Assembly (NCBI RefSeq): GCF_014695585.1
Contig: NZ_JACJON010000009.1
Coordinates: forward strand, 1-64,000
Direction of reading: 5' to 3'
Source: Microcoleus sp. FACHB-831
Lineage (GTDB): Bacteria > Cyanobacteriota > Cyanobacteriia > Cyanobacteriales > FACHB-T130
DNA length: 64,000 nt
Notes under the pieces: model-generated
The model's database searches: none
Seen by the model: the letters and a program-made list of their open reading frames with translations, nothing else
Told to the model about the DNA's origin: nothing
Program-made: the position numbers and the translations under genes
Part shown: positions 1 through 64,000 of the stretch, in pieces
How positions within the stretch are numbered: the first letter of the stretch is position 1
Layout of the letters: each line of letters starts with the position of its first letter

Positions 1-1
1 C

Positions 2-79
2 TTCTATGACCGGAGATATAAACGAGAATTCTCTGAGATGCACCGATTTTACGACCGCCTGTTAGGGGACAACAGTTAA
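2..79 (+). CDS. C-terminal end of an unidentified protein (5' end outside window)
   Basis: An open frame runs from the first bases of the window to a TAA at 77-79. The last 25 residues are charged and aromatic (ending RFYDRLLGDNS) and read like a genuine protein terminus. Too little is present to name a family. The gene is convergent with the kinase gene at 223-2055. It could also be a chance frame. Confidence 0.4.
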   Translation, partial: FYDRRYKREFSEMHRFYDRLLGDNS

Positions 80-222
80 TTTACCTGATTTTGGGCTTAA
101 CCGAGAAGTATTGGGAAGCCTCCTGGGAACGAATATATAGGATTCAAACACCAAGGCTGCTATTCAAAAATCAAGGGCGATCGCGCTTCGACAAAATCAA
201 TCCTGTAGCTAAACTTGATTGC

Positions 223-2055
223 TTACCTTTCTACTGGAATATCCGATATTTGCAATTGGATGTTTTGCTCGGGGTAATCGGACAGCATCAACGAGATTTT
301 AGTGGTCCTTTCCACTAGATCCGTCTGAATAATTATCGTGCCAAAAAATTCTTCACCAGTCGCGGGCAATTCATTTGGTAAGTCACTTATACTTGCACTC
401 AGAGGACGCCCCCGCTCGTCGCTAACGTTCAATAAACCGTACATAAACTGTACTGGCTGCAATCCCTCATTTTTCAGGCTTACATCCAGAATTAAAGCAC
501 CTGTACGTTTACTGCGTACTGAACGCACTTTAAAGGTTACTCCCTTATCCTCACTTATAATGGGAAACTGAGCAGTATCAGCTCCTTTAATTGCAAATTC
601 CCCATCTATTCGCTCAATATTACCAGCCTTAATCCAACCTTTTCGACCGCCATTTTCCAGGCGCACGCGCTGCCATTCTCTATCCAGGCTTTCTTCCAAG
701 ACAACGACTACATCATTTTTTTTAATTACATCAATCCAATTAGAGTCCGCAGAAGGATTTTCCCGTACAGAAAGTCCAAAAGGCGATGTTACAAGCGCTC
801 TATAGCCTCCAATTTCTAACGATTCAGGTGAATTATTATCGCTTGGAATCGTCTCCACACGTAACTTTTCTATAGATTCTAGCGGCTCAGGAGAAGAGTT
901 ATAGCTTCTTGGTATTATTGCCCCATTGGGTTCATCTATCGAAATCTGCTCCGTGAGGGGATTTGCAAAATGAAGATAAACCTGAGATCCTGCTAATCCC
1001 AAAAGCGTCATTACGCTATAGGGAAGCCACTTATTTTTGGACTTAGAAGGTAAGCGCTTTAGTGGGGTTAGTGGCCTATAATTCAAAGGTTGAAGTTGAG
1101 GTTGATACACCACCTTGGCAATTGCCTTCGTATCGTGCAAATTACGCTCGATGTCTGCCAAATGCTGCAAAATTACCTGCGTATTTTGCGGTCGATTACC
1201 CGCTTTAGGAGCCATCAGGTAATCGATAAAATCCGCTAGGCGCGGCGATATTTGAGGCGCGTATTTGCGCCAATGTAACTCATCGTTATAAGGATCGTAC
1301 ATATCGCCATCGCTAGGACTTAACCCTGTTAGTAAATATACAAAAGTACGCCCTAGCGCATAAAAATCTGACTGCGGTACAGCATGACCCTTTTCTTGTT
1401 CTGGTGGCGTGTAGCCTGCTGAAGTAATTTTCGTGACATTGCCTACTTTAGCGATTTTTGCCAGATAAGTGCCTGTTACTTCCCTAGCCGTGCCAAAATC
1501 AATTAACACTAACTGTCCATTATGCCGCCGCATGATGTTGGGCGGTTTAATATCGCGATGAAAATAATCTTGTTGATGAACTTTATCTAAAATTTGAGTA
1601 ATTTGCTTTAACCAGTCAATCGCTTGCTCTTGGGTAATAGGTCGATTATCCCGGTTGTTCATCCACTCTTCTAAGTTCAAGCCGTCGATTTTCTCCATTA
1701 CCAAGCAATGAAAAGGCTTTTCGCTATTTCTTGGCAAAAAGGTAAAGTAGCCATCAGGTTCAACTTTAGGAATTCCTGGATGCTTTAGAGATCTCAATAC
1801 CTCTGCTTCTTTCTGAAATAGCTCTATTGCTTTGGTCTGAACGTTAAGATCCCCTCTAAGTACTTTCAGTATTTTTGGAATGCCGCGATCTAAGGCTTCG
1901 TAAACTTTACTAAAGCCGCTATCTTGACTAAGCAAGCTAATTACGCGATAACGCTTTTGCAACAACAACTCCGATCCGCAGTTGCGGCAAATGGCATTAT
2001 TGGCATTCACGGGATCGGAACTTTTGGGGCAGGTAGGATTAATGCAAAGGCTCAT
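223..2055 (-). CDS. Ser/Thr protein kinase with N-terminal zinc ribbon and C-terminal SH3-like domain
   Basis: The protein has 610 residues. An N-terminal four-cysteine ribbon (C4, C9, C23, C26) precedes a Hanks-type kinase domain at about 33-300. The catalytic loop HRDIKPPN lies near residue 165 and is followed by DFGTAR, so the kinase should be active. A single membrane segment lies near 342-362, and a bacterial SH3-like domain (GLSVRENPS ... GWIKAGNIE) at about 425-490. The family is common in cyanobacteria; substrates are unknown. The layout suggests a cytoplasmic kinase joined by one helix to a periplasmic SH3 and C-terminal region. The start is the ATG that puts the cysteine ribbon at the N terminus. 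Confidence 0.9.
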   Translation of the reverse strand: MSLCINPTCPKSSDPVNANNAICRNCGSELLLQKRYRVISLLSQDSGFSKVYEALDRGIPKILKVLRGDLNVQTKAIELFQKEAEVLRSLKHPGIPKVEPDGYFTFLPRNSEKPFHCLVMEKIDGLNLEEWMNNRDNRPITQEQAIDWLKQITQILDKVHQQDYFHRDIKPPNIMRRHNGQLVLIDFGTAREVTGTYLAKIAKVGNVTKITSAGYTPPEQEKGHAVPQSDFYALGRTFVYLLTGLSPSDGDMYDPYNDELHWRKYAPQISPRLADFIDYLMAPKAGNRPQNTQVILQHLADIERNLHDTKAIAKVVYQPQLQPLNYRPLTPLKRLPSKSKNKWLPYSVMTLLGLAGSQVYLHFANPLTEQISIDEPNGAIIPRSYNSSPEPLESIEKLRVETIPSDNNSPESLEIGGYRALVTSPFGLSVRENPSADSNWIDVIKKNDVVVVLEESLDREWQRVRLENGGRKGWIKAGNIERIDGEFAIKGADTAQFPIISEDKGVTFKVRSVRSKRTGALILDVSLKNEGLQPVQFMYGLLNVSDERGRPLSASISDLPNELPATGEEFFGTIIIQTDLVERTTKISLMLSDYPEQNIQLQISDIPVER

Positions 2056-2172
2056 GCTTAGCTGCGGCGTAAATCTATTTTTAATATAGTTGGCGATCGC
2101 TCTATCCTCTTCCTCTTATCAAGCAAGGTGCAGAAAATGCGATCGCCTATCGTCTTCTAATAATCCAGCGGT

Positions 2173-3261
2173 CTACGAGGCCAAATCAGGAAATACTTCC
2201 AGCACTGCTGGATGAACTATACGATGATTCTGCACGTTTACACCCTTCGCCAAAGCCGGATCGAGTTCTAAGGCTTTCATGCCATGATTGGCTAGCTTCA
2301 GCACATAAGGCAATGTACTATTATTCAACGCCTGCGTTGCAGTCCAAGGAACCGCTCCTGGCATATTTGGCACCCCATAATGCACAACTCCCTCCTCTAC
2401 ATAAACAGGATTGGTATGAGAAGTAGGGTGCATTGTCTCGACACAACCGCCCTGGTCAACTGCAACATCTACAATTACAGAACCTGGATTCATCTTTTGT
2501 ACCAGCTTGCGACGGACAAGGATGGGGGCGCGACGCCCTAAGACTAAAACTGCACCGATTAGTAGATCTGCCTCGGGAACAATTGCTTCAATCTGTAAGG
2601 AGTTACTGTAAAGTAGTTGAACTCTGGAACCAAATAAAGTTTCTAGATAAGCCAAACGCTCTACATTAACATCCAAAATCTGAACTTGAGCGCCCATACC
2701 TACAGCCATCCGCGCTGCTTCGGTTCCAACGACGCCGCCGCCTAAAATGACGACTTTACCAGGTCTGACGCCGGGAATGCCTCCCAGTAGTATACCTCGA
2801 CCTCCTTGCTGACGTTCTAGAAACCTCGCCCCAAACTGCACGGCGAGGCGTCCGGCAATAACGCTCATGGGAGTGAGCAGGGGGAGAGTGTTTTTCTCTG
2901 TTTCTACGGTTTCGTAAGCGATCGCGCTTACGCCACAATCTATCAAATTTTCGGTTAAACCTCTGTCTGCCGCTAGGTGTAAATAAGTAAACAATAGTTG
3001 TTCTTTTTCTAAGAACTTGTACTCGTCCTTAAGCGGCTCTTTTACCTTAACAACCAGTTCTCGCCTCCAGGCGTTCTTAGCTTTGTTGACAATTTTTGCC
3101 CCAGCCTGAATATAATCTTCATCACTAAAGCCTGCACCAGCACCAGCCCCGGTTTCTACAAAGACTTTATGATCGTTTTCAGTAAGCACCCGCACGCTAC
3201 TGGGAGTCAACCCGACGCGAAATTCCTGGTCTTTAGTTTCCTTGGGAACGCCAATTTCCAT
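2173..3261 (-). CDS. ald: Alanine dehydrogenase
   Basis: NAD-dependent L-alanine dehydrogenase, which interconverts alanine and pyruvate plus ammonium. The chosen ATG at 3261 gives 362 residues, the usual family length, starting [20 protein letters not shown]. The frame stays open 37 codons further upstream, but those codons do not resemble the family. The substrate-binding lysine (VKVKEPL) and catalytic histidine (TYLHLAAD) are present, as is the nucleotide-binding glycine motif [14 protein letters not shown]. It lies between a kinase gene on the same strand and a divergent hli gene and is probably transcribed alone. In cyanobacteria the enzyme is linked to alanine catabolism and nitrogen recycling. 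Confidence 0.95.
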
Positions 3262-3449
3262 GTTTTTTTCTTGCTCACTGATGGTCTGCCTAATTTTATG
3301 GTGCAATATCCTGAGCAAAAGTTGCAGCGATCGCCCCCGCAAGCGAACCTTAAACCTGTTTCCAAGTCTCAATCCTTAACCTAAACAGTTGCACGTTGCG
3401 CTGTAAAGTAACAAAATGTAAATATTATAGATAAGCTTGCTTGCCAAAT

Positions 3450-3623
3450 ATGACAACACAAATCCAACCTACGACCACTCCCAAACTGGAAGAACCGAAA
3501 TTTGGCTTTAATGACTATGCAGAGCGCTTGAACGGTCGCGCTGCCATGATTGGCTTTGCCCTGACGCTGATTATTGAATACGTCACAGATAAAGGGTTAT
3601 TATCCTGGCTGGGGTTAAAATAG
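3450..3623 (+). CDS. hli: High-light-inducible (Hlip/CAB-like) protein
   Basis: A protein of 57 residues with a single chlorophyll-binding-type helix. The signature AERLNGRAAMIGFALTLIIEY contains the conserved ExxNxRxAMIGF motif of the Hlip/ELIP/CAB superfamily. Such proteins sit in the thylakoid membrane, bind chlorophyll and carotenoids, and protect photosystem assembly under light stress. The ATG at 3450 is preferred over a TTG three codons upstream. It is divergent from alanine dehydrogenase and followed by a palindromic repeat. Confidence 0.92.
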   Translation: MTTQIQPTTTPKLEEPKFGFNDYAERLNGRAAMIGFALTLIIEYVTDKGLLSWLGLK

Positions 3624-3732
3624 GCTCGCAACTGTTGGATTTGACCGGAAAGGGGATTGGGGATTGAGGAAAAGAGTTCTTAGCTTCGTTTTTTGAGTTT
3701 ATAGTTTCCAGCCACAAGCCCCCACTATTGTA

Positions 3733-3755
3733 GAGACGCGGATTTATCGCGTCTC
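3733..3755. repeat. Dispersed GAGACGCG palindrome, copy A
   Basis: GAGACGCG and CGCGTCTC face each other across a seven-base spacer. Related elements occur at 14891-14913 and 28197-28216, so this is a dispersed intergenic repeat of the host genome. Confidence 0.7.
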
Positions 3756-3838
3756 CCCAGTCCGCAGTACCCAACTGGCGGTACAGATGAGATAACCTAA
3801 AATTAGATAAAAGACTAAACGGAACTGAGCAAATCGTG

Positions 3839-4132
3839 ATGAATGCTTCCTGGTCTAAATTGTTGAAGTCAGCATATCGTAAAGAGCAAATTTCTAGCTT
3901 TGTAGTAATTGTTGGAGCAGTAGATGCAGTAATAGGCGGAGTCGATCAACGGTGGTCGTTGCTTACAGTGGGATTGGGTACGGTAGGAGTAGCGATCGCT
4001 ATGCGTTGGTGGCTTGTCCAGAGATCGCAAGATGAACCCCTCCCTCAAGCCCCTACACGCTATCTCCCTGCCCAATCGTCGCGCCCAGCTTTACCTACGT
4101 TGAGTGCTGAATCGCGAAACCGACCGCGTTAA
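3839..4132 (+). CDS. Small two-helix membrane protein, unknown function
   Basis: A protein of 97 residues with two hydrophobic stretches (about 20-35 and 42-60), followed by a polar, proline-rich tail. I do not recognise a family. The ATG at 3839 directly follows an in-frame GTG at 3836. The stop lies eight bases before the MerR gene start on the same strand, so the two may be co-transcribed. Coding is supported by clean hydrophobic segments and tight packing, not by a known motif. Confidence 0.6.
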   Translation: MNASWSKLLKSAYRKEQISSFVVIVGAVDAVIGGVDQRWSLLTVGLGTVGVAIAMRWWLVQRSQDEPLPQAPTRYLPAQSSRPALPTLSAESRNRPR

Positions 4133-4139
4133 TAACTTG

Positions 4140-4571
4140 ATGGTTACTTCTAGTGTAGGTGGATGGATAAAAATCGGCGAAGTTGCTGCCGCTAGTGGTT
4201 TGCCTGTCAAAACTATTCGCTACTACGAAGAGATGGGCCTTTTATCACCAGCAGTGAAACGCGCTGAATCAGGCTATCGTCTCTTTAGCACTCAGGTACT
4301 CAATCGACTGGCATTTATCAAGCGATCGCAATCTCTTGGACTCCGACTAAGTGAGATTCAAGAACTTTTAGCCATCCACGATCGCGGTCTTTTACCATGC
4401 GGTGCTGTTAAAGAGCGCCTAGAGGTTAAAGTAGCAGCAATCAACGAACAAATTGAAGCCTTAGAAATCCTGCGCGATGAGCTAAACGGGTTACTCTCAG
4501 GTTGGCAAGAGCAACCCCCGCCTCACCGCATTTCCCATACAATTTGCCCGAATATTGAATCTTTGCTATGA
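4140..4571 (+). CDS. MerR-family, heavy-metal-type transcriptional regulator
   Basis: A protein of 143 residues. The winged-helix MerR DNA-binding domain occupies about 10-75, with KTIRYYEEMGLL as the signature, and is followed by a dimerisation helix. Cysteines lie in LLPCGAVK and in the terminal SHTICPNIESLL, the arrangement of metal-sensing MerR proteins of the Zn/Cu/Hg branch. The metal is not decidable from sequence. The start is the ATG at 4140; an upstream frame overlapping the preceding gene is unlikely to be used. The TGA overlaps the ATG of the next gene by four bases (ATGA), which suggests translational coupling to the WD40 protein. Confidence 0.88.
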   Translation: MVTSSVGGWIKIGEVAAASGLPVKTIRYYEEMGLLSPAVKRAESGYRLFSTQVLNRLAFIKRSQSLGLRLSEIQELLAIHDRGLLPCGAVKERLEVKVAAINEQIEALEILRDELNGLLSGWQEQPPPHRISHTICPNIESLL

Positions 4572-5716
4572 AAAATTCTGCTTCTAGGCATTGCCGATTA
4601 GTGGCAATAATTGCCTGGAGCATAGCGATCGCTACTCTTATTCCCCGCAACAATGCCCTAGGCGGACAACCTCCGTCTGCTTTAAACTTGCAATTCCCCA
4701 AAGATTCAAACCTCGCATCTCCACAGAGGAACCAATCTTTAAGCCCCAGATTAAAGTCAAGTCAAAATCATTTGCCATCCTTAGATGACGACTTGCAAAA
4801 TGTTGAACTCGTCCGCACGCTTAAGGGTCATAACGGAGCAATTGATTCCCTAGTCTTTAGTCCTGATGGGAAAATGTTGATCAGCGGTGGCAGTTACAAT
4901 GATGGCAAAATTAAACTTTGGTGGCTCAAAACTGGTAGAGAAATTGATAGCCTCCGGGCGCATAGAACTGCTGTTATTGCCCTAGCTTTAAGCCCAGATG
5001 GGCAAACTTTAGCTAGCTGTAGCGATGATGCCGCAATCAACTTATGGAAGTGGGAAAGTGGCAAGTACACCCGTACTTTTCTAGCTAATGCTAATAATAC
5101 TCTTTCTTTAGCCATTACCCCAGATAGCCAAAATTTAGTGACGGGGGGTTTGGACGGTATTAGAGTATGGGATTTGAGAACGCAGCGACCGCTTTATACT
5201 CTAGTGCGTTTCGATAATCAAACTTATGGCCTTGCCGTTAATGCTAACGGCTACATTTTGGCTAGCGGTAACAAAAGCGGTGTAGTTAAACTTTGGAATT
5301 TACGAACTGGTAAATCAATAGGCAGTTTTGTGGGTCATAGTGGTATTGTTAGCACCGTTGCTTTTACTCCCGATGGTAGAAATTTGGTGACAGGCAGCTA
5401 CGATCGCACGATTAGAGTTTGGAATTTAAATAGCGGAAAACTTTCTTATACGCTTTCTGGACATACAGGTGAAGTAAGGGCGATCGCTATAAATCCAGAT
5501 GGACAAACTCTAGCCAGTGCAAGCCGCGATGGCGTCCGGCTTTGGAACTTGAGGACTGGGCAGCTAATTGCCAAACTTTCTGCACATTCGGACTGGGTGG
5601 AATCGGTTGCATTTAGTCCCGATGGAAGTACCCTCGCAAGCGGCAGCCTTGACAAGACGATTAATATTTGGCGAATTGACTCTTATAAACCACGAGATTA
5701 TCAAGCGCACTTGTAA
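4568..5716 (+). CDS. Exported seven-bladed WD40-repeat protein
   Basis: A protein of 382 residues. An N-terminal hydrophobic segment (about 10-25) ends near NNALGGQ, like a signal peptide, so the protein is probably exported. After a linker of about 55 residues come seven WD40 repeats, each with a GH/AH start, an SPDG turn (FSPDG, LSPDG, FTPDG) and a WD/WN/WR end. Together they should close one beta-propeller. No catalytic domain is fused to it, so it is presumably a binding scaffold; the partner is unknown. It overlaps the MerR gene by four bases. Confidence 0.9.
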   Translation: MKNSASRHCRLVAIIAWSIAIATLIPRNNALGGQPPSALNLQFPKDSNLASPQRNQSLSPRLKSSQNHLPSLDDDLQNVELVRTLKGHNGAIDSLVFSPDGKMLISGGSYNDGKIKLWWLKTGREIDSLRAHRTAVIALALSPDGQTLASCSDDAAINLWKWESGKYTRTFLANANNTLSLAITPDSQNLVTGGLDGIRVWDLRTQRPLYTLVRFDNQTYGLAVNANGYILASGNKSGVVKLWNLRTGKSIGSFVGHSGIVSTVAFTPDGRNLVTGSYDRTIRVWNLNSGKLSYTLSGHTGEVRAIAINPDGQTLASASRDGVRLWNLRTGQLIAKLSAHSDWVESVAFSPDGSTLASGSLDKTINIWRIDSYKPRDYQAHL

Positions 5717-5890
5717 TAAATTCCAAGCATTACTAAAATCGCGGTTTGTAGAGCATAATTTGGGGTAAACAGGGCAATATATTCTAACTTTTTAATAATT
5801 ACTTTATAAGTCAGAGCTTATTTAATACCATTTGGGTTTAATCTGGCTACATTGGAATTCCTAAAATTCCCTCGTGGTAAAGCGTTTCAA

Positions 5891-5913
5891 ATCCAAAATC
5901 CAAAATCCAAAAT
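5891..5913. repeat. Short tandem heptamer repeat (AAAATCC)
   Basis: About three copies of the heptamer AAAATCC lie upstream of the fucosidase gene. The same heptamer recurs near 20470, 30355 and 37486-37583. It is a typical short tandem repeat of filamentous cyanobacteria. Nothing else is evident in the 266-base gap 5717-5982. Confidence 0.6.
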
Positions 5914-5982
5914 GGTATAAGCGATCGCTATCATGTAGGCTGGTTTTTATCCCCTTCCTGCGCTAACTGGCTGATAAAGCTT

Positions 5983-7242
5983 ATGAAAACATGGTTTGAC
6001 ACCGCCCGTTTTGGGATGTTTGTACATTGGGGACATAGTTCTCAACGTGGCTGCGAATTATCATGGCCTCTAGTAGGTGGTGTTTTTAGCCTTCCCTTCT
6101 GTAGCAATATCCCCGTTGACGAATATCACAGTACAGGAAAAACATTTAATCCGCAAAAATACAATCCTCAAGAGTGGGCGCGTCTAGCTAAGCGCTTGGG
6201 AATTCAATATGCCATTTTGACGACTAAGCACCACGATGGCTTTGCGATGTTCCACACCCAGCAGTCAGACTTTTCTATTCAAAATTCCCCCTACGGCAAA
6301 GATATTGTCAGGGAATTTATTGATGCGATGCGCGAAAATGGTATTCGCATTGGCTTGTATTTTTCATTGATTGACTGGCATCACCCCGATTATCCCGCCT
6401 TCACTGAAGCTGACAAGCCTTACGTTTTTGGTCAACATCGTCAGCCAACGCCCGAACAGTGGCAGCGATTCGTTCAATTTATGTTTGCACAAGTGCGGGA
6501 GTTACTGACGAATTACGGCAAAATTGATATTATCTGGTTTGATGGGGGCTGGGAGCGATCGCCAGAACAATGGCAGACAGCAGCACTCAATGAAATGATT
6601 CGCTCTTTGCAGCCAGATATTCTAATTAATGACAGATTGCCTGGTTTTGGTGACTTCGATACGCCAGAGCAATTTATCCCACCCCAACCGCCCGATCGTG
6701 CATGGGAAACGTGCATGACAATTAACGAAAGTTGGGGATATAACCCGGCTGATACTAACTTTAAATCAGCGCGTCAGTTAATTCATACTTTGTGCGAAGT
6801 AGCGGGGAAAGGCGGCAATCTGTTACTAAATGCCAGCCCGATGGGAGATGGCCAAATTCAGCCAGAATTACTAGAACGTCTGGCAGTAGTGGAAACCTGG
6901 CTGTCTGCTAATCAAGAAAGTATCATTGGCACCAGTCCGGGATTGGAGCCTTGGCAATTTTACGGGACTTCCACGCGAAGGGGAAATAGAGTTTATCTCC
7001 ATTTATTGATGAAGCCTTATGAAACCATTTCTGTTCGCGGCGTACCAATTAAAAGAATCAAATCTGTGCAAGTTTTGGCTAACAGAATGGAACTAAACTA
7101 TAGTACTCGCTGTGGGATTATGGACTCGTTTACTAATTCAGATCCTCTGGGTGAGTTAACGATACAAGTCCCAGAATCAGCGATCGACCCTTACGCAACG
7201 GCGATCGCTATTGATTTCACTCCAGCGGATGCAGCTTTATAA
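5983..7242 (+). CDS. Alpha-L-fucosidase, glycoside hydrolase family 29
   Basis: A protein of 419 residues. The GH29 barrel begins at once with WFDTARFGMFVHWG and continues with TTKHHDGFAMF and GLYFSLIDWHHPD. The family nucleophile is the Asp in IIWFDGGW, near residue 187. GH29 enzymes remove terminal alpha-L-fucose with retention of configuration. No signal peptide is visible, so the enzyme looks cytoplasmic or the true start is altered. The conserved core begins within ten residues of the ATG, so a longer N terminus would need a non-ATG start. No sugar transporter or other glycosidase lies nearby. Confidence 0.88.
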   Translation: MKTWFDTARFGMFVHWGHSSQRGCELSWPLVGGVFSLPFCSNIPVDEYHSTGKTFNPQKYNPQEWARLAKRLGIQYAILTTKHHDGFAMFHTQQSDFSIQNSPYGKDIVREFIDAMRENGIRIGLYFSLIDWHHPDYPAFTEADKPYVFGQHRQPTPEQWQRFVQFMFAQVRELLTNYGKIDIIWFDGGWERSPEQWQTAALNEMIRSLQPDILINDRLPGFGDFDTPEQFIPPQPPDRAWETCMTINESWGYNPADTNFKSARQLIHTLCEVAGKGGNLLLNASPMGDGQIQPELLERLAVVETWLSANQESIIGTSPGLEPWQFYGTSTRRGNRVYLHLLMKPYETISVRGVPIKRIKSVQVLANRMELNYSTRCGIMDSFTNSDPLGELTIQVPESAIDPYATAIAIDFTPADAAL

Positions 7243-7671
7243 GGTCGCATTTGTTTTTCTCATTGAAGCCTACTCACTAACTAAAGCCGAAACAATATAG
7301 CGATTCTCAATTCGGTGCAATATGATTTATGGGTAGAAAATTTTTTGCCTCTATCGATAATTCTATAAATGAAAGTTATAACCGCTATAGTTTAGGTGTC
7401 GGCGCGACAACGGACGTAAAATTTTTAGTTTCTTAAAATTTAGTTTACAGATCAACTGTCAAGCTAAGTGGATTCACTTAGTAAATCCTATAGTCTTGTA
7501 CCCAACCTATACACATCTGTTGCCTGAAAACTTTAAATTTTCCTATGTTTTGTATAAAGGGTTATTAAAGATTATTAACTCTGAGCGTAAAACTAAATAC
7601 TTGTGGCTTAAAAGGGAAATATAAAGAGAAGCCTTCTACCCAAAGAGATAAAAATTGAGGGAGGAAAAAAG
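7243..7671. other. Intergenic region, 429 bases
   Basis: An AT-rich leader of the giant kinase gene. The only clear signal is a strong ribosome-binding site, GGGAGG, about ten bases before the ATG at 7672. No ORF, tRNA or repeat is evident. Confidence 0.5.
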
Positions 7672-10600
7672 ATGGTTGCTGATACCGTCGCAGTAGATAG
7701 CGTTACAGGTTACGGGTGGGTGGAGGAAGGTTTTTCAAATTTCTCCCTAGATCTTCTTTGTAGCCTCGGCTTAGATGGCTATTTCAAGCACCTGAACCCA
7801 GCCTGGGAAAAAACCCTGGGCTTTAGTTTAGAAGAGCTATTAGCAAAACCGTTAATTGAGTGGGTACACCCCGAAGATCGGGAAGCAACAATCGACCTCG
7901 CCGAGAAGCTGACGGTAGGTATAACCACAATCTCCTTTGAAAATCGCTACTTGTGCAAAGACGGCTCGTATAAGTGGCTGCTGTGGACAGCAGCACAATT
8001 GACCGAAAGAGGTGCGATTCATGGATTGGCTCGTGACATTACAGAGCGAAAGCAAGCACAAGCAGCGCTTTTAGAGAGCGAAGAAAGATTTCGGATCGTG
8101 GCAGATACAGCCCCCGTAATGATTTGGGCGGCTGGTACCGATAAGCAGTGTTCGTATTTGAATAAAGTCTGGCTGGAATTTACCGGACGAACGCTGGAAG
8201 AAGAGATGGGTAACGGTTGGACTCAAGGTGTTCATCCCGAGGATTTGCGGCTTTGTTTAAATACTTACATTACTGCGTTTGATGCCCGTGAAGCGTTTCG
8301 CATGGAGTATCGTCTCCGACGCGCTGACGGAGAGTATCGCTGGATTTTGGATTCAGGAACTCCTCGGTTAATGCCGGATCGCAGCTTTGCTGGTTACATC
8401 GGCTCGTGTATTGACATTACCGAACGCAAACAGGTGGAACAGGCGCTGCAAGAGAGCGAAAAGCGATATCAAGCTTTAACAGAAGTATCTCCGGTGGGAA
8501 TATTTCACACTGATGCGTTGGGGTGCTGTTTGTATGTAAACGAGCAATGGTGCGCGATCGCCGGATCTTCTCTTCAAGATGCATTAGGAGAAGGTTGGTT
8601 ACAAGCTATACATCCCGAAGATCGCGATCGCGTCTTTGCACAATGGAACCAAGCTGTCCGAGAAAACTTAGCATTTCACTCAGAGTATCGCTTCTTGCAT
8701 CTTAACGGTACAACCTGGGTATTTGGTCAGGCAGTAGCCCAGAAAGCGAACGATGGAAAAGTTACGGGTTACGTTGGCACAATTACCGACATTAGCTCGC
8801 GCAAGCAAGCAGAAGAAGCGCTGCAAGAGAGCAAAACGCTGGTACAAGCTATCGTGGATAATTCTCCAGCAGTCATCTTCGTCAAAGACTCTCAAGGGCG
8901 ATACATTCTGGCTAACAAGCGATACACAACCCTGTTCGAGGTAAATTCAGAAGAAATCAAGGGCAAGACAGACTACGATATCTTCCCCCATGAGATGGCT
9001 GACACATTTCAAATAAACGATCGCAAGGTACTAGAGGCCGGAACTGCTCTAGAGTCGGAAGAAATTGTACCTCAAGACGACGGCTTACACACTTACATTT
9101 CGATCAAGTTTCCTCTCTACGATTCTGCCGGAGTTCCCTACGCAGTTTGCGGTATAGCAACTGACATAACCGAACGCAAGCGGACGGAAAAAGAGCAGTT
9201 GGAATTAGGCGATCGCATCAAATTACTGCTGGAATCAACAGGCGAAGGTATCTACGGAATTGATTTAGAAGGATGCTGCACTTTAATTAACAAAGCAGCA
9301 GCTCAGATGCTGGGATATCAGCCAGAAGAACTCATAGGCAAAAATATGCACGAGTTAATCCATCACACTCGCATTGATGGCTCGTCTTATCACTTTTGTG
9401 ACTGTCCTATCTTTTGTGCTTTTGACAAGGGAAGAAGTTGCCGCGTGGACAGCGAAGTTTTATGGCGGCGGGACGGAACTTGTTTCCCTGCCGAATATTC
9501 GTCTTATCCGATCCGCAACGGTGAGGCGCTCGAAGGTGCGGTTGTCACCTTTATGAATATCAGCGATCGCAAGCGGACTATGGAGGAACTCCGCAAGCTG
9601 CATCGCGCTGTTGAACAAAGCCCCAGCATGGTTTTGATTACCGATCGCAACGGTTTTGTTGAATATGCCAATCCCAGGTTAATCCAGATGACTGGTTTAA
9701 CTTATGAAGAAGTAATTGGGACTAATGCCGCCATATTGGGCGAACAATCGCCAGAAGAAGTACAAGAGTTATGGAATACAATTAGCGCTGGTGGCGAGTG
9801 GCGAGGAGAATTTTATAACAAGAAAAAGAACGGGGAATATTATTGGGAAATGGCGTCTGTTTACCCAGTTTTCAACGAGCAACAGGAAATCACGCATTTT
9901 GTCAAAGTTGCTGAGGATATCACCGAACGCAAGTTGGCAGAACAAGTATTAAAACAGGCGAATGAAACCTTAGAAGTCCGAGTTGAAGAGCGCACCGCTG
10001 AGTTAAGAAATGCGATCCAAAGACTAGAAGACGAAATGGCCAATCGCCAGCAGGCAGAGGAAGAGCTTAAACAAGCTAAAGAAGAGCTGGAAAAAAGTTA
10101 TAGCCTCTTGCAATGCGTTATAGAAGGGACGCCCGATCCCATTTTTGTGAAGGATATTCAGGGTCGCTATGTATTGCTAAACTCGGCGACTGCCCTTGTA
10201 TTTGGAAAACCTGTAGAGGAAATAATTGGTAAGAAGGACTGCGAGTTGGTTCCGCCGGAAGTAGTATCTCAAGTTAGGGAAACTGACAACACAATCTTGA
10301 GAACCGGAGTTTCTCAGACCTTAGAAGAACTTGTCCAAGCCACAGATAGTATGCGGACATATCTTTCAACAAAAAGCGTTTACCGCGACAAAGAAGGAAA
10401 GGTCATGGGTCTGATTGGCATTGCGCGGGACATAAGCGATCGCAAACAAGCAGAAGCAGCTTTACAAAAAGAACGAGAATTTTTAAAGGCACTGCTCAAT
10501 ACTTTGGAAGTTGGTATTGTGGCGTGTGATGAAAATGGGGGATTAACTCTATTTAATCAGTCCACGCGAGAGTTTCATGGCTTACCAGAAGAATCGCTAC

Positions 10601-13600
10601 CTCCCAGCGAGTGGGCGCAACACTTTGATTTGTATTTGCCCGACAAGAAAACATTAATGTCAATGGCAGATATCCCATTGTTTCGGGCGTTTCAGGGAGA
10701 AGCGATTCGGAACGTAGAAATGGTAATTGCCCCTAAGCATGGAAAAACGCGCACCCTACTTGCAAGCGGACAGCCAATCTTCGATGCTCAGGGGAAAAAA
10801 CTGGGTGCTGTAACGGCGATGCATGATATCACCGAGCGCAAGCACGCCGAAGTGGCTTTGCGCCGAAGCGAAGTACGGCTCAACAGCATCCTAAATTCCT
10901 TACAAGATTTGGTCTGGTCTATTTCAGCAACCACTTTTGAGGTGCTGTTCATGAACCAAATTGTTGATAAGCTTTATGGTCGCCCCTCCTCGGAATTCTT
11001 CGACAACTCCGACCTCTGGCTGGAAGTCATTCATCCAGAAGACCGCGATCGCGCCATTGAATACAACCACAGGGTTATGGAAGAGGGTAGCGGTGAAATA
11101 GAGTACCGCATTATCCGAACGGATGGCCAAGTGCGCTGGGTTTACAGCCGTGCATGGCTGATTTATGACGAGAACGGTACTGCTATCCGCATGGATGGTC
11201 TGACTTCAGACATCACACAGCGCAAACAAGCCGAGAAAATTCAGGCAAGGTTGACCGGAATTTTAGAAGCAACACCCGATCTTGTAGGCACTGCTGACTC
11301 CCAAGGCAACGTACTCTACATTAACCGCGCAGGTCGAAAAATGTTAGGGATTGGTGAAGATGAAGATATCTCAACCAAACATATCGCTGAGTTTTGTGCC
11401 CCTAGTGCAGCCGAAGTTATGCTGGCATACGGCATACCTGCTGCGATCAAAGACGGAGTGTGGAGTGGCGAGACTGCTTTGCAATACCGCAATGGCACCG
11501 AGATTCCAGTCTCGCAAGTCATAATGTCTCACAAAGACGAAAACGGAGTTGTGGAATTTCTCTCAACCATAGCCCGCGACATCACACCTGCTAAACAAGC
11601 CGAAGCAGCATTACGACAAAGCGAAGCGAGGCTGGCAGAAGCTCAAAAAGTCGCCCACATCGGTAGTTGGGAATTCGATCTCGCCACTGGAGAAATTACT
11701 TGGTCAGAGGAACTGTTCCGCGTTTGGGGGATGGAACCAACCCAAGCCGTACCGACATATGAAGAATTACTGCAAAAAATTCATCCCGAAGACCGAGAAG
11801 TTTTTGCCCAAGCAATAAATTTGGCAATTACAGAAGGCAAACCTTATGAATTTGACCACCGGAGCCTAAGACCTGACGGTTCGATCGCATATATGTTCTC
11901 CAAAGGGCAGCCGATATTGAACTCACAGGGCCAGGTCATTAAGCTATTGGGGGTAGGGCTAGACATCAGCGATCGCAAACAGGCAGAAGAAGCCGTGCGG
12001 CAAAGCGAAGAACTCTACCGCGCCCTCGCCCGCAATTTGCCCAATGGTTCGGTTGCTTTATTCGATGCTGACTTACGTTACATACTGGCGGATGGCATCG
12101 AATTAGCCGAATTCGGGCTTTCAAAGGAATTAATGGAAGGGAAGACCCTTTGGGAAGCTTTTCCCCCTGAAACCTGTGAAAATGTCGAGCCGATGTATCG
12201 CGCTGCACTGGCTGGCAATACGACGGTTTCTGAAATTCCTTATGACAATGGCGTTTATTTATTGCAAACGCTTCCCCTTACTAATAAGCAAGGTGAAATC
12301 TTTGCAGGAATGGTATTAGCGCAAAATATTAGCGATCGCAAACAGGCAGAGGAGGCGTTGCGGCAGCGGGAAGAACAATTGCGCCAGATTCTTGAGAATA
12401 TGCCAGTTATGATGACTGCATTCGAGGCAGACGGAAACATCACTGTCTGGAACCGCGAGTGTGAAAGGGTTACAGGCTACAGTGAGTTTGAGATGGTTGG
12501 CAATCCCAAAGCAATGGAATTGGTGTATCCAGATCCTGCCTATCGCACATCAATGCTGGCCGTATGGGCTGAACTTGGCAATAATTACCGTAATTGGGAA
12601 TGGGAGATTACAGCTAAAGATGGAAGTATCAAAACAATTGCATGGTCGAATATATCCGAGGAATTCCCCATTCCCAGATGGGCTACTTGGGGCATTGGCG
12701 TAGACGTAACTGAGCGCAAGCAAGCAGAAGAAGCTTTAGCCCAGAAAGCCCGCCTAGCCGCATTTCGCGCGGATGTAGATACTGCTCTTACTCAGAGCGA
12801 TCGCTTGCAAGGCATTCTCCAACGCTGCACCGAGGCTGTCGTCCAACATATCGATGCCGCCTTTGCTCGCATCTGGACGCTCAACAGCAAGGAAAACGTA
12901 CTAGAGTTGCAAGCTAGTGCGGGAATGTACACCCATCTTGATGGCTCTCACAGCCGCGTGCCTGTAGGTCAATTTAAGATTGGCCTGATTGCCCAACAGG
13001 GCGAACCCCACCTGAGCAACTGTGTCATCGACGATCCTCGTGTTGGCGATAAAGATTGGGCAAAAAGAGAGGGTTTGATCTCCTTCGCTGGTTATCCCCT
13101 GATTATTGAAGGACAGATTTTAGGGGTGATTGCCATGTTTGCGCGTAAACCGCTTACGGAAGCTACTCTCAGGGCGCTAGAATTTGCAGCGGATGAGATT
13201 GCGCTGGGCGTTAAGCGCAAACAAGCGGAGGAGGCGTTGCGGCAGTCGGAAGCACGATTTAGGCAACTCGCCCAACGAGAGGCACTGCTGAACCGTTTGT
13301 CCAGGGATATCCGCAACTCGCTAGATGTTGATACTATCCTGGAAACTGTTGTGCAAGAGATCCGCAGTTTGTTGCAGATTGACCGATGCTTGTTTGTTTG
13401 GTATCGGCAATCGCCACAGAAACTTATCTGGGATGTAGTGAAAGAAGCCAAGATTCCCAGTGCGCCCAGCTTTCTAGGCCAATACCCCGCCCCAGCAAGT
13501 TTGGTAACTCAGAAGTTCACCAATCTGGAAATCTTAAAAGTTGAAGATCTTGCGACTGCTACTGATGCTGCCGAACAGGAATTCTATACCGTTAAGGGTT

Positions 13601-14658
13601 ACACAGCTATTCTGGCGCTGCCTATTAAAACGTCTTCTGGTGAGATTGGTATACTCAAGTGCGGGCATCATAGTGGTTCTAGGTCTTGGATTGACTCGGA
13701 AGTGGAATTACTGCAAGCGGTAATTGACCAACTGGCGATCGCGCTTTTCCAAGCTGAACTCTACACGCAGTCCCAAGAAGCGGCACGTCTTGCTCAAGAC
13801 CAAGCACAACAGCGCCAGCTTGCTTTGCAACAGTTGCAACAAACCCAAGCGCAGCTAATTCAAAGCGAAAAAATGTCGAGTCTTGGTCAAATGGTCGCTG
13901 GTGTTGCTCACGAAATTAACAACCCTGTTAACTTCATTCATGGCAATCTTACCCACGTAAACGAATACACCCTAGACTTACTCAATCTCCTCCACCTTTA
14001 CCAACAGAACTATCCCAACCCAGTCCCTGAAATTAAACATGAAACTGAAGCTATCGATCTCGATTTTCTAGTGATAGACCTCCCCAAAATTTTGACTTCG
14101 ATGAAGATGGGGACAGACCGCATCCGTCAGATTGTTCTGTCGCTACGCAACTTCTCCCGCCTGGATGAAGCGGATATGAAAGCGGTAGACATCCACGAGG
14201 GAATTGATAATAGTCTGCTGATATTGCAAAATCGGCTAAAAGCAAACGGGAGCAATTCTGCCATTGAAGTGGTGAAATACTATGGCAACTTGCCCCAAGT
14301 GGATTGCTATGCAGGGCAGATCAATCAGGTTTTTATGAATATCCTCAACAATGCCATTGATGCGTTGGAGAACCAACCAGCGCCGAGAGCGATCGCTATT
14401 CATACTGAACTTAAAGATCAAGACCGCGTTTTAATTCGGATTGGGGACAATGGGCCAGGAATGACGGAGGCGGTGCGATCGCGCCTGTTTGACCCGTTCT
14501 TCACTACCAAGCCTGTCGGTAAGGGCACTGGTTTGGGTTTATCCATCAGCTATCAAATTGTCGTTGAGAAACATGGTGGTGTTTTGAAATGTTCGTCACA
14601 ACCTGGTAATGGTGCTGAGTTCTGGATTGAAATCCCAATTTTCCAACCCGAAACCTAA
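7672..14658 (+). CDS. Giant soluble hybrid sensor histidine kinase: 13 PAS, 2 GAF, HisKA, HATPase_c
   Basis: A protein of 2328 residues. I count 13 PAS units between about residues 20 and 1695, most ending in a PAC-type motif such as DITERKQAE or DISDRKQAE. A coiled-coil linker follows PAS 6. Two GAF domains start near 1696 and 1877. The phosphoacceptor histidine is in GVAHEINNPVNF, near residue 2075; the ATP-binding lobe has DNGPGM near 2258 and GTGLGLS near 2284. No transmembrane segment is seen, so the protein should be cytoplasmic. There is no receiver domain and no response regulator nearby. The start has an excellent Shine-Dalgarno (GGGAGG). The last 280 residues closely match the kinase cores encoded at 56949 and 60611. 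Confidence 0.95.
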   Translation: MVADTVAVDSVTGYGWVEEGFSNFSLDLLCSLGLDGYFKHLNPAWEKTLGFSLEELLAKPLIEWVHPEDREATIDLAEKLTVGITTISFENRYLCKDGSYKWLLWTAAQLTERGAIHGLARDITERKQAQAALLESEERFRIVADTAPVMIWAAGTDKQCSYLNKVWLEFTGRTLEEEMGNGWTQGVHPEDLRLCLNTYITAFDAREAFRMEYRLRRADGEYRWILDSGTPRLMPDRSFAGYIGSCIDITERKQVEQALQESEKRYQALTEVSPVGIFHTDALGCCLYVNEQWCAIAGSSLQDALGEGWLQAIHPEDRDRVFAQWNQAVRENLAFHSEYRFLHLNGTTWVFGQAVAQKANDGKVTGYVGTITDISSRKQAEEALQESKTLVQAIVDNSPAVIFVKDSQGRYILANKRYTTLFEVNSEEIKGKTDYDIFPHEMADTFQINDRKVLEAGTALESEEIVPQDDGLHTYISIKFPLYDSAGVPYAVCGIATDITERKRTEKEQLELGDRIKLLLESTGEGIYGIDLEGCCTLINKAAAQMLGYQPEELIGKNMHELIHHTRIDGSSYHFCDCPIFCAFDKGRSCRVDSEVLWRRDGTCFPAEYSSYPIRNGEALEGAVVTFMNISDRKRTMEELRKLHRAVEQSPSMVLITDRNGFVEYANPRLIQMTGLTYEEVIGTNAAILGEQSPEEVQELWNTISAGGEWRGEFYNKKKNGEYYWEMASVYPVFNEQQEITHFVKVAEDITERKLAEQVLKQANETLEVRVEERTAELRNAIQRLEDEMANRQQAEEELKQAKEELEKSYSLLQCVIEGTPDPIFVKDIQGRYVLLNSATALVFGKPVEEIIGKKDCELVPPEVVSQVRETDNTILRTGVSQTLEELVQATDSMRTYLSTKSVYRDKEGKVMGLIGIARDISDRKQAEAALQKEREFLKALLNTLEVGIVACDENGGLTLFNQSTREFHGLPEESLPPSEWAQHFDLYLPDKKTLMSMADIPLFRAFQGEAIRNVEMVIAPKHGKTRTLLASGQPIFDAQGKKLGAVTAMHDITERKHAEVALRRSEVRLNSILNSLQDLVWSISATTFEVLFMNQIVDKLYGRPSSEFFDNSDLWLEVIHPEDRDRAIEYNHRVMEEGSGEIEYRIIRTDGQVRWVYSRAWLIYDENGTAIRMDGLTSDITQRKQAEKIQARLTGILEATPDLVGTADSQGNVLYINRAGRKMLGIGEDEDISTKHIAEFCAPSAAEVMLAYGIPAAIKDGVWSGETALQYRNGTEIPVSQVIMSHKDENGVVEFLSTIARDITPAKQAEAALRQSEARLAEAQKVAHIGSWEFDLATGEITWSEELFRVWGMEPTQAVPTYEELLQKIHPEDREVFAQAINLAITEGKPYEFDHRSLRPDGSIAYMFSKGQPILNSQGQVIKLLGVGLDISDRKQAEEAVRQSEELYRALARNLPNGSVALFDADLRYILADGIELAEFGLSKELMEGKTLWEAFPPETCENVEPMYRAALAGNTTVSEIPYDNGVYLLQTLPLTNKQGEIFAGMVLAQNISDRKQAEEALRQREEQLRQILENMPVMMTAFEADGNITVWNRECERVTGYSEFEMVGNPKAMELVYPDPAYRTSMLAVWAELGNNYRNWEWEITAKDGSIKTIAWSNISEEFPIPRWATWGIGVDVTERKQAEEALAQKARLAAFRADVDTALTQSDRLQGILQRCTEAVVQHIDAAFARIWTLNSKENVLELQASAGMYTHLDGSHSRVPVGQFKIGLIAQQGEPHLSNCVIDDPRVGDKDWAKREGLISFAGYPLIIEGQILGVIAMFARKPLTEATLRALEFAADEIALGVKRKQAEEALRQSEARFRQLAQREALLNRLSRDIRNSLDVDTILETVVQEIRSLLQIDRCLFVWYRQSPQKLIWDVVKEAKIPSAPSFLGQYPAPASLVTQKFTNLEILKVEDLATATDAAEQEFYTVKGYTAILALPIKTSSGEIGILKCGHHSGSRSWIDSEVELLQAVIDQLAIALFQAELYTQSQEAARLAQDQAQQRQLALQQLQQTQAQLIQSEKMSSLGQMVAGVAHEINNPVNFIHGNLTHVNEYTLDLLNLLHLYQQNYPNPVPEIKHETEAIDLDFLVIDLPKILTSMKMGTDRIRQIVLSLRNFSRLDEADMKAVDIHEGIDNSLLILQNRLKANGSNSAIEVVKYYGNLPQVDCYAGQINQVFMNILNNAIDALENQPAPRAIAIHTELKDQDRVLIRIGDNGPGMTEAVRSRLFDPFFTTKPVGKGTGLGLSISYQIVVEKHGGVLKCSSQPGNGAEFWIEIPIFQPET

Positions 14659-14865
14659 TCTAAACTGAGCATAAAAAAAGAGAGGGAATTTTTCATCCCC
14701 TCTCTCTTTATTTTTGTTATTTTCGGTTGTGCCCTGGTCTTTTAGCTTCTTCCGCAGCATTTGTTGTTGCTTTCTGAGCTGTCTAGCCCTTGCGGAACCG
14801 CCTCGACCCTTATCGTTTCTACCCTGGCGCCGGGGTGATTCCCAGCTTTTGAGTCGTTGAGCCAT
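14596..14865 (-). CDS. Small very basic protein, unknown function
   Basis: The frame encodes 89 residues. The first 45 or so are rich in Arg, Lys and Gln (starting MAQRLKSWESPRRQGR) and look like a real nucleic-acid-binding-type small protein. The remainder reads through the terminator at 14672-14712 and into the antisense of the kinase gene, so only the N-terminal half is likely to be meaningful. It lies just downstream of tRNA-Leu on the same strand. I do not recognise the family. Confidence 0.45.
   Translation of the reverse strand: MAQRLKSWESPRRQGRNDKGRGGSARARQLRKQQQMLRKKLKDQGTTENNKNKERGDEKFPLFFYAQFRLGFGLENWDFNPELSTITRL
14672..14712. terminator. Bidirectional rho-independent terminator
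   Basis: A GAGAGGG / CCCTCTC stem with A-runs on one side and T-runs on the other lies just after the giant kinase stop. It can serve that gene and the convergent genes on the minus strand. Confidence 0.75.
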
Positions 14866-14890
14866 ATTATGCCCTCTCGGTAGTGTTGTA

Positions 14891-14913
14891 GAGACGCAGA
14901 TTTATTGCGTCTC
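14891..14913. repeat. Dispersed GAGACGC palindrome, copy B
   Basis: GAGACGCA pairs with TGCGTCTC. Compared with the copy at 3733, one stem pair has changed on both sides (G-C to A-T), so pairing is kept. Confidence 0.7.
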
Positions 14914-14918
14914 CGCAG

Positions 14919-15002
14919 TGGGCAGGAAGAGAATCGAACTCTTATGGCCGCAAGGCCGCTAGATTTTGAGTCTAGTGCGTCTACCAGTTCCGCCACCCGC
15001 CC
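14919..15002 (-). tRNA. tRNA-Leu (anticodon CAA)
   Basis: The minus strand folds into a class II tRNA. The acceptor stem GGGCGGG pairs with CCTGCCC, with a discriminator A. The anticodon arm CTAGA-CTCAAAA-TCTAG exposes CAA, which reads UUG. The long variable arm is GGCC-TTGC-GGCC, and the T loop is TTCGATT. CCA is not encoded. The 5' end overlaps the last codons of the upstream M48 peptidase gene. Confidence 0.96.
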
Positions 15003-15859
15003 TTGGTGTCAACCTTTCCATTGTAATACCCAGTTGAATGTTTTTGCAAGAGGTTTTGATAAACTTGGCTGCTGGCCCAGCGATCGATCTCTCTTGCCCG
15101 CAGAACTGGGACGGGGTGGCTGAGTTGAGCGGTTTGGGCTTGTTTGAGCAGTTCGCCCAGTTGATTGTTGCTGATGTCGTCGTAGGCTCTGGCTTGAGCT
15201 AAGAAGGCGTCAAGGTTGAGTTGAGGCGAGAGTGTTGGCGAACCTCCGGTGAGTTTCATTAATACTGAACTTACTACTCTGGAGTCTTGGGTTGCAAGCA
15301 AGGCGGCGCGATCGCAGGTAAATTCTGCACAACGCAACCACTCCAACATCTGCGATCGCAACGATTCGGCGATCGCCGCACCCCAGTTTGGCAGTAACCC
15401 CGCCGCCAACACCATTATATTTATCGGTGTCAGATAAACCCCATGTTCGCACTTGAGATGCCCCAGCTCGTGGGCAATTACCGCCTGAATTTCTTCAAGC
15501 GTCAACAGCTCGATCAAAGAGGTGTGCAACACTATAAAAGGCTGCTTGCCCCGCATCGCAAAAGTATAAGCATTGGGAGCAGGATGCTGCCGCACGTACA
15601 GTTGAGGCGGCTCTATATCTAAAATCTGGCAGGCTTCTAACAACAGTTTGTGGATGTGGGGCAATTGTTGTTCGCCTACAAGGATTCCAGCCGCGATATT
15701 TTCTAGATAGAAAAACTGTTCCGCTACCGGGCCAAGCAGATTCCGCACCAGTAAGTCTAGTCCAGGTAGCTGCTTTAAAGCATTTGTCGCCTCTAAGTCC
15801 AGCGGATGGCGAAACTGGTCAGCTTTTAGGCCAATCAACGGTGTTTTTGAGAATAACAT
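14981..15859 (-). CDS. M48-family zinc metallopeptidase (HtpX/Oma1-like)
   Basis: A protein of 292 residues with the zinc-binding motif HELGH (AVIAHELGHLKC), near residue 130, and a downstream glutamate in AEFTCDRAAL as the likely third ligand. A hydrophobic segment (INIMVLAAGLLPNW) follows the active site. M48 enzymes are membrane-associated quality-control proteases; the substrate is unknown. The reading frame ends at TAG 14981-14983, inside the tRNA-Leu gene on the same strand, so the last seven codons also encode the tRNA acceptor and D arm. Either transcription is shared and processed or the terminus is functionally flexible. Confidence 0.88.
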   Translation of the reverse strand: MLFSKTPLIGLKADQFRHPLDLEATNALKQLPGLDLLVRNLLGPVAEQFFYLENIAAGILVGEQQLPHIHKLLLEACQILDIEPPQLYVRQHPAPNAYTFAMRGKQPFIVLHTSLIELLTLEEIQAVIAHELGHLKCEHGVYLTPINIMVLAAGLLPNWGAAIAESLRSQMLEWLRCAEFTCDRAALLATQDSRVVSSVLMKLTGGSPTLSPQLNLDAFLAQARAYDDISNNQLGELLKQAQTAQLSHPVPVLRAREIDRWASSQVYQNLLQKHSTGYYNGKVDTKGGWRNW

Positions 15860-15943
15860 TGAGCAATCGTAAATTGGTAATTGGGTATTGGGCGAAGCCC
15901 CGTATAGTCCGGGGCTAATAAATGGGGATTGGGCGCGTGGAGG

Positions 15944-15964
15944 GTTATGAGTTATGAGTTATGA
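15944..15964. repeat. Three tandem GTTATGA heptamers
   Basis: Three perfect GTTATGA units lie between the M48 peptidase and TPR genes. They belong to the short tandem repeat type seen elsewhere in the window. Confidence 0.6.
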
Positions 15965-16056
15965 AGAAAAATTCTTAGCTCCGAGAGGCGATAAATCGGC
16001 ATCTCTACTAAACTCCGCACCTACTAACTCTTCGCCCATTACCTGCATTCAACTAA

Positions 16057-16479
16057 TCAAGAAGGAAACAACCAGTTTTTGACGCGCTTTAAACTGTCCC
16101 AATCGGGTTTTCTGCTCAATCCTTCTTCAAGAGTTTCTTGAAGTTCGCGACGCAGGTCTGAATTATTGAAAGCAATTTGTTCAACTGCTTCAATGTGTTG
16201 GCGGACGCCTTTTTGACCAGTTTCTAACATAGCGATCGCCATGTTAATCCGCGCTTGCGGCTCCGCCGGATCTGACTTAACTGCTTTTTGAGCGGCTTTA
16301 TAAGCCAGATCCCCTTTGTTATCCAACAAATACAGCCATGCCAAACAAGTCCAGGGGGCACTTTGTTTGGGGGTGCGATCGCATATTTCTTTGAAAACCG
16401 GAATCAATGTATCTGGCCCTTCTCCTGCTTTGTAGCGATCGAGACCAGCGTCTAAAAGAGATGTAACTTGATCGGTCAT
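16057..16479 (-). CDS. TPR-like small protein
   Basis: A protein of 140 residues, all helical in character. It contains TPR-type alternation: APWTCLAWLYLLDNKGDLAYKAA, then AVKSDPAEPQARINMAIAML. It ends in KNWLFPS. No signal peptide is present, so it should be cytoplasmic and act in protein-protein contact. Partner unknown. It lies downstream of the SufA/IscA-type gene on the same strand, separated by 84 bases that contain a palindromic repeat. Confidence 0.75.
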   Translation of the reverse strand: MTDQVTSLLDAGLDRYKAGEGPDTLIPVFKEICDRTPKQSAPWTCLAWLYLLDNKGDLAYKAAQKAVKSDPAEPQARINMAIAMLETGQKGVRQHIEAVEQIAFNNSDLRRELQETLEEGLSRKPDWDSLKRVKNWLFPS

Positions 16480-16509
16480 TTGCCCAAGAATGAAGTATTT
16501 GGTCGGTAT

Positions 16510-16534
16510 GTAGGGTGGGTCTTGTCCACCCTAC
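16510..16534. repeat. GTAGGGTGG palindromic repeat
   Basis: GTAGGGTGG and CCACCCTAC form an inverted repeat. Related elements lie at 39352-39376 and 51031-51047. Confidence 0.65.
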
Positions 16535-16563
16535 ATAAATGTATGGTCTAAACAGTTAAATTG

Positions 16564-16920
16564 TTAGACGCCAAAAGACTTACCACAACCGCAGTTTTGA
16601 GCTGCGTTTGGGTTGGTAAATTGGAAGCCGCCGCCAATCATAGCATCGCTGTAGTCCAGCACCAGACCGTAGAGATATAGCATGCTCTTGGGATCGCATA
16701 CAATCTTGAAGCCTTCGTAGTCGAAGACTTCATCGTTATCCCGAATTTGAGAGGCATCTTCAAAATCCATCATGTAGGACATTCCAGAACAACCGCCTTG
16801 GCGCACGCCAACGCGCAGGCAGAGGTCTTTGCCTTGTTTGTCGCGCAGGGCCATAACGTGCTTCAGAGCGGCATCTGTCATTTGTATGCCTCGTGTTTGT
16901 GACTGAGTTGTTTGTGTCAT
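16564..16920 (-). CDS. HesB/IscA/SufA-type iron-sulfur cluster carrier
   Basis: The chosen ATG at 16920 gives 118 residues, the family length; the frame stays open 32 codons further but without homology. The three conserved cysteines are present: QGGCSGM near the middle and CGCG near the C terminus. A-type carriers hold an iron-sulfur cluster and hand it to apoproteins. SufA or IscA cannot be told apart here, and no suf or isc operon is adjacent. Confidence 0.92.
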   Translation of the reverse strand: MTQTTQSQTRGIQMTDAALKHVMALRDKQGKDLCLRVGVRQGGCSGMSYMMDFEDASQIRDNDEVFDYEGFKIVCDPKSMLYLYGLVLDYSDAMIGGGFQFTNPNAAQNCGCGKSFGV

Positions 16921-17236
16921 CGGCGCGGGGACTCCTAATTTATGGAAAAGCTTTTTATCTTTATAGTAACGAGTCTGACTGTACAACAGAAGAATCTGGC
17001 CTTCGTTACGAGCCAAGGTTTAATTGTATGAACGATCGCGCCGCCAATACCAAACAGCGATATTGTGCGTAAAGTATTACCGTTAAAATGGGGTATCTAT
17101 CGTCAATCCACTTCAAGACAGTGTTTTACTTGATTTTACCTACCCCTTGCAGATCCCCCCAGCATCACCCCTCTATAGAAATACCGTCTTGAGCAAATAG
17201 CTCGCCGCCAATTATATCCACCCAAGTTCCTTGTGT

Positions 17237-18874
17237 ATGACCACGCTCAATCGCTCTACCCGTCGTCGGCTCAAAACATTACCGCAAATTCCCAGTGTGT
17301 GGGAGGGCGATCGCCGTCCGTTATCCGCTCCTCTAAGTGAAGATCCAGCAGATGAAGATGCTTCTGGCAACGGTGAATGCATTATCTGGGTAGATGGCTT
17401 TGAAGGCATTGTTCGCGCAATGGATGTCGTATCGCCGGAAATTGGCCAAGAAGCTATAGTTCGCACTTTGCTGCGAGCTATGGAGCATCCCCACACCCCT
17501 GCTGGCCCGGCACGACCTCAAAAGATTGTAGTCCGCGATCGCGAACTTCAGTTTTTTTTGCGGGGCGTCCTGCAAGAGCTAGAAATTACCATCGAATATG
17601 AATCAGAACTGCCCCTGATTGATGAAGTGTTTCGGGGCTTCCAAGAACTTGCGTCCCATCGTCCGCCTCAGCTTCCTCGCAAGTATGCCGATTTACTGCT
17701 GGAAAAGGCTTATGAAATTTGGCAAGATGCGCCTTGGGACTTTCTTGCCGACCACCAAATTATCTCCCTCGAATTGAATCAGTGGGATATCGGTACTCTA
17801 TACGTCTCAGTAATGGGAATGTTAGGCATGGAGTACGGGGTTTTGTTGTATCGTTCGCTCGATTCGCTCAAACGGTTTCGCGCAACTGTTTTGGCTGAGG
17901 AGTCTTTTGAACAGCTAGAAGAAGCATTTCTAGGGCAAGATTGCTTGTTTGTAACTTTCGACCAAGAGGACGATAACGGCGATGACGACGATGATGACAT
18001 CGATCTCGCTGACTTGCCGATGTCAGAAATTCAGCCAAGTTTCGGCAACGTGCATCCCTTGGAGGGGATGCGACCTTTTCTATATGACGAAGAAGCGATC
18101 GCGGTTTATATAGCTCTCGAAGCGTTGCATCGTTTTTTCCGCGCGGGGCAAAAACAACTCGCCAAAGACAAATTCCCAACCCTCACCAAAAACTACCGCA
18201 TCCCCGTCCCCGAAGAAGCCACGCCGCGCCAAACTATATCGGTAAAGGTTGCAACTGTCCCTGATGTGTCGTCCGATCTTTTCCATATGGCGGAGTTGGC
18301 TGCTATAGAATCGGATGAAGACGCAGACGATGCAGACCCACCCCTGCGCGACGATCTAGTACCCAAAAATTCTTTCCTCAGTTTGGGGATGGTGACTTGG
18401 GAACGCCTAGAGTTACTGCGTGCGGGTATTGGTTGCTATGAATCTAAAGAGGTTAAGGCGTCGGGAGAGGGAATGCCCGTGATTATGATTCAAACCACCC
18501 GCCCCAAGGCTCTTGAGATGATTCAGAATATTAAGACTGCCGGGGGGGTAAAAGGAATTGGCTTTAATCCGGGAGAAGATCCGTTTGATGGCGATCGCTA
18601 TGACTTGGGAATTCTCCAAACTGAAAATGGTGATTTATATCTGTTTGGCGAGTTTATTGAGGAAGATCCAGTTCATGTCGCCGCCCGCAAAAAGTGGGAT
18701 CAGCGTTGTAAGAAAACTAAAGGCTATTGCGGCTTGATTATTGCCAGAGGCTTAACCGGGGCTTCTCGCGGCAATCCCCAGTTTAACGATATGATGGCTT
18801 TTTTTGAAGCGCGATCGCTCTCTGCTAAAGACTTGGGAATGGGAACTCTCCAGCTCATACCCCAATTTGATTGA
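17237..18874 (+). CDS. Conserved cyanobacterial protein, possibly DUF6930-type
   Basis: A protein of 545 residues from the ATG at 17237 (a TTG two codons earlier is possible). No transmembrane segments. A strongly acidic run (DDNGDDDDDDIDLADLP) sits near residue 240. The C-terminal 150 residues form a compact conserved-looking domain (FLSLGMVTWERLELLRAG ... GYCGLIIARGLTGASRG). I associate this architecture with uncharacterised DUF6930-type cyanobacterial proteins but only from memory. Function is unknown. It precedes the carotenoid gene on the same strand with a gap of about 90 bases. Confidence 0.75.
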   Translation: MTTLNRSTRRRLKTLPQIPSVWEGDRRPLSAPLSEDPADEDASGNGECIIWVDGFEGIVRAMDVVSPEIGQEAIVRTLLRAMEHPHTPAGPARPQKIVVRDRELQFFLRGVLQELEITIEYESELPLIDEVFRGFQELASHRPPQLPRKYADLLLEKAYEIWQDAPWDFLADHQIISLELNQWDIGTLYVSVMGMLGMEYGVLLYRSLDSLKRFRATVLAEESFEQLEEAFLGQDCLFVTFDQEDDNGDDDDDDIDLADLPMSEIQPSFGNVHPLEGMRPFLYDEEAIAVYIALEALHRFFRAGQKQLAKDKFPTLTKNYRIPVPEEATPRQTISVKVATVPDVSSDLFHMAELAAIESDEDADDADPPLRDDLVPKNSFLSLGMVTWERLELLRAGIGCYESKEVKASGEGMPVIMIQTTRPKALEMIQNIKTAGGVKGIGFNPGEDPFDGDRYDLGILQTENGDLYLFGEFIEEDPVHVAARKKWDQRCKKTKGYCGLIIARGLTGASRGNPQFNDMMAFFEARSLSAKDLGMGTLQLIPQFD

Positions 18875-18965
18875 TATCCCGCTCATGCCCCTTACCTAGT
18901 TTGTACTACTGCGCGATCGCTCATTTTTGTTACAATCCGTAAAGCAATTGAACGGGAAAGGCAGG

Positions 18966-20432
18966 ATGCGCGTAGCAATCGTAGGAGCGGGGCTAGCTGG
19001 AATGGCGGCGGCAGTCGATTTAGTCGATGCTGGTTGCGAAGTAGAAATCTTTGAGTCTCGTCCGTTTGTGGGGGGTAAGGTTGGTAGTTGGGTAGACGCC
19101 GATGGCAATCACGTTGAAATGGGGTTGCACGTCTTCTTTGGTTGCTACTACCAACTATTTGACTTAATGAAGAAGGTGGGGGCGTTAGACAATCTGCGCC
19201 TGAAACAGCATACCCACACTTTTATCAATAAAGGCGGTAATGTTGGCGAGTTAGATTTTCGCTTCATCACGGGTGCGCCTTTCAATGGATTGAAAGCATT
19301 TTTCACGACATCGCAGCTGTCTGTACAGGATAAATTACAGAATGCGATCGCTCTGGGAACCAGCACAATAGTGCGCGGCTTGGTAGACTTCGAGGGATCG
19401 ATGAAAACTATCCGCGAACTAGATAAAGTCAGCTTTGCCGATTGGTTCCGCAGTCACGGCGGTAGTAATGGCAGCATCAAGCGGATGTGGAACCCCATCG
19501 CCTATGCACTCGGCTTTATTGATTGCGAAAATATCTCAGCCCGTTGCATGCTGACTATTTTCCAGTTATTTGCCGCTAAAACCGAAGCATCGGTACTCCG
19601 GATGCTGGAAGGTTCTCCCGACGAGTACCTCCACAAGCCCATCATTAAATACATAGAAGCAAGAGGGGCAAAAATTCACACTCGTCGCCGCGTGCGGGAA
19701 ATTCAATTTACTGGCGTTGGTAGCGAAACGCAAGTCACTGGCTTAGTTGTTGCCAAAGGCGAGACGGAAGAAACTATCCTTGCTGATGCTTATGTCTGCG
19801 CCTGCGATGTGCCGGGAATTCAGCGCGTTTTGCCTCAAGCTTGGCGTCAATGGTCTGAGTTTGACAATATTTATAAATTAGATGCAGTTCCCGTAGCAAC
19901 GGTGCAGTTGCGATTTGATGGTTGGGTCACTGAGTTGCACGATGCCCAGAAACGGCAACAGCTAGATCGTGCCGCCGGAATTGATAATTTGCTGTATACT
20001 GCCGATGCTGACTTCTCGTGTTTTGCAGACATGGCGCTAACTAGCCCATCTGATTATTATCGGGAAGGACAGGGTTCCTTGTTGCAGTTGGTGTTGACTC
20101 CGGGAGATCCGTTTATAAAGGAGAGTAATGAGGCGATCGCTCAACACGTCCTCAAACAAGTTCACGAACTCTTCCCATCTTCGCGACAGCTAAACATGAC
20201 TTGGTATAGCGTCGTCAAACTCGCCCAATCTCTATATCGCGAAGCACCAGGAATGGACGCCTATCGTCCCCCTCAAAAGACGCCAATAGCAAATTTCTTC
20301 CTTGCGGGTAGCTACACGCAGCAAGACTATATCGATAGTATGGAAGGGGCAACTTTGTCGGGTCGTCAGGCAGCGAAAGCAATTTTAGAAAGTTCACAAA
20401 AATTTGCTAGAACCCCCGTGACCACAGCTTGA
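18966..20432 (+). CDS. crtQ: Zeta-carotene desaturase
   Basis: A plant-type zeta-carotene desaturase of 488 residues from the ATG at 18966, which is preceded by GGGAAAGGCAGG. The FAD-binding dinucleotide fold is at the very N terminus ([17 protein letters not shown]), followed by VGGKVGSW and [11 protein letters not shown]. The C-terminal FAD contact is in [18 protein letters not shown]. The enzyme introduces double bases of conjugation into zeta-carotene to give lycopene in the thylakoid or envelope membrane. The CrtQ/ZDS branch is favoured over CrtP by length and by its downstream SRPBCC partner. A TACAAT box lies just upstream (about 18931) and may be the -10. Confidence 0.92.
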
Positions 20433-20500
20433 TATTGTCAAGCTGAGATTTACGGCTTTGCCTGCCAATCGAAGATCCAAAATCTAAAATCTAAAATCGC

Positions 20501-20947
20501 ATGTCTGATTGGTTAGAACATAGCGTCCAGGTAGAAGTACAGGTTCCCATTGATTTGGTGTGGAGTCTGTGGTCAGATCTAGAGCAAATGCCCCGATGGA
20601 TGAAATGGATTGACTCTGTTAAAGTCCAGGAGGATAATCCAAATTTATCGCGCTGGAAACTTGCTACAGGTGGATTGGAATTCAGTTGGCGATCGCGCAT
20701 CCTGAAAATAGTACCTAACCAAATTATCCAATGGGAATCGGTGGACGGATTGCCCAACCAAGGAGCAATTCGCTTTTATGACAGACAGGGCAGTAGCATT
20801 GTCAAAATGAGCGTGTCTTACGCAATTCCCGGCATTTTGGGTAAGCTTATGGATAATCTGTTTTTGGGTCGCGTTGTTGAATCTACGATCCAAGCTGATT
20901 TAGAACGCTTTCGCGATTACGCCCTTCAAGTTCAAGCTAAATCTTAG
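20501..20947 (+). CDS. SRPBCC (COQ10/START-like) lipid-binding protein
   Basis: A protein of 148 residues. The START-like fold is recognisable from VQVPIDLVWSLWSDLEQMPRWMKWI at the N terminus and a final amphipathic helix (ADLERFRDYALQ). Such proteins bind hydrophobic ligands such as quinones or polyketides. It follows zeta-carotene desaturase by 68 bases on the same strand; the same pairing is known in Synechocystis (slr0940/slr0941), which hints at a role in carotenoid handling. That link is inference. The gap contains AAAATC-type heptamers. Confidence 0.85.
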   Translation: MSDWLEHSVQVEVQVPIDLVWSLWSDLEQMPRWMKWIDSVKVQEDNPNLSRWKLATGGLEFSWRSRILKIVPNQIIQWESVDGLPNQGAIRFYDRQGSSIVKMSVSYAIPGILGKLMDNLFLGRVVESTIQADLERFRDYALQVQAKS

Positions 20948-20952
20948 TAATT

Positions 20953-20986
20953 AGGTGGGCATAAAAAAGTTGATTTATGTCCACCT
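20953..20986. terminator. Hairpin after the SRPBCC gene
   Basis: AGGTGGGCATAAA faces TTTATGTCCACCT just after the stop at 20947, followed by a short T-run. It is a plausible terminator built from the genome's GTGGGC palindrome family. Confidence 0.55.
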
Positions 20987-21210
20987 TTAAAGGCCAACTC
21001 AAAACACCTAATATCTCTAAACGCGATCGACTATTACCAATTTAATGTGGAATAGTAGGGTCGCCAAGCCTTGTTTTCTGTTTGAATATAGCGGTTTTCA
21101 GCTTTTTACAGCAGTGGGAGCATTGTAGGTATATTTTGGAATTTATTATTGATAACACCTATATTTATTACCTAATAAATCCCAAGTTGTAACTATCAGC
21201 TAAGAATACT

Positions 21211-21492
21211 TCACTTCTCAAAGTGCTTCCACAATTTAATAGCGGAATTCCCCTCAAAAAAAAGTTCACCTTTCTCGTTATTATTTTCGAGACTCATATA
21301 AACTTTAGCTTTTACTTTTAATTTAGATTCATTCCATTTATCTATCTCTCTCATTTTAATCTTTACTGATGCTGGGGGATTATCGTCGAGTTTGTAAAGA
21401 GGATTAGCGGATACATCCTCATAAGCTTCCCATTCGATATAAGCGATGTGAGATGTATTGATAACACTATCGTCAAGTCTGATGAATGCCAT
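21211..21492 (-). CDS. Small hypothetical protein
   Basis: A protein of 93 residues with no signal peptide or membrane segment. It has well-formed beta-type segments (SHIAYIEWEAYED, LKVKAKVYMSLE) and ends GNSAIKLWKHFEK. Composition and the ATG start suggest a real gene. I recognise no family. It stands alone between AT-rich intergenic regions. Confidence 0.6.
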   Translation of the reverse strand: MAFIRLDDSVINTSHIAYIEWEAYEDVSANPLYKLDDNPPASVKIKMREIDKWNESKLKVKAKVYMSLENNNEKGELFFEGNSAIKLWKHFEK

Positions 21493-21959
21493 AATAAAAC
21501 CCCGTCGGTTAGAACTATAGTAAACCGGATTGGTTTAAGATACTCCCTAGTTAGAGATTCAGTCAATCAAGGCGGTTCTACGGCGATCGCGCTAGAACCC
21601 CGTTGGCAATAATACCCATCTGGTTTTATTGCCAACAGCAATATTTAACCTTCTTCAGCTTTAGCCGCTCTTACATTGCAGCTAAGTACAACATAGCAAC
21701 TAAATACTTTAGTAATAAGTGAAATTAACATTTTTTAAATACTCTAAAAAAAGTAACGATATAAATATTTTTATTAATTAAATTCGGGAAAATTTAGCAA
21801 AATATGCAAATTCTTTGGACACCCTATGTAACGTCTTGTTTTGGCTAGTCAGGGCGTAAACTTATGTTAGCACCTTGGAAGTCGTAGAAATAATAAGCCG
21901 CGATCGCTCTAATGTGACAAATGGCAGCGCGATATTAGTTCTCTCAAAGTAAATGTTAG
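21493..21959. other. Intergenic region with a hairpin at 21602-21636
   Basis: A 467-base AT-rich gap. The one structured element is a perfect 11-bp inverted repeat, GTTGGCAATAA / TTATTGCCAAC, with a 13-base loop. No T-run follows on either side, so it is not a standard terminator. No ORF is supported. Confidence 0.5.
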
Positions 21960-23894
21960 CTATAACTCAAGTTGTTTGATGCTAGCCTGTGCATTATTAT
22001 AGCAACTGCTAAAGCCTTGGTTAATACAGATATTGGCGGCTTTTTGCAAATCAGACAAAGCTGCCTGTTTATTTCCTAAACTTACTTGTGCAAGCGCCCG
22101 ATTGTAGTAAGAATGCCCATCATTGGGGTTAATTTTAAGGGCAGTAGTGTAATCGGCGATCGCTCCTTTATAATCCTTCAATCTACGGCGGATGTTTGCT
22201 CTGTTCTCCCAAGCATCAGCAACGTTCGGACTTAGCCTAATTGCCTGAGATATATCTGCGATCGCTCCTAAATTATCGCCCATTTTAGCACGGGCAATTC
22301 CTCGGTTGTTGTAAGCTACCGCTAGGTTAAAAGCAATACGCAAAGGCGGAGTATCGCTTTGAATTGCTCCAGGGGGATTTTCTAAAGTTTTGGAAACAAA
22401 CCCTTGCTTGTAAGATAGTGCTTCGTCTTTGGGACGAGAGCCAATTGCTTGCTTTTTAGTTTTTATTTCTCCCTGATAATCTTTCAAGAAGCGATGGGCA
22501 ATTCCTCGGGGGATATTGTTATTGTCCTCATTAGCCGTAATTTTTATAGCTTTTGTGTAATCGGCGATCGCCCCTTGATAGTCTTGTAGAGTAAAACGAG
22601 CATTTCCCCGACCAATATACGCAAATGTCAACTTAGAATTTAGTTTAAGTGCTTGAGTATAATCCTCAAGCGATCGCTTGTTATCTCCTATCTCAAAAAA
22701 AGCAAAACCTCGGTCATAGTATGCATCGGCGCGATCTGATTTCAACTGAATCGCCCAGCTAAAATTTTGAATAGCTTCCTGGTAATTTCCTCCCCTCGCT
22801 TTATTTGCTCCTATAAATACAAATACGTGCGGTAGCTGAGTCAACAAAGCAACAATTACTCCACCCGCCGCTAGCAAAGTAGCTGCTGCTTCCCAGCGAT
22901 ATCGGCGTGCTATATTTGTTGTCTGCTCTAACTGGGTTTTTTGATTAGCAGAAATAGCTGGAAACTTCCCGGCTGAAGCCAATGCTGCTGGAACCGTAGA
23001 AGCGATCGCAGAGCCGATATTTCGAGTAATGAGCCTTGGCGTATTGGCTAAATTCTTAGAATTAGTAACTATACTTTTTAAGTCAGCCAAAACTTCTCTT
23101 GCTGACTTGTAGCGCTGATTGAAATCAAACCGCACCATTTTATCGATAACATCTGCCAGCCTTGAACTAACCTGCACGCGATCGCGCCAGACAAATTCAC
23201 CTGTTTGGGGATTATTACCAACTCGCAGGTTTAGTAATTCCTCAACTGTAAAACCGCCTAGAGCTTGAATCATCATCATGCCCAAGGCATAAATATCGCT
23301 GTTAAATTGCGGGTATCCTTTGAATTGTTCAATTGGCATATACGCTCTCGTGCCAATCGCAACAGTTTGAGTGATTGCCCCAGAGGCTACTTGAGTGTTA
23401 ATTTCTTTAACAGAACCGAAATCAATTAAAACTAATTTACCGTCAATTTGTCGCCGAATTATATTATTAGGCTTGATGTCTCGATGGATTACGCCGTGCT
23501 TATGCACAACAAACAAAATTTGTAATACTGCTACTAATAAGCTGATAATTCGTGCTTCCGGTAAAGGTTTACCCGGTACAATTTCTTCACTTAAAAGATG
23601 GCCTGGAATATACTCTTGAACTAAGTAAAATTCTTTATTTTCCTCAAAATGGGCTAGCAAGCGAGGAATTTGGTCGTGTTTACCTAATTTTTCTAATACC
23701 TCTGCTTCTTTTTTAAACAGGCGATGTCCCGTTTGGTAAGCTCCAGGTTTGTTACTAAGAACGCGCAACTGCTTTACAACACATGGAGGATGGCCTGGAC
23801 GACGAGTATCTTCGGCTAAATAGGTTTGCCCAAAGCCACCTGATGCTAATATTTTAAGTATTTTGTAGCGCCTATCTAAAAGTCGGCTAATCAC
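21960..23894 (-). CDS. Ser/Thr protein kinase with C-terminal TPR array
   Basis: A protein of 644 residues starting at a GTG. The Hanks-type kinase domain covers about 10-275, with the GGFGQTYLAE glycine loop, catalytic HRDIKPNN and DFGSVK. A membrane segment near 338-360 is followed by about seven TPR units (for example DYQGAIADYTKAIK, GAIADISQAIRLSPN). The kinase should face the cytoplasm and the TPR array lie outside the membrane. The type is frequent in filamentous cyanobacteria; the substrate is unknown. Confidence 0.92.
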   Translation of the reverse strand: MISRLLDRRYKILKILASGGFGQTYLAEDTRRPGHPPCVVKQLRVLSNKPGAYQTGHRLFKKEAEVLEKLGKHDQIPRLLAHFEENKEFYLVQEYIPGHLLSEEIVPGKPLPEARIISLLVAVLQILFVVHKHGVIHRDIKPNNIIRRQIDGKLVLIDFGSVKEINTQVASGAITQTVAIGTRAYMPIEQFKGYPQFNSDIYALGMMMIQALGGFTVEELLNLRVGNNPQTGEFVWRDRVQVSSRLADVIDKMVRFDFNQRYKSAREVLADLKSIVTNSKNLANTPRLITRNIGSAIASTVPAALASAGKFPAISANQKTQLEQTTNIARRYRWEAAATLLAAGGVIVALLTQLPHVFVFIGANKARGGNYQEAIQNFSWAIQLKSDRADAYYDRGFAFFEIGDNKRSLEDYTQALKLNSKLTFAYIGRGNARFTLQDYQGAIADYTKAIKITANEDNNNIPRGIAHRFLKDYQGEIKTKKQAIGSRPKDEALSYKQGFVSKTLENPPGAIQSDTPPLRIAFNLAVAYNNRGIARAKMGDNLGAIADISQAIRLSPNVADAWENRANIRRRLKDYKGAIADYTTALKINPNDGHSYYNRALAQVSLGNKQAALSDLQKAANICINQGFSSCYNNAQASIKQLEL

Positions 23895-24119
23895 GGCAAT
23901 ATTCCAGCCTTTTTAGATAAATTTTGGCATGGAATACTGATGGTTTCCTCAGCCAAAAGGGGGGACTCGTAACGCTTTTAGCTGACGTGTTATTTACTTG
24001 TAGTGTTCCCTGACCGCAAGGCAAGTTGGCATTATTTCTACTCTCATTAGTGTCTAGAGTAGAAAAACTTAGCGTAAGGATTTATATGGCTAAATATAGT
24101 GCAATATAAGATATTATCA

Positions 24120-24392
24120 CTACAAGCGCTGATTTTGACCGCCCAGGATGGCATCGTCAGGTCTAGGCTCACGTTGAGGATTCCGCAGGTTCTTGGTCGC
24201 TTTCTCTAGCTCAAGTCGTTCAATTCCAAGCTGTCGCTGATCCTGGTTAATTTCCAGCCTAACTCGTTCGAGCCGTGCAAAATCTTCCTCAATTTGTTGC
24301 CTCCGCTCTAGCCTAACGGGTAATAAGTTTTTAACTGACGGGAGAAATTTATAAAATGTTGACCAACTGGCTAGATTGACAAGCCAGCAGGT
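24120..24392 (-). pseudogene. Coiled-coil protein remnant
   Basis: Between TAA at 24393-24395 and TAG at 24120-24122 a frame of 90 codons encodes coherent protein: a hydrophobic start (CWLVNLASW, FYKFLPSVKNLL), then a charged coiled coil (RRQQIEEDFARLERVRLE, QLGIERLELEKATKNL) and a polar tail. It has no ATG, GTG or TTG start. It looks like the C-terminal end of a decayed membrane-anchored coiled-coil gene. Family unknown. Confidence 0.5.
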
Positions 24393-24504
24393 TTAATTTA
24401 GTCTGAAAGCTACCAAGAAATCGAGTATGTTTTTGGACTTGTGCTAGGTACAGCAGAGCGTTCAGCCTCTATAGCTATATTTTTTAATCTCAGCCGTTCA
24501 AAAA

Positions 24505-24561
24505 TTAACAATTTGGGTGAATATAGAGAGTGAATTTAAGATGCGATCGCTGTTTATTTAA
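24505..24561 (-). pseudogene. Remnant resembling the ferredoxin C-terminus
   Basis: The minus strand reads QRSHLKFTLYIHPNC followed by a stop. The intact ferredoxin encoded 170 bases away ends GRSHLTINLYIDPNW. Ten of 15 residues match, and the DNA (AATATAGAGA ... GCGATCGC) is also similar. It is probably the tail of a decayed duplicate. Confidence 0.4.
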
Positions 24562-24678
24562 TTGGCAGTAACTTTCAGCCTCTATAAATAAAATTTCCAA
24601 TAAAATACAGTTGTCAATCTCCGAGCTATGAATATGCCTATTGTTAGCATTACTCAGAGACTTTTGGTAGTTTAACAA

Positions 24679-24939
24679 TTACCAATTCGGGTCAATATAG
24701 AGATTAATTGTTAAGTGCGATCGCCCCGCAGGTACTGCGGTAATACAAGCACATACCATCTTTCCCTCAGCATTTGGTGTCGCTTCGCGAACAATCTCCA
24801 CTTCACAAGCGTGACACGAACCCATCAAACAACCAGTGGGAATGGACAGCCCAGCCCTTTTAGCCACTTGCAGCATTGGCTCTCCTGCCTCTGCCTCAAC
24901 CGTAACATCATCCGGCAAAAATCTAATTTGAACGCCCAT
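24679..24939 (-). CDS. [2Fe-2S] ferredoxin-like protein
   Basis: A protein of 86 residues with the plant-type ferredoxin fold. The cluster cysteines are in TGCLMGSCHACEVEI, with the fourth in the MVCACITAVP segment. The first loop matches the CxxxxCxxC pattern. It lies 70 bases downstream of cobyric acid synthase on the same strand and may be co-transcribed with it; whether it donates electrons to corrin metabolism is inference. It is shorter than photosynthetic PetF, so it is an accessory ferredoxin. Confidence 0.88.
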   Translation of the reverse strand: MGVQIRFLPDDVTVEAEAGEPMLQVAKRAGLSIPTGCLMGSCHACEVEIVREATPNAEGKMVCACITAVPAGRSHLTINLYIDPNW

Positions 24940-25009
24940 GACTTGTTATTAGTTATTAATTTTTAATTAGCCGAATTCCTCTCCCATCATGTAAGCAAAA
25001 GTAATTCTT

Positions 25010-26515
25010 CTAACCCAAAATTGGTCTTAAATCTAAGTTAGCTTCAACAATATTAGCCATCGAGTCTAAAATGGCTTCTCGCTGTTCGCGGTAGTTTGCA
25101 ACACCATTAGGCAAAGTAGATAATCCGCGTTGTTGACGTAGTTGATTTATCCAGGCACGTCGCCAAGGGCCATTATCAAAAATACCGTGCAGATAAGTCC
25201 CCATCACCGATTGATTTGCATCCACAATTCCCAAATTAGGATCGTCAAACAAAGCCTTATAAGGAGCATTTTTCGCCGACAACCCTAGTGGAGATCCTCC
25301 CTCCTCCAACTTCAGCAGCCTGCTACGACCTTGATGAATTTCATACCCCGCCACTGGTAAACCAACCTGGGGGTAGTTAGAAGTCACAATTCGCTGGCGG
25401 GCAATTTTATTGCTAGTAATAACAGTTTTTATGGGCAACAATTCTAGCCCTTTGTAGCGTCCCGCTTCACCCTCAATTCCCTCTGGATCGGCAACAATTT
25501 TGCCTAACATTTGGAATCCACCACAGATTCCCAATAGCGTTCCACCAGCTCGGACGTAATTTTGAATTGCCTGCCCCATGCCTGTCTTTTGCAAAACCAG
25601 CAAGTCAGATATTGTAGTTTTGGAACCCGGTAGAATAACTGCGTCTGGATGTCCCAAAGAGTCTTGGGGGCTAATGTATTTCACCGTGACGGTGGGTTCG
25701 GCTTCGAGGGGGTCAAAGTCCGTAAAATTAGAAATTCGGGGAAGGCGGATAACAGCAATAGTGATATCGCTATGAGCCTTGCTGCTGCGACGATCCAGCA
25801 AATCGAGGGAATCCTCGGCTGGGAACATTTGCTCTACCCAAGGAAGCACGCCCAAAACGGGAATACCCGTGCGTTTTTCTAGCCAAGTAATACCAGGGTC
25901 TAGGAGACTTCGCTGCCCTCTAAACTTATTAATTACAACCCCCTTGATTAACGCTCGTTCATCCGGTTCCAACAACTCCAGAGTACCCACAACATGGGCA
26001 AAAGCGCCCCCCCGGTCAATATCAACCACGAGTATAGTTGGCGCATTTAAATACTTTGCAACTCGCATATTTGCCATGTCGCGGTGCTTGAGGTTAATCT
26101 CGGCTGGGCTACCCGCTCCCTCGCAAACAATTAAATCAAACTCTTCACCCAAACGTCTCAACGATTCTTCAACCGCCTGCCAACCCTGGTCAAAATACTT
26201 CTCGTAATATTCTGCCGCACCTGCTATCCCAACAGCTTTGCCCTTGATAATCACCTGGGAGGTCATGTCGCCTTGCGGCTTGAGTAAAACCGGGTTCATC
26301 TCCACCCAAGGCGTCACCCCCGCCGCCCACGCTTGCACTGCCTGTGCATAGCCAATTTCACCGCCATTCTGCGTTACATAAGCATTCAGCGCCATATTCT
26401 GCGCTTTGAACGGAGTAACCCGCCAGCCGCGCCGTGACAGCAGGCGACAAAGTGCTGCTGTGATTAACGATTTTCCTGCGTGGGACGTTGTGCCCACCAC
26501 CATAATGGCTTTCAT
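25010..26515 (-). CDS. cobQ: Cobyric acid synthase
   Basis: A protein of 501 residues, full length for CobQ/CbiP, which amidates adenosylcobyrinic acid a,c-diamide at four positions using glutamine and ATP. The N-terminal P-loop-type domain has GTTSHAGKS and DIDRGGAFAH. The C-terminal class I glutaminase has its nucleophile Cys in LLGICGGFQMLG and a histidine in GTYLHGIF. It acts in the cytoplasm late in cobalamin synthesis. No cobalamin riboswitch was recognised in the upstream gap 26516-26626. Confidence 0.96.
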   Translation of the reverse strand: MKAIMVVGTTSHAGKSLITAALCRLLSRRGWRVTPFKAQNMALNAYVTQNGGEIGYAQAVQAWAAGVTPWVEMNPVLLKPQGDMTSQVIIKGKAVGIAGAAEYYEKYFDQGWQAVEESLRRLGEEFDLIVCEGAGSPAEINLKHRDMANMRVAKYLNAPTILVVDIDRGGAFAHVVGTLELLEPDERALIKGVVINKFRGQRSLLDPGITWLEKRTGIPVLGVLPWVEQMFPAEDSLDLLDRRSSKAHSDITIAVIRLPRISNFTDFDPLEAEPTVTVKYISPQDSLGHPDAVILPGSKTTISDLLVLQKTGMGQAIQNYVRAGGTLLGICGGFQMLGKIVADPEGIEGEAGRYKGLELLPIKTVITSNKIARQRIVTSNYPQVGLPVAGYEIHQGRSRLLKLEEGGSPLGLSAKNAPYKALFDDPNLGIVDANQSVMGTYLHGIFDNGPWRRAWINQLRQQRGLSTLPNGVANYREQREAILDSMANIVEANLDLRPILG

Positions 26516-26626
26516 TAGATTTTAATTTTGGATTGTGGATTTTTGGCGGTGACGATAGCCCAGAGCGCCAGAGGGGAGTTTGGATTTATGATCCCAATCT
26601 ACAATTTACAATCTAAAATCTAAAAT

Positions 26627-27037
26627 TTAAAAGTTCCAGCGCAGCCAACGGCTTAAGGAATTGTAAAGGCGATCCAAAAGAGAGGGCGCTGGCAATGAAC
26701 CACCCTGGCTTTGCCATTTTTCTAGTAGCTGGCGCCCCAAGGGTGTGAGACGAAAACTATCGGTAATTCCTTGACCATCAACTTCTCGCCGCAGTATGCC
26801 GACCTCAATGAGCCACAAAAGGGGGCTTTCTGCTGCTAACTCAGAGAGTGGCCGATTTGTGTAGTTTTGTTTGACACCAGACTCACCCGCGATCGCGTTC
26901 AACGATACGCTACTTTGTAGCATACTCGCAAATAATTGCAGCTTAAACGGCGAACAGCGCATTGCCCTTTCTGCTCTTTCTACCGTCCGGCTTGAATATT
27001 GAATCGAATGTTCGTTTTTTGGCTTAATAGAGATCAT
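26627..27037 (-). CDS. Conserved cyanobacterial winged-helix-like protein (possibly Npun_F0494 family)
   Basis: A protein of 136 residues from the ATG at 27037 (a TTG eight codons upstream is the alternative). A helical N-terminal part with RTVERAERAMRCSPFKLQLFA is followed by a segment that reads like a winged helix (LLWLIEVGILRREVDGQGITDSFRLTPLGRQLLEKW). I associate it with the Npun_F0494 family from memory. DNA binding is inferred, not shown. It lies upstream of cobQ on the same strand. Confidence 0.72.
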   Translation of the reverse strand: MISIKPKNEHSIQYSSRTVERAERAMRCSPFKLQLFASMLQSSVSLNAIAGESGVKQNYTNRPLSELAAESPLLWLIEVGILRREVDGQGITDSFRLTPLGRQLLEKWQSQGGSLPAPSLLDRLYNSLSRWLRWNF

Positions 27038-27235
27038 TGCGGCAGGACTGTTAACTATCAAACTATGGACTGCTTTATTTTTTAAAGTTTAAAGTCTAAA
27101 GCTGACCTTTCAACTCAATCTTTTTCAACCTGATGGGATAGGCTTGCCTATGCCATCTTTTTATTTTAAAGTTTTATAAACATTTTGTAGAATATATATT
27201 TGCAAATAACTCTACAACAGAAGGAAACAAAATCA

Positions 27236-27676
27236 ATGGCTCTAGCAATTGGAACAAAAGCACCAAATTTTTCCGTAAGAGACACAATCGGCAAAACCGT
27301 CACCCTCTCAGAACTGGCGGGAAAAACAATAGTGCTTTACTTCTACCCCAAAGACGATACCCCCGGCTGTACCAAAGAAGCGTGTAGCTTTAGAGATGCC
27401 TATGCAGACTATCAGGGCAAAGATATTGTTGTACTAGGCGTCAGCAAAGATGATGAGAATTCTCACAAACAATTTACCAGCAAATTTAATCTCCCCTTTC
27501 CCCTACTGGCAGATATTGATGGTAGCCTAACCAAAGCTTATGACGTTGAGGCTCCCAGCGGCTACGCCCAAAGAGTGACCTACGTTATTGACGGCAAAGG
27601 CAATATTAGCCACGTTTTTTCCAACATCCAACACGAAACTCATGCTAGCGACATCTTAGCCGAGCTGGGTTATTAA
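27236..27676 (+). CDS. bcp: Peroxiredoxin Q / bacterioferritin comigratory protein
   Basis: An atypical 2-Cys peroxiredoxin of 146 residues from the ATG at 27236, preceded by AAGGAA. The peroxidatic Cys is in DDTPGCTKEACSFRD and the resolving Cys is five residues later, the PrxQ/BCP pattern. It reduces hydrogen and organic peroxides with thioredoxin as donor. No signal peptide is seen. A strong terminator follows at 27713-27747. Confidence 0.95.
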   Translation: MALAIGTKAPNFSVRDTIGKTVTLSELAGKTIVLYFYPKDDTPGCTKEACSFRDAYADYQGKDIVVLGVSKDDENSHKQFTSKFNLPFPLLADIDGSLTKAYDVEAPSGYAQRVTYVIDGKGNISHVFSNIQHETHASDILAELGY

Positions 27677-27712
27677 GCTCAATTAGAGCTGAGGGCAGCT
27701 TTAAACGCAAGT

Positions 27713-27747
27713 AAAAAACCCGTTTTCTCATTAGAAAACGGGTTTTT
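27713..27747. terminator. Bidirectional terminator between bcp and a convergent gene
   Basis: CCCGTTTTCT pairs with AGAAAACGGG, with an A-run before and a T-run after, so it can stop transcription from both sides. Confidence 0.9.
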
Positions 27748-27772
27748 AGGTAACTTTCCCGACGGATAGATA

Positions 27773-28171
27773 TTAATTCTTCGCAGGAATCGCGATCGCA
27801 GGAGTTACAGAATTTGCAGGAGTTGCAGGAGTTGCAGGACTTACACCTGTTCCCTGATTTAAATTGCGAAGCCGTTCTCGTTGCAGACTACGGAACTTTG
27901 CAGCAGCGCTATCGATATTTTTACCCTGCTCCGCAGAAAATTCATCATAGCTGCGGAGGTTGCCCAATTGGGCGCGATGGATTAAGTCAAAGACACCCAT
28001 CGATTCCCCTTCGCTGCTACTCGAAAAGGGGTCTTTATTTTGCTGATTTTGTTGGAAATCCTGTAATGGTTGCGCGTCCCCTGTTTGCGCCAGAACTGTT
28101 TGGGGCACGCAAGAGAAGGCAATCCCCATTCCCGCTAAAAGGCTAAGAGCTAGGTGAGTTTTTATTTTCAT
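27773..28171 (-). CDS. Small secreted protein, unknown function
   Basis: A protein of 132 residues from the ATG at 28171. A classic signal peptide (MKIKTHLALSLLAGMGIAFS) ends near VLAQTGDA. The mature part is polar, with a helical segment (FDLIHRAQLGNLRSYDEF) and a Pro/Ala/Thr tail (SPATPATPAN) encoded by short DNA repeats. It is probably periplasmic. It lies downstream of the ABC exporter genes on the same strand. No family recognised. Confidence 0.7.
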   Translation of the reverse strand: MKIKTHLALSLLAGMGIAFSCVPQTVLAQTGDAQPLQDFQQNQQNKDPFSSSSEGESMGVFDLIHRAQLGNLRSYDEFSAEQGKNIDSAAAKFRSLQRERLRNLNQGTGVSPATPATPANSVTPAIAIPAKN

Positions 28172-28196
28172 GGCAATTTGGGAGTTAAACAAGTAG

Positions 28197-28216
28197 AGAC
28201 GCGATAAATCGCGTCT
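28197..28216. repeat. Dispersed AGACGCGAT palindrome, copy C
   Basis: AGACGCGAT faces ATCGCGTCT, followed by a partial second copy (GATTTATCGC). It belongs to the family of 3733 and 14891. Confidence 0.65.
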
Positions 28217-28237
28217 GATTTATCGCATCACTACAAT

Positions 28238-29134
28238 TCAAGCAAATCTGCGACGCAATAGTGGTTGAATCGCCAATAACACAAAGGCATCGAAACCTAG
28301 TAAAACCAAAAGCGCCGTACCAAAAGTTACCCCACCCCAAGGAGCCTGCATCACTATACTGCTAAGTGCCCAATCGCCGTGTAGATAAAGATAGCGGATT
28401 GGTTCGATGGCATAGCTGAGGGGATTGAGAGTCGCCACAACCTGCAACCAATGCGGCATAAACGACAGGGGCGCGAGTGCAGTGCTAGCAAAAAGCAGGG
28501 GCAAGTTAGTAACAAAAATTACAGCAAGTAACTCGATGTGACCGGGGAGGGCAAAAGCCAAACCTAGACTCAAAGCAGTAACCCCGACAACTAGGAGCAG
28601 GACAATTAGAGCGATCGCGCCAATTCCCACCAATCCCGGCCAACCAGCACCCAAGATAGCACTAGCCGCCACAATTACCGCCGTCTGAATCAAACTCAGC
28701 ACCAGAATGTAAATAGCCGACGCCAACACAATCGAAAACCGCGACGCGAGAGGAGCCACCAGCAAGCGGTTCAAAAAACCAAACTCGCGGTCAAACATTA
28801 CTGGCAAACCAGCATTCAACGCCCCGGCGAACGCGGTAAAAACAATCACGCCAGCACCCAGAAATTGTCCGTAGCTGACACTATTACCAAATAAACCTTG
28901 AGGTGCATTTTGAAACAGCGCCCCGAACAACACCAACCACATAAACGGCTGAATAATTCCAGCAATTAACGTCGAAGGACGCCGTTGTAATTGAATAAAC
29001 AACCGCTTAGTCAAAGCCAAAGTTTCTTGAACAAATTCGCCGACCAAATTCGGCGGCGCATCAACATTAACCTTACCAGCCGACTGAGGCTGCAAACCGA
29101 TATTAGATTTAGGAGGTGTAACAGTAGTACTCAT
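28238..29134 (-). CDS. ABC-2 type exporter permease (DrrB-like)
   Basis: A protein of 298 residues with a polar N terminus of about 50 residues and then six predicted membrane segments. It has the ABC-2 signature region FMPHWLQVVATLNPLSYAIEPIRYL. It is the membrane partner of the ATPase encoded 83 bases upstream on the same strand. DrrAB-type pairs export drugs or lipids; the substrate here is unknown. Confidence 0.9.
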   Translation of the reverse strand: MSTTVTPPKSNIGLQPQSAGKVNVDAPPNLVGEFVQETLALTKRLFIQLQRRPSTLIAGIIQPFMWLVLFGALFQNAPQGLFGNSVSYGQFLGAGVIVFTAFAGALNAGLPVMFDREFGFLNRLLVAPLASRFSIVLASAIYILVLSLIQTAVIVAASAILGAGWPGLVGIGAIALIVLLLVVGVTALSLGLAFALPGHIELLAVIFVTNLPLLFASTALAPLSFMPHWLQVVATLNPLSYAIEPIRYLYLHGDWALSSIVMQAPWGGVTFGTALLVLLGFDAFVLLAIQPLLRRRFA

Positions 29135-29217
29135 CTCTCTTCCTCTTCACTTTCTTGGCGTTCTAACGCGCTTACGCGCTTCGCTGAGGCGGTCTTGGCG
29201 GTTCGCACCCCACCCTA

Positions 29218-30237
29218 CTAGCGCATAGCCTGTTTTTTCTCAGCCTTTAAATCGCGACTTCCGGCTGCTGCAAGTTCGGCATCCAACAAAGTTTTACCAG
29301 TAGCAGCTAGATAAACATCATCAAGGCTGGGGCGGGATTGAGCAATGCCAAATGTAGGTAAACCCGCTTCCTTAAGGGATTGCTGAATTGACATCAAGGC
29401 GTCGCTTTGGGGTTTTACAACCAAGTTGAGCGAGTTACCTTGAGCGTTATTAATAATGACTTCTTGGACAAATGGCAGAGATTGGAGCATATCTTTAGCT
29501 TTCTCTGCTTCTTCGATGGGGGAGAATTCGCGGATGCGGAGAGTGATGCGATCGCCTCCTACTTTATCCTTTAACTCCGAAGGCGTTCCCGCAGCAATCA
29601 CCACACCTCTGTCAATAATTGCCACGCGATTAGCTAAAGCGTCAATTTCCTCTAAATAATGGCTAGTAATTAAAACAGTAGTTCCAGATTCCCGCAACTG
29701 GCGCAAGAAATTCCAAACCACAACGCGGCTTTCAATATCAAGTCCGACTGTAGGTTCATCTAAAACCAGGACATCCGGTTGGTGTAGCAATCCTGCGGCT
29801 AAATCTAGGCGTTTGCGAATACCACCGGAGTAAGTACCAGTCTTCTTATCAGCGAATTCCTCTAAGCCTAGTAAGTCCAGGACTGTGTTAATCCGCTGTT
29901 TTGCCGCTTTCCTGGGGAGGTGATAAAGTGCGGCTTGCAGTTCTAGGAGTTCCCGCCCAGTCAGCACCTTATCTAAGGCAACTTCCTGAGCCACATAGCC
30001 CAAGCGTTGACGTGCAGATCTGGGGTTATCGACTACGGAGATACCAGATACCTCAACCTTGCCCGCATCGGGAGTCGCCAGAGTACACAAGCATCTGAGG
30101 GTTGTGGTTTTGCCAGCGCCATTCGGCCCCAGTAGGCCAAAAATTTCCCCTGCTTCTACTTGAAAGGATACATCTTTGACGGCTTCAACCGAGCCGTAGC
30201 GCTTTTGAAGGTTCTGAATTAAAACTGCGGGAGCCAT
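29218..30237 (-). CDS. ABC exporter ATP-binding protein (DrrA-like)
   Basis: A protein of 339 residues. Walker A is GPNGAGKTT, the signature is YSGGIRKRLD and Walker B is VLVLDEPTVGLD, followed by the H-loop in ITSHYLEE. A C-terminal extension of about 110 residues is typical of the DrrA branch. It should energise the permease encoded immediately downstream. The ATG at 30237 gives the normal N terminus. Confidence 0.94.
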   Translation of the reverse strand: MAPAVLIQNLQKRYGSVEAVKDVSFQVEAGEIFGLLGPNGAGKTTTLRCLCTLATPDAGKVEVSGISVVDNPRSARQRLGYVAQEVALDKVLTGRELLELQAALYHLPRKAAKQRINTVLDLLGLEEFADKKTGTYSGGIRKRLDLAAGLLHQPDVLVLDEPTVGLDIESRVVVWNFLRQLRESGTTVLITSHYLEEIDALANRVAIIDRGVVIAAGTPSELKDKVGGDRITLRIREFSPIEEAEKAKDMLQSLPFVQEVIINNAQGNSLNLVVKPQSDALMSIQQSLKEAGLPTFGIAQSRPSLDDVYLAATGKTLLDAELAAAGSRDLKAEKKQAMR

Positions 30238-30603
30238 ATTTGTCCCAGGTTAACAAATCTAAACAATCTTTAGTTCCATTTTAAGCCTTTAGTTGCAAAT
30301 AAGCCCGGACTGGGGATGCGGGTTTCACGCCTCGTATTGGTGCGTAATACAATTTTGGATTTTGGATTTTAGATTTTAGATTCCCTATCGCTCAGGATGA
30401 CAGAACTTGGTTACAGTGCGTAAGTCCTAAGATGAATCAACGAACAGCAACAGGGTTCGCCCCTGAAGCGTTTCGATGGGATCTATAGATTAGGAATTAT
30501 TTGCAGAAAATCATCAGGGGATAATTTATGTAGTGGTGATGATTTTGTGTCGTGGATTCTTATTTATAGGAAATATCTGTTGTGTTAGTTGGGTGTATTG
30601 AGG
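30238..30603. other. Intergenic region, 366 bases
   Basis: The gap holds a run of AAAATC-type heptamers (about 30353-30385) and otherwise featureless sequence between two minus-strand genes. No ORF or RNA is evident. Confidence 0.45.
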
Positions 30604-33075
30604 TTAAGACAGTGAAATGGCACTGACAACGCGATCGCGTCCCTCATGTTTGGCTCGGTATAGCGCTGCATCCGCCGCTTGAATAACTGCCGCTCCAGTC
30701 AAGCCGTGTTCTGGAAACACCGCAACCCCTAATGACATTGTTACCGTTCCCAGCGGTTGACGACGGTTCTGCAAATTTAGGTGTTTGAAACCTTCTCGAA
30801 TCTGCTCTGCCCGTTGTCGTGTGACTTCCAATGATGCTTCCGGCAAAATTAGCAGAAATTCTTCTCCCCCATAGCGACAACCAATATCGGAGCCTCTGAT
30901 TTGGGATTGGATGAATAGTCCCAGTTCTCGCAGCACTGTATCGCCTGCTTCATGCCCATAAGTGTCGTTGAGCCGCTTGAAGTAATCCACATCAAAGATA
31001 ATAATGCCGAGAGATTGCTGTTTGCGCTCTGCCCGCCGCAGTTCTCGTTCCAGGGACTCTTCCATATAGCGTCGATTAAATAGCCCGGTGAGTGCATCGC
31101 GAATACTCTGTTGCTGCAAGGCTTCTCTAAGTTTTAGGTTTGCCAGTGCTAAAGCGATATGTTCAGATACCGTGACTGCTAGTTGCTCTTTAGCATGAGT
31201 AAACCATCCCCGTTGGGCTGTTGCCAAATACACCACGCCCAAAGCATCTCCTTGCGCCATCATGGGAACGCAGAGAGTTTCTGCTGGTACTGCTGCATGA
31301 ATAGCCGATGCCCCATCAGCAGCCTCAAAAGGCTTGTAGATGTGCTGACAACGCATCCCAGGTTGATCCAAGCTGACTAAATGCGATCGCCCCCGTCGCA
31401 GCGCCCAACATTCGTTAGGAGTAAACATCGCTTGGCTGAGCAATGCTTTGTCTCCCCAACTCGCCACAACTTCCACCAGATGCTTTGACGCACTGATAAC
31501 AAATACTCCTCCAGCTACCTCTGGAAAAAGCGGTTGCACCAGTTCCGCCAGCGCTCGGTAAGCTTCGTCAATTGTCAGACACACTTGGAGCATATCGCTA
31601 AGGGAGGCTAATAAGGCAATCTCCTGGTTCCTCTCCTCTAATTGCTTAACGGAATCTATTAATTGCTGATTAGCTTGCTGCAAAGCTTGCTCTGCCAGTT
31701 TGCGTAAGCGAAGCTCGCCGTAGGCATCGCTAATGTCTCGCACAATTGCCAATACTTCATCTTCACCACTAACGGTGATGCGGGCTTCTTGATAATGCAG
31801 TCCATCTTCCAGTTGTACGGGAAATTCGTAGGTTTGCGCTTCGCCAGTTTGAAAGGCTTGTTCAATGTAATGTAGCCGTTGCTGCGCCAGTTCCGGAGGC
31901 ATGACCTCAACGATATTTTTGCCAATGCGAGCGATCTGAGGATTAACCAGATGAAAGGTTTTTGCAGGCATGATATCCAGGTAGGTTCCGTTGCGGGTGT
32001 AGCGGATCATCAAGTCTGGTATGGCTTTAAGTAAAGCGCGGTTAGTCGCTTCACTTTTGCGGAGCAAGGCTTCAGCCTTTTTGGGTTCAGTCATATCGCG
32101 AATTGCCATGACTCGGGCTGTTCGCCCTTTGTAAGAGATTACGCGATCGCGCACCTCTAGGGGAAAAGTCATTCCATTTTTGCAGAGTCCCTCAATTTCA
32201 TAACAACACTCATCGTTAATGGCAATTTCCTGCTTCACTAAGTCCATCCATTGAGGTGGGTAAAAATCTGCCATTGGTTTTCCAATGGCTTCATAAATTT
32301 CGTACCCAAATAGTTGAACGAAGCGCGAGTTAGCATCGATAACTTTGCCATTTTCTGTAATTGCGATCGCCTCAAATGTCGCTTCCGAAAGCTGCCGAAA
32401 TCGTTCCTCGCTCTCAACTAACAATGCCTCAGCTTGCTTGCGCTTCAGCAAATCCCGGTTAATCGCAAAGATAGCCAGCGGGACTAAGGTAAAAGCTAAT
32501 AACCCACCAATTCCGACAACTCCAGTTACAATCTGAGTTTGCCTCTGCCGCTGGAGCTGCTGGTATTGCAGTCTTTGCTGCTCGTTAGCCTTCATCTCAC
32601 GAACAACTGCACGAATGGCATCCATTGCTTGCTTACCTTGATTTGTTTGAACCACCTGCAACGCAGCCGCAAATCCTTCAGTCTTCCTCAACTGAATCGT
32701 TTGAGCAAGTTCAGCCAGCTTGGTTGCAATTAATGGTTCGAGCTTATGGAGGCACTGCCGCTGGTTGGGATCGTTGTCAATGATTTGCCGCAGTTGTTGT
32801 AGTTCTTGATTAGTTGCTTCAACCCCCATTAGATGGGGTTTTAGATACTCCTCGCTCCCAGTCAAAATATACCCTCGCTGTCCCGTCTCTGCATCCTTGA
32901 GATCCGATAGCAGGAGTTCTAAACGCTCGATGATTTGGTTGGATTGGGTAACTTGAGCCGCCAGTTCATTGAGTCGGGTGATACTCCAATAAGTAATTCC
33001 ACCGACAAAACTAAGAAATAGCAATGTAGCAGCCAAGCTAACCGTTACCTTTTTCTCTGTCGAAATTTTTATCAT
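30604..33075 (-). CDS. Membrane diguanylate cyclase: CHASE3-PAS-PAS-GAF-GGDEF
   Basis: A protein of 823 residues from the ATG at 33075. Two membrane helices (about 14-32 and 185-205) flank a periplasmic CHASE3-type domain (LLSDLKDAETGQRGYILTG). Two PAS domains (about 220-340 and 345-455), a GAF domain (about 480-640) and a GGDEF domain follow. The active-site motif is GGEEF, so it should make cyclic di-GMP from GTP. An RxxD inhibitory site (RGSD) lies five residues before the active-site motif, so product inhibition is likely. No EAL domain. The signal is unknown. Confidence 0.95.
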   Translation of the reverse strand: MIKISTEKKVTVSLAATLLFLSFVGGITYWSITRLNELAAQVTQSNQIIERLELLLSDLKDAETGQRGYILTGSEEYLKPHLMGVEATNQELQQLRQIIDNDPNQRQCLHKLEPLIATKLAELAQTIQLRKTEGFAAALQVVQTNQGKQAMDAIRAVVREMKANEQQRLQYQQLQRQRQTQIVTGVVGIGGLLAFTLVPLAIFAINRDLLKRKQAEALLVESEERFRQLSEATFEAIAITENGKVIDANSRFVQLFGYEIYEAIGKPMADFYPPQWMDLVKQEIAINDECCYEIEGLCKNGMTFPLEVRDRVISYKGRTARVMAIRDMTEPKKAEALLRKSEATNRALLKAIPDLMIRYTRNGTYLDIMPAKTFHLVNPQIARIGKNIVEVMPPELAQQRLHYIEQAFQTGEAQTYEFPVQLEDGLHYQEARITVSGEDEVLAIVRDISDAYGELRLRKLAEQALQQANQQLIDSVKQLEERNQEIALLASLSDMLQVCLTIDEAYRALAELVQPLFPEVAGGVFVISASKHLVEVVASWGDKALLSQAMFTPNECWALRRGRSHLVSLDQPGMRCQHIYKPFEAADGASAIHAAVPAETLCVPMMAQGDALGVVYLATAQRGWFTHAKEQLAVTVSEHIALALANLKLREALQQQSIRDALTGLFNRRYMEESLERELRRAERKQQSLGIIIFDVDYFKRLNDTYGHEAGDTVLRELGLFIQSQIRGSDIGCRYGGEEFLLILPEASLEVTRQRAEQIREGFKHLNLQNRRQPLGTVTMSLGVAVFPEHGLTGAAVIQAADAALYRAKHEGRDRVVSAISLS

Positions 33076-33444
33076 AACCACCAACTATATATCGAACAAT
33101 ATAATTTCTGAATATGGATGAATTCAACATTACACCTGAGTGGTATAATGCTTGCTTTTCAATGTCATAAGGTGTAAATTTTATCTCTATACCTACGGTA
33201 CTTTCAACCGTATTTTGGCTTAGGTAGAGGTTAGTACAAAATGACAGTGCTAAATGAGTCGCCTGATTAAAATAATATTGCAGGGGTTTAATGTAGCGCT
33301 ATACGATCTATTGGTTGAGGCTAAATATTTAAATATAGGAGGGTGCGTAGCGAAGCGGCTGCGCTAGCAGCATCGCGCTTTTTAGGAATAAATGAGACAA
33401 AGTAGCGATCGCTTATACCCAAATTTGGCTAGCTTACCTGCAAG

Positions 33445-33543
33445 CTAGCTATTAAATATATTTTTACTTTGCAGCCGCCTTGGTATTTCAATCACAAATT
33501 CTGCTCCCTCTTCTGGTGCAGAAATACACTCTCCGGCGGAATT
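33445..33543 (-). pseudogene. Histidine-kinase C-terminal remnant
   Basis: A frame of 32 codons between a TAA at 33544-33546 and a TAG at 33445-33447 encodes GECISAPEEGAEFVIEIP, the final strands of a HATPase_c domain (compare GNGAEFWIEIP in the giant kinase). There is no start codon and nothing upstream continues the domain. It appears to be the tail of a deleted sensor kinase. Confidence 0.5.
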
Positions 33544-33559
33544 TTAACGCTCTTCGTCG

Positions 33560-33595
33560 AAAACCCGCCTACCTCATGAAGGATAAGCGGGTTTT
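33560..33595. terminator. Rho-independent-type hairpin downstream of ctaB
   Basis: AAAACCCGC and GCGGGTTTT flank an 18-base loop, 30 bases past the ctaB stop. The stem ends in T- or A-runs on either strand. Confidence 0.65.
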
Positions 33596-33627
33596 GTCTT
33601 TATAGGCGTTATGTAGTTTTCTGGGAG

Positions 33628-34614
33628 CTATTGGAAAACTGCGATCGCGCTTACTAGCGTATGTAGATTTGCCCCTAATGTTGCACTCAGTTGATGAGTT
33701 ATGGGCAAGCTGTCTACAACTATTCCAGTACACAACAGCATCATGTAAAGAATGGAGAATTTAAAGAGCGATCGCGCTAATTGTTTATTCTCAGGTTCTT
33801 GTAATAACTGCCATGCTTTCTTAATAAAAATACCCCCCAAAAGGGCGGCAAAGATACCGTAAACTAATCCCGACTCTCCCACAGGATAAATCAGCAGAAA
33901 TGTTATCGGTACAACTATTAGCGTGTAAACCCAAATTTGACGAGTAGTAGCAACCTCTCCCTCTACAACGGGCAGCATCGGGATACCTACTTTGGCATAG
34001 TCATCTCGAATCATCAAAGCAAGCGCCCAAAAATGGGGAGGAGTCCACAAAAACACTATGGCAAATAGCAACCAAGCTGCCCAGCTAAGTTCGCCAGTTA
34101 CAGCAGCCCAACCCACTAAGGCGGGAATAGCACCCGCAGCACCACCAATCACGATGTTTTGCGTCGTGTGGCGTTTTAGCAAGTGGGTGTAAATGCCCAT
34201 GTAAAAGATAATGCCGGACATTGCCAACAAAGCACTGAGCAGATTGGCAAAAACTGCAAGCAGAGTAAAAGATAGAGTACCGAGAGCGATCGCAAATATC
34301 AGAGCATCGCGGGGCTGAACTCTACCCGAAGGAATAGGACGGCTCCTCGTGCGCTCCATTGCATAATCTATATCGCGATCGTAAATGCAGTTCAGCGTTT
34401 GGGCAGATGCGGCAGAAAGAGTACCACCAGCCAGCGTCACCAATAACAACACCGGATCTACCCGTCCGTCGGATGCCATCCACATTCCAGCCGCTGTTGT
34501 AATCAGCAGCAGGGGAATAATTCTCGGCTTCGTCAGCTGGTAGTAGCTGTGAATCACTTGTAGGAAGTTTTGATGTTTGCGGGAGACATCAGCTCCAAGC
34601 ATCATTTCTTGCAT
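33628..34614 (-). CDS. ctaB: Protoheme IX farnesyltransferase (heme O synthase)
   Basis: A protein of 328 residues from the ATG at 34614, which has a good AGGA Shine-Dalgarno; the frame stays open nine more codons. It is a UbiA-family polytopic membrane enzyme with the Asp-rich prenyl-binding motif [15 protein letters not shown] and a second polar loop near [14 protein letters not shown]. It attaches farnesyl to heme b to give heme O, the step before heme A. It lies in the same direction as ctaA (gap of about 300 bases) and divergent from the oxidase subunit genes it serves. Confidence 0.95.
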
Positions 34615-34917
34615 CAGCTTTTTTCCTGAATTCCACACCATGCGTCAGCATGGTTTGTTCGTGTATGCCACCCTTTTAGCGGTTCTGTCCGTATCCACAT
34701 TTACCGCCTAGTACCTCTGCATCGCACTGCTAACGCTTGGGTTCCGCCACCGAAGATAAAAACTACTAAAATTCATGCTCTTTAGTCCGTTTTAAGGGAG
34801 AGGCGAGCGAATCTGCGTCTCTACAGTTATTAGTTTGGGGTTTAACCCCCAGGCGGATGGCTGAGGTTGCGTAAACATTTGTGGGTAATTACAGATCCGC
34901 TTGGCAAGGGTCGATTT

Positions 34918-35955
34918 TTAGCCCGCCTGTGATGTATAGTCCGGGCTTGAGGGTGGGGTTAAGTTTGGTATGACACCAAATTCCGCCCGATCTCGCAATC
35001 CCAAAACTGTAAAAGCTACGAGCGATCCCAGTAATGCCGCGCCTACTGCTTGGTGTGCTACTGTCAGCGGTTCTACCTGGAGGTGTAATCGGAAAGTAGC
35101 GACGCCTAGAGCGATTTGGCATACTAGCAACCAACCCGCCAGATTAGCCAACTGTCGCAGGGTTGGATGTAGTGCTGGCGTGCGCCATGCCATAACTACA
35201 ACTGCGATAGTTGCAAGGGTTGCCGGAACAACTCCGGCAATATGGCTGTTCATAACAGCACATAATTCTTGCGCTCCAAAGCACTGATGCAGCGCCCACT
35301 GAGAACCAACCAGTCCACCCAGCAGGCTTTGCAGATAAACCAAAATGGCAGCACCACAGCCGATCCAGGGCAGTTTGCCAACCGTGCCAGTGCCTTGATA
35401 CGGTAGCATTGCCATGCCTATGGCTAGCAGGGTGCAGAAAAATAATAGCGCTGTACCCAGGTGTGCGGTGACAATATCAAACCGCAGCAGTTGCGTAACG
35501 GTCAGTCCTCCCAATACGCCCTGGAAGACCACCAAAAAGAGTGCGAATGTGGATGCCCAAGGCAGCCAGTTAGGTAGCGATCGCCTATACCACCATGATA
35601 ATCCTGCGAGCGCGATCGCTCCCAAGCCTATCAACCCCGCATCCAACCTGTGAAACCACTCTAAGAACACTTGAAAATTCATCTGCTTTGAGGGCACCAA
35701 CTGACCATAGCACAAGGGCCAGTCCGGGCAGGCTAACCCGGCATTCATCACTCGCGTCGCACTGCCTATCGCCATCAAAATCAGCGTCGCCAAGGCCATC
35801 CTAAATACAAGGCGCCTCAGCTTGTCAGTGGGGCTGGCCGGGGCAGCGGTGTCCTTCTTTGCACCTGCGACTAGGGAGACATCGCTATGCAGCTTTGCTT
35901 CAGGGGCTTCTCCCCCAGCATCCCCCCCCTGGTTATGCAGTACAGATTCAGCCAT
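34918..35955 (-). CDS. ctaA: Heme A synthase (CtaA/COX15)
   Basis: A protein of 345 residues from the ATG at 35955 (a TTG 14 codons upstream is less likely). An N-terminal hydrophilic segment of about 45 residues precedes eight membrane helices. The typical first loop ATRVMNAGLACPDWPLCYG and the heme-ligand region EWFHRLDAGLIG are present, with further histidines in VTAHLGTALL and LTVAHQAVGAALL. It oxidises heme O to heme A for cytochrome oxidase. It is divergently oriented to ctaC, with a shared 362-base promoter region. Confidence 0.94.
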   Translation of the reverse strand: MAESVLHNQGGDAGGEAPEAKLHSDVSLVAGAKKDTAAPASPTDKLRRLVFRMALATLILMAIGSATRVMNAGLACPDWPLCYGQLVPSKQMNFQVFLEWFHRLDAGLIGLGAIALAGLSWWYRRSLPNWLPWASTFALFLVVFQGVLGGLTVTQLLRFDIVTAHLGTALLFFCTLLAIGMAMLPYQGTGTVGKLPWIGCGAAILVYLQSLLGGLVGSQWALHQCFGAQELCAVMNSHIAGVVPATLATIAVVVMAWRTPALHPTLRQLANLAGWLLVCQIALGVATFRLHLQVEPLTVAHQAVGAALLGSLVAFTVLGLRDRAEFGVIPNLTPPSSPDYTSQAG

Positions 35956-36317
35956 AAATTGTACCAAGCGCGTCAATTGCAAATCATTGTTAATCAATTT
36001 ATGAGCATTTGCTCATGCCAGCATCTAGCTAGTTCTATTTACTACATTAACTGGGCTACCTCTACTGGTGTACTGCTTTAGGCATTTCTTCTGATTTCGA
36101 GTATATCTATCAAAAGTTACAGACACTTCACAAAAAGTAAAGTTTAGTAATATAAAAGTGGTTCCTGTGCGATCCCCTACAGTCAGCGAGGTTATACCAG
36201 CGCGATCCCAAAGAAATAGCTAAGGATATGGAAAGATAGTCAACCTAAAGTCGTTAGCTGCTTTACCGTAGAAAGTAAAAAGAAAGAAGTTGTGCAGGAA
36301 ATACTAAGAATTTTGTT
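35956..36317. promoter_or_regulatory. Divergent control region between ctaA and ctaC
   Basis: 362 bases separate the two divergent transcripts of the oxidase cluster. The stretch is AT-rich, with no ORF or clear repeat. Both promoters must lie here, but I cannot assign boxes with confidence. Confidence 0.45.
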
Positions 36318-37415
36318 GTGAACATCCCAAGTAATATAACAACCTTACTGGTCGGCATAGTGCTGACCCTTGTCAGCCTGTGGTACGGTCAAAATCACGG
36401 TCTGCTGCCAGTTGCAGCTTCGGAAGAAGCTCCCCTAGTAGATGGACTGTTTAACATGATGATGACCATCTCGACAGGTCTATTCCTGATAGTTCAGGGG
36501 ACGCTGATCGTTTCTGCGATTAGATTTCGCCGTCGCAAAGACGATAATACAGATGGGCCACCAGTGCATGGCAACGTTCCTTTAGAAATATTGTGGACGG
36601 CGATTCCGGCAGTAATCGTATTGGTATTGGCTGTATACAGCTTTGAGGTTTATAACTCGATGGGCGGCCTAGATCCCATGGCCCACTCAGTTGCCCATAT
36701 GAAGAGCGATAAACACTTTGCCAAAATGCCAGGAGCAGCGATCGCTGCTACGCTGACAGATACCGAAAATATCAATCAGCAGGCTTCAGATGAAGCCATG
36801 CAAGACCCGGCTACGGCGGCAGTCCGGAATAAGGAAATTCCTCAGCGACGCGATGCTTCAGATATCGGCGTGACTTCTGGCCGCATTGGCTCCAGCCCAG
36901 ACAAGCAAGGCACACCTCCAGAATTGGTGGTCAATGTCACTGGCTTGCAATTTGCTTGGCTTTTTACCTACCCTGATACTGGCATCACTACTGGTGAATT
37001 GCACGTACCTGCTGGGCGACAGGTGTTATTAAACATAACAGCAAACGATGTCCTCCATGCTTTTTGGGTGCCAGAGTTCCGCCTAAAGCAGGATGCAATT
37101 CCGGGGCGGCAAAATGAGCTAGTATTTACACCCAACAGGTTGGGTACATACACAGTAAACTGCGCTGAACTTTGTGGTGCCTACCATGGAGCTATGAAGA
37201 CACAGGTGGTTGTCGAAACACCTGAAGAGTTTGATAGCTGGGTTAAGGAGCAGCAAGAAGTTGCAAGTAAGGAAGCTTTAGATCAAGCTGTTGCAGTCAA
37301 CTCAGCCGATAGATCCGCTTCTGAGTTTCTGGCGACCTATGCTGAAGAAATGGGAATTAATTCCACAATGTTAGAGCAGCTCCACACTTCTGGCGATCGC
37401 GAGGCTCATCATTAG
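36318..37415 (+). CDS. ctaC: Cytochrome c oxidase subunit II
   Basis: A protein of 365 residues with a GTG start. Two membrane helices (about 8-28 and 45-70) are followed by a cupredoxin domain. The CuA ligands are in HAFWVPEF and in CAELCGAYHGAMK (Cys, Glu, Cys, His, Met). Between the second helix and the cupredoxin fold is an unusual insertion of roughly 80 residues, whose first part is rich in His and Met (PMAHSVAHMKSDKHF). It accepts electrons from cytochrome c6 or plastocyanin. It is the first gene of ctaC-ctaD-ctaE. Confidence 0.95.
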   Translation: MNIPSNITTLLVGIVLTLVSLWYGQNHGLLPVAASEEAPLVDGLFNMMMTISTGLFLIVQGTLIVSAIRFRRRKDDNTDGPPVHGNVPLEILWTAIPAVIVLVLAVYSFEVYNSMGGLDPMAHSVAHMKSDKHFAKMPGAAIAATLTDTENINQQASDEAMQDPATAAVRNKEIPQRRDASDIGVTSGRIGSSPDKQGTPPELVVNVTGLQFAWLFTYPDTGITTGELHVPAGRQVLLNITANDVLHAFWVPEFRLKQDAIPGRQNELVFTPNRLGTYTVNCAELCGAYHGAMKTQVVVETPEEFDSWVKEQQEVASKEALDQAVAVNSADRSASEFLATYAEEMGINSTMLEQLHTSGDREAHH

Positions 37416-37485
37416 CTTTTAAATGGAGGGTTGGCAATGCTAACCCTTCACCCAACTCACTACCAGAAGTGAGACAACATTGAAA

Positions 37486-37583
37486 GATTTTAGATTTTAG
37501 ATTGGCGATTTTAGATTAAGGATGAATCCAAAATCCAAAATCGAAAACTCAAAATCAAAATCCAAAATCCAAAATCCAAAATT
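37486..37583. repeat. Heptamer repeat array between ctaC and ctaD
   Basis: Two opposed runs, GATTTTA units then AAAATCC units, fill the gap right up to the ctaD start at 37586. They leave no normal Shine-Dalgarno and could pair with each other in the transcript. Confidence 0.7.
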
Positions 37584-37585
37584 CT

Positions 37586-39349
37586 ATGACACAAGTACAG
37601 CTTCAAGAAAATGCCAATGTCCCTGCTCATGGCATGGAACCAGCACAGAGAAATTGGCGAGAATACTTTGGTTTTAGTACCGACCATAAAGTGATCGGGA
37701 TTCAATACCTGGTCACGACGTTTATTTTCTATCTCATAGGTGGCGTACTAGCAACAGCTGTCCGTACCGAACTGGCAACGCCGGAAAGTGATTTCGTCAG
37801 CCCCGAAGTTTACAACAGTCTGTTTACGGTTCACGCCACCATAATGATTTTCTTGTGGATCGTGCCTGCCGGGACTGGGGGATTTGGGAACTTCCTAATT
37901 CCTTTGTTAATTGGGGCGAAGGATATGGCGTTCCCCAGGCTGAATGCCGTCGCCTTTTGGATGATTCCCCCAGCAGGACTGTTGCTCCTCGCCAGTTTCT
38001 TAGTCGGCGCACCAGGGGCAGGTTGGACATCTTATCCGCCGTTAAGCATAATCAGCGGTAAAGCTGGCGAGGCGATATGGATATTCAGCGTCCTCACCTT
38101 GGGTACATCTTCGATTCTGGCAGGCCTGAATTTTCTTGTCACTATTTGGAAGATGCGGATACCAGGGATGGGCTTCAATCAGATGCCTTTGTTCTGCTGG
38201 GCGATGTTAGCAACTTCCGCGCTGACGCTGATTGCTACGCCTGTATTGGCAGGGGCGCTGATTCTGCTAGCGTTTGACCTCTTGGTGGGAACTTCATTTT
38301 TTAATCCCACAGGTGGAGGCGATCCAATTGTTTATCAGCACTTATTCTGGTTTTATTCGCACCCAGCGGTTTACATAATGATCCTCCCTGTATTTGGGAT
38401 GATCTCGGAGATTTTGCCAGTACACTCGCGCAAGCCGATATTTGGATATAAAGCGATCGCTTATTCCAGTATCGCCATTAGCTTCTTAGGCTTAATTGTC
38501 TGGGCGCACCATATGTTCACCAGCGGCACCCCTGCCTGGCTGCGGATGTTCTTTATGATCACAACCATGATCATTGCCGTGCCTACAGGGATTAAGGTGT
38601 TTAGCTGGTTAGCTACCATCTGGGGAGGCAAACTCCGCCTTAACAGCGCCATGCTGTTTGCGATGGGATTTGTGTCTATGTTCGTTATCGGCGGACTCAG
38701 CGGCGTTATGGTCGCTGCGGTTCCCTTTGACATCCACGTTCACGACACCTATTTTGTAGTAGCTCACCTGCACTACGTCCTATTTGGCGGCAGCGTGTTT
38801 GGCCTTTATTCTGCGATGTACCACTGGTTCCCCAAAATGACAGGCCGGATGATGAACGAAGCCTGGGGTAAGGTACATTTTGCCCTCACCTTGATTGGCT
38901 TTAACTTATGCTTCTTGCCCATGCACAAGCTGGGTATGGAAGGTATGCCCCGGCGCGTTGCCCAGTACGACCCCAAATTTGCCGCGATCAATTTGATTGT
39001 TTCGATTGGTGCGTACATACTGGCAGTTTCTACCCTGCCATTCTTGGTGAATGCCATCTGGAGTTGGATGTATGGCCCGGAGGCTGGTGATAATCCTTGG
39101 CAAGGGCTGACGCTGGAGTGGATGACTACATCGCCACCACCAGTAGAGAACTTTGAATCAGATCCAGTCTTAGCGACAGGGCCATATGACTATGGGTATG
39201 GCGATCGCCGCACCCAAGTTGAAGTGCCCCTCTCCGATGCTAAAGACCCCGTTTTGTCGGCTGGCCCTAGTTCCGTCTTGAGGGCTGACCCAGATCCAGC
39301 CGTCGCGGCTCATCCCGATGACCGCCAAGGGGAAAGTAAAAATCGCTAG
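37586..39349 (+). CDS. ctaD: Cytochrome c oxidase subunit I
   Basis: A protein of 587 residues with 12 membrane helices. Heme and copper ligands are recognisable: LFTVHATIMIF (heme a His), WFYSHPAVYIMILP (CuB His and the crosslinked Tyr), WAHHMFTSG (CuB His pair) and DTYFVVAHLHYVLFGG (heme a3 and a His). It reduces oxygen to water and pumps protons. The C-terminal extension of about 65 residues is polar and Pro/Asp-rich. It lies in the ctaCDE cluster. The start is preceded by a heptamer array instead of a clear ribosome-binding site. Confidence 0.97.
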   Translation: MTQVQLQENANVPAHGMEPAQRNWREYFGFSTDHKVIGIQYLVTTFIFYLIGGVLATAVRTELATPESDFVSPEVYNSLFTVHATIMIFLWIVPAGTGGFGNFLIPLLIGAKDMAFPRLNAVAFWMIPPAGLLLLASFLVGAPGAGWTSYPPLSIISGKAGEAIWIFSVLTLGTSSILAGLNFLVTIWKMRIPGMGFNQMPLFCWAMLATSALTLIATPVLAGALILLAFDLLVGTSFFNPTGGGDPIVYQHLFWFYSHPAVYIMILPVFGMISEILPVHSRKPIFGYKAIAYSSIAISFLGLIVWAHHMFTSGTPAWLRMFFMITTMIIAVPTGIKVFSWLATIWGGKLRLNSAMLFAMGFVSMFVIGGLSGVMVAAVPFDIHVHDTYFVVAHLHYVLFGGSVFGLYSAMYHWFPKMTGRMMNEAWGKVHFALTLIGFNLCFLPMHKLGMEGMPRRVAQYDPKFAAINLIVSIGAYILAVSTLPFLVNAIWSWMYGPEAGDNPWQGLTLEWMTTSPPPVENFESDPVLATGPYDYGYGDRRTQVEVPLSDAKDPVLSAGPSSVLRADPDPAVAAHPDDRQGESKNR

Positions 39350-39351
39350 CA

Positions 39352-39376
39352 GTAGGGTGGGCAATGCCCACCCTAC
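39352..39376. repeat. Perfect 25-bp palindrome between ctaD and ctaE
   Basis: GTAGGGTGGGCA, one central base, then TGCCCACCCTAC. It starts three bases after the ctaD stop. It belongs to the GTGGGC palindrome family also seen at 16510 and 51031. Confidence 0.8.
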
Positions 39377-39409
39377 ATAATCGTCCAGTTGTTCGCATAC
39401 TAGAGATTC

Positions 39410-40039
39410 ATGTCAAGTTCAACCGTTGAGCCATCTAAGGCTGCCCTCAATTACCACGCCGCCGAGACAACCTCGGAACACGGTCATCACGCAGAGCATC
39501 CCGATCTCCGCGTCACGGGCGTGATCGTGTTTCTGATTGCAGAGAGCATGATCTTTCTCGGTTTGTTTACGGCTTATCTCGCTTTCCGCGCTGTAGCACC
39601 AAGTTGGCCGCCAGAGGGAACCGAAAGATTAGAGTTATTGCTGCCGGGAATTAACACCATCATTCTGATATCAAGCAGTTTTGTTATTCACAACGCCGAG
39701 ACTGCCATTAAAAAGAACGATGTAGCAGGTCTGCGGACATGGTTCCTAATAACTGGGATCATGGGAGCTATTTTCCTGGGCGGCCAGATCTATGAGTACA
39801 GCAATCTGCCATTTGGCCTCACAACCAATTTATTTGCCAGCACGTTTTACGTGTTAACTGGCTTTCACGGTCTGCACGTTACTTTTGGTTTAGTTCTGAT
39901 TGCTGGCGTCCTGTGGCGCAGTCTCAAACAAGGCCATTATTCCAGCGAGAAGCACTTTGGTGTAGAAGCGGCTGAGATTTACTGGCACTTTGTAGATGTC
40001 GTGTGGATCATACTGTTCCTGCTGCTTTACATCCTCTAA
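39410..40039 (+). CDS. ctaE: Cytochrome c oxidase subunit III
   Basis: A protein of 209 residues with five membrane helices, as in short bacterial subunit III. Typical segments are IAESMIFLGLFTAYLAFR, FHGLHVTFGL and EIYWHFVDVVWIILF. It completes the ctaCDE core and stabilises subunit I. A terminator follows at 40076-40095. Confidence 0.95.
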   Translation: MSSSTVEPSKAALNYHAAETTSEHGHHAEHPDLRVTGVIVFLIAESMIFLGLFTAYLAFRAVAPSWPPEGTERLELLLPGINTIILISSSFVIHNAETAIKKNDVAGLRTWFLITGIMGAIFLGGQIYEYSNLPFGLTTNLFASTFYVLTGFHGLHVTFGLVLIAGVLWRSLKQGHYSSEKHFGVEAAEIYWHFVDVVWIILFLLLYIL

Positions 40040-40075
40040 TCTCAGTCGAGTTTTTGATAATTAATAAGCAATGAG

Positions 40076-40095
40076 AACCCCCCCAAGGGGTTTTT
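40076..40095. terminator. Terminator after ctaE
   Basis: AACCCC and GGGGTT form a short GC-rich stem followed by TTTTT, between the convergent ctaE and the PspA-like gene. Confidence 0.75.
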
Positions 40096-40105
40096 ATTTT
40101 AATTG

Positions 40106-40846
40106 CTAAAGTTGATCTATTTCCGTGCCCAACGTTTCCCATTCCACATCAACAACGTCATCCGATTTAGAGACACCAGTTTCATCAGCGGCAGGTAAAT
40201 ATAACTCAGCTTCAATAACAGACTCCTCTTGATTAGAATTGTGATTAATTTCAGGCTGTGCGTTAAGCGCTTGCTTGATATTTTCTAAAGCAACCAAGTT
40301 TCGCTTGAGGATTTCTACCATTACTGACTGCTGCTCTAATTGAGTCTGTAGGGCTGTAGCAACTCTACCGCCAACTGCCTTATTAATTAGGGCTTGAAAA
40401 GTTAAATTTTCATCGTCGTTTTGCAGAGCTACCTGAGCTTGGTGGTGATAGTTCTTAACTTCAACTATTGCTTGCTCGTGCTGGTGTTGCATTCGCTCAA
40501 GCGTTGATACAGCAAGCTTTACAGCATCCCGTGTGTTTAGGATAGACTTCTCTAGAATATCTTCAGAAGTGGGAGCGATCGCGCTCTTTGGTAAGTTGCC
40601 GTTGAAGTTATTTGTATTTTCTGTAGGCTGGTCAATTTGAGCCTTAATAGAAGCAGCAGTTTCACTAAGTTCTTGCTTGCGAATAATAGCTTCTCTAGCC
40701 AAATCCTCGCGACCTTTTTTCATAGCAATTTCAGCGCGTCGCTGCCATTTATTAACTTCAGCTTGAGTCTTGATATATTGTTGCTCAATAAGTTTTTGGT
40801 TAGCCACGGTACCGATAACAAATGGATTCGCGTCAAATATTCCCAT
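40106..40846 (-). CDS. PspA/IM30-related coiled-coil protein
   Basis: A protein of 246 residues, soluble and almost wholly helical. The PspA-type motif WQRRAEIAMKKGREDLAREA lies near residue 35 and a second, related segment (YHHQAQVALQNDDENLTFQALI) near 140. The protein thus looks like two copies of the motif-bearing half. The C-terminal 40 residues are acidic and probably disordered. PspA/Vipp1 proteins bind membranes and stabilise them under stress; whether this divergent form does so is inference. Confidence 0.72.
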   Translation of the reverse strand: MGIFDANPFVIGTVANQKLIEQQYIKTQAEVNKWQRRAEIAMKKGREDLAREAIIRKQELSETAASIKAQIDQPTENTNNFNGNLPKSAIAPTSEDILEKSILNTRDAVKLAVSTLERMQHQHEQAIVEVKNYHHQAQVALQNDDENLTFQALINKAVGGRVATALQTQLEQQSVMVEILKRNLVALENIKQALNAQPEINHNSNQEESVIEAELYLPAADETGVSKSDDVVDVEWETLGTEIDQL

Positions 40847-41148
40847 AAGTATTTTTCCTTGTGAAATGTTTTATAGAAGCATTATCTATGTTCCAAATCC
40901 TTGAACAGCTTTATAAGCTGCTGCACTAGCGATCGCTCCCAACACAGTAGATCGATCCATGCAAATCTCATCCCGTCAACGGTAGCAGAAACACCAGCAG
41001 CCGCGATCGCGCCTCCCGCCACATACGCCGCTAGATTTTGCTCTTAAATCGTCTAAACCGCTCTTAGGATAGATTACCTCAGCAACGGCAAGGAGGGCAT
41101 AAAAATTATTACTTATATAATTAGTATTAACGTGCTTTTGAGCAAACA
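40847..41148. other. Intergenic region with Gly/Ala-rich minus-strand frames
   Basis: The minus strand reads AAYVAGGAIAAAGVSATVDGM and, in another frame, a 24-codon ORF starting MDRSTVLGAIASAAAYK (about 40887-40961). The two may be one frameshifted small gene with Gly/Ala-rich helices. The evidence is weak. No other element is seen. Confidence 0.35.
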
Positions 41149-41430
41149 ATGATCTGCGAGTTGTGCGAAAGAGAAGTCCCGCATTTAACAGTACATCACC
41201 TGGTTCCGAAACAAAAAACTAAACGTAAAAAGGAACCTCCAGGGCCAACTATTAATATCTGTTCATCCTGCCACAGACAGATTCACAACCTGTTTGATAA
41301 TACCCGTTTAGCACGGGAACTGAACTCCGTGGAATCGCTTAAAAGCGATCCTCAGATGCATAAGTTTCTGTCTTGGGTTAAAAAGCAAGATCCGGGTAAG
41401 CGAATAAAAGCGCATCGGCAAAGAGCATGA
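41149..41430 (+). CDS. Small HNH-type nuclease domain protein
   Basis: A protein of 93 residues forming a free-standing HNH module. A first zinc knuckle CELC is followed by TVHHLVPKQ with the catalytic His, then CSSCHRQIH with the second knuckle and final His. The C-terminal 30 residues are basic. Such proteins are DNA nucleases or inactive DNA-binding relatives. No phage, intein or toxin-antitoxin context is present, so its target is unknown. Confidence 0.85.
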   Translation: MICELCEREVPHLTVHHLVPKQKTKRKKEPPGPTINICSSCHRQIHNLFDNTRLARELNSVESLKSDPQMHKFLSWVKKQDPGKRIKAHRQRA

Positions 41431-41940
41431 TTGCCTATGGTGGGCGCTGCCCGCTCTATTTAATAAATATCAGGAATATGCCTTATTAAGCATTAACGAG
41501 CAACTATTACTCGTTATCGTTCCAGGCGCTATTCTTGCTGACAACATTACCCACAAATTTGAATAAATACTTATACCATATCAGCCCTAATTTGACATAT
41601 TCCATATGAGAGTGGAGGGTTTTGGCTTTCGCCTGCTGCTGGTCAAATAAGGTATACAAGGTTAAAGAGTTGTCTTTAAGCTATTGATATAATCTTCTGC
41701 TTGTGCATTTCTAGACGTGGGCAGAGAAAATTTTACACTATTGTCTTATAAGGCATTTTTTTGATATTGTGAACTGCCAATATATAGATGTTTTTACCTG
41801 CAAATATTGTAATATTAATTACAACTACTGGTAAACTTTTGAATTATCCCTGAAAGTATTGCCATGTTACCCGAAGCAAAAAAACTGGTGGTAACTCAGT
41901 TAAAAATTGGCTAAAACATTTTTGGAGTTGCGGCAACTTG
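41431..41940. other. Intergenic region, 510 bases
   Basis: AT-rich sequence upstream of the desaturase gene. One short ORF (ATG at 41863, 16 codons) is too small to support. A GGTGGGCGCTGCCCGC palindrome-like piece lies near 41439. Nothing else stands out. Confidence 0.4.
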
Positions 41941-43086
41941 ATGAATTTTGTTGAAGAGGAAACCCTGATTCCTCAAGGGGAGTATGCGAAAAAATTGCGC
42001 CCTTTACTTCCTGACGAAGCTTTTGAACCAGATCCCAGCAAGTTATTAATCTTGGTGATTAATCTGGCTATATTGATTTTAGGCTGGGCGATCGCGTCTA
42101 AATTAGATCGTTGGCCTTTATATCTCTTAGTGCTTTATTTACCTTTAGCCCTAGTCATGGGAAATAGCGTCATTGTCTTGCTATTTAGCTCTCATGAACT
42201 AATGCACGGAAGCACAATCAGAAACTCTCCTCGTATAATTCGTGCATTCAGCTTGCTAGGGCTAGCTATGTTATGGATGCCACCAACATTATGGAAATCA
42301 GTTCATAATCGAGTGCATCATAGTAAAACAAATTCCTTAGCAGATCCCGATCGCAATTATTTGCACGAACAGCCTAATAATTGGGGTAAAGGGATTCAGA
42401 ATCTATTTGTTCCCTCTGCGGAAGTAAACCCTCTATGGTTAACAGTGGGAATGGCAACAGCCTGGGGAGTGCATACATTTCGGAATCTAACTTCTGTGCT
42501 GTTGTTTAATAGTGAATCTGTCGATTACGTCCCTGCGGCGTTTACAGTTAGCGCTAAAGATCGTCGCGCAATATTAGGTGAATTTCTGGCAATCTTTGCA
42601 ATTCATCTGAGTATAGTGGCATATCTACAATTTGATTTGCTAAAACTCGTGCTGAGTTACTTTCTACCCATTGGAATTGGCTATGCTGGTCTGATATTTT
42701 ATATCTACACCAATCATATGTTTTGCCGGATGACCAGCATTAACGATCCTCTGATCAACAGTGCTTCTCTACGGGTTCCTAAAATATTCGATCTATTGCA
42801 TTTGAATTTTTCATACCACACGGAACATCACATCTTCCCTGGAATGAATTCTGAGTATTATCCCTTAGTTCGGGAGTTATTAGAAATTCACTATCCCGGA
42901 CGGATGAATTTAGTTGATGCTGGAGAGGCGTGGCGCTTGCTGAGGACAACTCCTCGGCATTACATAGATGAAAATACCTTTACAGACTGGTCAGGGGAAA
43001 AGTCTGTTACTTGCCCTCTCAGCCAAGAATCTAAAAGCTTAACCCCGAAGGAGATAATTGATAGTAAGTTAGTTTCATCCCTATAG
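41941..43086 (+). CDS. Membrane fatty acid desaturase-family protein
   Basis: A protein of 381 residues from the ATG at 41941. Four hydrophobic stretches surround three histidine boxes: HELMHG, HNRVHHSK and HTEHHIFPG, the di-iron ligands of membrane desaturases and hydroxylases. The family oxidises acyl chains or carotenoids. The substrate cannot be told from sequence; it is not an obvious DesA, DesB or DesC. It stands alone with a long upstream gap. Confidence 0.85.
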   Translation: MNFVEEETLIPQGEYAKKLRPLLPDEAFEPDPSKLLILVINLAILILGWAIASKLDRWPLYLLVLYLPLALVMGNSVIVLLFSSHELMHGSTIRNSPRIIRAFSLLGLAMLWMPPTLWKSVHNRVHHSKTNSLADPDRNYLHEQPNNWGKGIQNLFVPSAEVNPLWLTVGMATAWGVHTFRNLTSVLLFNSESVDYVPAAFTVSAKDRRAILGEFLAIFAIHLSIVAYLQFDLLKLVLSYFLPIGIGYAGLIFYIYTNHMFCRMTSINDPLINSASLRVPKIFDLLHLNFSYHTEHHIFPGMNSEYYPLVRELLEIHYPGRMNLVDAGEAWRLLRTTPRHYIDENTFTDWSGEKSVTCPLSQESKSLTPKEIIDSKLVSSL

Positions 43087-43152
43087 TTATAGGGTTTTAA
43101 GTTAATGGTTGATTGTAAATTACAATTAACCATTAATTCGGAAAGTATTTGA

Positions 43153-44304
43153 TTAAGGAGAGGGAGAATTGGCAGTTTTAGCTTTTTGCAATAACTGCTC
43201 TGCTGCTGCTTCCCACTGCCTGTTACCCCCAGCTGCATAAAGCTCTTTAGCGTATTTTAAAACTTGCTGAGCATCTGCATATCGGTTTTGGCGTATAAAT
43301 ACTAGCCCAGCTGCGTAATATGCATTAGCATAGTTCGAGTTAGCCTCTGCCGATTTACGGAAGGCGTCTAGAGCGCCGTCTAAGTCTCCCCGCTCTAAAA
43401 GAATTGAACCTAAATTGTAATGCGCTTCTGGATATTTAGGGCTAATTTGAATTGATTGCTCAAAGGCTTTTTTCGCTTCATCAAGTTTGCCTTGTTGTAG
43501 ATAGGCCAAACCTAAATGGTAAGCTGGCTCTGGGGCATTGCGACTTAGCTGCATCGCTTGTTTAAAAGACGCGATCGCTCTCTCGCTTTCTCCCAATTGC
43601 GACTGTACTAAACCCATGTTGTAATGGGCTACTCCCATTTTTGGGTCTAATTCTATCGCCCTCCCCAAATAATCCCGCGCTTGTTCTAAATTATTCCCCT
43701 CTAGTAAAGCTGCTCCCAAATTTGCATACGCTAAAGCAAAATTAGGGTCAGCCTGCGTTGCTTTATAAAATGCATCTGCTGCTGGCTGCAATTCCCCTTG
43801 CTGTCGCAAAGCTAGCCCTAAATTATATTGTGCTGGTGCTAGTCGAGGATCTAGTTGGGTGGCTTGTCGAAAAGCAGCGATCGCATCGGGCAATTTCCCC
43901 TGTCCAATCAACTGTAGCCCCTGATTCATCAACTCCTCTGCCGTTTTACTACCACTTTGGGCTATTTCTAACGGCGGCGTTATTCCATTTTGCGTTTTGC
44001 TCGTTCCCAGGCTGTGGGGAATGGGATTTTGGATTGCAGATCTTAGACTTTTGCTAACTGGTAGTGTTGCGATCGCTCCTTGTGCAACAACTAGCGTCAT
44101 GGGCGTAGCAAACAACAGCAAACTAACCCACCCTCTTATCCATCCCTTACGCTGATGCCTTAGTCTAGCCTCTTCGGGAGGAACGTACCTCATCGTGTTG
44201 CTTGCCCTAGTCTTTACCATTGTTATTCTTATCTGGGACAAATCGCTTATTTTTTGTAAACAAATACCTCGCTGGGTGTCGAGTTTATTCATATAAATTA
44301 CCAT
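43153..44304 (-). CDS. TPR-repeat protein with N-terminal membrane/signal segment
   Basis: The frame encodes up to 383 residues; inner ATG codons at 44292, 44220 and 44193 are equally plausible starts. A hydrophobic segment (GWVSLLLFATPMTLVVAQGAIA) acts as a signal or anchor. About seven TPR units follow (for example PDAIAAFRQATQLDPRLAPA, YLGRAIELDPKMGVAHYNMG). It is probably periplasmic or thylakoid-lumen-facing and serves as an assembly scaffold. Partner unknown. Confidence 0.85.
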   Translation of the reverse strand: MVIYMNKLDTQRGICLQKISDLSQIRITMVKTRASNTMRYVPPEEARLRHQRKGWIRGWVSLLLFATPMTLVVAQGAIATLPVSKSLRSAIQNPIPHSLGTSKTQNGITPPLEIAQSGSKTAEELMNQGLQLIGQGKLPDAIAAFRQATQLDPRLAPAQYNLGLALRQQGELQPAADAFYKATQADPNFALAYANLGAALLEGNNLEQARDYLGRAIELDPKMGVAHYNMGLVQSQLGESERAIASFKQAMQLSRNAPEPAYHLGLAYLQQGKLDEAKKAFEQSIQISPKYPEAHYNLGSILLERGDLDGALDAFRKSAEANSNYANAYYAAGLVFIRQNRYADAQQVLKYAKELYAAGGNRQWEAAAEQLLQKAKTANSPSP

Positions 44305-44503
44305 TAATTCATACTCATTAATTTTACTTAACTTTAAACCAAGTTTGCCTTACAAGAGATTGCAATTTTATTTCAACTAGCTCGATACGCGCTAATCTCA
44401 CAAACATAGATGGTTAATGTCCATCTAGATGAAGTCATTATTGATCCCGGCAAAATAAATGGGGTCAAGTCGCGTTAATCCTATCTATCTTAAGGGGTGA
44501 CTT

Positions 44504-46567
44504 ATGAACGAAAAAGTCATTTCAGGCACGCGGAATGTGGCAATTGTTGGCCCGTATCTAAGCGGCAAAACAACATTGCTAGAAAGTTTATTGTTTGTAA
44601 CAGGTGCGATTACCCGCAAGGGACGCACAAGCGATGGTAACACGGTCGGCGATAGTTCGACTGAGGCACGCGATCGCCATATGAGTGTAGAGGTAGCAGC
44701 CGCCTGCACCGATTATGAAGGCGTGCGCTTTACATTTGTAGACTGCCCCGGTTCCGTAGAGTTTGCGGGAGAAACATATAACGCCTTAATAGGCGTTGAT
44801 GCAGCAATAGTAGTATGCGAACCATCAAGCGATCGCGTCCTCACCCTCGCTCCTCTATTTAAATTCCTCGACGACTGGGAAATCCCGCACCTAGTCTTTA
44901 TCAACAAAATGGATCGTGTTTGCACTGACGAGACACGTTGCCTTACCAACTTTAAAGAAGTTTTGTACGCCCTCAAAAGCGTCTCCAGCCGACCCATCGT
45001 GCCGCACCAATATCCCATTGGTCAAGGCGAACAAATAATCGGCTTTATAGACTTAGTGAGCGAACAAGCTTATCACTATCACCCCGGTGCGCCTGCTGAC
45101 CCAGTACCGCTTCCAGAGGCTTTAAGAGAGCAGGAACAAGCAGCACGGGCGGAAATGTTAGAGACATTAGCCAATTTTGACGACCACCTGCTAGAAGAAC
45201 TCTTAGAGGAAATTGAACCACCGCAAGAAGAAATTCTGCAAGACCTGAAAATGGAATTAGGGGCAGACTTAATAGTGCCCGTTTTTATCGGCATTGCCGA
45301 GCAAGATTACGGCGTTCGTCCCCTACTACAAGCATTGTTGCGCGAAGCACCAGACCCGACAACTACTGCCGAACGTCGGGGAATAGTCCTCCACGCCGAT
45401 GCGCCACTGGCTCAAGTAATTAAGACCTATTACACCCCCCAAGGCGGCAAACTTTCTCTAGTGCGAGTATGGCAGGGTACGCTGACTGATGGAATTGTCT
45501 TAAATGGCGTCCGCGTCGGTGGGTTGTACCGCATGATGGGTCAACAACAACAGAGCTTAGCTTCTGCTGGTGCTGGTGAAATTGTCGCGCTAGGACGCTT
45601 GGAGGGAATTAAAACTGGAGACACCCTAGCAGCCAGCAACGAACAAATAGCGGCGGAGTTACCTAAAGCAGAGAAGGTAATACCAGTTTTTGCCCTAGCG
45701 ATCGCACCCGAAAAGCGCAACGATGAAGTTAAACTCAGTAGCGCTATAGGCAAATTACTCGAAGAAGACCCCTGTCTGGCTTGGGAACAACACGGCGACA
45801 CCCACGAAGTCATCCTCTGGGGTCAAGGTGAAATTCACATCCAGGTAGCGCTAGACCGACTGCGACGCAAGTACAACCTGCCAATGGTAACTCACCTGCC
45901 GCAAGTTCCCTACAAGGAGACTATCCGCAAATCAAGCTCATCGGTTCACGGGCGCTACAAGCATCAATCGGGCGGTCACGGTCAGTTTGGCGATGTATAT
46001 CTCGACATTAAGCCTCTGCCGCGCGGTGAAGGTGTCAGCTTCAATCAAACTATTGTAGGGGGCGTGGTTCCGCGCCAGTATATCCCCGGCGTGGAAATAG
46101 GCGTGCGGGAGTATCTAGTACACGGCCCCTTGGGTTTCCCTGTAGTCGATGTAGCTGTAACGCTGACGAACGGCTCCTATCACTCGGTAGATAGTTCCGA
46201 ACAGGCGTTTAAGCAGGCGGCGCGGCTAGCGATGCAAACGGGGATGGCGCAGTGCGAACCAACGCTGCTAGAACCGATTGTTTCTATTGAGGTGTGCGCT
46301 CCGGCTGAGTTTACCTCGAAGGTGCTGCAATTGGTTAGCGGTCGTCGCGGGCAAATTCTGGGTTACGAAGGTAAGGCGGATTGGTCGGGTTGGGATTGTG
46401 TTTCGGCATATTTACCGCAAGCCGAGATGCATGATTTTATCGTAGAGTTGCGATCGCTCACTATGGGCGTTGGCTTCTTCAACTGGCATTTCGACCATCT
46501 TCAAGAAGTCCCCGACAAGCTAGCTGAAAGAGTCCTAGCCACTACCAGCAACGGTAATGGCAAGTAA
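44504..46567 (+). CDS. Elongation factor G-like GTPase paralogue
   Basis: A protein of 687 residues with all EF-G domains in order: GTPase (1-265), domain II, III, IV and V. The P-loop GPYLSGKT and NKMD are intact. The G3 motif reads DCPGSVEF where canonical EF-G has DTPGHVDF, so the catalytic histidine is replaced by serine. Domain IV includes GHGQFGDVYLDIKP. It is probably not the housekeeping EF-G; a role in ribosome rescue or recycling is inference. A good Shine-Dalgarno (AAGGGGTG) precedes the ATG. Confidence 0.92.
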   Translation: MNEKVISGTRNVAIVGPYLSGKTTLLESLLFVTGAITRKGRTSDGNTVGDSSTEARDRHMSVEVAAACTDYEGVRFTFVDCPGSVEFAGETYNALIGVDAAIVVCEPSSDRVLTLAPLFKFLDDWEIPHLVFINKMDRVCTDETRCLTNFKEVLYALKSVSSRPIVPHQYPIGQGEQIIGFIDLVSEQAYHYHPGAPADPVPLPEALREQEQAARAEMLETLANFDDHLLEELLEEIEPPQEEILQDLKMELGADLIVPVFIGIAEQDYGVRPLLQALLREAPDPTTTAERRGIVLHADAPLAQVIKTYYTPQGGKLSLVRVWQGTLTDGIVLNGVRVGGLYRMMGQQQQSLASAGAGEIVALGRLEGIKTGDTLAASNEQIAAELPKAEKVIPVFALAIAPEKRNDEVKLSSAIGKLLEEDPCLAWEQHGDTHEVILWGQGEIHIQVALDRLRRKYNLPMVTHLPQVPYKETIRKSSSSVHGRYKHQSGGHGQFGDVYLDIKPLPRGEGVSFNQTIVGGVVPRQYIPGVEIGVREYLVHGPLGFPVVDVAVTLTNGSYHSVDSSEQAFKQAARLAMQTGMAQCEPTLLEPIVSIEVCAPAEFTSKVLQLVSGRRGQILGYEGKADWSGWDCVSAYLPQAEMHDFIVELRSLTMGVGFFNWHFDHLQEVPDKLAERVLATTSNGNGK

Positions 46568-46572
46568 AAAGT

Positions 46573-46612
46573 AAAAAGGCAAAAGGAAAATAATCTTTTC
46601 TTTTGCCTTTTC
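46573..46612. terminator. Terminator after the EF-G-like gene
   Basis: AAAAGGCAAAAG and CTTTTGCCTTTT form a long AT-rich hairpin just past the stop. Confidence 0.7.
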
Positions 46613-46656
46613 TCGTCTGTGCTTCTTCTGCGCCTGGAGCCGTTCAACTTTAGCCA

Positions 46657-46845
46657 ATGCAAAGCTTACAAACTTGGTATATTGTCAAGCGCGAAGAGGG
46701 AAATTGCGAAATCCTCCCCAACTCGCAAGTAGAAGGGGAGGAAGAATCAGCTTTTGTAGAGAAATGGGGGCCGTTTCAATCACAACAAGAAGCGATCGCA
46801 AAGCGTATTGGCTTAATTCGGGCTGGTAAATGCCAACCCCAGTAA
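46657..46845 (+). CDS. Small conserved-looking protein, unknown function
   Basis: A protein of 62 residues: an N-terminal strand WYIVKREEG and a C-terminal helix (QEAIAKRIGLIRAGKCQPQ) after WGPFQSQ. It is bracketed by two near-identical terminator hairpins (46573-46612 and 46850-46885), so it appears to be an independent unit. No family recognised. Confidence 0.65.
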   Translation: MQSLQTWYIVKREEGNCEILPNSQVEGEEESAFVEKWGPFQSQQEAIAKRIGLIRAGKCQPQ

Positions 46846-46849
46846 AGGT

Positions 46850-46885
46850 AAAAAGGCAAAAGAAATATTTTCTTTTGCCTTTTTA
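46850..46885. terminator. Terminator after the 62-residue gene
   Basis: AAAAAGGCAAAAGAAA pairs with TTTCTTTTGCCTTTTT. It also serves the convergent protease gene. Confidence 0.75.
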
Positions 46886-46889
46886 CTTT

Positions 46890-48170
46890 TTATTTCTCTG
46901 CTGTAGTTCCGCTTTGAGCAATCTTCTGTTTTAGTATGTCCAGAGCCTTCGTGTATTGCGGGTCATTTGCACTACCGATTTTAGTGGTATCGCCCTGCAA
47001 CTCCTTCCGTTGAGCATCTGTCAGTTCCAGCACCACATCTGGCGGAATTCCCTCTTGGTTTATATCTCGTCCCTTGGGAGTGTAATATTTCGCAATTGTC
47101 ACCGCCAAACCCGATCCATCTCCCAAGGGGCGCACCGATTGCACCAATCCCTTGCCAAACGTCTTTGTCCCCACCAAAACAGCGCGTTTGTTGTCCTGCA
47201 ACGCCCCCGATAGAATTTCGCTGGCACTAGCGGAACCACCATCCACCAGCACCACCAAAGGTTTCTTAGTCAGCGGCTTGTGGTTTGCCTGTTGCAGGTC
47301 TGTTGTTCCCTGGCGGTCTTTTGTAGAGACAATGGTGCCTTCGTCCAGCCACATCCGGGCTATTTCTATGCTGGCGTAAAGCAAGCCACCTGGGTTAGAC
47401 CTCAGATCCAAAATATAGCCAGCAACCTTCTGCTTTTCTAGCTTCTCAATTGCCTGACGCATTTCAGCCGTAGCATTGGCGCTAAACTGCTTCAGGCGAA
47501 TGTAACCAATACCACCCGCCGGACTCTGCTGATACGCTTCGCGCACTGGATGGATCTCAATACGCGCCCGCTTCACCAGATAATCTATTTCTTTACTTTC
47601 TCGGAGGATGGTAAGCTTCACTTGCGTTCCCTCTTGCCCGCGAATCAGCTTTACCGCGTCATTGACATCCATCCCATCGGTACTCTTGCCATCAATTTTC
47701 GTGACGATATCTTTGGCGAGTATGCCAGCTTTGAAGGCGGGTGTATCCTCAATAGGCGAAATCACTACCAGCTTTTTGGTTTTCTCATCTTTAGCCAACT
47801 GGATACCCACGCCGATTAATTCCCCAGAAGTATCAATCTGCATATTCTTGAACTCTTCTGGGTCCATAAAGCGGGTGTAGGGGTCGCCCAATTTCTTGAG
47901 CATTTCTCTAATCGCTTTGTAGGCTTCCGGCTTGCTGGTATAGTTTCGCTTGAGATAATCGTTGCGAACCGCCCGCCAATTTACCTTGTTAAACGTTCCA
48001 TCCACATATTGGCGGTCTATGATTTGCCATACTTCATCGACTAACTCTTTGGGGCTTTCTCGCAAGCTAGCAAGACTCGGAGATATCTGACAGCCCGTGA
48101 CTGTAACAGCAACGGTCGATAGCAGTACTGCTGTCGCACCGAGAACCAGACCGCGTTTTGTGATTACCAT
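46890..48170 (-). CDS. Carboxyl-terminal processing protease (S41, CtpA family), lipoprotein-type
   Basis: A protein of 426 residues from the ATG at 48170. The signal peptide ends in a lipobox-like VTGC, suggesting a lipid anchor. A PDZ domain (about 95-180) precedes the S41 protease domain; the nucleophile Ser is in GGSASASEIL and the general-base Lys in GTKTFGKGLV. Cyanobacterial Ctp enzymes process D1 or other exported proteins; which Ctp this is cannot be decided by eye. Confidence 0.92.
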   Translation of the reverse strand: MVITKRGLVLGATAVLLSTVAVTVTGCQISPSLASLRESPKELVDEVWQIIDRQYVDGTFNKVNWRAVRNDYLKRNYTSKPEAYKAIREMLKKLGDPYTRFMDPEEFKNMQIDTSGELIGVGIQLAKDEKTKKLVVISPIEDTPAFKAGILAKDIVTKIDGKSTDGMDVNDAVKLIRGQEGTQVKLTILRESKEIDYLVKRARIEIHPVREAYQQSPAGGIGYIRLKQFSANATAEMRQAIEKLEKQKVAGYILDLRSNPGGLLYASIEIARMWLDEGTIVSTKDRQGTTDLQQANHKPLTKKPLVVLVDGGSASASEILSGALQDNKRAVLVGTKTFGKGLVQSVRPLGDGSGLAVTIAKYYTPKGRDINQEGIPPDVVLELTDAQRKELQGDTTKIGSANDPQYTKALDILKQKIAQSGTTAEK

Positions 48171-48254
48171 GATCCTTTCAAAAGCCGGATGGAAACTACT
48201 GCAAAGTGATTGCGGTATGCTAAACACTGCTTGTATGCGGTATTGACCGACATT

Positions 48255-48902
48255 TTAGGCAGCTTTTTGCATTTTATGGATTCGCAAGGGCTGGTCCCTT
48301 ACTGGCGCAACCGCAAACGCCTCTATCGAGTCCGACGCAAAAACGTCCTTCCCGAATGCCAACCCCCAACCCCCAATGGAAGAAGAGAGTTTTGTGATAA
48401 ATGCCAACTTGAAGGGGGCATTTATCAACTTTCCCCACGATGCCCCAAACGAGCCTCTTTTGACTTGATATCCCTGGCCAAGCTGATGCTTACTCACAGA
48501 ATCTTTATCTAAGAAGCTAGTTTTAGCGGTGTAAGGCTCGTCAGTTAATTTAACTTCGATTCCAGATAGCGCCACTTTGTATTGTAGCTGCACCATTTTC
48601 CGATGGGGAATGCCTGCAAACTTGCGATCGCTTAGTTTATCTATTTCAAGCTGTTGCTTCGCTCTAGTATTGTAACCACTAACTTGCTGCCTTGGTTCCC
48701 GCCTTACTACCCGGCCGATAATCAAGTTGCTATTGCAGCCATACTGATAGTTAGCCACTTGTTTAAGGCGGTTCAGAGTAATTTTTTGAACCCGCTTACT
48801 GCTTATACGGTTAATACTTAAGAAAGATGGTAGAGCTGCTTTAATTTGGTTAAATACGCGATTTATTGACCTATTTGCTACGGGTCGTTCTACTACTATC
48901 AT
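48255..48902 (-). pseudogene. tnpB: TnpB (IS200/IS605-type) relic with internal deletions
   Basis: An open frame of 215 codons. The start MIVVERPV resembles a TnpB N terminus. Further segments match the TnpB RuvC core: SKRVQKITLNRLKQVANY, NSNLIIGRVV, IPHRKMVQLQYK, DEPYTAKTSFLD (RuvC Glu) and KRGSFGASWGKLINA. About 200 N-terminal residues are missing, and the last catalytic Asp expected after INA is lost, replaced by a hairpin sequence (48395-48427). The C terminus IEAFAVAPVRDQP is also TnpB-like. It should be inactive. No tnpA is adjacent. Confidence 0.65.
48395..48427. repeat. Perfect 11-bp stem hairpin inside the TnpB relic
   Basis: TGATAAATGCC, an 11-base loop, then GGCATTTATCA. It lies where the RuvC-III Asp codon would be expected. 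Confidence 0.65.
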
Positions 48903-49230
48903 TCTTATGTAACTTAAATTGTTTATAGGCTATTTAAAATCTACATTTTTCGCGCAATGCGGTTAACAAAATATTGCTAGCGCGTTACGCTACTTTTACC
49001 TATGTTATACCAGAAAATTGAGTACTAGCCTCTAGGCTAACTCTAGCACAGGCAATGGTAGGAGCAAGTCCACTCATATCTCTATGCACGTACATAGATT
49101 TCAAATCCGGATTCGCACAGACTGTTGAGTGCTTAAATTCAAGGTTTTTCAAGTAATTCTCCCAACCTCCTAACCACCCTCATCTGAAGACGGCTGAAGA
49201 GGTTGGGTTCAAAAGAAGCAGCTACACTGA
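48903..49230. other. Intergenic region, 328 bases
   Basis: The upstream side of the TnpB relic and the downstream side of ispG. No ORF, terminator or clear repeat is seen. It may contain eroded IS sequence. Confidence 0.35.
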
Positions 49231-50448
49231 CTATGGATCTACCCACCGACCATCTGCTTTGATTAAGTTAATCAACTCCTCTACACCTTGAGATTCTGGT
49301 ACTTTTTTTATTTCCTCTCGACCGCGATATAAAGAAATGTAACCCGGCTGTTTGCCCACATAGCCGTAGTCAGCGTCGGCCATTTCACCAGGGCCATTAA
49401 CGATGCACCCCATAACCGCTATGTCTAACCCCGTAAGGTGTTTGGTTGCTTCGCGGACTTGGTGCAACACTTCTTCTAAGTTAAATAAGGTACGACCGCA
49501 GGAAGGACAGGCGACGTACTCTACCATCGTCTTCCGCAGCCCTAAAGCTTGCAGAATGCTGTAGCAGACTGGAATTTCTTTTTCTGGGGCTTCTGTGAGA
49601 GACACGCGAATAGTATCGCCAATGCCATCAGCTAGCAGGGTGGCAATTCCGGCGGTAGACTTGATGCGTCCGTATTCGCCATCTCCTGCCTCAGTTACAC
49701 CCAAATGCAGGGGGTAGTCCATGCCGTTTTCATCCATGCGCTGTGCCATTAGGCGATAAGCAGCTAGCATGACTGGAACCCGCGAAGCTTTCATTGAGAT
49801 AACCAAGTTACGGAAGTCGAGGGATTCGCAAATGCGGATGAATTCCAGGGCTGACTCTACCATGCCTTCTGGGGTATCGCCATAAGAAAACAGCATCCTC
49901 TCGGCGAGGGAGCCGTGATTGACGCCGATTCGCATAGCTTTACCTTGATCGCGCAGGGAAACGACTAGAGGTTCTAGAGTTTCGCGGATTTTATCGCCAA
50001 TTTCTTCAAATTCGGCTTGGGTATAGTCCGTGCGAGTTGTGCTGGGTTTCTCAAATACATACAAACCCGGATTAATCCGCACCTTATCAACGTGCTTGGC
50101 AACTTCTAGGGCGATTTTCATCCCATTGTGATGCACGTCGGCAACTAGGGGGACGGTTTGGTAAGTTGCAGCCAACTTTTGTTTAATTTCCGCCAAAGCT
50201 TTAGCGTGTGCGAGGCTAGGGACGGTTACGCGGACAATTTCGCAGCCGATTTCGTGCAGACGACGAATTCCGGCAACTGAACCATCTATATCTAGGGTGT
50301 CTTCGTTAATCATCGACTGCACTACAACGGGGTAGCTGCCGCCAATGGTAACGGAACCCACCTTGACGGGACGGGTTTTGCGCCGCTTGATGGTGGTGTC
50401 AAAGGTGGGTTGCTTAGATGCGGTGTTAGGAATCGGCAGAGTTTGCAT
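49231..50448 (-). CDS. ispG: 4-hydroxy-3-methylbut-2-enyl diphosphate synthase
   Basis: A protein of 405 residues, the normal length of cyanobacterial IspG (GcpE). The TIM-barrel N domain has [11 protein letters not shown] and VADVHHNG; the C-terminal 4Fe-4S domain has [10 protein letters not shown] and [10 protein letters not shown]. It converts methylerythritol cyclodiphosphate to HMBDP in the MEP pathway, using ferredoxin in cyanobacteria. It supplies isoprenoids for carotenoids, chlorophyll tail and heme O. Confidence 0.97.
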
Positions 50449-50647
50449 AACCTGTGAGGTAATTTTTGTAGCGAGTGATGCGGTTGTCTCCTGTTTCTCA
50501 GGTTGCCATAGATGGGGCCGTTTGGGTAAGGCGATGCTGCTAGTGCATCTGCTGTCTTTCTGTAGGAGGGCAAAGGATAAGGCGATTAACGCTAACGCTA
50601 CGGGATATTGGTAAGATTTACATTGTATATTTTGTGTTTAAATTTAT

Positions 50648-50893
50648 ATGGAAATTAAGGCGCACATAGGCAAGTGGGGAAACTCTTTAGCTTTTAGAAT
50701 CCCCAAGCATATTGCCATGTATCTAGAACTTAATGTGAAGGATACTGTTATTTGTAGTGTAGAAGACGGCAAATTGATAATAGAACCAGTACAAAGTCCT
50801 CCAGAATATACGTTGGATGAATTGTTAGCTGGATTTATTGAATCTAGCGAAGAAGCCTGTTGGGGTAAAACAGAGGTTGAAGAAATTTGGTGA
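50648..50893 (+). CDS. AbrB/MazE-type antitoxin-like protein
   Basis: A protein of 81 residues. The swapped-hairpin DNA-binding domain is clear: IGKWGNSLAFRIPKHI, then DTVICSVEDGKLIIEP. The C-terminal tail (TLDELLAGFIES) resembles the toxin-binding tail of MazE. No intact toxin gene follows; a GTG overlapping the stop opens only a 15-codon frame. It may be an orphan antitoxin or a lone regulator. Confidence 0.82.
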   Translation: MEIKAHIGKWGNSLAFRIPKHIAMYLELNVKDTVICSVEDGKLIIEPVQSPPEYTLDELLAGFIESSEEACWGKTEVEEIW

Positions 50894-51030
50894 ATTATAT
50901 TTTCAAGCAGCGCGGTTTTATCGGGTTGAGGTTTTAATACTTTTTTGAGTAATTTTTTAAGTACAAACATCCTTAAATTAAAGAATAATAAAACCTGTCA
51001 ATAGTAAGTAGATAAGCTTAATTAACATAA

Positions 51031-51047
51031 GGTGGGCAATGCCCACC
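51031..51047. repeat. GGTGGGCA palindrome
   Basis: GGTGGGCA, one base, TGCCCACC. It is another member of the GTGGGC palindrome family, located downstream of two convergent small genes. Confidence 0.65.
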
Positions 51048-51073
51048 CTAGTAATAGATTATTTTATTTACGT

Positions 51074-51277
51074 TCACTCAGGAAAGTCAGGAATAATCCA
51101 TTTCGGAGGTTCCGTGAGTTTTTTTCTTCGCGCTTCTTCAGCAATCTCTAGCATCTTATCCAACGAAGTATTATTGATGAAATTTGAGGCTGCTGCTGCA
51201 TTTTCCTTATTGGGGCATTTGTCGCCTAAAATGCAGCCGTTTACGCAGGCTTCAGCGCAGTTCACAGTAACTTCCAT
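51074..51277 (-). CDS. Small protein with N-terminal four-cysteine motif
   Basis: A protein of 67 residues from the ATG at 51277, with a strong Shine-Dalgarno (GGGAAGG). Four cysteines lie in NCAEACVNGCILGDKCPN, spaced 4, 4 and 6, suggesting metal or cluster binding. The rest is helical and ends KWIIPDFPE. No family recognised. Confidence 0.68.
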   Translation of the reverse strand: MEVTVNCAEACVNGCILGDKCPNKENAAAASNFINNTSLDKMLEIAEEARRKKLTEPPKWIIPDFPE

Positions 51278-51497
51278 TGTCACCTTCCCTTTCTCTAATT
51301 CTCAAGACGGCTAGCAGATGGGTTGCTCGGACACAGGGCAAACAAGCGATCGCTACCACCATTTCACTTTTACAAATTATAATAATATTTCGCCGAGTTA
51401 TAGCTGTCTTAAGTGCGATCGCTCTGGATAGGAACCTCTACCCAAAGTGATATGCGATCGCGGGCTACCCTATAGCGCTATCACACAGCGATCTTAC

Positions 51498-51851
51498 TCA
51501 GCCAAAAGTCGAACCATTCCAGCCCCACATCGAACCCTTAGCATCGGCAAACTCAATATAAATCCGATTTTTGGGCACGCCCAGCGTCTTGTTTATCTGC
51601 TGGCAAAACTCCTCACTCATTGTCTTAGTTTGCCCCGAACTCATGTTACCAACGCTCTTAATTTCGATGTAGCAAACTGGATCTACAGTTCCAGCAAAAG
51701 TCATAGCAACCCCAGGTTCAAAAGCAGTCATCACGTAAGATTCCGGTTTCCCCAGATGATGCGCCAACATCCCTGAAAGATTTTTAAGCAATCCTTCAAC
51801 TTCAGCTTTGTCTGGGGCTGTAACAGAAGTTTGAACTTTGATTAGCGGCAT
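51498..51851 (-). CDS. MIF/phenylpyruvate tautomerase-family protein
   Basis: A protein of 117 residues, the family length. The catalytic N-terminal proline is directly after Met (MPLIKVQTSV), and later segments fit the fold (SYVMTAFEPGVAMTF, RIYIEFADAKGSMWGWNGSTFG). Such enzymes tautomerise phenylpyruvate or related keto acids; the physiological substrate is unknown. It is upstream of the Cys-rich gene on the same strand. Confidence 0.92.
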   Translation of the reverse strand: MPLIKVQTSVTAPDKAEVEGLLKNLSGMLAHHLGKPESYVMTAFEPGVAMTFAGTVDPVCYIEIKSVGNMSSGQTKTMSEEFCQQINKTLGVPKNRIYIEFADAKGSMWGWNGSTFG

Positions 51852-51938
51852 AACTTTGTTGCTATATGTTAGTCATTAGTCATTAGTTATTATTCCATCA
51901 TTCTAATGACCAATGACCGTTAACCACTACAAAATTAT

Positions 51939-52421
51939 TTAGCCACCGTACTGCCAGCCAGTGCTTTCCAGCAACAGAGGTTCGCCCTCTCTGTGGACGC
52001 CAGCGCCGATAACTTCACCCACATAAACAGTGTGGTCCCCTTGTTCCACTGCTCCCACAACCTTACACTCAACATAGCCAAGAGTGTCTGAGATTATAGG
52101 ACAGCCAGTTTGTTCGCCCGGATAGAATTCCACATCCTCAAACTTATTACCAACGCGGCGCTGCGGCTTGAAGAATTTCTGCGCTACTTCTTTTTGTCCT
52201 GCTTCCAAGATGCTGAGAGCAAAAACGCCACTGGCTTTAATCATCGCGTGAGACTTGGAATCTTGCTTAACGCAATTCACCACTAAAGGCGGATTAAACG
52301 AAGCCTGCATTACCCAACTGGCTGTGAAGCCGTTGACTTCTTCGCCATCTTTTACACCGCAGATATAGAGTCCATGAGGAATCTTACGCAGAATTGTCTT
52401 TTTAGCTTGTTCGTCTAGCAA
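51939..52421 (-). CDS. Flavin reductase-like FMN-binding protein
   Basis: A protein of 160 residues starting at a TTG. The flavin-binding split-barrel is recognisable from GFTASWVMQASFNPPLVV, KQDSKSHAMI and GDHTVYVGEV. Related domains form the C-terminal part of cyanobacterial flavodiiron proteins, but this is a free-standing copy. It probably passes electrons from NAD(P)H to flavin or a partner protein. Confidence 0.88.
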   Translation of the reverse strand: MLDEQAKKTILRKIPHGLYICGVKDGEEVNGFTASWVMQASFNPPLVVNCVKQDSKSHAMIKASGVFALSILEAGQKEVAQKFFKPQRRVGNKFEDVEFYPGEQTGCPIISDTLGYVECKVVGAVEQGDHTVYVGEVIGAGVHREGEPLLLESTGWQYGG

Positions 52422-52602
52422 AGCTTTGCCTACCTAATTGATACTACAGTGTTTAAGTTTAGCAATCTTTACAAACCTAAGCATAATGCTTTAGGCAGGC
52501 GCACATTGGATTTTATAATTGATAAAAGTACTGAAATCTAAAACCCCCGCTAGTTTTAGACTTAATTTCGGCCTTTGAGAAACAAATCTCTGAAAACTTC
52601 CA

Positions 52603-52737
52603 TTATTCCTTATAATCCTTGAATTCCCCAGCATCAAACCACACCCCATAGCACACAGGGCATTTTTCATACAAAGTATTGGAATAGACTACTTGTTCCC
52701 AGCTTCCTTGAAACCTCGGGTATTGTATATTGCTCAT
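52603..52737 (-). pseudogene. Zinc-ribbon minigene, deletion derivative of the gene at 52878-53279
   Basis: A frame of 44 codons (ATG at 52737, TAA at 52603-52605). The N-terminal part (SWEQVVYSNTLYE) matches SLEQVVYAS of the neighbour, and then jumps to the neighbour's last zinc knuckle and following helix: CPVCYGVWFDAGEFKDYKE versus CPACQGIWLDAGEFKDFKN. About 70 residues are missing between. It keeps a start, a stop and one CxxC. Confidence 0.65.
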
Positions 52738-52877
52738 TACTCAACCTCGGTGCTATTTAAGGCTAGAAGATTAACACCAAGAACACAAGAATTATAAATC
52801 GCCATTTTTACAAAAAAAATACTAGAAGCAACCAGCGATCGCCCACCTCAAACCGCAGTTTGCACCAAGCAATATTT

Positions 52878-53279
52878 TTAGTCTTTAACTCCTCTGGTAA
52901 AAATATTTCTAAATCGCTTGATTATTCCTTTTGGTTTGAAGTTGTTTTTGAAATCTTTAAATTCACCTGCATCCAACCAAATACCCTGGCACGCGGGGCA
53001 TTTTTCATACCAAATACAGTGCTGGTCGATTTCTACCATACGAATCATTTTGGCACTGCATCGCGGGCAATTAATATCGCCTTCTGATTGGTTGAACTCA
53101 GTACCAGTTTCAGGGTCGCCAATGTCTAAACTTTCAGAACCTTGAATAGTTTTTAGCTTGTCAGCCTTAAGGGAATCAAACCAAATCCCTTTGCAGTTTA
53201 GGCAGCGGTCTACTTCAATACTGGCATAGACTACTTGTTCTAGGCTTTGCTGACATTTTGGGCACTTTATCTCGCTCAT
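52878..53279 (-). CDS. Double zinc-ribbon protein (TFIIB-type zinc finger)
   Basis: A protein of 133 residues from the ATG at 53279. Two ribbons each have two CxxC knuckles: CPKCQ/CLNCKGIWFD at the N terminus and CPRCS/CPACQGIWLDAGEF in the second half. The tail is basic (KPKGIIKRFRNIF). The WFD/WLDAGE signature is that of bacterial zf-TFIIB proteins of unknown function. The truncated relative lies just downstream. Confidence 0.82.
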   Translation of the reverse strand: MSEIKCPKCQQSLEQVVYASIEVDRCLNCKGIWFDSLKADKLKTIQGSESLDIGDPETGTEFNQSEGDINCPRCSAKMIRMVEIDQHCIWYEKCPACQGIWLDAGEFKDFKNNFKPKGIIKRFRNIFTRGVKD

Positions 53280-53309
53280 AGTGCTTGACATTCACAGCCT
53301 GTTTTTAGG

Positions 53310-54143
53310 TCAGCGTATAGGACGATTTGGGCGAAACAAGTGGGAGTGTTCGGGATCGTAAAGACGCGATCGCGCTTGGCTAGCGTTTACCTCTGCTCCC
53401 TTCAATGCTGGACTAATCACATAAAGTGTAGTCCTAATTAAATTCTCCCGTCGAGTTACACTTGCCATCTGATCTAAAGGCACCACCCAAATTTTCTCAT
53501 CTGGCCAACCCACACGGAAACAAATCGCTACAGGAGTATCGGCTGGGTAGTGTTCCATCAGCTTTGCTTGCGACTCTTCCACCATCCGCGCACTTAGATA
53601 AAGGCAAAGGCTGGCTTGATGCGCTGCGAGGGAGGATAACTCTTCAGCCGATGGTACTGCTGAGGCGCGTCCGCTGATGCGCGTGAGGATGATAGTTTGC
53701 ACCAGTCCGGGGACGGTTAGCTCAACTTTTAGCTTCGCAGCAGCGGCTTGGAAAGCGCTGATTCCGGGTATTACCTCAAAAGGAATCTCCGCTTCCGTTA
53801 GAGCTTGCATTTGCTCGTGTATGGCACTGTAGAGACTGAGATCGCCAGAGTGGAGGCGGACGACAGAAAGATGCGATCGCACCTTTTCAATCATCATTGG
53901 CAAAATCTCTTCTAACGTTTTATTCGCAGTCCGGATAATCTCGGCATCAGGACGACAAAGCTGCAAAATCTCTATGGGTACAAGCGAATCAGCAAATAAT
54001 ATCGCATCGGCTGCTGCTAGTATTTTCTGCGCCTTGACCGTCAACAAATCTGGATCTCCAGGCCCAGCACCTACAATATAAACCGCTGGTGCTAAAGCTG
54101 GAAGCGATTTTGGCAAATCCGATTGGGTAGCAAAGTCAGACAC
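53310..54143 (-). CDS. cobM: Precorrin-4 C11-methyltransferase
   Basis: A protein of 277 residues with a GTG start. The SAM-dependent corrin methyltransferase fold begins with VYIVGAGPGDPDLLTVKA, followed by VVRLHSGDLSLYSAI, and VIPGISAFQAAAA. The CobM/CbiF branch is indicated by the LFADSLVP segment. It methylates C11 of the corrin ring in cobalamin synthesis. The divergent neighbour is the tandem small-RNA array. Confidence 0.93.
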   Translation of the reverse strand: MSDFATQSDLPKSLPALAPAVYIVGAGPGDPDLLTVKAQKILAAADAILFADSLVPIEILQLCRPDAEIIRTANKTLEEILPMMIEKVRSHLSVVRLHSGDLSLYSAIHEQMQALTEAEIPFEVIPGISAFQAAAAKLKVELTVPGLVQTIILTRISGRASAVPSAEELSSLAAHQASLCLYLSARMVEESQAKLMEHYPADTPVAICFRVGWPDEKIWVVPLDQMASVTRRENLIRTTLYVISPALKGAEVNASQARSRLYDPEHSHLFRPNRPIR

Positions 54144-54340
54144 ACAATACCTCTTTTGTACAATTGGCTTTTAAAGGTTATACAGCTTATCAGAACTTTT
54201 AGGATTTACGGCAGGGTTAAGGCAGCCTAATTCATACTTCATACTTCCTGGTTCATCCGGATGGTGGGACGCGGCTAAAATTTTGGGATTATTGCGAGTA
54301 TCGTTCCGGATTTTTGCTATTTTCGCAGTAATTAAGAATT

Positions 54341-54392
54341 GGTAGATGCACCCTGGTTTAGCTCTAGACTCAAGTTCTAGGGCTTTTTTTTT
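54341..54392 (+). ncRNA. nsiR1: NsiR1-like small RNA, copy 1
   Basis: Predicted RNA of about 50 bases. Upstream are TCCGGA (54305-54310) and TAATTA (54329-54334), 18 bases apart. The transcript would begin near GGTAGATGCACCC and end in a GCTCTAGA / TCTAGGGC hairpin with a run of nine T. NsiR1 in Nostoc is a heterocyst-linked RNA of similar size encoded in tandem with TCCGGA-type promoters. The identity is inferred from this arrangement. Confidence 0.72.
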
Positions 54393-54538
54393 GCGTATTA
54401 ATGATGTACATCCTCCGCCTTACTACCTCCCTCTGCTTTCAGCGTTGGCGGGTGCAAAGTGGGGATTTGCCAAAAAGAATGTTTATTTCTTGGCAGTATC
54501 GTTCCGGATTTCCCTCATTCTCCTAGTAATTAAGAATT

Positions 54539-54588
54539 GGTAGATGCACCCTGGTTCAGCTCTAGAGGCCAACCTCTAGGGCTTTTTA
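54539..54588 (+). ncRNA. nsiR1: NsiR1-like small RNA, copy 2
   Basis: TCCGGA at 54503-54508 and TAATTA at 54527-54532, 18 bases apart. The body GGTAGATGCACCCTGGTT is identical to copy 1 except after the GTT. The stem CTCTAGAG / CTCTAGGG has a longer loop-side pairing (AGG/CCT). Confidence 0.72.
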
Positions 54589-54703
54589 TTTTGGGAAATT
54601 TGAAAGATATTTTGCCCCTTAAGTAATGAACATTAGGCTTGTTGAATTTTTTTATTGGCAGTATCGTTCCGGATTTACCCCATTTTATTAGTAAGTAATA
54701 ATT

Positions 54704-54755
54704 GGTAGATGCACCCTGGTTAAGCTCTAGAGTTTGGACTCTAGGGCTTTTTATT
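54704..54755 (+). ncRNA. nsiR1: NsiR1-like small RNA, copy 3
   Basis: TCCGGA at 54668-54673, TAAGTA at 54692-54697. The core GGTAGATGCACCCTGGTT is conserved; the stem is GCTCTAGAG / CTCTAGGGC. The -10-like box is the most divergent of the four. Confidence 0.7.
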
Positions 54756-54871
54756 TTGGTAATTTAATTATGGTTATTGTCTTAATTAATGACTCCTTGA
54801 CTTGTTCAACACTTTTTATTTCTTGGCAGTATTGTTCCGGATTTTACCCATATTCCTAGTAATTAAGAATT

Positions 54872-54922
54872 GGTAGATGCACCCTGGTTTAACTCTAGAG
54901 TTTGGCTCTAGAGTTTTTTTTT
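54872..54922 (+). ncRNA. nsiR1: NsiR1-like small RNA, copy 4
   Basis: TCCGGA at 54836-54841, TAATTA at 54860-54865. The outer stem pair is A-T instead of G-C (ACTCTAGAG / CTCTAGAGT), a change on both sides that preserves folding. A run of nine T follows and is 46 bases short of the convergent lgt stop. Confidence 0.72.
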
Positions 54923-54968
54923 GCAAAAATGCAACCGGGGCTAAAGCTGCGAAAAACATCGCAAGCCA

Positions 54969-55889
54969 TTATAATTCATCGTTTGTTCTGCCTTCTGGAT
55001 TGCGATCGCTGATGTCTTGGACAACATCGGGCAGAGGGCGACGCAACAGGTAAAGCCACGCCAGACCTATCAACCCCAACGTCATTCCTGTTAAACTCAC
55101 CAATTGAGCTATCCGTAACGGCCCTAGCATTAGGCTGTCGGTGCGTAATCCCTCAATCCAAACACGTCCGGCGCTATAACCCACCACATAAATCAGAAAC
55201 AAAGTACCCACCTTGAGGCGCGGCTTACCCCGCAAATCCCGAAAGAACAGGGTAAGCAGTAACCCAAATACCATCAAGTTCCACAGCGACTCATACAGAA
55301 ATGTGGGATGAAAGTATTCAACATTGGGGTACTCCGGAGGACGGAGCATTCTTTTTTGACCATCGTCTTGGAAAATATACGGCGGAATATACAGTTTCCA
55401 AGGCAAGTTAGTCGGACGCCCAAAAGCTTCTGAGTTGAAGAAATTGCCCCAGCGACCAATTGCCTGACCGAGAATCACTGAGGGAGCCGCAAGGTCTGCT
55501 AATTGCCAGAAAGAAGCTTTTTGGAGTCGGGCAAAAATTAGCGCTGCCAGCAAGCCCCCCAGTATCGCACCATGAATTGCAATGCCACCTTTCCAGATTG
55601 CAAAGACCTCCATAGGCTTTTGGGCGTATTCTTCCCACTGAAACAGCACGTAGTATAAGCGGGCGCTGGGTATAGCACCAACAACGAGCCAGATTGCCAA
55701 GTCGCCCAACAAATCTGGATTAACGTTGCGGCGCTTAGCCAGATAAGTGGAAAGGGTGACGCCAATTAACACCGCAGACGCGATTAAAAGGCCGTACCAA
55801 CGGATGCTTAAAGGCCCAAATTTATAGAGAATCGGGCCAGGAGAAGTAAATTGAAAAGCTAGGGGCAGAGTAAACATCCCCAGCAGCAT
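54969..55889 (-). CDS. lgt: Prolipoprotein diacylglyceryl transferase
   Basis: A protein of 306 residues from the ATG at 55889 (an ATG at 55904 and a GTG at 55931 are alternatives). Seven membrane helices. The Lgt signature is in [18 protein letters not shown] with the essential Arg and Asn, and IRWYGLLIA near the N terminus. It transfers diacylglycerol from phosphatidylglycerol to the lipobox Cys of prelipoproteins such as the Ctp protease above. It acts in the cytoplasmic membrane. Confidence 0.95.
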
Positions 55890-56145
55890 AGAATTTATTG
55901 TCATCCTGATGAGAGGCAGAAAACTCCTCACCCCCTACAGTTAGCTACACGATAGATTGTATGTTGCCTTGGGTTGCTAGGAATGGCGATCGCTATTTTT
56001 GGACAGTTTTTAGGTATCTCTCTTTTGTCGGCTTGCTTGGGGACGATTAGTCTGCATCTTGATCAACCTATAGTGCGGACTATCCTGGATTGCCCTCCTA
56101 TGGCGCGATCGCATCCTTCTTCAGCTTGACGGAAACTGTACCGAT

Positions 56146-56568
56146 CTACAGGATTGTGCGTTTGAGCGATTTATCTACTTTGTCTGGCGGGGGGATATGT
56201 AGGCGGGAAAATCTTGAAGCGAGAGCGATCGCTGACCAAATCATCTGCGCCTGAATTTTTGCAAGCTGCTCCCCCCCAAATTCTTCCAACATCAGCGGTT
56301 TGCTAAGAGTTTGCCAGAGCAATTCCTGGTTTTTAGCATAAAAATTCTCTTAGGTAGTGTAGGTCAACTGCTTAATTTCTACCCAGACGGGTATAACGCA
56401 GCCGATATGATTTATTTTGTTTTGTGCTTTTCTATATTCGCAAGCTTCTAAACACGCCAGCAATTGCAAAAGTAAATTGCTTAGAGCCTGCGATCGCCAA
56501 AAAATCTTTAAGCTAGGCGCAAACTGCTGTCGTACAAGACAATCTTGGCCAGGTGATAACTTTAACAC
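56146..56568 (-). pseudogene. Unidentified ORF interrupted by one stop codon
   Basis: A single minus-strand frame runs 141 codons from a GTG at 56568 to TAG 56146-56148, with one TAA at 56350-56352. Both halves read as protein: SQALSNLLLQLLACLEACEY ... VWVEIKQLTYTT, then ENFYAKNQELLWQTLSKPL ... LASRFSRLHIPPPDKVDKSL. The frame is unshifted across the stop. It could be a recent pseudogene, a recoded stop or a sequencing error. Family unknown. A CCAGGTG / CACCTGG hairpin overlaps the start. Confidence 0.5.
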
Positions 56569-56948
56569 CTGGTATTATCTATAAATTTAAAAATTGATAA
56601 TTTTATAAAAACAAGTTATGAAGTTTTGACTAAGTTAGTAGGAGAATTGTTTAAAAAATTAAAAGCACAAAAAAATCTAACCTGAGAGCGTTAATTATTT
56701 TACAAAAATATTAAACTAGCTTAATTAAACCTATTTCTTACATTGCAGACAAAATTGGCGTACCTACTATAACGAAATTTTTCCTCCTGAAAAATACCGA
56801 GCGAGATTTTCATCTAGGCATTAATATCAGTAAATTTACTGATATTAATGCTCTTGTCATTAATTAGAAATTAATAATTTAGTCCGTATTAACTGTATAA
56901 GAAGACGATAGTGTAATTACTAATGCACATTTAAATAGCAAATAAAGA
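56569..56948. promoter_or_regulatory. AT-rich leader of the permease-kinase locus
   Basis: 380 bases between the interrupted ORF and the first permease-kinase, divergently placed. It contains the 34-bp palindrome at 56818-56851. No ORF. Confidence 0.55.
56818..56851. promoter_or_regulatory. Perfect 34-bp palindrome upstream of the permease-kinase genes
   Basis: GCATTAATATCAGTAAA is followed at once by its exact reverse complement, with no loop. It ends 97 bases before the ATG at 56949. No T-run follows. It could be a dimer-binding operator or a cruciform; it is unlike the other repeat families of the window. Confidence 0.7.
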
Positions 56949-59900
56949 ATGATTGCTGAAAAATTTTTAACAGCAAATAATCATCGCATTTCCTCAACGC
57001 GCCTTCCTCGGAGCCTCAGCGCCATTGAAACTTGGGGCTTTGGTCTCACGCCTCATCTCACATGGATTAGTACGGCACCTGCGCTCCACGCGGCTATTGG
57101 AACGCAAGCCCTCTTCGTGTGGGTGCCAATAGCGATCGTCAGCTTACTGCTGAACCTACAGGTGAAACGCTTAGGAGAACACTGGCCCGAAGTAGCAGGA
57201 GGAACGCCGAATTACACAACTAGGCTACTGAAAAATTATCCAGGGTTGGGACGTTACGGAGCAATCGGTTACTACTTGGGATGGGTCTCCATTCCACCCG
57301 TAACCGCTATCGTCCTCACAGATCTTATTAAGTACAACTTAGAGCCTTTAGGTATTGCCTATCCGGAATGGGGTCTAAGAATTGGCTTCACGCTGATCGC
57401 TTATATTGTGGCGTTTAGCGGTATCCGCGCCTTGAGTATCCTGCACTTATTCTTCGTTATTCCGGCATTCGGATTTCTACTATTGTTTTGCACTCAAGGC
57501 ATGGGGTGGTTAGCCTTCTCGCCAAATAGCCCCGGTTTTTTTCCCACCAGTTGGTCAAACCTAAACTTTGAAGACTGGGCAAAGTGGTACTTTATGGCAG
57601 CTTATGGAGGCTATGGCTGTGAAACCGCGGCGGTGTTTGTCGCCGATAGCCAACGTCCCAAAGAAACGTTGCGCTTCCTCAAGTTAGCAGGTTGGCTGAT
57701 TCTGCCAGTACAGTTGGGTGGCTCGTGGGTTCTAATGCGTTTAGCCAGCTCTCCAGGACTTGGCGACAACTCTTTTGTTAACCTCACCGCAGCAGCAACA
57801 CCCTTTTGGGGGCAGTCCGGTTCATTATTGGTGACGTTACTGCTCGTTTCAAGCACATTGCTAAGTTGTGCTACTACGGTTGCTGTCTCTCCCCGTATTT
57901 TGTATCAAATGGCTCAGGACGGACATCTTTCGTCGGTGTTCGCAGTTAGTTCCCGTCGGGGGGTTTTAGAACCGGGCCTCCTATTTACACTTTTACTCAG
58001 TATTATTTATCTGATTTGGGGAGATATTGCCCGTATCGTGGTGATATCTGGCACTAGCTGGCTTGCATCCATTATGGTTGTACATCTGGGGCTATGGCTG
58101 CGCCGGGGCAGCCCGGAGGTGCGCTGGCCTTGGTTGTCGCTGTGCTTTTTGTTGTTAGAGTCAGTTGTGCTGGTGTTTGGAGGCTTGGGTTGGGGTTGGC
58201 AAGATCTGCTAATCGGGCTTCTTTTTCCCATCGGCATTTTAGCGGTGGATGCTGCTATGCGCCGGATATCATTTCCCCCGTTCCATGCAGCGTGGTGGAA
58301 CCAGCGTTATCGTCAGCGGTCTTCAGTTGAGATTAAAGATTTTGTTGTGCTTCAAATAGTCATCCTGATCGTATTGGTCTGTAGCGGTACCGCTATAGGC
58401 TGGATGATTAGGGACAAGTTTGAGCATATCGATAGCAATGCCAACAACAATATATTGGTTGTTTTGCTGATGACCTTGGCATTTGTAGCGATCGCGATCG
58501 CCTGTTGGACTACTTTGCCCCAAGTTGCCTCGATCGCCGAAGCAAGAGAACAAGCAGAAAACTTGTTTATTACTGCTCTCGACACCGTTCCAGATACCAT
58601 TCTCGTCTTAGATGAAAACGGCGCGATCGCCCAAGCTAACCCAGCGGCTGAACTACTTTTTGGCATGAACGCCAAAGATCTATTTGGGCATCGCCTTAAT
58701 AACTTATTTCCAGGGTTGGCTTCCGATCCTGGTCAGTGGCCCCACACCAGCGAACAGAAATTAACTATTTATTCTGTAGGGGCAATTGATGCATCGCCTT
58801 TACTACGCATTATTGAAACGACTATTTCCGAGCGTTCAAATCGGAATCTGCAACAATATATAGTTATTTTGCGCGACATCACAGAACGCAAGCAGGCTGA
58901 AGCTCAACTCCAGCAAACTTTGCAGCTAAAGGAAGAACTTGCTGTTACTGCCACAGAGCAAGCCGAAAGATTAGAGAAAACGCTCTATGAATTGCAACAA
59001 GCGCAGTCTCAATTAATTCAATCTTTGGAATCGGATAGGATTCTCAAGCACGTTACAGACCAAATCCGCAGTACTTTAGATTCCAAGACGATTCTGCAAA
59101 CTATCGTCCGAGAAGTGCGACGTTTGCTCAACACAGACCGCGTGGTGATTTACCACTTTAATGGCGGCTGGCAAGGCAAAGTGGTCGTAGAAGAGGTGAC
59201 AGGTAATTGGAACTCGCTTTTGGGTGAGATGTATGCTGATGAATGCTTTCCCAGCGAACATGCTCTGCTTTATGAAGCCGGACGAGTTAAAAGTGTTAAC
59301 AACGTAGTTGAATCAGATTTACATCCGTGCCACAAAGAGTTTTTGCAGAATATTCAGGTGCAAGCCAACCTTGTTTTACCAATTCGGATAGATTCTCATT
59401 TATGGGGTTTGCTTATTGCCCACGAGTGTGGTGCTACTAGAGTTTGGCAGACAGCTGAAATTGAGTTGTTGCAAAAGTTAGCCGATCGAGCTGCGATCGC
59501 CATTCATCAAGCTGAACTCTATCAACACAGCTGCACCGCCGCCCACACAGCGCAGACTCAAGCCCAACATCTAGAAAACGCTTTACAGCAGCTCAAACAC
59601 ACCCAAGCTCAACTTATTCAGACCGAGAAAATGTCTAGTTTGGGTCAATTAGTCGCTGGTGTTGCCCATGAAATAAATAACCCGGTTAATTTTATTTATG
59701 GCAATCTAACTCACGTTGATGACTACGCTAACGATTTACTCGATTTAGCTAAACTTTACCAACAGCGCTTTCCATCGGCAGATTTAGAAATACAAAAATT
59801 TGTTGAAGAAATTGATCTAGATTTTCTGATTGAAGATCTGCCTAAAACATTAGCCTCAATGAGAATTGGCGCTAAACGCATCCGTGAAATTGTGCTAACT

Positions 59901-60443
59901 TTGCGTAACTTCTCTCGGCTTGACGAAAGTGAAATGAAATTTGTTAATATTCACGAGGGAATAGATAGCACGCTGTTGATTTTGCACAATCGTATTAAAG
60001 ATAAACCGGAGCGTCCGGGAATAGAAATTATTAAAAACTATGGCAAATTGCCACAAGTTGAATGTTATGCCGGACAGCTAAATCAGGTGTTTATGAACAT
60101 TGTGAGCAATGCGATTGATGCTTTAGACAATCACGACAGCGATCGCTCACTAGAAGAAATTAAAAAACATCCCAGTAGCATTACCATCGCCACCCAAGCT
60201 TTAGAGAAAAATCGCGTACTTATCAGTATTAAAGATAACGGGCCAGGAATGGCAGATAACGTCAAATCACGGCTATTTGACCCGTTCTTTACAACTAAAC
60301 CTGTAGGTCAGGGCACAGGTTTAGGATTATCAATCAGCTATGAGATTATTGTCAATAAACACGGCGGTGAGATCAAGTGTTTATCACAGTCAGGGCAGGG
60401 TGCAGAATTGTTGATTGAAATACCCGTCCGGAAAATCAGCTAG
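56949..60443 (+). CDS. Permease-coupled sensor histidine kinase 1: APC-type transporter, PAS, GAF, HisKA, HATPase_c
   Basis: A protein of 1164 residues. The first 520 or so form a polytopic membrane domain of about 12 helices that resembles an APC-superfamily amino acid permease (opening LSAIETWGFGLTPH, with AGGTPNYTTRLL). After a last helix (IAIACWTTLPQVASIAEAREQ) come a PAS domain (about 535-655), a coiled coil, a GAF domain (about 693-855) and the kinase. The phosphoacceptor His is in GVAHEINNPVNF near 903; DNGPGM near 1096 and GTGLGLS near 1121 bind ATP. The design parallels CbrA-like transporter-kinases. Whether it still transports is unknown. Confidence 0.92.
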   Translation: MIAEKFLTANNHRISSTRLPRSLSAIETWGFGLTPHLTWISTAPALHAAIGTQALFVWVPIAIVSLLLNLQVKRLGEHWPEVAGGTPNYTTRLLKNYPGLGRYGAIGYYLGWVSIPPVTAIVLTDLIKYNLEPLGIAYPEWGLRIGFTLIAYIVAFSGIRALSILHLFFVIPAFGFLLLFCTQGMGWLAFSPNSPGFFPTSWSNLNFEDWAKWYFMAAYGGYGCETAAVFVADSQRPKETLRFLKLAGWLILPVQLGGSWVLMRLASSPGLGDNSFVNLTAAATPFWGQSGSLLVTLLLVSSTLLSCATTVAVSPRILYQMAQDGHLSSVFAVSSRRGVLEPGLLFTLLLSIIYLIWGDIARIVVISGTSWLASIMVVHLGLWLRRGSPEVRWPWLSLCFLLLESVVLVFGGLGWGWQDLLIGLLFPIGILAVDAAMRRISFPPFHAAWWNQRYRQRSSVEIKDFVVLQIVILIVLVCSGTAIGWMIRDKFEHIDSNANNNILVVLLMTLAFVAIAIACWTTLPQVASIAEAREQAENLFITALDTVPDTILVLDENGAIAQANPAAELLFGMNAKDLFGHRLNNLFPGLASDPGQWPHTSEQKLTIYSVGAIDASPLLRIIETTISERSNRNLQQYIVILRDITERKQAEAQLQQTLQLKEELAVTATEQAERLEKTLYELQQAQSQLIQSLESDRILKHVTDQIRSTLDSKTILQTIVREVRRLLNTDRVVIYHFNGGWQGKVVVEEVTGNWNSLLGEMYADECFPSEHALLYEAGRVKSVNNVVESDLHPCHKEFLQNIQVQANLVLPIRIDSHLWGLLIAHECGATRVWQTAEIELLQKLADRAAIAIHQAELYQHSCTAAHTAQTQAQHLENALQQLKHTQAQLIQTEKMSSLGQLVAGVAHEINNPVNFIYGNLTHVDDYANDLLDLAKLYQQRFPSADLEIQKFVEEIDLDFLIEDLPKTLASMRIGAKRIREIVLTLRNFSRLDESEMKFVNIHEGIDSTLLILHNRIKDKPERPGIEIIKNYGKLPQVECYAGQLNQVFMNIVSNAIDALDNHDSDRSLEEIKKHPSSITIATQALEKNRVLISIKDNGPGMADNVKSRLFDPFFTTKPVGQGTGLGLSISYEIIVNKHGGEIKCLSQSGQGAELLIEIPVRKIS

Positions 60444-60610
60444 GTAACAACTTTGGGTAGGCAACGTTGTAGGTATTTCCAATGGCGATCGCTCCTACCC
60501 AACGTTACTGCTTAAAACATTCGTTCTCAGGGAAAATACTCAAAAATTTACTCGGGTTTTTAGCAAGTTTAAGAACTTACACGGTTTTCCCAATCCTAAA
60601 AATTGGCTAA

Positions 60611-63505
60611 ATGGTGATTAGTATTACAATATCCGATTTAAAAATAATGCTCGATCAGCCTGTCGTCGGCGTGGACAAGAATCAGCACTCAACCATGCGC
60701 CTCCCCCGCAGCTTGAGTGCTTTTGAAACTTGGGGCTTCGGTCTCACTGCTCACACCGGATGGATCGCCGTTGCACCGGCCATCCACGCTGCGCTTGGAG
60801 TAAATGCTATCTTCGTCTGGTTGCCTGGGACAATTGTGGGGATGCTGCTCAACTTTCAGGTGCAACGCTTAGGCATGCGTTGGCCGGAAATGTCAGGGGG
60901 AACGCCCAACTACGCTGCGAGGCTGCTAAAGCACTATCCAGGGCTGGCTCGCTATGTGGCACTCGGATATTTCGTTGGATGGGCATCGGCTCCAGCGGTA
61001 ATTGCAACTGTTCTCAGCGACTTGATTAAAGCCAACCTAGAACCTTTAGGTATTGCTTGTCCTACATTAGCACTCAACATTGGATTCACCTGTATAGCTT
61101 TTGTGGTGGCATTTAGCGGCACCCGCGCTTTAGCTATACTCCATTTATTTTTTCTCATCCCAGCAGTGGGATTCTTACTCACTTTTTGCTTTCAGGGCTT
61201 GTGGTGGTTAACTTTTTCACATCACAGCCCTGGGTTTTTCCCCCCTGTAGAGACGAGCCATACAACATCTCTACATTTTGGAGACTGGGCAAAATGGTAC
61301 TTCATAGGGACTTGGAATCTATACGGCTGTGAAACCACTTCCTCGTTTGTAGCCGATAGCCGACGCCCTAATGAAACTTTGCGGTTTATGACCTTTGCTA
61401 CTTGGCTAATGCCGCCAGTGTATCTGGGTTTTTCTTGGCTGCTGACGCGGTTGGCTACAGAGCCAGGACTTAGTAATAGCACGTATATTACCTTGCTAGC
61501 AGCATCAAAGCCCTTCTGGGGTCAGGCTGGTTCGATGTTAGTGACATTGCTAATTGCCTTCTCCAGCTTTCTTAATTGCGCCACTGCTGTTTGCGTCCTT
61601 CCCCGCATCTTGTACCAGCTCTCTTTGGACGGACACTTGTCGCCAGTTTTTGCTGTTGTTTCCAAGCGAGGCGTCTTGGGGCCTGCCCTATTATTTACCT
61701 TTTTAATTAGTCTCGCGTGTCTGGTTTGGGGAGATGTTGCCCGTATAGTAATGGTGACGAATACTGGCTACCTAGCCTCCATAATCGGAATCCACCTGGG
61801 ATTGTGGCTGCGCCGAGGTTTGGCAGAGGTGCGATGGCCTTGGTTATCGTTGGGCTTTTGTATTGTGGGGGCAGTTGTCTTCGTCGTAGGAGGGTTAGCT
61901 TGGAGTTGGCAAGATTGGCTGATCGGACTTTTGTTGCCGATTGTCATTTTGGCTATTGATGCTGCTATCCGCCGCATACCGTTTGCGCCATTCCATCCGC
62001 GCTGGTGGCAAAAGCATTACAATCCCCAGAATAACGGTAAGTTCAAAGATTTTGTGGCGGTTCAGGTAATCGTACTGATCGTATTGGTCTGTAGCGCTAC
62101 TAGCATCGGTTGGACGATTGGCGCAAATTTAGGCAGAATCACTGGCGTGCCTAGTGCGGATTTATTAGTGGTTCTGCTAGTAACAATTGCATTTTGTGCT
62201 GTAGCGATCGCTTGTTGGACTACTTTACCCCAAGTTGCCTCTATCGCTGAAGCGCGAGAACACGCTGAAACTCTTTTTATGACTGCTCTAGACACCGTTC
62301 CAGATACAATTCTGGTGCTAGATCAAAGCGGCGCAATTCGACAAGCTAATCCGGCTGCTGTTGAACTCTTCGAGATGAAGCCAGTTGAGCTAATTGGGCG
62401 TCGTCTTAACGAATTTCTTTGTGAGTTGCCCGTCTCACCCGCTGAATGGGAACTTAGGAGCGAACAGACCTTGGCTCAGCGCAAAAAGGGCTTACGCACT
62501 ATTGAAGCAACGATCTCGCAAAGATCCAATCAAAAGTTGCAAGAATATATTGTGATTTTGCGCGATATCACCTCGCGCAAGCAGTCAGAGGAAGCATTGC
62601 AACAATCTGAGAGCCAGTTGAGAGAACAAGCACTAACGCTGGAAGGAACTCTGCAAGATCTCCAACGAACTCAAACCCAATTAATTCAGACTGAGAAAAT
62701 GTCCAGCCTCGGTCAACTCGTCGCTGGTGTGGCTCACGAAATTAATAACCCAGTTAATTTTATTTATGGCAACATCACCCATGTGGGTGAGTACACCAAC
62801 GATCTACTCGGTTTAGTCAATTTGTACCAGCAACGCTGTCCGCAAACCGATGTGGAAATTGAAGAGTTTATTGAAGATATAGATCTGGACTTTCTGATCC
62901 AGGATCTACCCAAAACTCTGTCTTCAATGAAAGTTGGCGCCGAACGCATCCGCGAGATCGTACTAACTTTGCGTAACTTCTCCAGACTGGATGAATCCGA
63001 CATGAAACCCGTCAATATTCATGAAGGAATCGATAGCAGCCTGTTGATTTTGCACAATCGTCTTAAGGCTAAACCCGACCGTCCGGGAATTGAGATAGTC
63101 AAGGAATATGGCAACTTACCCAAAGTTGAATGTTATGCCGGACAGCTCAATCAAGTATTTATTAATATTATCAGCAATGCGATTGATGCTTTGGAAAAAC
63201 ACGACAAGGAGCGCTCTCTAGAAGCTATTAAAGAGCGCCCCAGCATGATTACTATTCGTACCTTTAGGAGCGATCGCGATCGCGTAATAATCAGCATTCA
63301 AGATAATGGGCCAGGAATGACAGATAGTGTCAAATCAAGAGTATTTGACCCTTTCTTCACTACAAAACCTGTAGGTCAGGGTACAGGTCTGGGATTATCA
63401 ATTAGCTATCAGATTGTCGTAGATAAGCACAGCGGACAGCTAAAGTGTATATCCACATCAGGGCAAGGGACAGAATTCTTGATTGAAATCCCCATCCGAC
63501 AGTAG
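60611..63505 (+). CDS. Permease-coupled sensor histidine kinase 2 (tandem paralogue, no GAF)
   Basis: A protein of 964 residues, closely similar over its whole length to the upstream gene. The permease domain opens LSAFETWGFGLTAH and has about 12 helices; PAS lies near 550-670 and the kinase His in GVAHEINNPVNF near 706, with DNGPGM near 898. It lacks the GAF domain. A dispersed palindrome (61246-61275) is read through in frame in an extramembrane loop. The gap to gene 1 is 167 bases on the same strand. No response regulator follows. Confidence 0.92.
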   Translation: MVISITISDLKIMLDQPVVGVDKNQHSTMRLPRSLSAFETWGFGLTAHTGWIAVAPAIHAALGVNAIFVWLPGTIVGMLLNFQVQRLGMRWPEMSGGTPNYAARLLKHYPGLARYVALGYFVGWASAPAVIATVLSDLIKANLEPLGIACPTLALNIGFTCIAFVVAFSGTRALAILHLFFLIPAVGFLLTFCFQGLWWLTFSHHSPGFFPPVETSHTTSLHFGDWAKWYFIGTWNLYGCETTSSFVADSRRPNETLRFMTFATWLMPPVYLGFSWLLTRLATEPGLSNSTYITLLAASKPFWGQAGSMLVTLLIAFSSFLNCATAVCVLPRILYQLSLDGHLSPVFAVVSKRGVLGPALLFTFLISLACLVWGDVARIVMVTNTGYLASIIGIHLGLWLRRGLAEVRWPWLSLGFCIVGAVVFVVGGLAWSWQDWLIGLLLPIVILAIDAAIRRIPFAPFHPRWWQKHYNPQNNGKFKDFVAVQVIVLIVLVCSATSIGWTIGANLGRITGVPSADLLVVLLVTIAFCAVAIACWTTLPQVASIAEAREHAETLFMTALDTVPDTILVLDQSGAIRQANPAAVELFEMKPVELIGRRLNEFLCELPVSPAEWELRSEQTLAQRKKGLRTIEATISQRSNQKLQEYIVILRDITSRKQSEEALQQSESQLREQALTLEGTLQDLQRTQTQLIQTEKMSSLGQLVAGVAHEINNPVNFIYGNITHVGEYTNDLLGLVNLYQQRCPQTDVEIEEFIEDIDLDFLIQDLPKTLSSMKVGAERIREIVLTLRNFSRLDESDMKPVNIHEGIDSSLLILHNRLKAKPDRPGIEIVKEYGNLPKVECYAGQLNQVFINIISNAIDALEKHDKERSLEAIKERPSMITIRTFRSDRDRVIISIQDNGPGMTDSVKSRVFDPFFTTKPVGQGTGLGLSISYQIVVDKHSGQLKCISTSGQGTEFLIEIPIRQ
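61246..61275. repeat. Dispersed palindrome inside permease-kinase 2
   Basis: TGTAGAGA ... TCTCTACA, related to the GTAGAGACG intergenic repeats. It encodes part of PPVETSHTTSLHF, where the paralogue has a segment four residues shorter. Confidence 0.6.
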
Positions 63506-63513
63506 AGGGGAAG

Positions 63514-63545
63514 AGTCCGGAGTCCGAAGTCCGGAGTCCGGAGTC
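63514..63545. repeat. AGTCCGG heptamer repeat
   Basis: Four AGTCCGG-type units and a partial fifth lie between permease-kinase 2 and glyA. They contain TCCGGA by chance of the repeat unit. Confidence 0.7.
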
Positions 63546-63601
63546 AACCGAGGGCTACTCGAATTAAGGATCAACAATCAACAATTCCCAATTCCCCATT
63601 A

Positions 63602-64000
63602 TTATGTCAGCGCTGGTACGGGAATTTGAAGGTGAGGATATAGGGGGAAGCGATCGCATAAAGCAGCTACCCGACGCCGACAATCCGCCGCCACTGTTTC
63701 TGACTCCGGATTTAACAGTCTCTCGGCAATAATATCGCCAATCTCTGTAAACTCAGTTGTACCCATTCCTCGCGTTGTCATCGCTGGCGAACCCAAACGC
63801 AACCCACTGGTAACAAACGGCGATTCTGGATCGAAAGGAACTGTATTTTTATTAGCAGTAATATTTACGCCGCTAACCAAATGATCCGCCAGTTTTCCGG
63901 TCATGCCAATGGAACGCAAATCAACCAACATTAAATGATTGTCGGTGCCGCCAGAGACAATTTTTAAGCCACGTTTGTGCAACTGAGTTGCTAATGCATT
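63602..64000 (-). CDS. glyA: Serine hydroxymethyltransferase, C-terminal part (5' end outside window)
   Basis: The last 132 or so residues of GlyA, running off the window. Typical segments are [34 protein letters not shown] and [17 protein letters not shown]. It is a PLP enzyme that converts serine and tetrahydrofolate to glycine and methylene-THF. The stop is at 63602-63604. Confidence 0.95.

Follow-up and report, generated by a model that had tools for sequence, protein, structure and literature searches.

A putative sensory module related to APC permeases, fused to histidine kinases and other signalling outputs in cyanobacteria

A tandem pair of fusion genes in Microcoleus sp. FACHB-831

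The window, meaning the whole 64,000 nt stretch analysed, is the first part of contig NZ_JACJON010000009.1 in the 6.4 Mb genome of the cyanobacterium Microcoleus sp. FACHB-831. It contains two adjacent genes, P1 and P2, each encoding a membrane module, or 'head', followed by a histidine kinase. Both ORFs are intact, and confirm the tandem pair at exactly the coordinates given by an initial annotation made from the sequence alone.

56949..60443, + strand: P1, 1164 aa; putative APC-type sensor module, PAS, GAF and histidine kinase
60444..60610: intergenic gap of 167 bp between P1 and P2, which lie on the same strand
60611..63505, + strand: P2, 964 aa; putative APC-type sensor module, PAS and histidine kinase

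These are the sole copies of the module detected in the genome. Upstream of the pair, cobM and lgt are retained, with four consecutive matches to NsiR1 (nitrogen stress-induced RNA 1) between them at 54340-54922 of the window; the downstream gene is glyA-like. A 16-pair inverted repeat, GGCATTAATATCAG...CTGATATTAATGCT, is found approximately 100 bp 5' of P1 (window 56817-56852) and may represent either an operator or a terminator-like structure. The number of sites returned by a promoter scan was not above that in shuffled sequences. No response regulator gene is encoded adjoining P1 and P2, which counts against reading the membrane module as a sensor.

The cytosolic parts of the two proteins comprise the following domains:

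58578..58895, + strand: P1 PAS, aa 544-649 (Pfam)
59085..59504, + strand: P1 GAF, aa 713-852 (Pfam, 74.8 bits)
59640..60431, + strand: P1 HisKA and HATPase, aa 898-1161; H-box AHEINNP, His907
62288..62581, + strand: P2 PAS, aa 560-657 (Pfam)
62708..63499, + strand: P2 HisKA and HATPase, aa 700-963; H-box AHEINNP, His709

The HATPase domains have Pfam scores of 78.1 bits in P1 and 79 bits in P2. The HisKA matches are weaker, that of P1 (23.5 bits) being slightly below the cut-off and that of P2 reaching 22.9 bits; the AHEINNP H-box is nonetheless present in both, and together with the GTGLGL motif and the HATPase domain completes the set of sensor histidine kinase motifs retained by the two proteins. 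The order originally described, a PAS domain followed by a complete histidine kinase, is thus borne out in each, as is the additional GAF domain, which belongs to the first gene; P2 has no GAF match.

The membrane module has an APC-like fold

Several lines of evidence indicate the ancestry of the membrane module. P1 matches the AA_permease family (PF00324) with 26.6 bits, above the cut-off of 24.6, while P2 falls below it, its domain alone scoring 20.5 bits. Of an alignment set of 47 heads (A1), which includes those of P1 and P2, 35 match PF00324 at E <=0.1, the best at 2.1e-13. When the family profile was compared with the PDB, a single transporter was matched, LysP (E 1.6e-5). An AlphaFold model of the module (pLDDT 88.7) aligns to APC structures with Z scores reaching 33 across some 430 residues, the best matches, at Z about 31-33, being SLC7A10 (33.1), KimA, y+LAT1, LAT1, ApcT (31.8) and AdiC (30.9); KimA, which is associated with K+, is joined by NKCC among the good structural matches. 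By contrast, no Pfam match to SSF (SLC5/SSS) was obtained for P1 and P2 at E 1, or for the 47 heads at E 0.1. On the basis of the PF00324 matches, the LysP match and the structure comparison, the membrane domain of P1 and P2 is predicted to adopt the LeuT-type fold of APC proteins, and the profile search thus placed the N-terminal region with a transporter family rather than with a non-transport membrane sensor family. The nearest curated transporter model is that of the TMAO permease (NF053774), matched weakly by 44 of the 47 heads; P2 scores 25 bits against it, where the cut-off is 690.

Of the initial description, about 12 APC-like hydrophobic helices, the APC likeness stands and the number does not: 14 transmembrane helices are predicted, consisting of the 12-helix APC core and a two-helix hairpin, TM13-14. 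The relevant features, named from the P2 model and from sequence conservation, are:

60701..61975, + strand: P2 APC-fold core, TM1-12, aa 31-455 (structure model, PDB matches)
62051..62143, + strand: P2 TM13, aa 481-511, the first of the two hairpin helices (model)
62156..62296, + strand: P2 TM14 and its extension to the PAS domain, aa 516-562, a single predicted helix holding the exit motif
62210-62233, + strand: P2 exit motif A534-C-W536-T537-T-L-P-Q541 (motif conservation over 90 proteins)
58500..58523, + strand: P1 exit motif A518-C-W520-T-T-L-P-Q525, after TM14 (sequence; motif conservation over 90 proteins)

In the full P2 model, helix 516-562 runs continuously out of the membrane to the PAS domain, though the pTM of this full-length model is just 0.61 and its inter-domain geometry is consequently unreliable.

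A module found only in fusions, with varied outputs

The module was sought in 386 genomes of the phylum, at least 39 of which gave matches, and in 149 of the order, with matches in at least 43; a few of the matches are fragments or standalone permeases. At least 90 distinct cyanobacterial proteins contain the module, with profile scores of 604-858 bits; standalone APC permeases come next, at 66-68 bits and below. A scan of genome contigs for a few exact peptides matched two genomes, both cyanobacterial; the head had no match among plasmid records.

The survey of fused architectures proposed at the outset shows the module to be linked to a signalling output in every case found: not one of the 90 module proteins in the sampled cyanobacterial genomes is free-standing. 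Seven output classes were distinguished with the help of small custom profiles, derived from members that Pfam had defined. Most are kinases, with H-boxes of the AHEINN (53), AHEIRN (12), SHELRT (14) or SHEFRT (2) types, or a HisKA_2 domain (1); the remainder are six GGDEF-EAL proteins, with both motifs intact, and two SpoIIE phosphatases. Thirteen of the 14 SHELRT proteins carry receiver domains, the other being ended by a contig edge. Between membrane and output there may be nothing, up to three PAS domains, or a PAS-GAF pair. In 12 kinases neither PAS nor GAF was detected and the H-box lies 47, 54 or 56 residues past the module, which implies that the membrane module can be the sole recognised input.

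On a quickly built head tree, made without bootstraps and with 24 of 87 inner branches weak, parsimony requires 14 changes between the seven output classes, against a minimum of six, which suggests that heads and outputs have recombined repeatedly. The outputs of the module are thus interchangeable between kinases, hybrid kinases, GGDEF-EAL proteins and SpoIIE phosphatases.

Some individual loci have further features. Both phosphatase fusions (L128, 4229-7048; L133, 4092-6911), in which the module is followed by PAS and SpoIIE-type domains, have a PAS histidine kinase gene downstream. In L132 (5044-7239) the ORF of a fused kinase ends past the H-box, and the kinase is resumed 28 bp downstream in another ORF on the same strand, probably as the result of a frameshift. 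All six GGDEF-EAL fusions (L038, L039, L041-L044) are convergent to a histidine decarboxylase gene, which scored above the cut-off in none of eight other genomes. This gene neighbourhood, in carriers that are close relatives, hints that the clade could possibly sense histidine or histamine.

Conservation of the core and of the membrane exit

The APC core is strongly conserved over its full length, including the motifs GGTPNY and PRILYQLALDG, and 96 module positions have an entropy below 0.5 bit across the 90 divergent proteins. At positions 131 and 329, where Asn is otherwise common in the family, P1 and P2 differ from the consensus.

Retention of the substrate-binding residues of APC helices 1 and 6, raised as a check of the initial annotation, holds for helix 6 and not for helix 1. 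TM6 is broken at residues 238-241 in the full P2 model, and Glu241, which aligns in the profile match with the Glu of the LysP GTE motif, is present in 86 of 90 module proteins, with Asp in the other four. In TM1, Glu39 and Phe43 are invariant (90/90) and Trp51 nearly so (88/90), while position 48 is mainly H or L and position 50 mainly L, G or S. The Gly-x-Gly motif of standalone cyanobacterial permeases, aligned by profile (probability 98.4), corresponds in the module to a gap, a variable residue and Trp51, and the canonical motif is therefore not kept. TM1 is broken at residue 50 in the full P2 model and unbroken in the first AlphaFold model; the loss of the motif, along with a break in only one of two models, counts against the sensor-module reading. 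The TMAO-permease-like transporters (NF053774), the best standalone relatives in the searched genomes, also lack the TM1 Gly-x-Gly when inspected by eye, from which it follows that this motif is not universal among APC proteins. They resemble the module in that the TM6 Glu is common to both, as is the TM1 Glu when judged by eye, but are free-standing proteins of about 490 aa without an output domain, scoring 66-68 bits against the module profile.

Where the polypeptide leaves the membrane, the motif A-C-W-T-[ST]-L-P-Q is near-invariant whatever the output, with few exceptions: A534 and T537 are found in 90 of the 90 module proteins, Q541 in 89 and W536 in 88. The junction between module and outputs is itself conserved.

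Heads diverge while kinases remain alike in tandem arrays

Module genes recur at one chromosomal site. In several relatives, one to three of them directly precede rlmN, and in some of these lgt lies on the opposite side, with one module gene in L118 and two to three in L120-L122. All 12 of the AHEIRN-type (HEIRN) kinase genes, distributed over 10 loci, have a CheY-like regulator gene directly downstream.

The clearest array, in L035 (genome G099, 5488-14751), consists of three fused kinases in tandem. Their kinase parts are 95-100% identical as proteins and 89-100% as DNA, their heads 58-72% and mostly 54-88%, respectively. Identity rises abruptly shortly past the PAS domain, in protein and DNA alike, a pattern indicative of gene conversion in the kinase half and apparently restricted to the output. 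A CheY-like regulator starts 17 bp past the last copy and is followed by two receiver-kinase genes.

P1 and P2 represent a milder form of this trend: as the initial annotation supposed, the tandem copies have diverged, their heads (62% identical) more so than their kinases (76%). When kinase identity is regressed on head identity across every pair, in a poor fit that mixes kinase classes, P1/P2 is no outlier (z 1.5). The two kinases are sisters (96); the heads are not sisters on the head tree, but an AU test does not reject their sisterhood (p 0.15). A recent whole-gene duplication as the origin of the pair would thus be neither supported by the head tree nor rejected by the test. Heads diverging while kinases stay alike means that, in such arrays, several signals could feed one pathway.

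Comparison with known transporter-derived sensors

CbrA, CrbS and RpuS likewise combine a membrane domain of transporter fold, LeuT-type in the wide sense, with PAS and histidine kinase domains. In these proteins, which are studied in Pseudomonas, Vibrio and Sinorhizobium, the transporter is of the SLC5 (SSS) family, whereas in P1 and P2 it is of the APC type (PMC13022988, PMC9100948). Coupling in CbrA-type proteins also involves a separate STAC helical bundle, in place of which P1 and P2 have the two-helix transmembrane hairpin and a continuous helix. No four-helix STAC bundle separates the transporter from the PAS domain in the P2 model; since a single predicted helix runs from TM14 to the PAS, and the H-box of PAS-less members lies 47-56 residues past the module, there is no room for one. 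P1 and P2 probably work like transceptor kinases and stand outside the SLC5-STAC family. A further parallel is KsAmt5, in which a transporter domain serves as a kinase sensor, binding without efficient transport; it is a precedent for the module in this respect, though its fold is that of the Amt ammonium transporter family and not APC (PMC5764959, PMC8534201).

Signalling of amino acids by APC permeases, a role that the module may share, is seen in LysP (with CadC), yeast Ssy1 and Gap1. LysP and Ssy1 are separate proteins that act on partners, with no kinase fusion. The same is true of Gap1 (PMC11109136). In the S-component fold, or 5TMR, kinases a transporter fold was likewise recruited for the membrane part of the sensor, again with varied outputs, but this fold is different and smaller; it has been presented as the first prokaryotic case of a transceptor, reported examples being extremely few and eukaryotic according to the same source, which omits STAC-bridged CbrA (PMC11109136). 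No paper describing an APC-kinase fusion was found in the literature searched, most subscription journals lying beyond its scope.

Discussion

P1 and P2 are probably receptors of a cyanobacterial family in which an input module derived from an APC-superfamily permease drives a kinase. The best reading is of a transporter-derived sensory input module with putative ligand binding, the heads of which diversify while the output is shared. A small solute would bind near the broken TM6/TM1 region and shift the APC core between conformations; this movement would be passed through the TM13-14 hairpin and the ACWT(S/T)LPQ exit motif to a coiled coil, and so alter the activity of a kinase dimer, both dimerisation and the direction of signalling being presumed. 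The same head is joined to kinases of simple and hybrid type, to c-di-GMP enzymes and to a SpoIIE phosphatase, and tandem arrays of diversified heads with a shared output might convey several signals into one pathway.

The sensed species might be an ion or another non-amino-acid solute, such as K+ or a methylated amine, with the APC fold reflecting ancestry only. The structural matches to KimA and NKCC, and the TMAO permease as nearest curated model, favour this, but that model is matched weakly and SLC7-type amino acid carriers rank equally high by structure, leaving the proposal doubtful; as it concerns the ligand, it is compatible with a permease-derived sensor. A true bifunctional transceptor, whose module would still carry its substrate across the membrane and drive the kinase through transport or occupancy, as reported for CbrA, is rather unlikely. 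It would account for conservation of the core over its whole length, and the SLC5 domain of CbrA does both transport histidine and signal (PMC7096432, PMC13022988); against this, the module was never found without a signalling output in the cyanobacterial genomes sampled, the TM1 Gly-x-Gly is lost, and the fused transporter domain of KsAmt5 keeps its fold yet translocates inefficiently (PMC8534201).

The presence of PAS in most members, and of GAF also in P1, counts against the permease module as the sensor, as these domains could be the real sensors and the permease part a degenerate anchor. We regard this as very improbable, given the 12 kinases without either domain and the many near-invariant positions, for which an anchor would have no need. 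Reverse control, with the soluble domains as regulators of permease transport, has a parallel in some APC carriers, where nucleotide-binding domains in the cytosol exert control (for example KimA with c-di-AMP, 8b70), but the domains attached to the module are outputs with catalytic activities of unrelated kinds (kinase, GGDEF-EAL, phosphatase), and many module genes have a response regulator downstream; there is scarcely any likelihood of its being correct.

In the cyanobacterial genomes sampled, the permease-like module occurs solely in fusions with signalling enzymes, for the most part histidine kinases, a pattern suggestive of nutrient sensors that form one family and originated from a transporter. 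It can be proposed, tentatively and with slightly less than an even chance of being right, that these are prokaryotic transceptors of cyanobacteria, with an obligate, portable APC sensor, heads diversifying by ligand, kinases homogenised by gene conversion and nutrients converging on one regulator. With at least 90 proteins, one conserved junction and many outputs, the family is a tractable system for the conversion of alternating-access motion into a signal. Arrays of the L035 type, with near-identical kinases and different heads, would allow ligands to be sought one head at a time against a shared readout, and the module family offers a route to learning which dissolved nutrients these cyanobacteria monitor.
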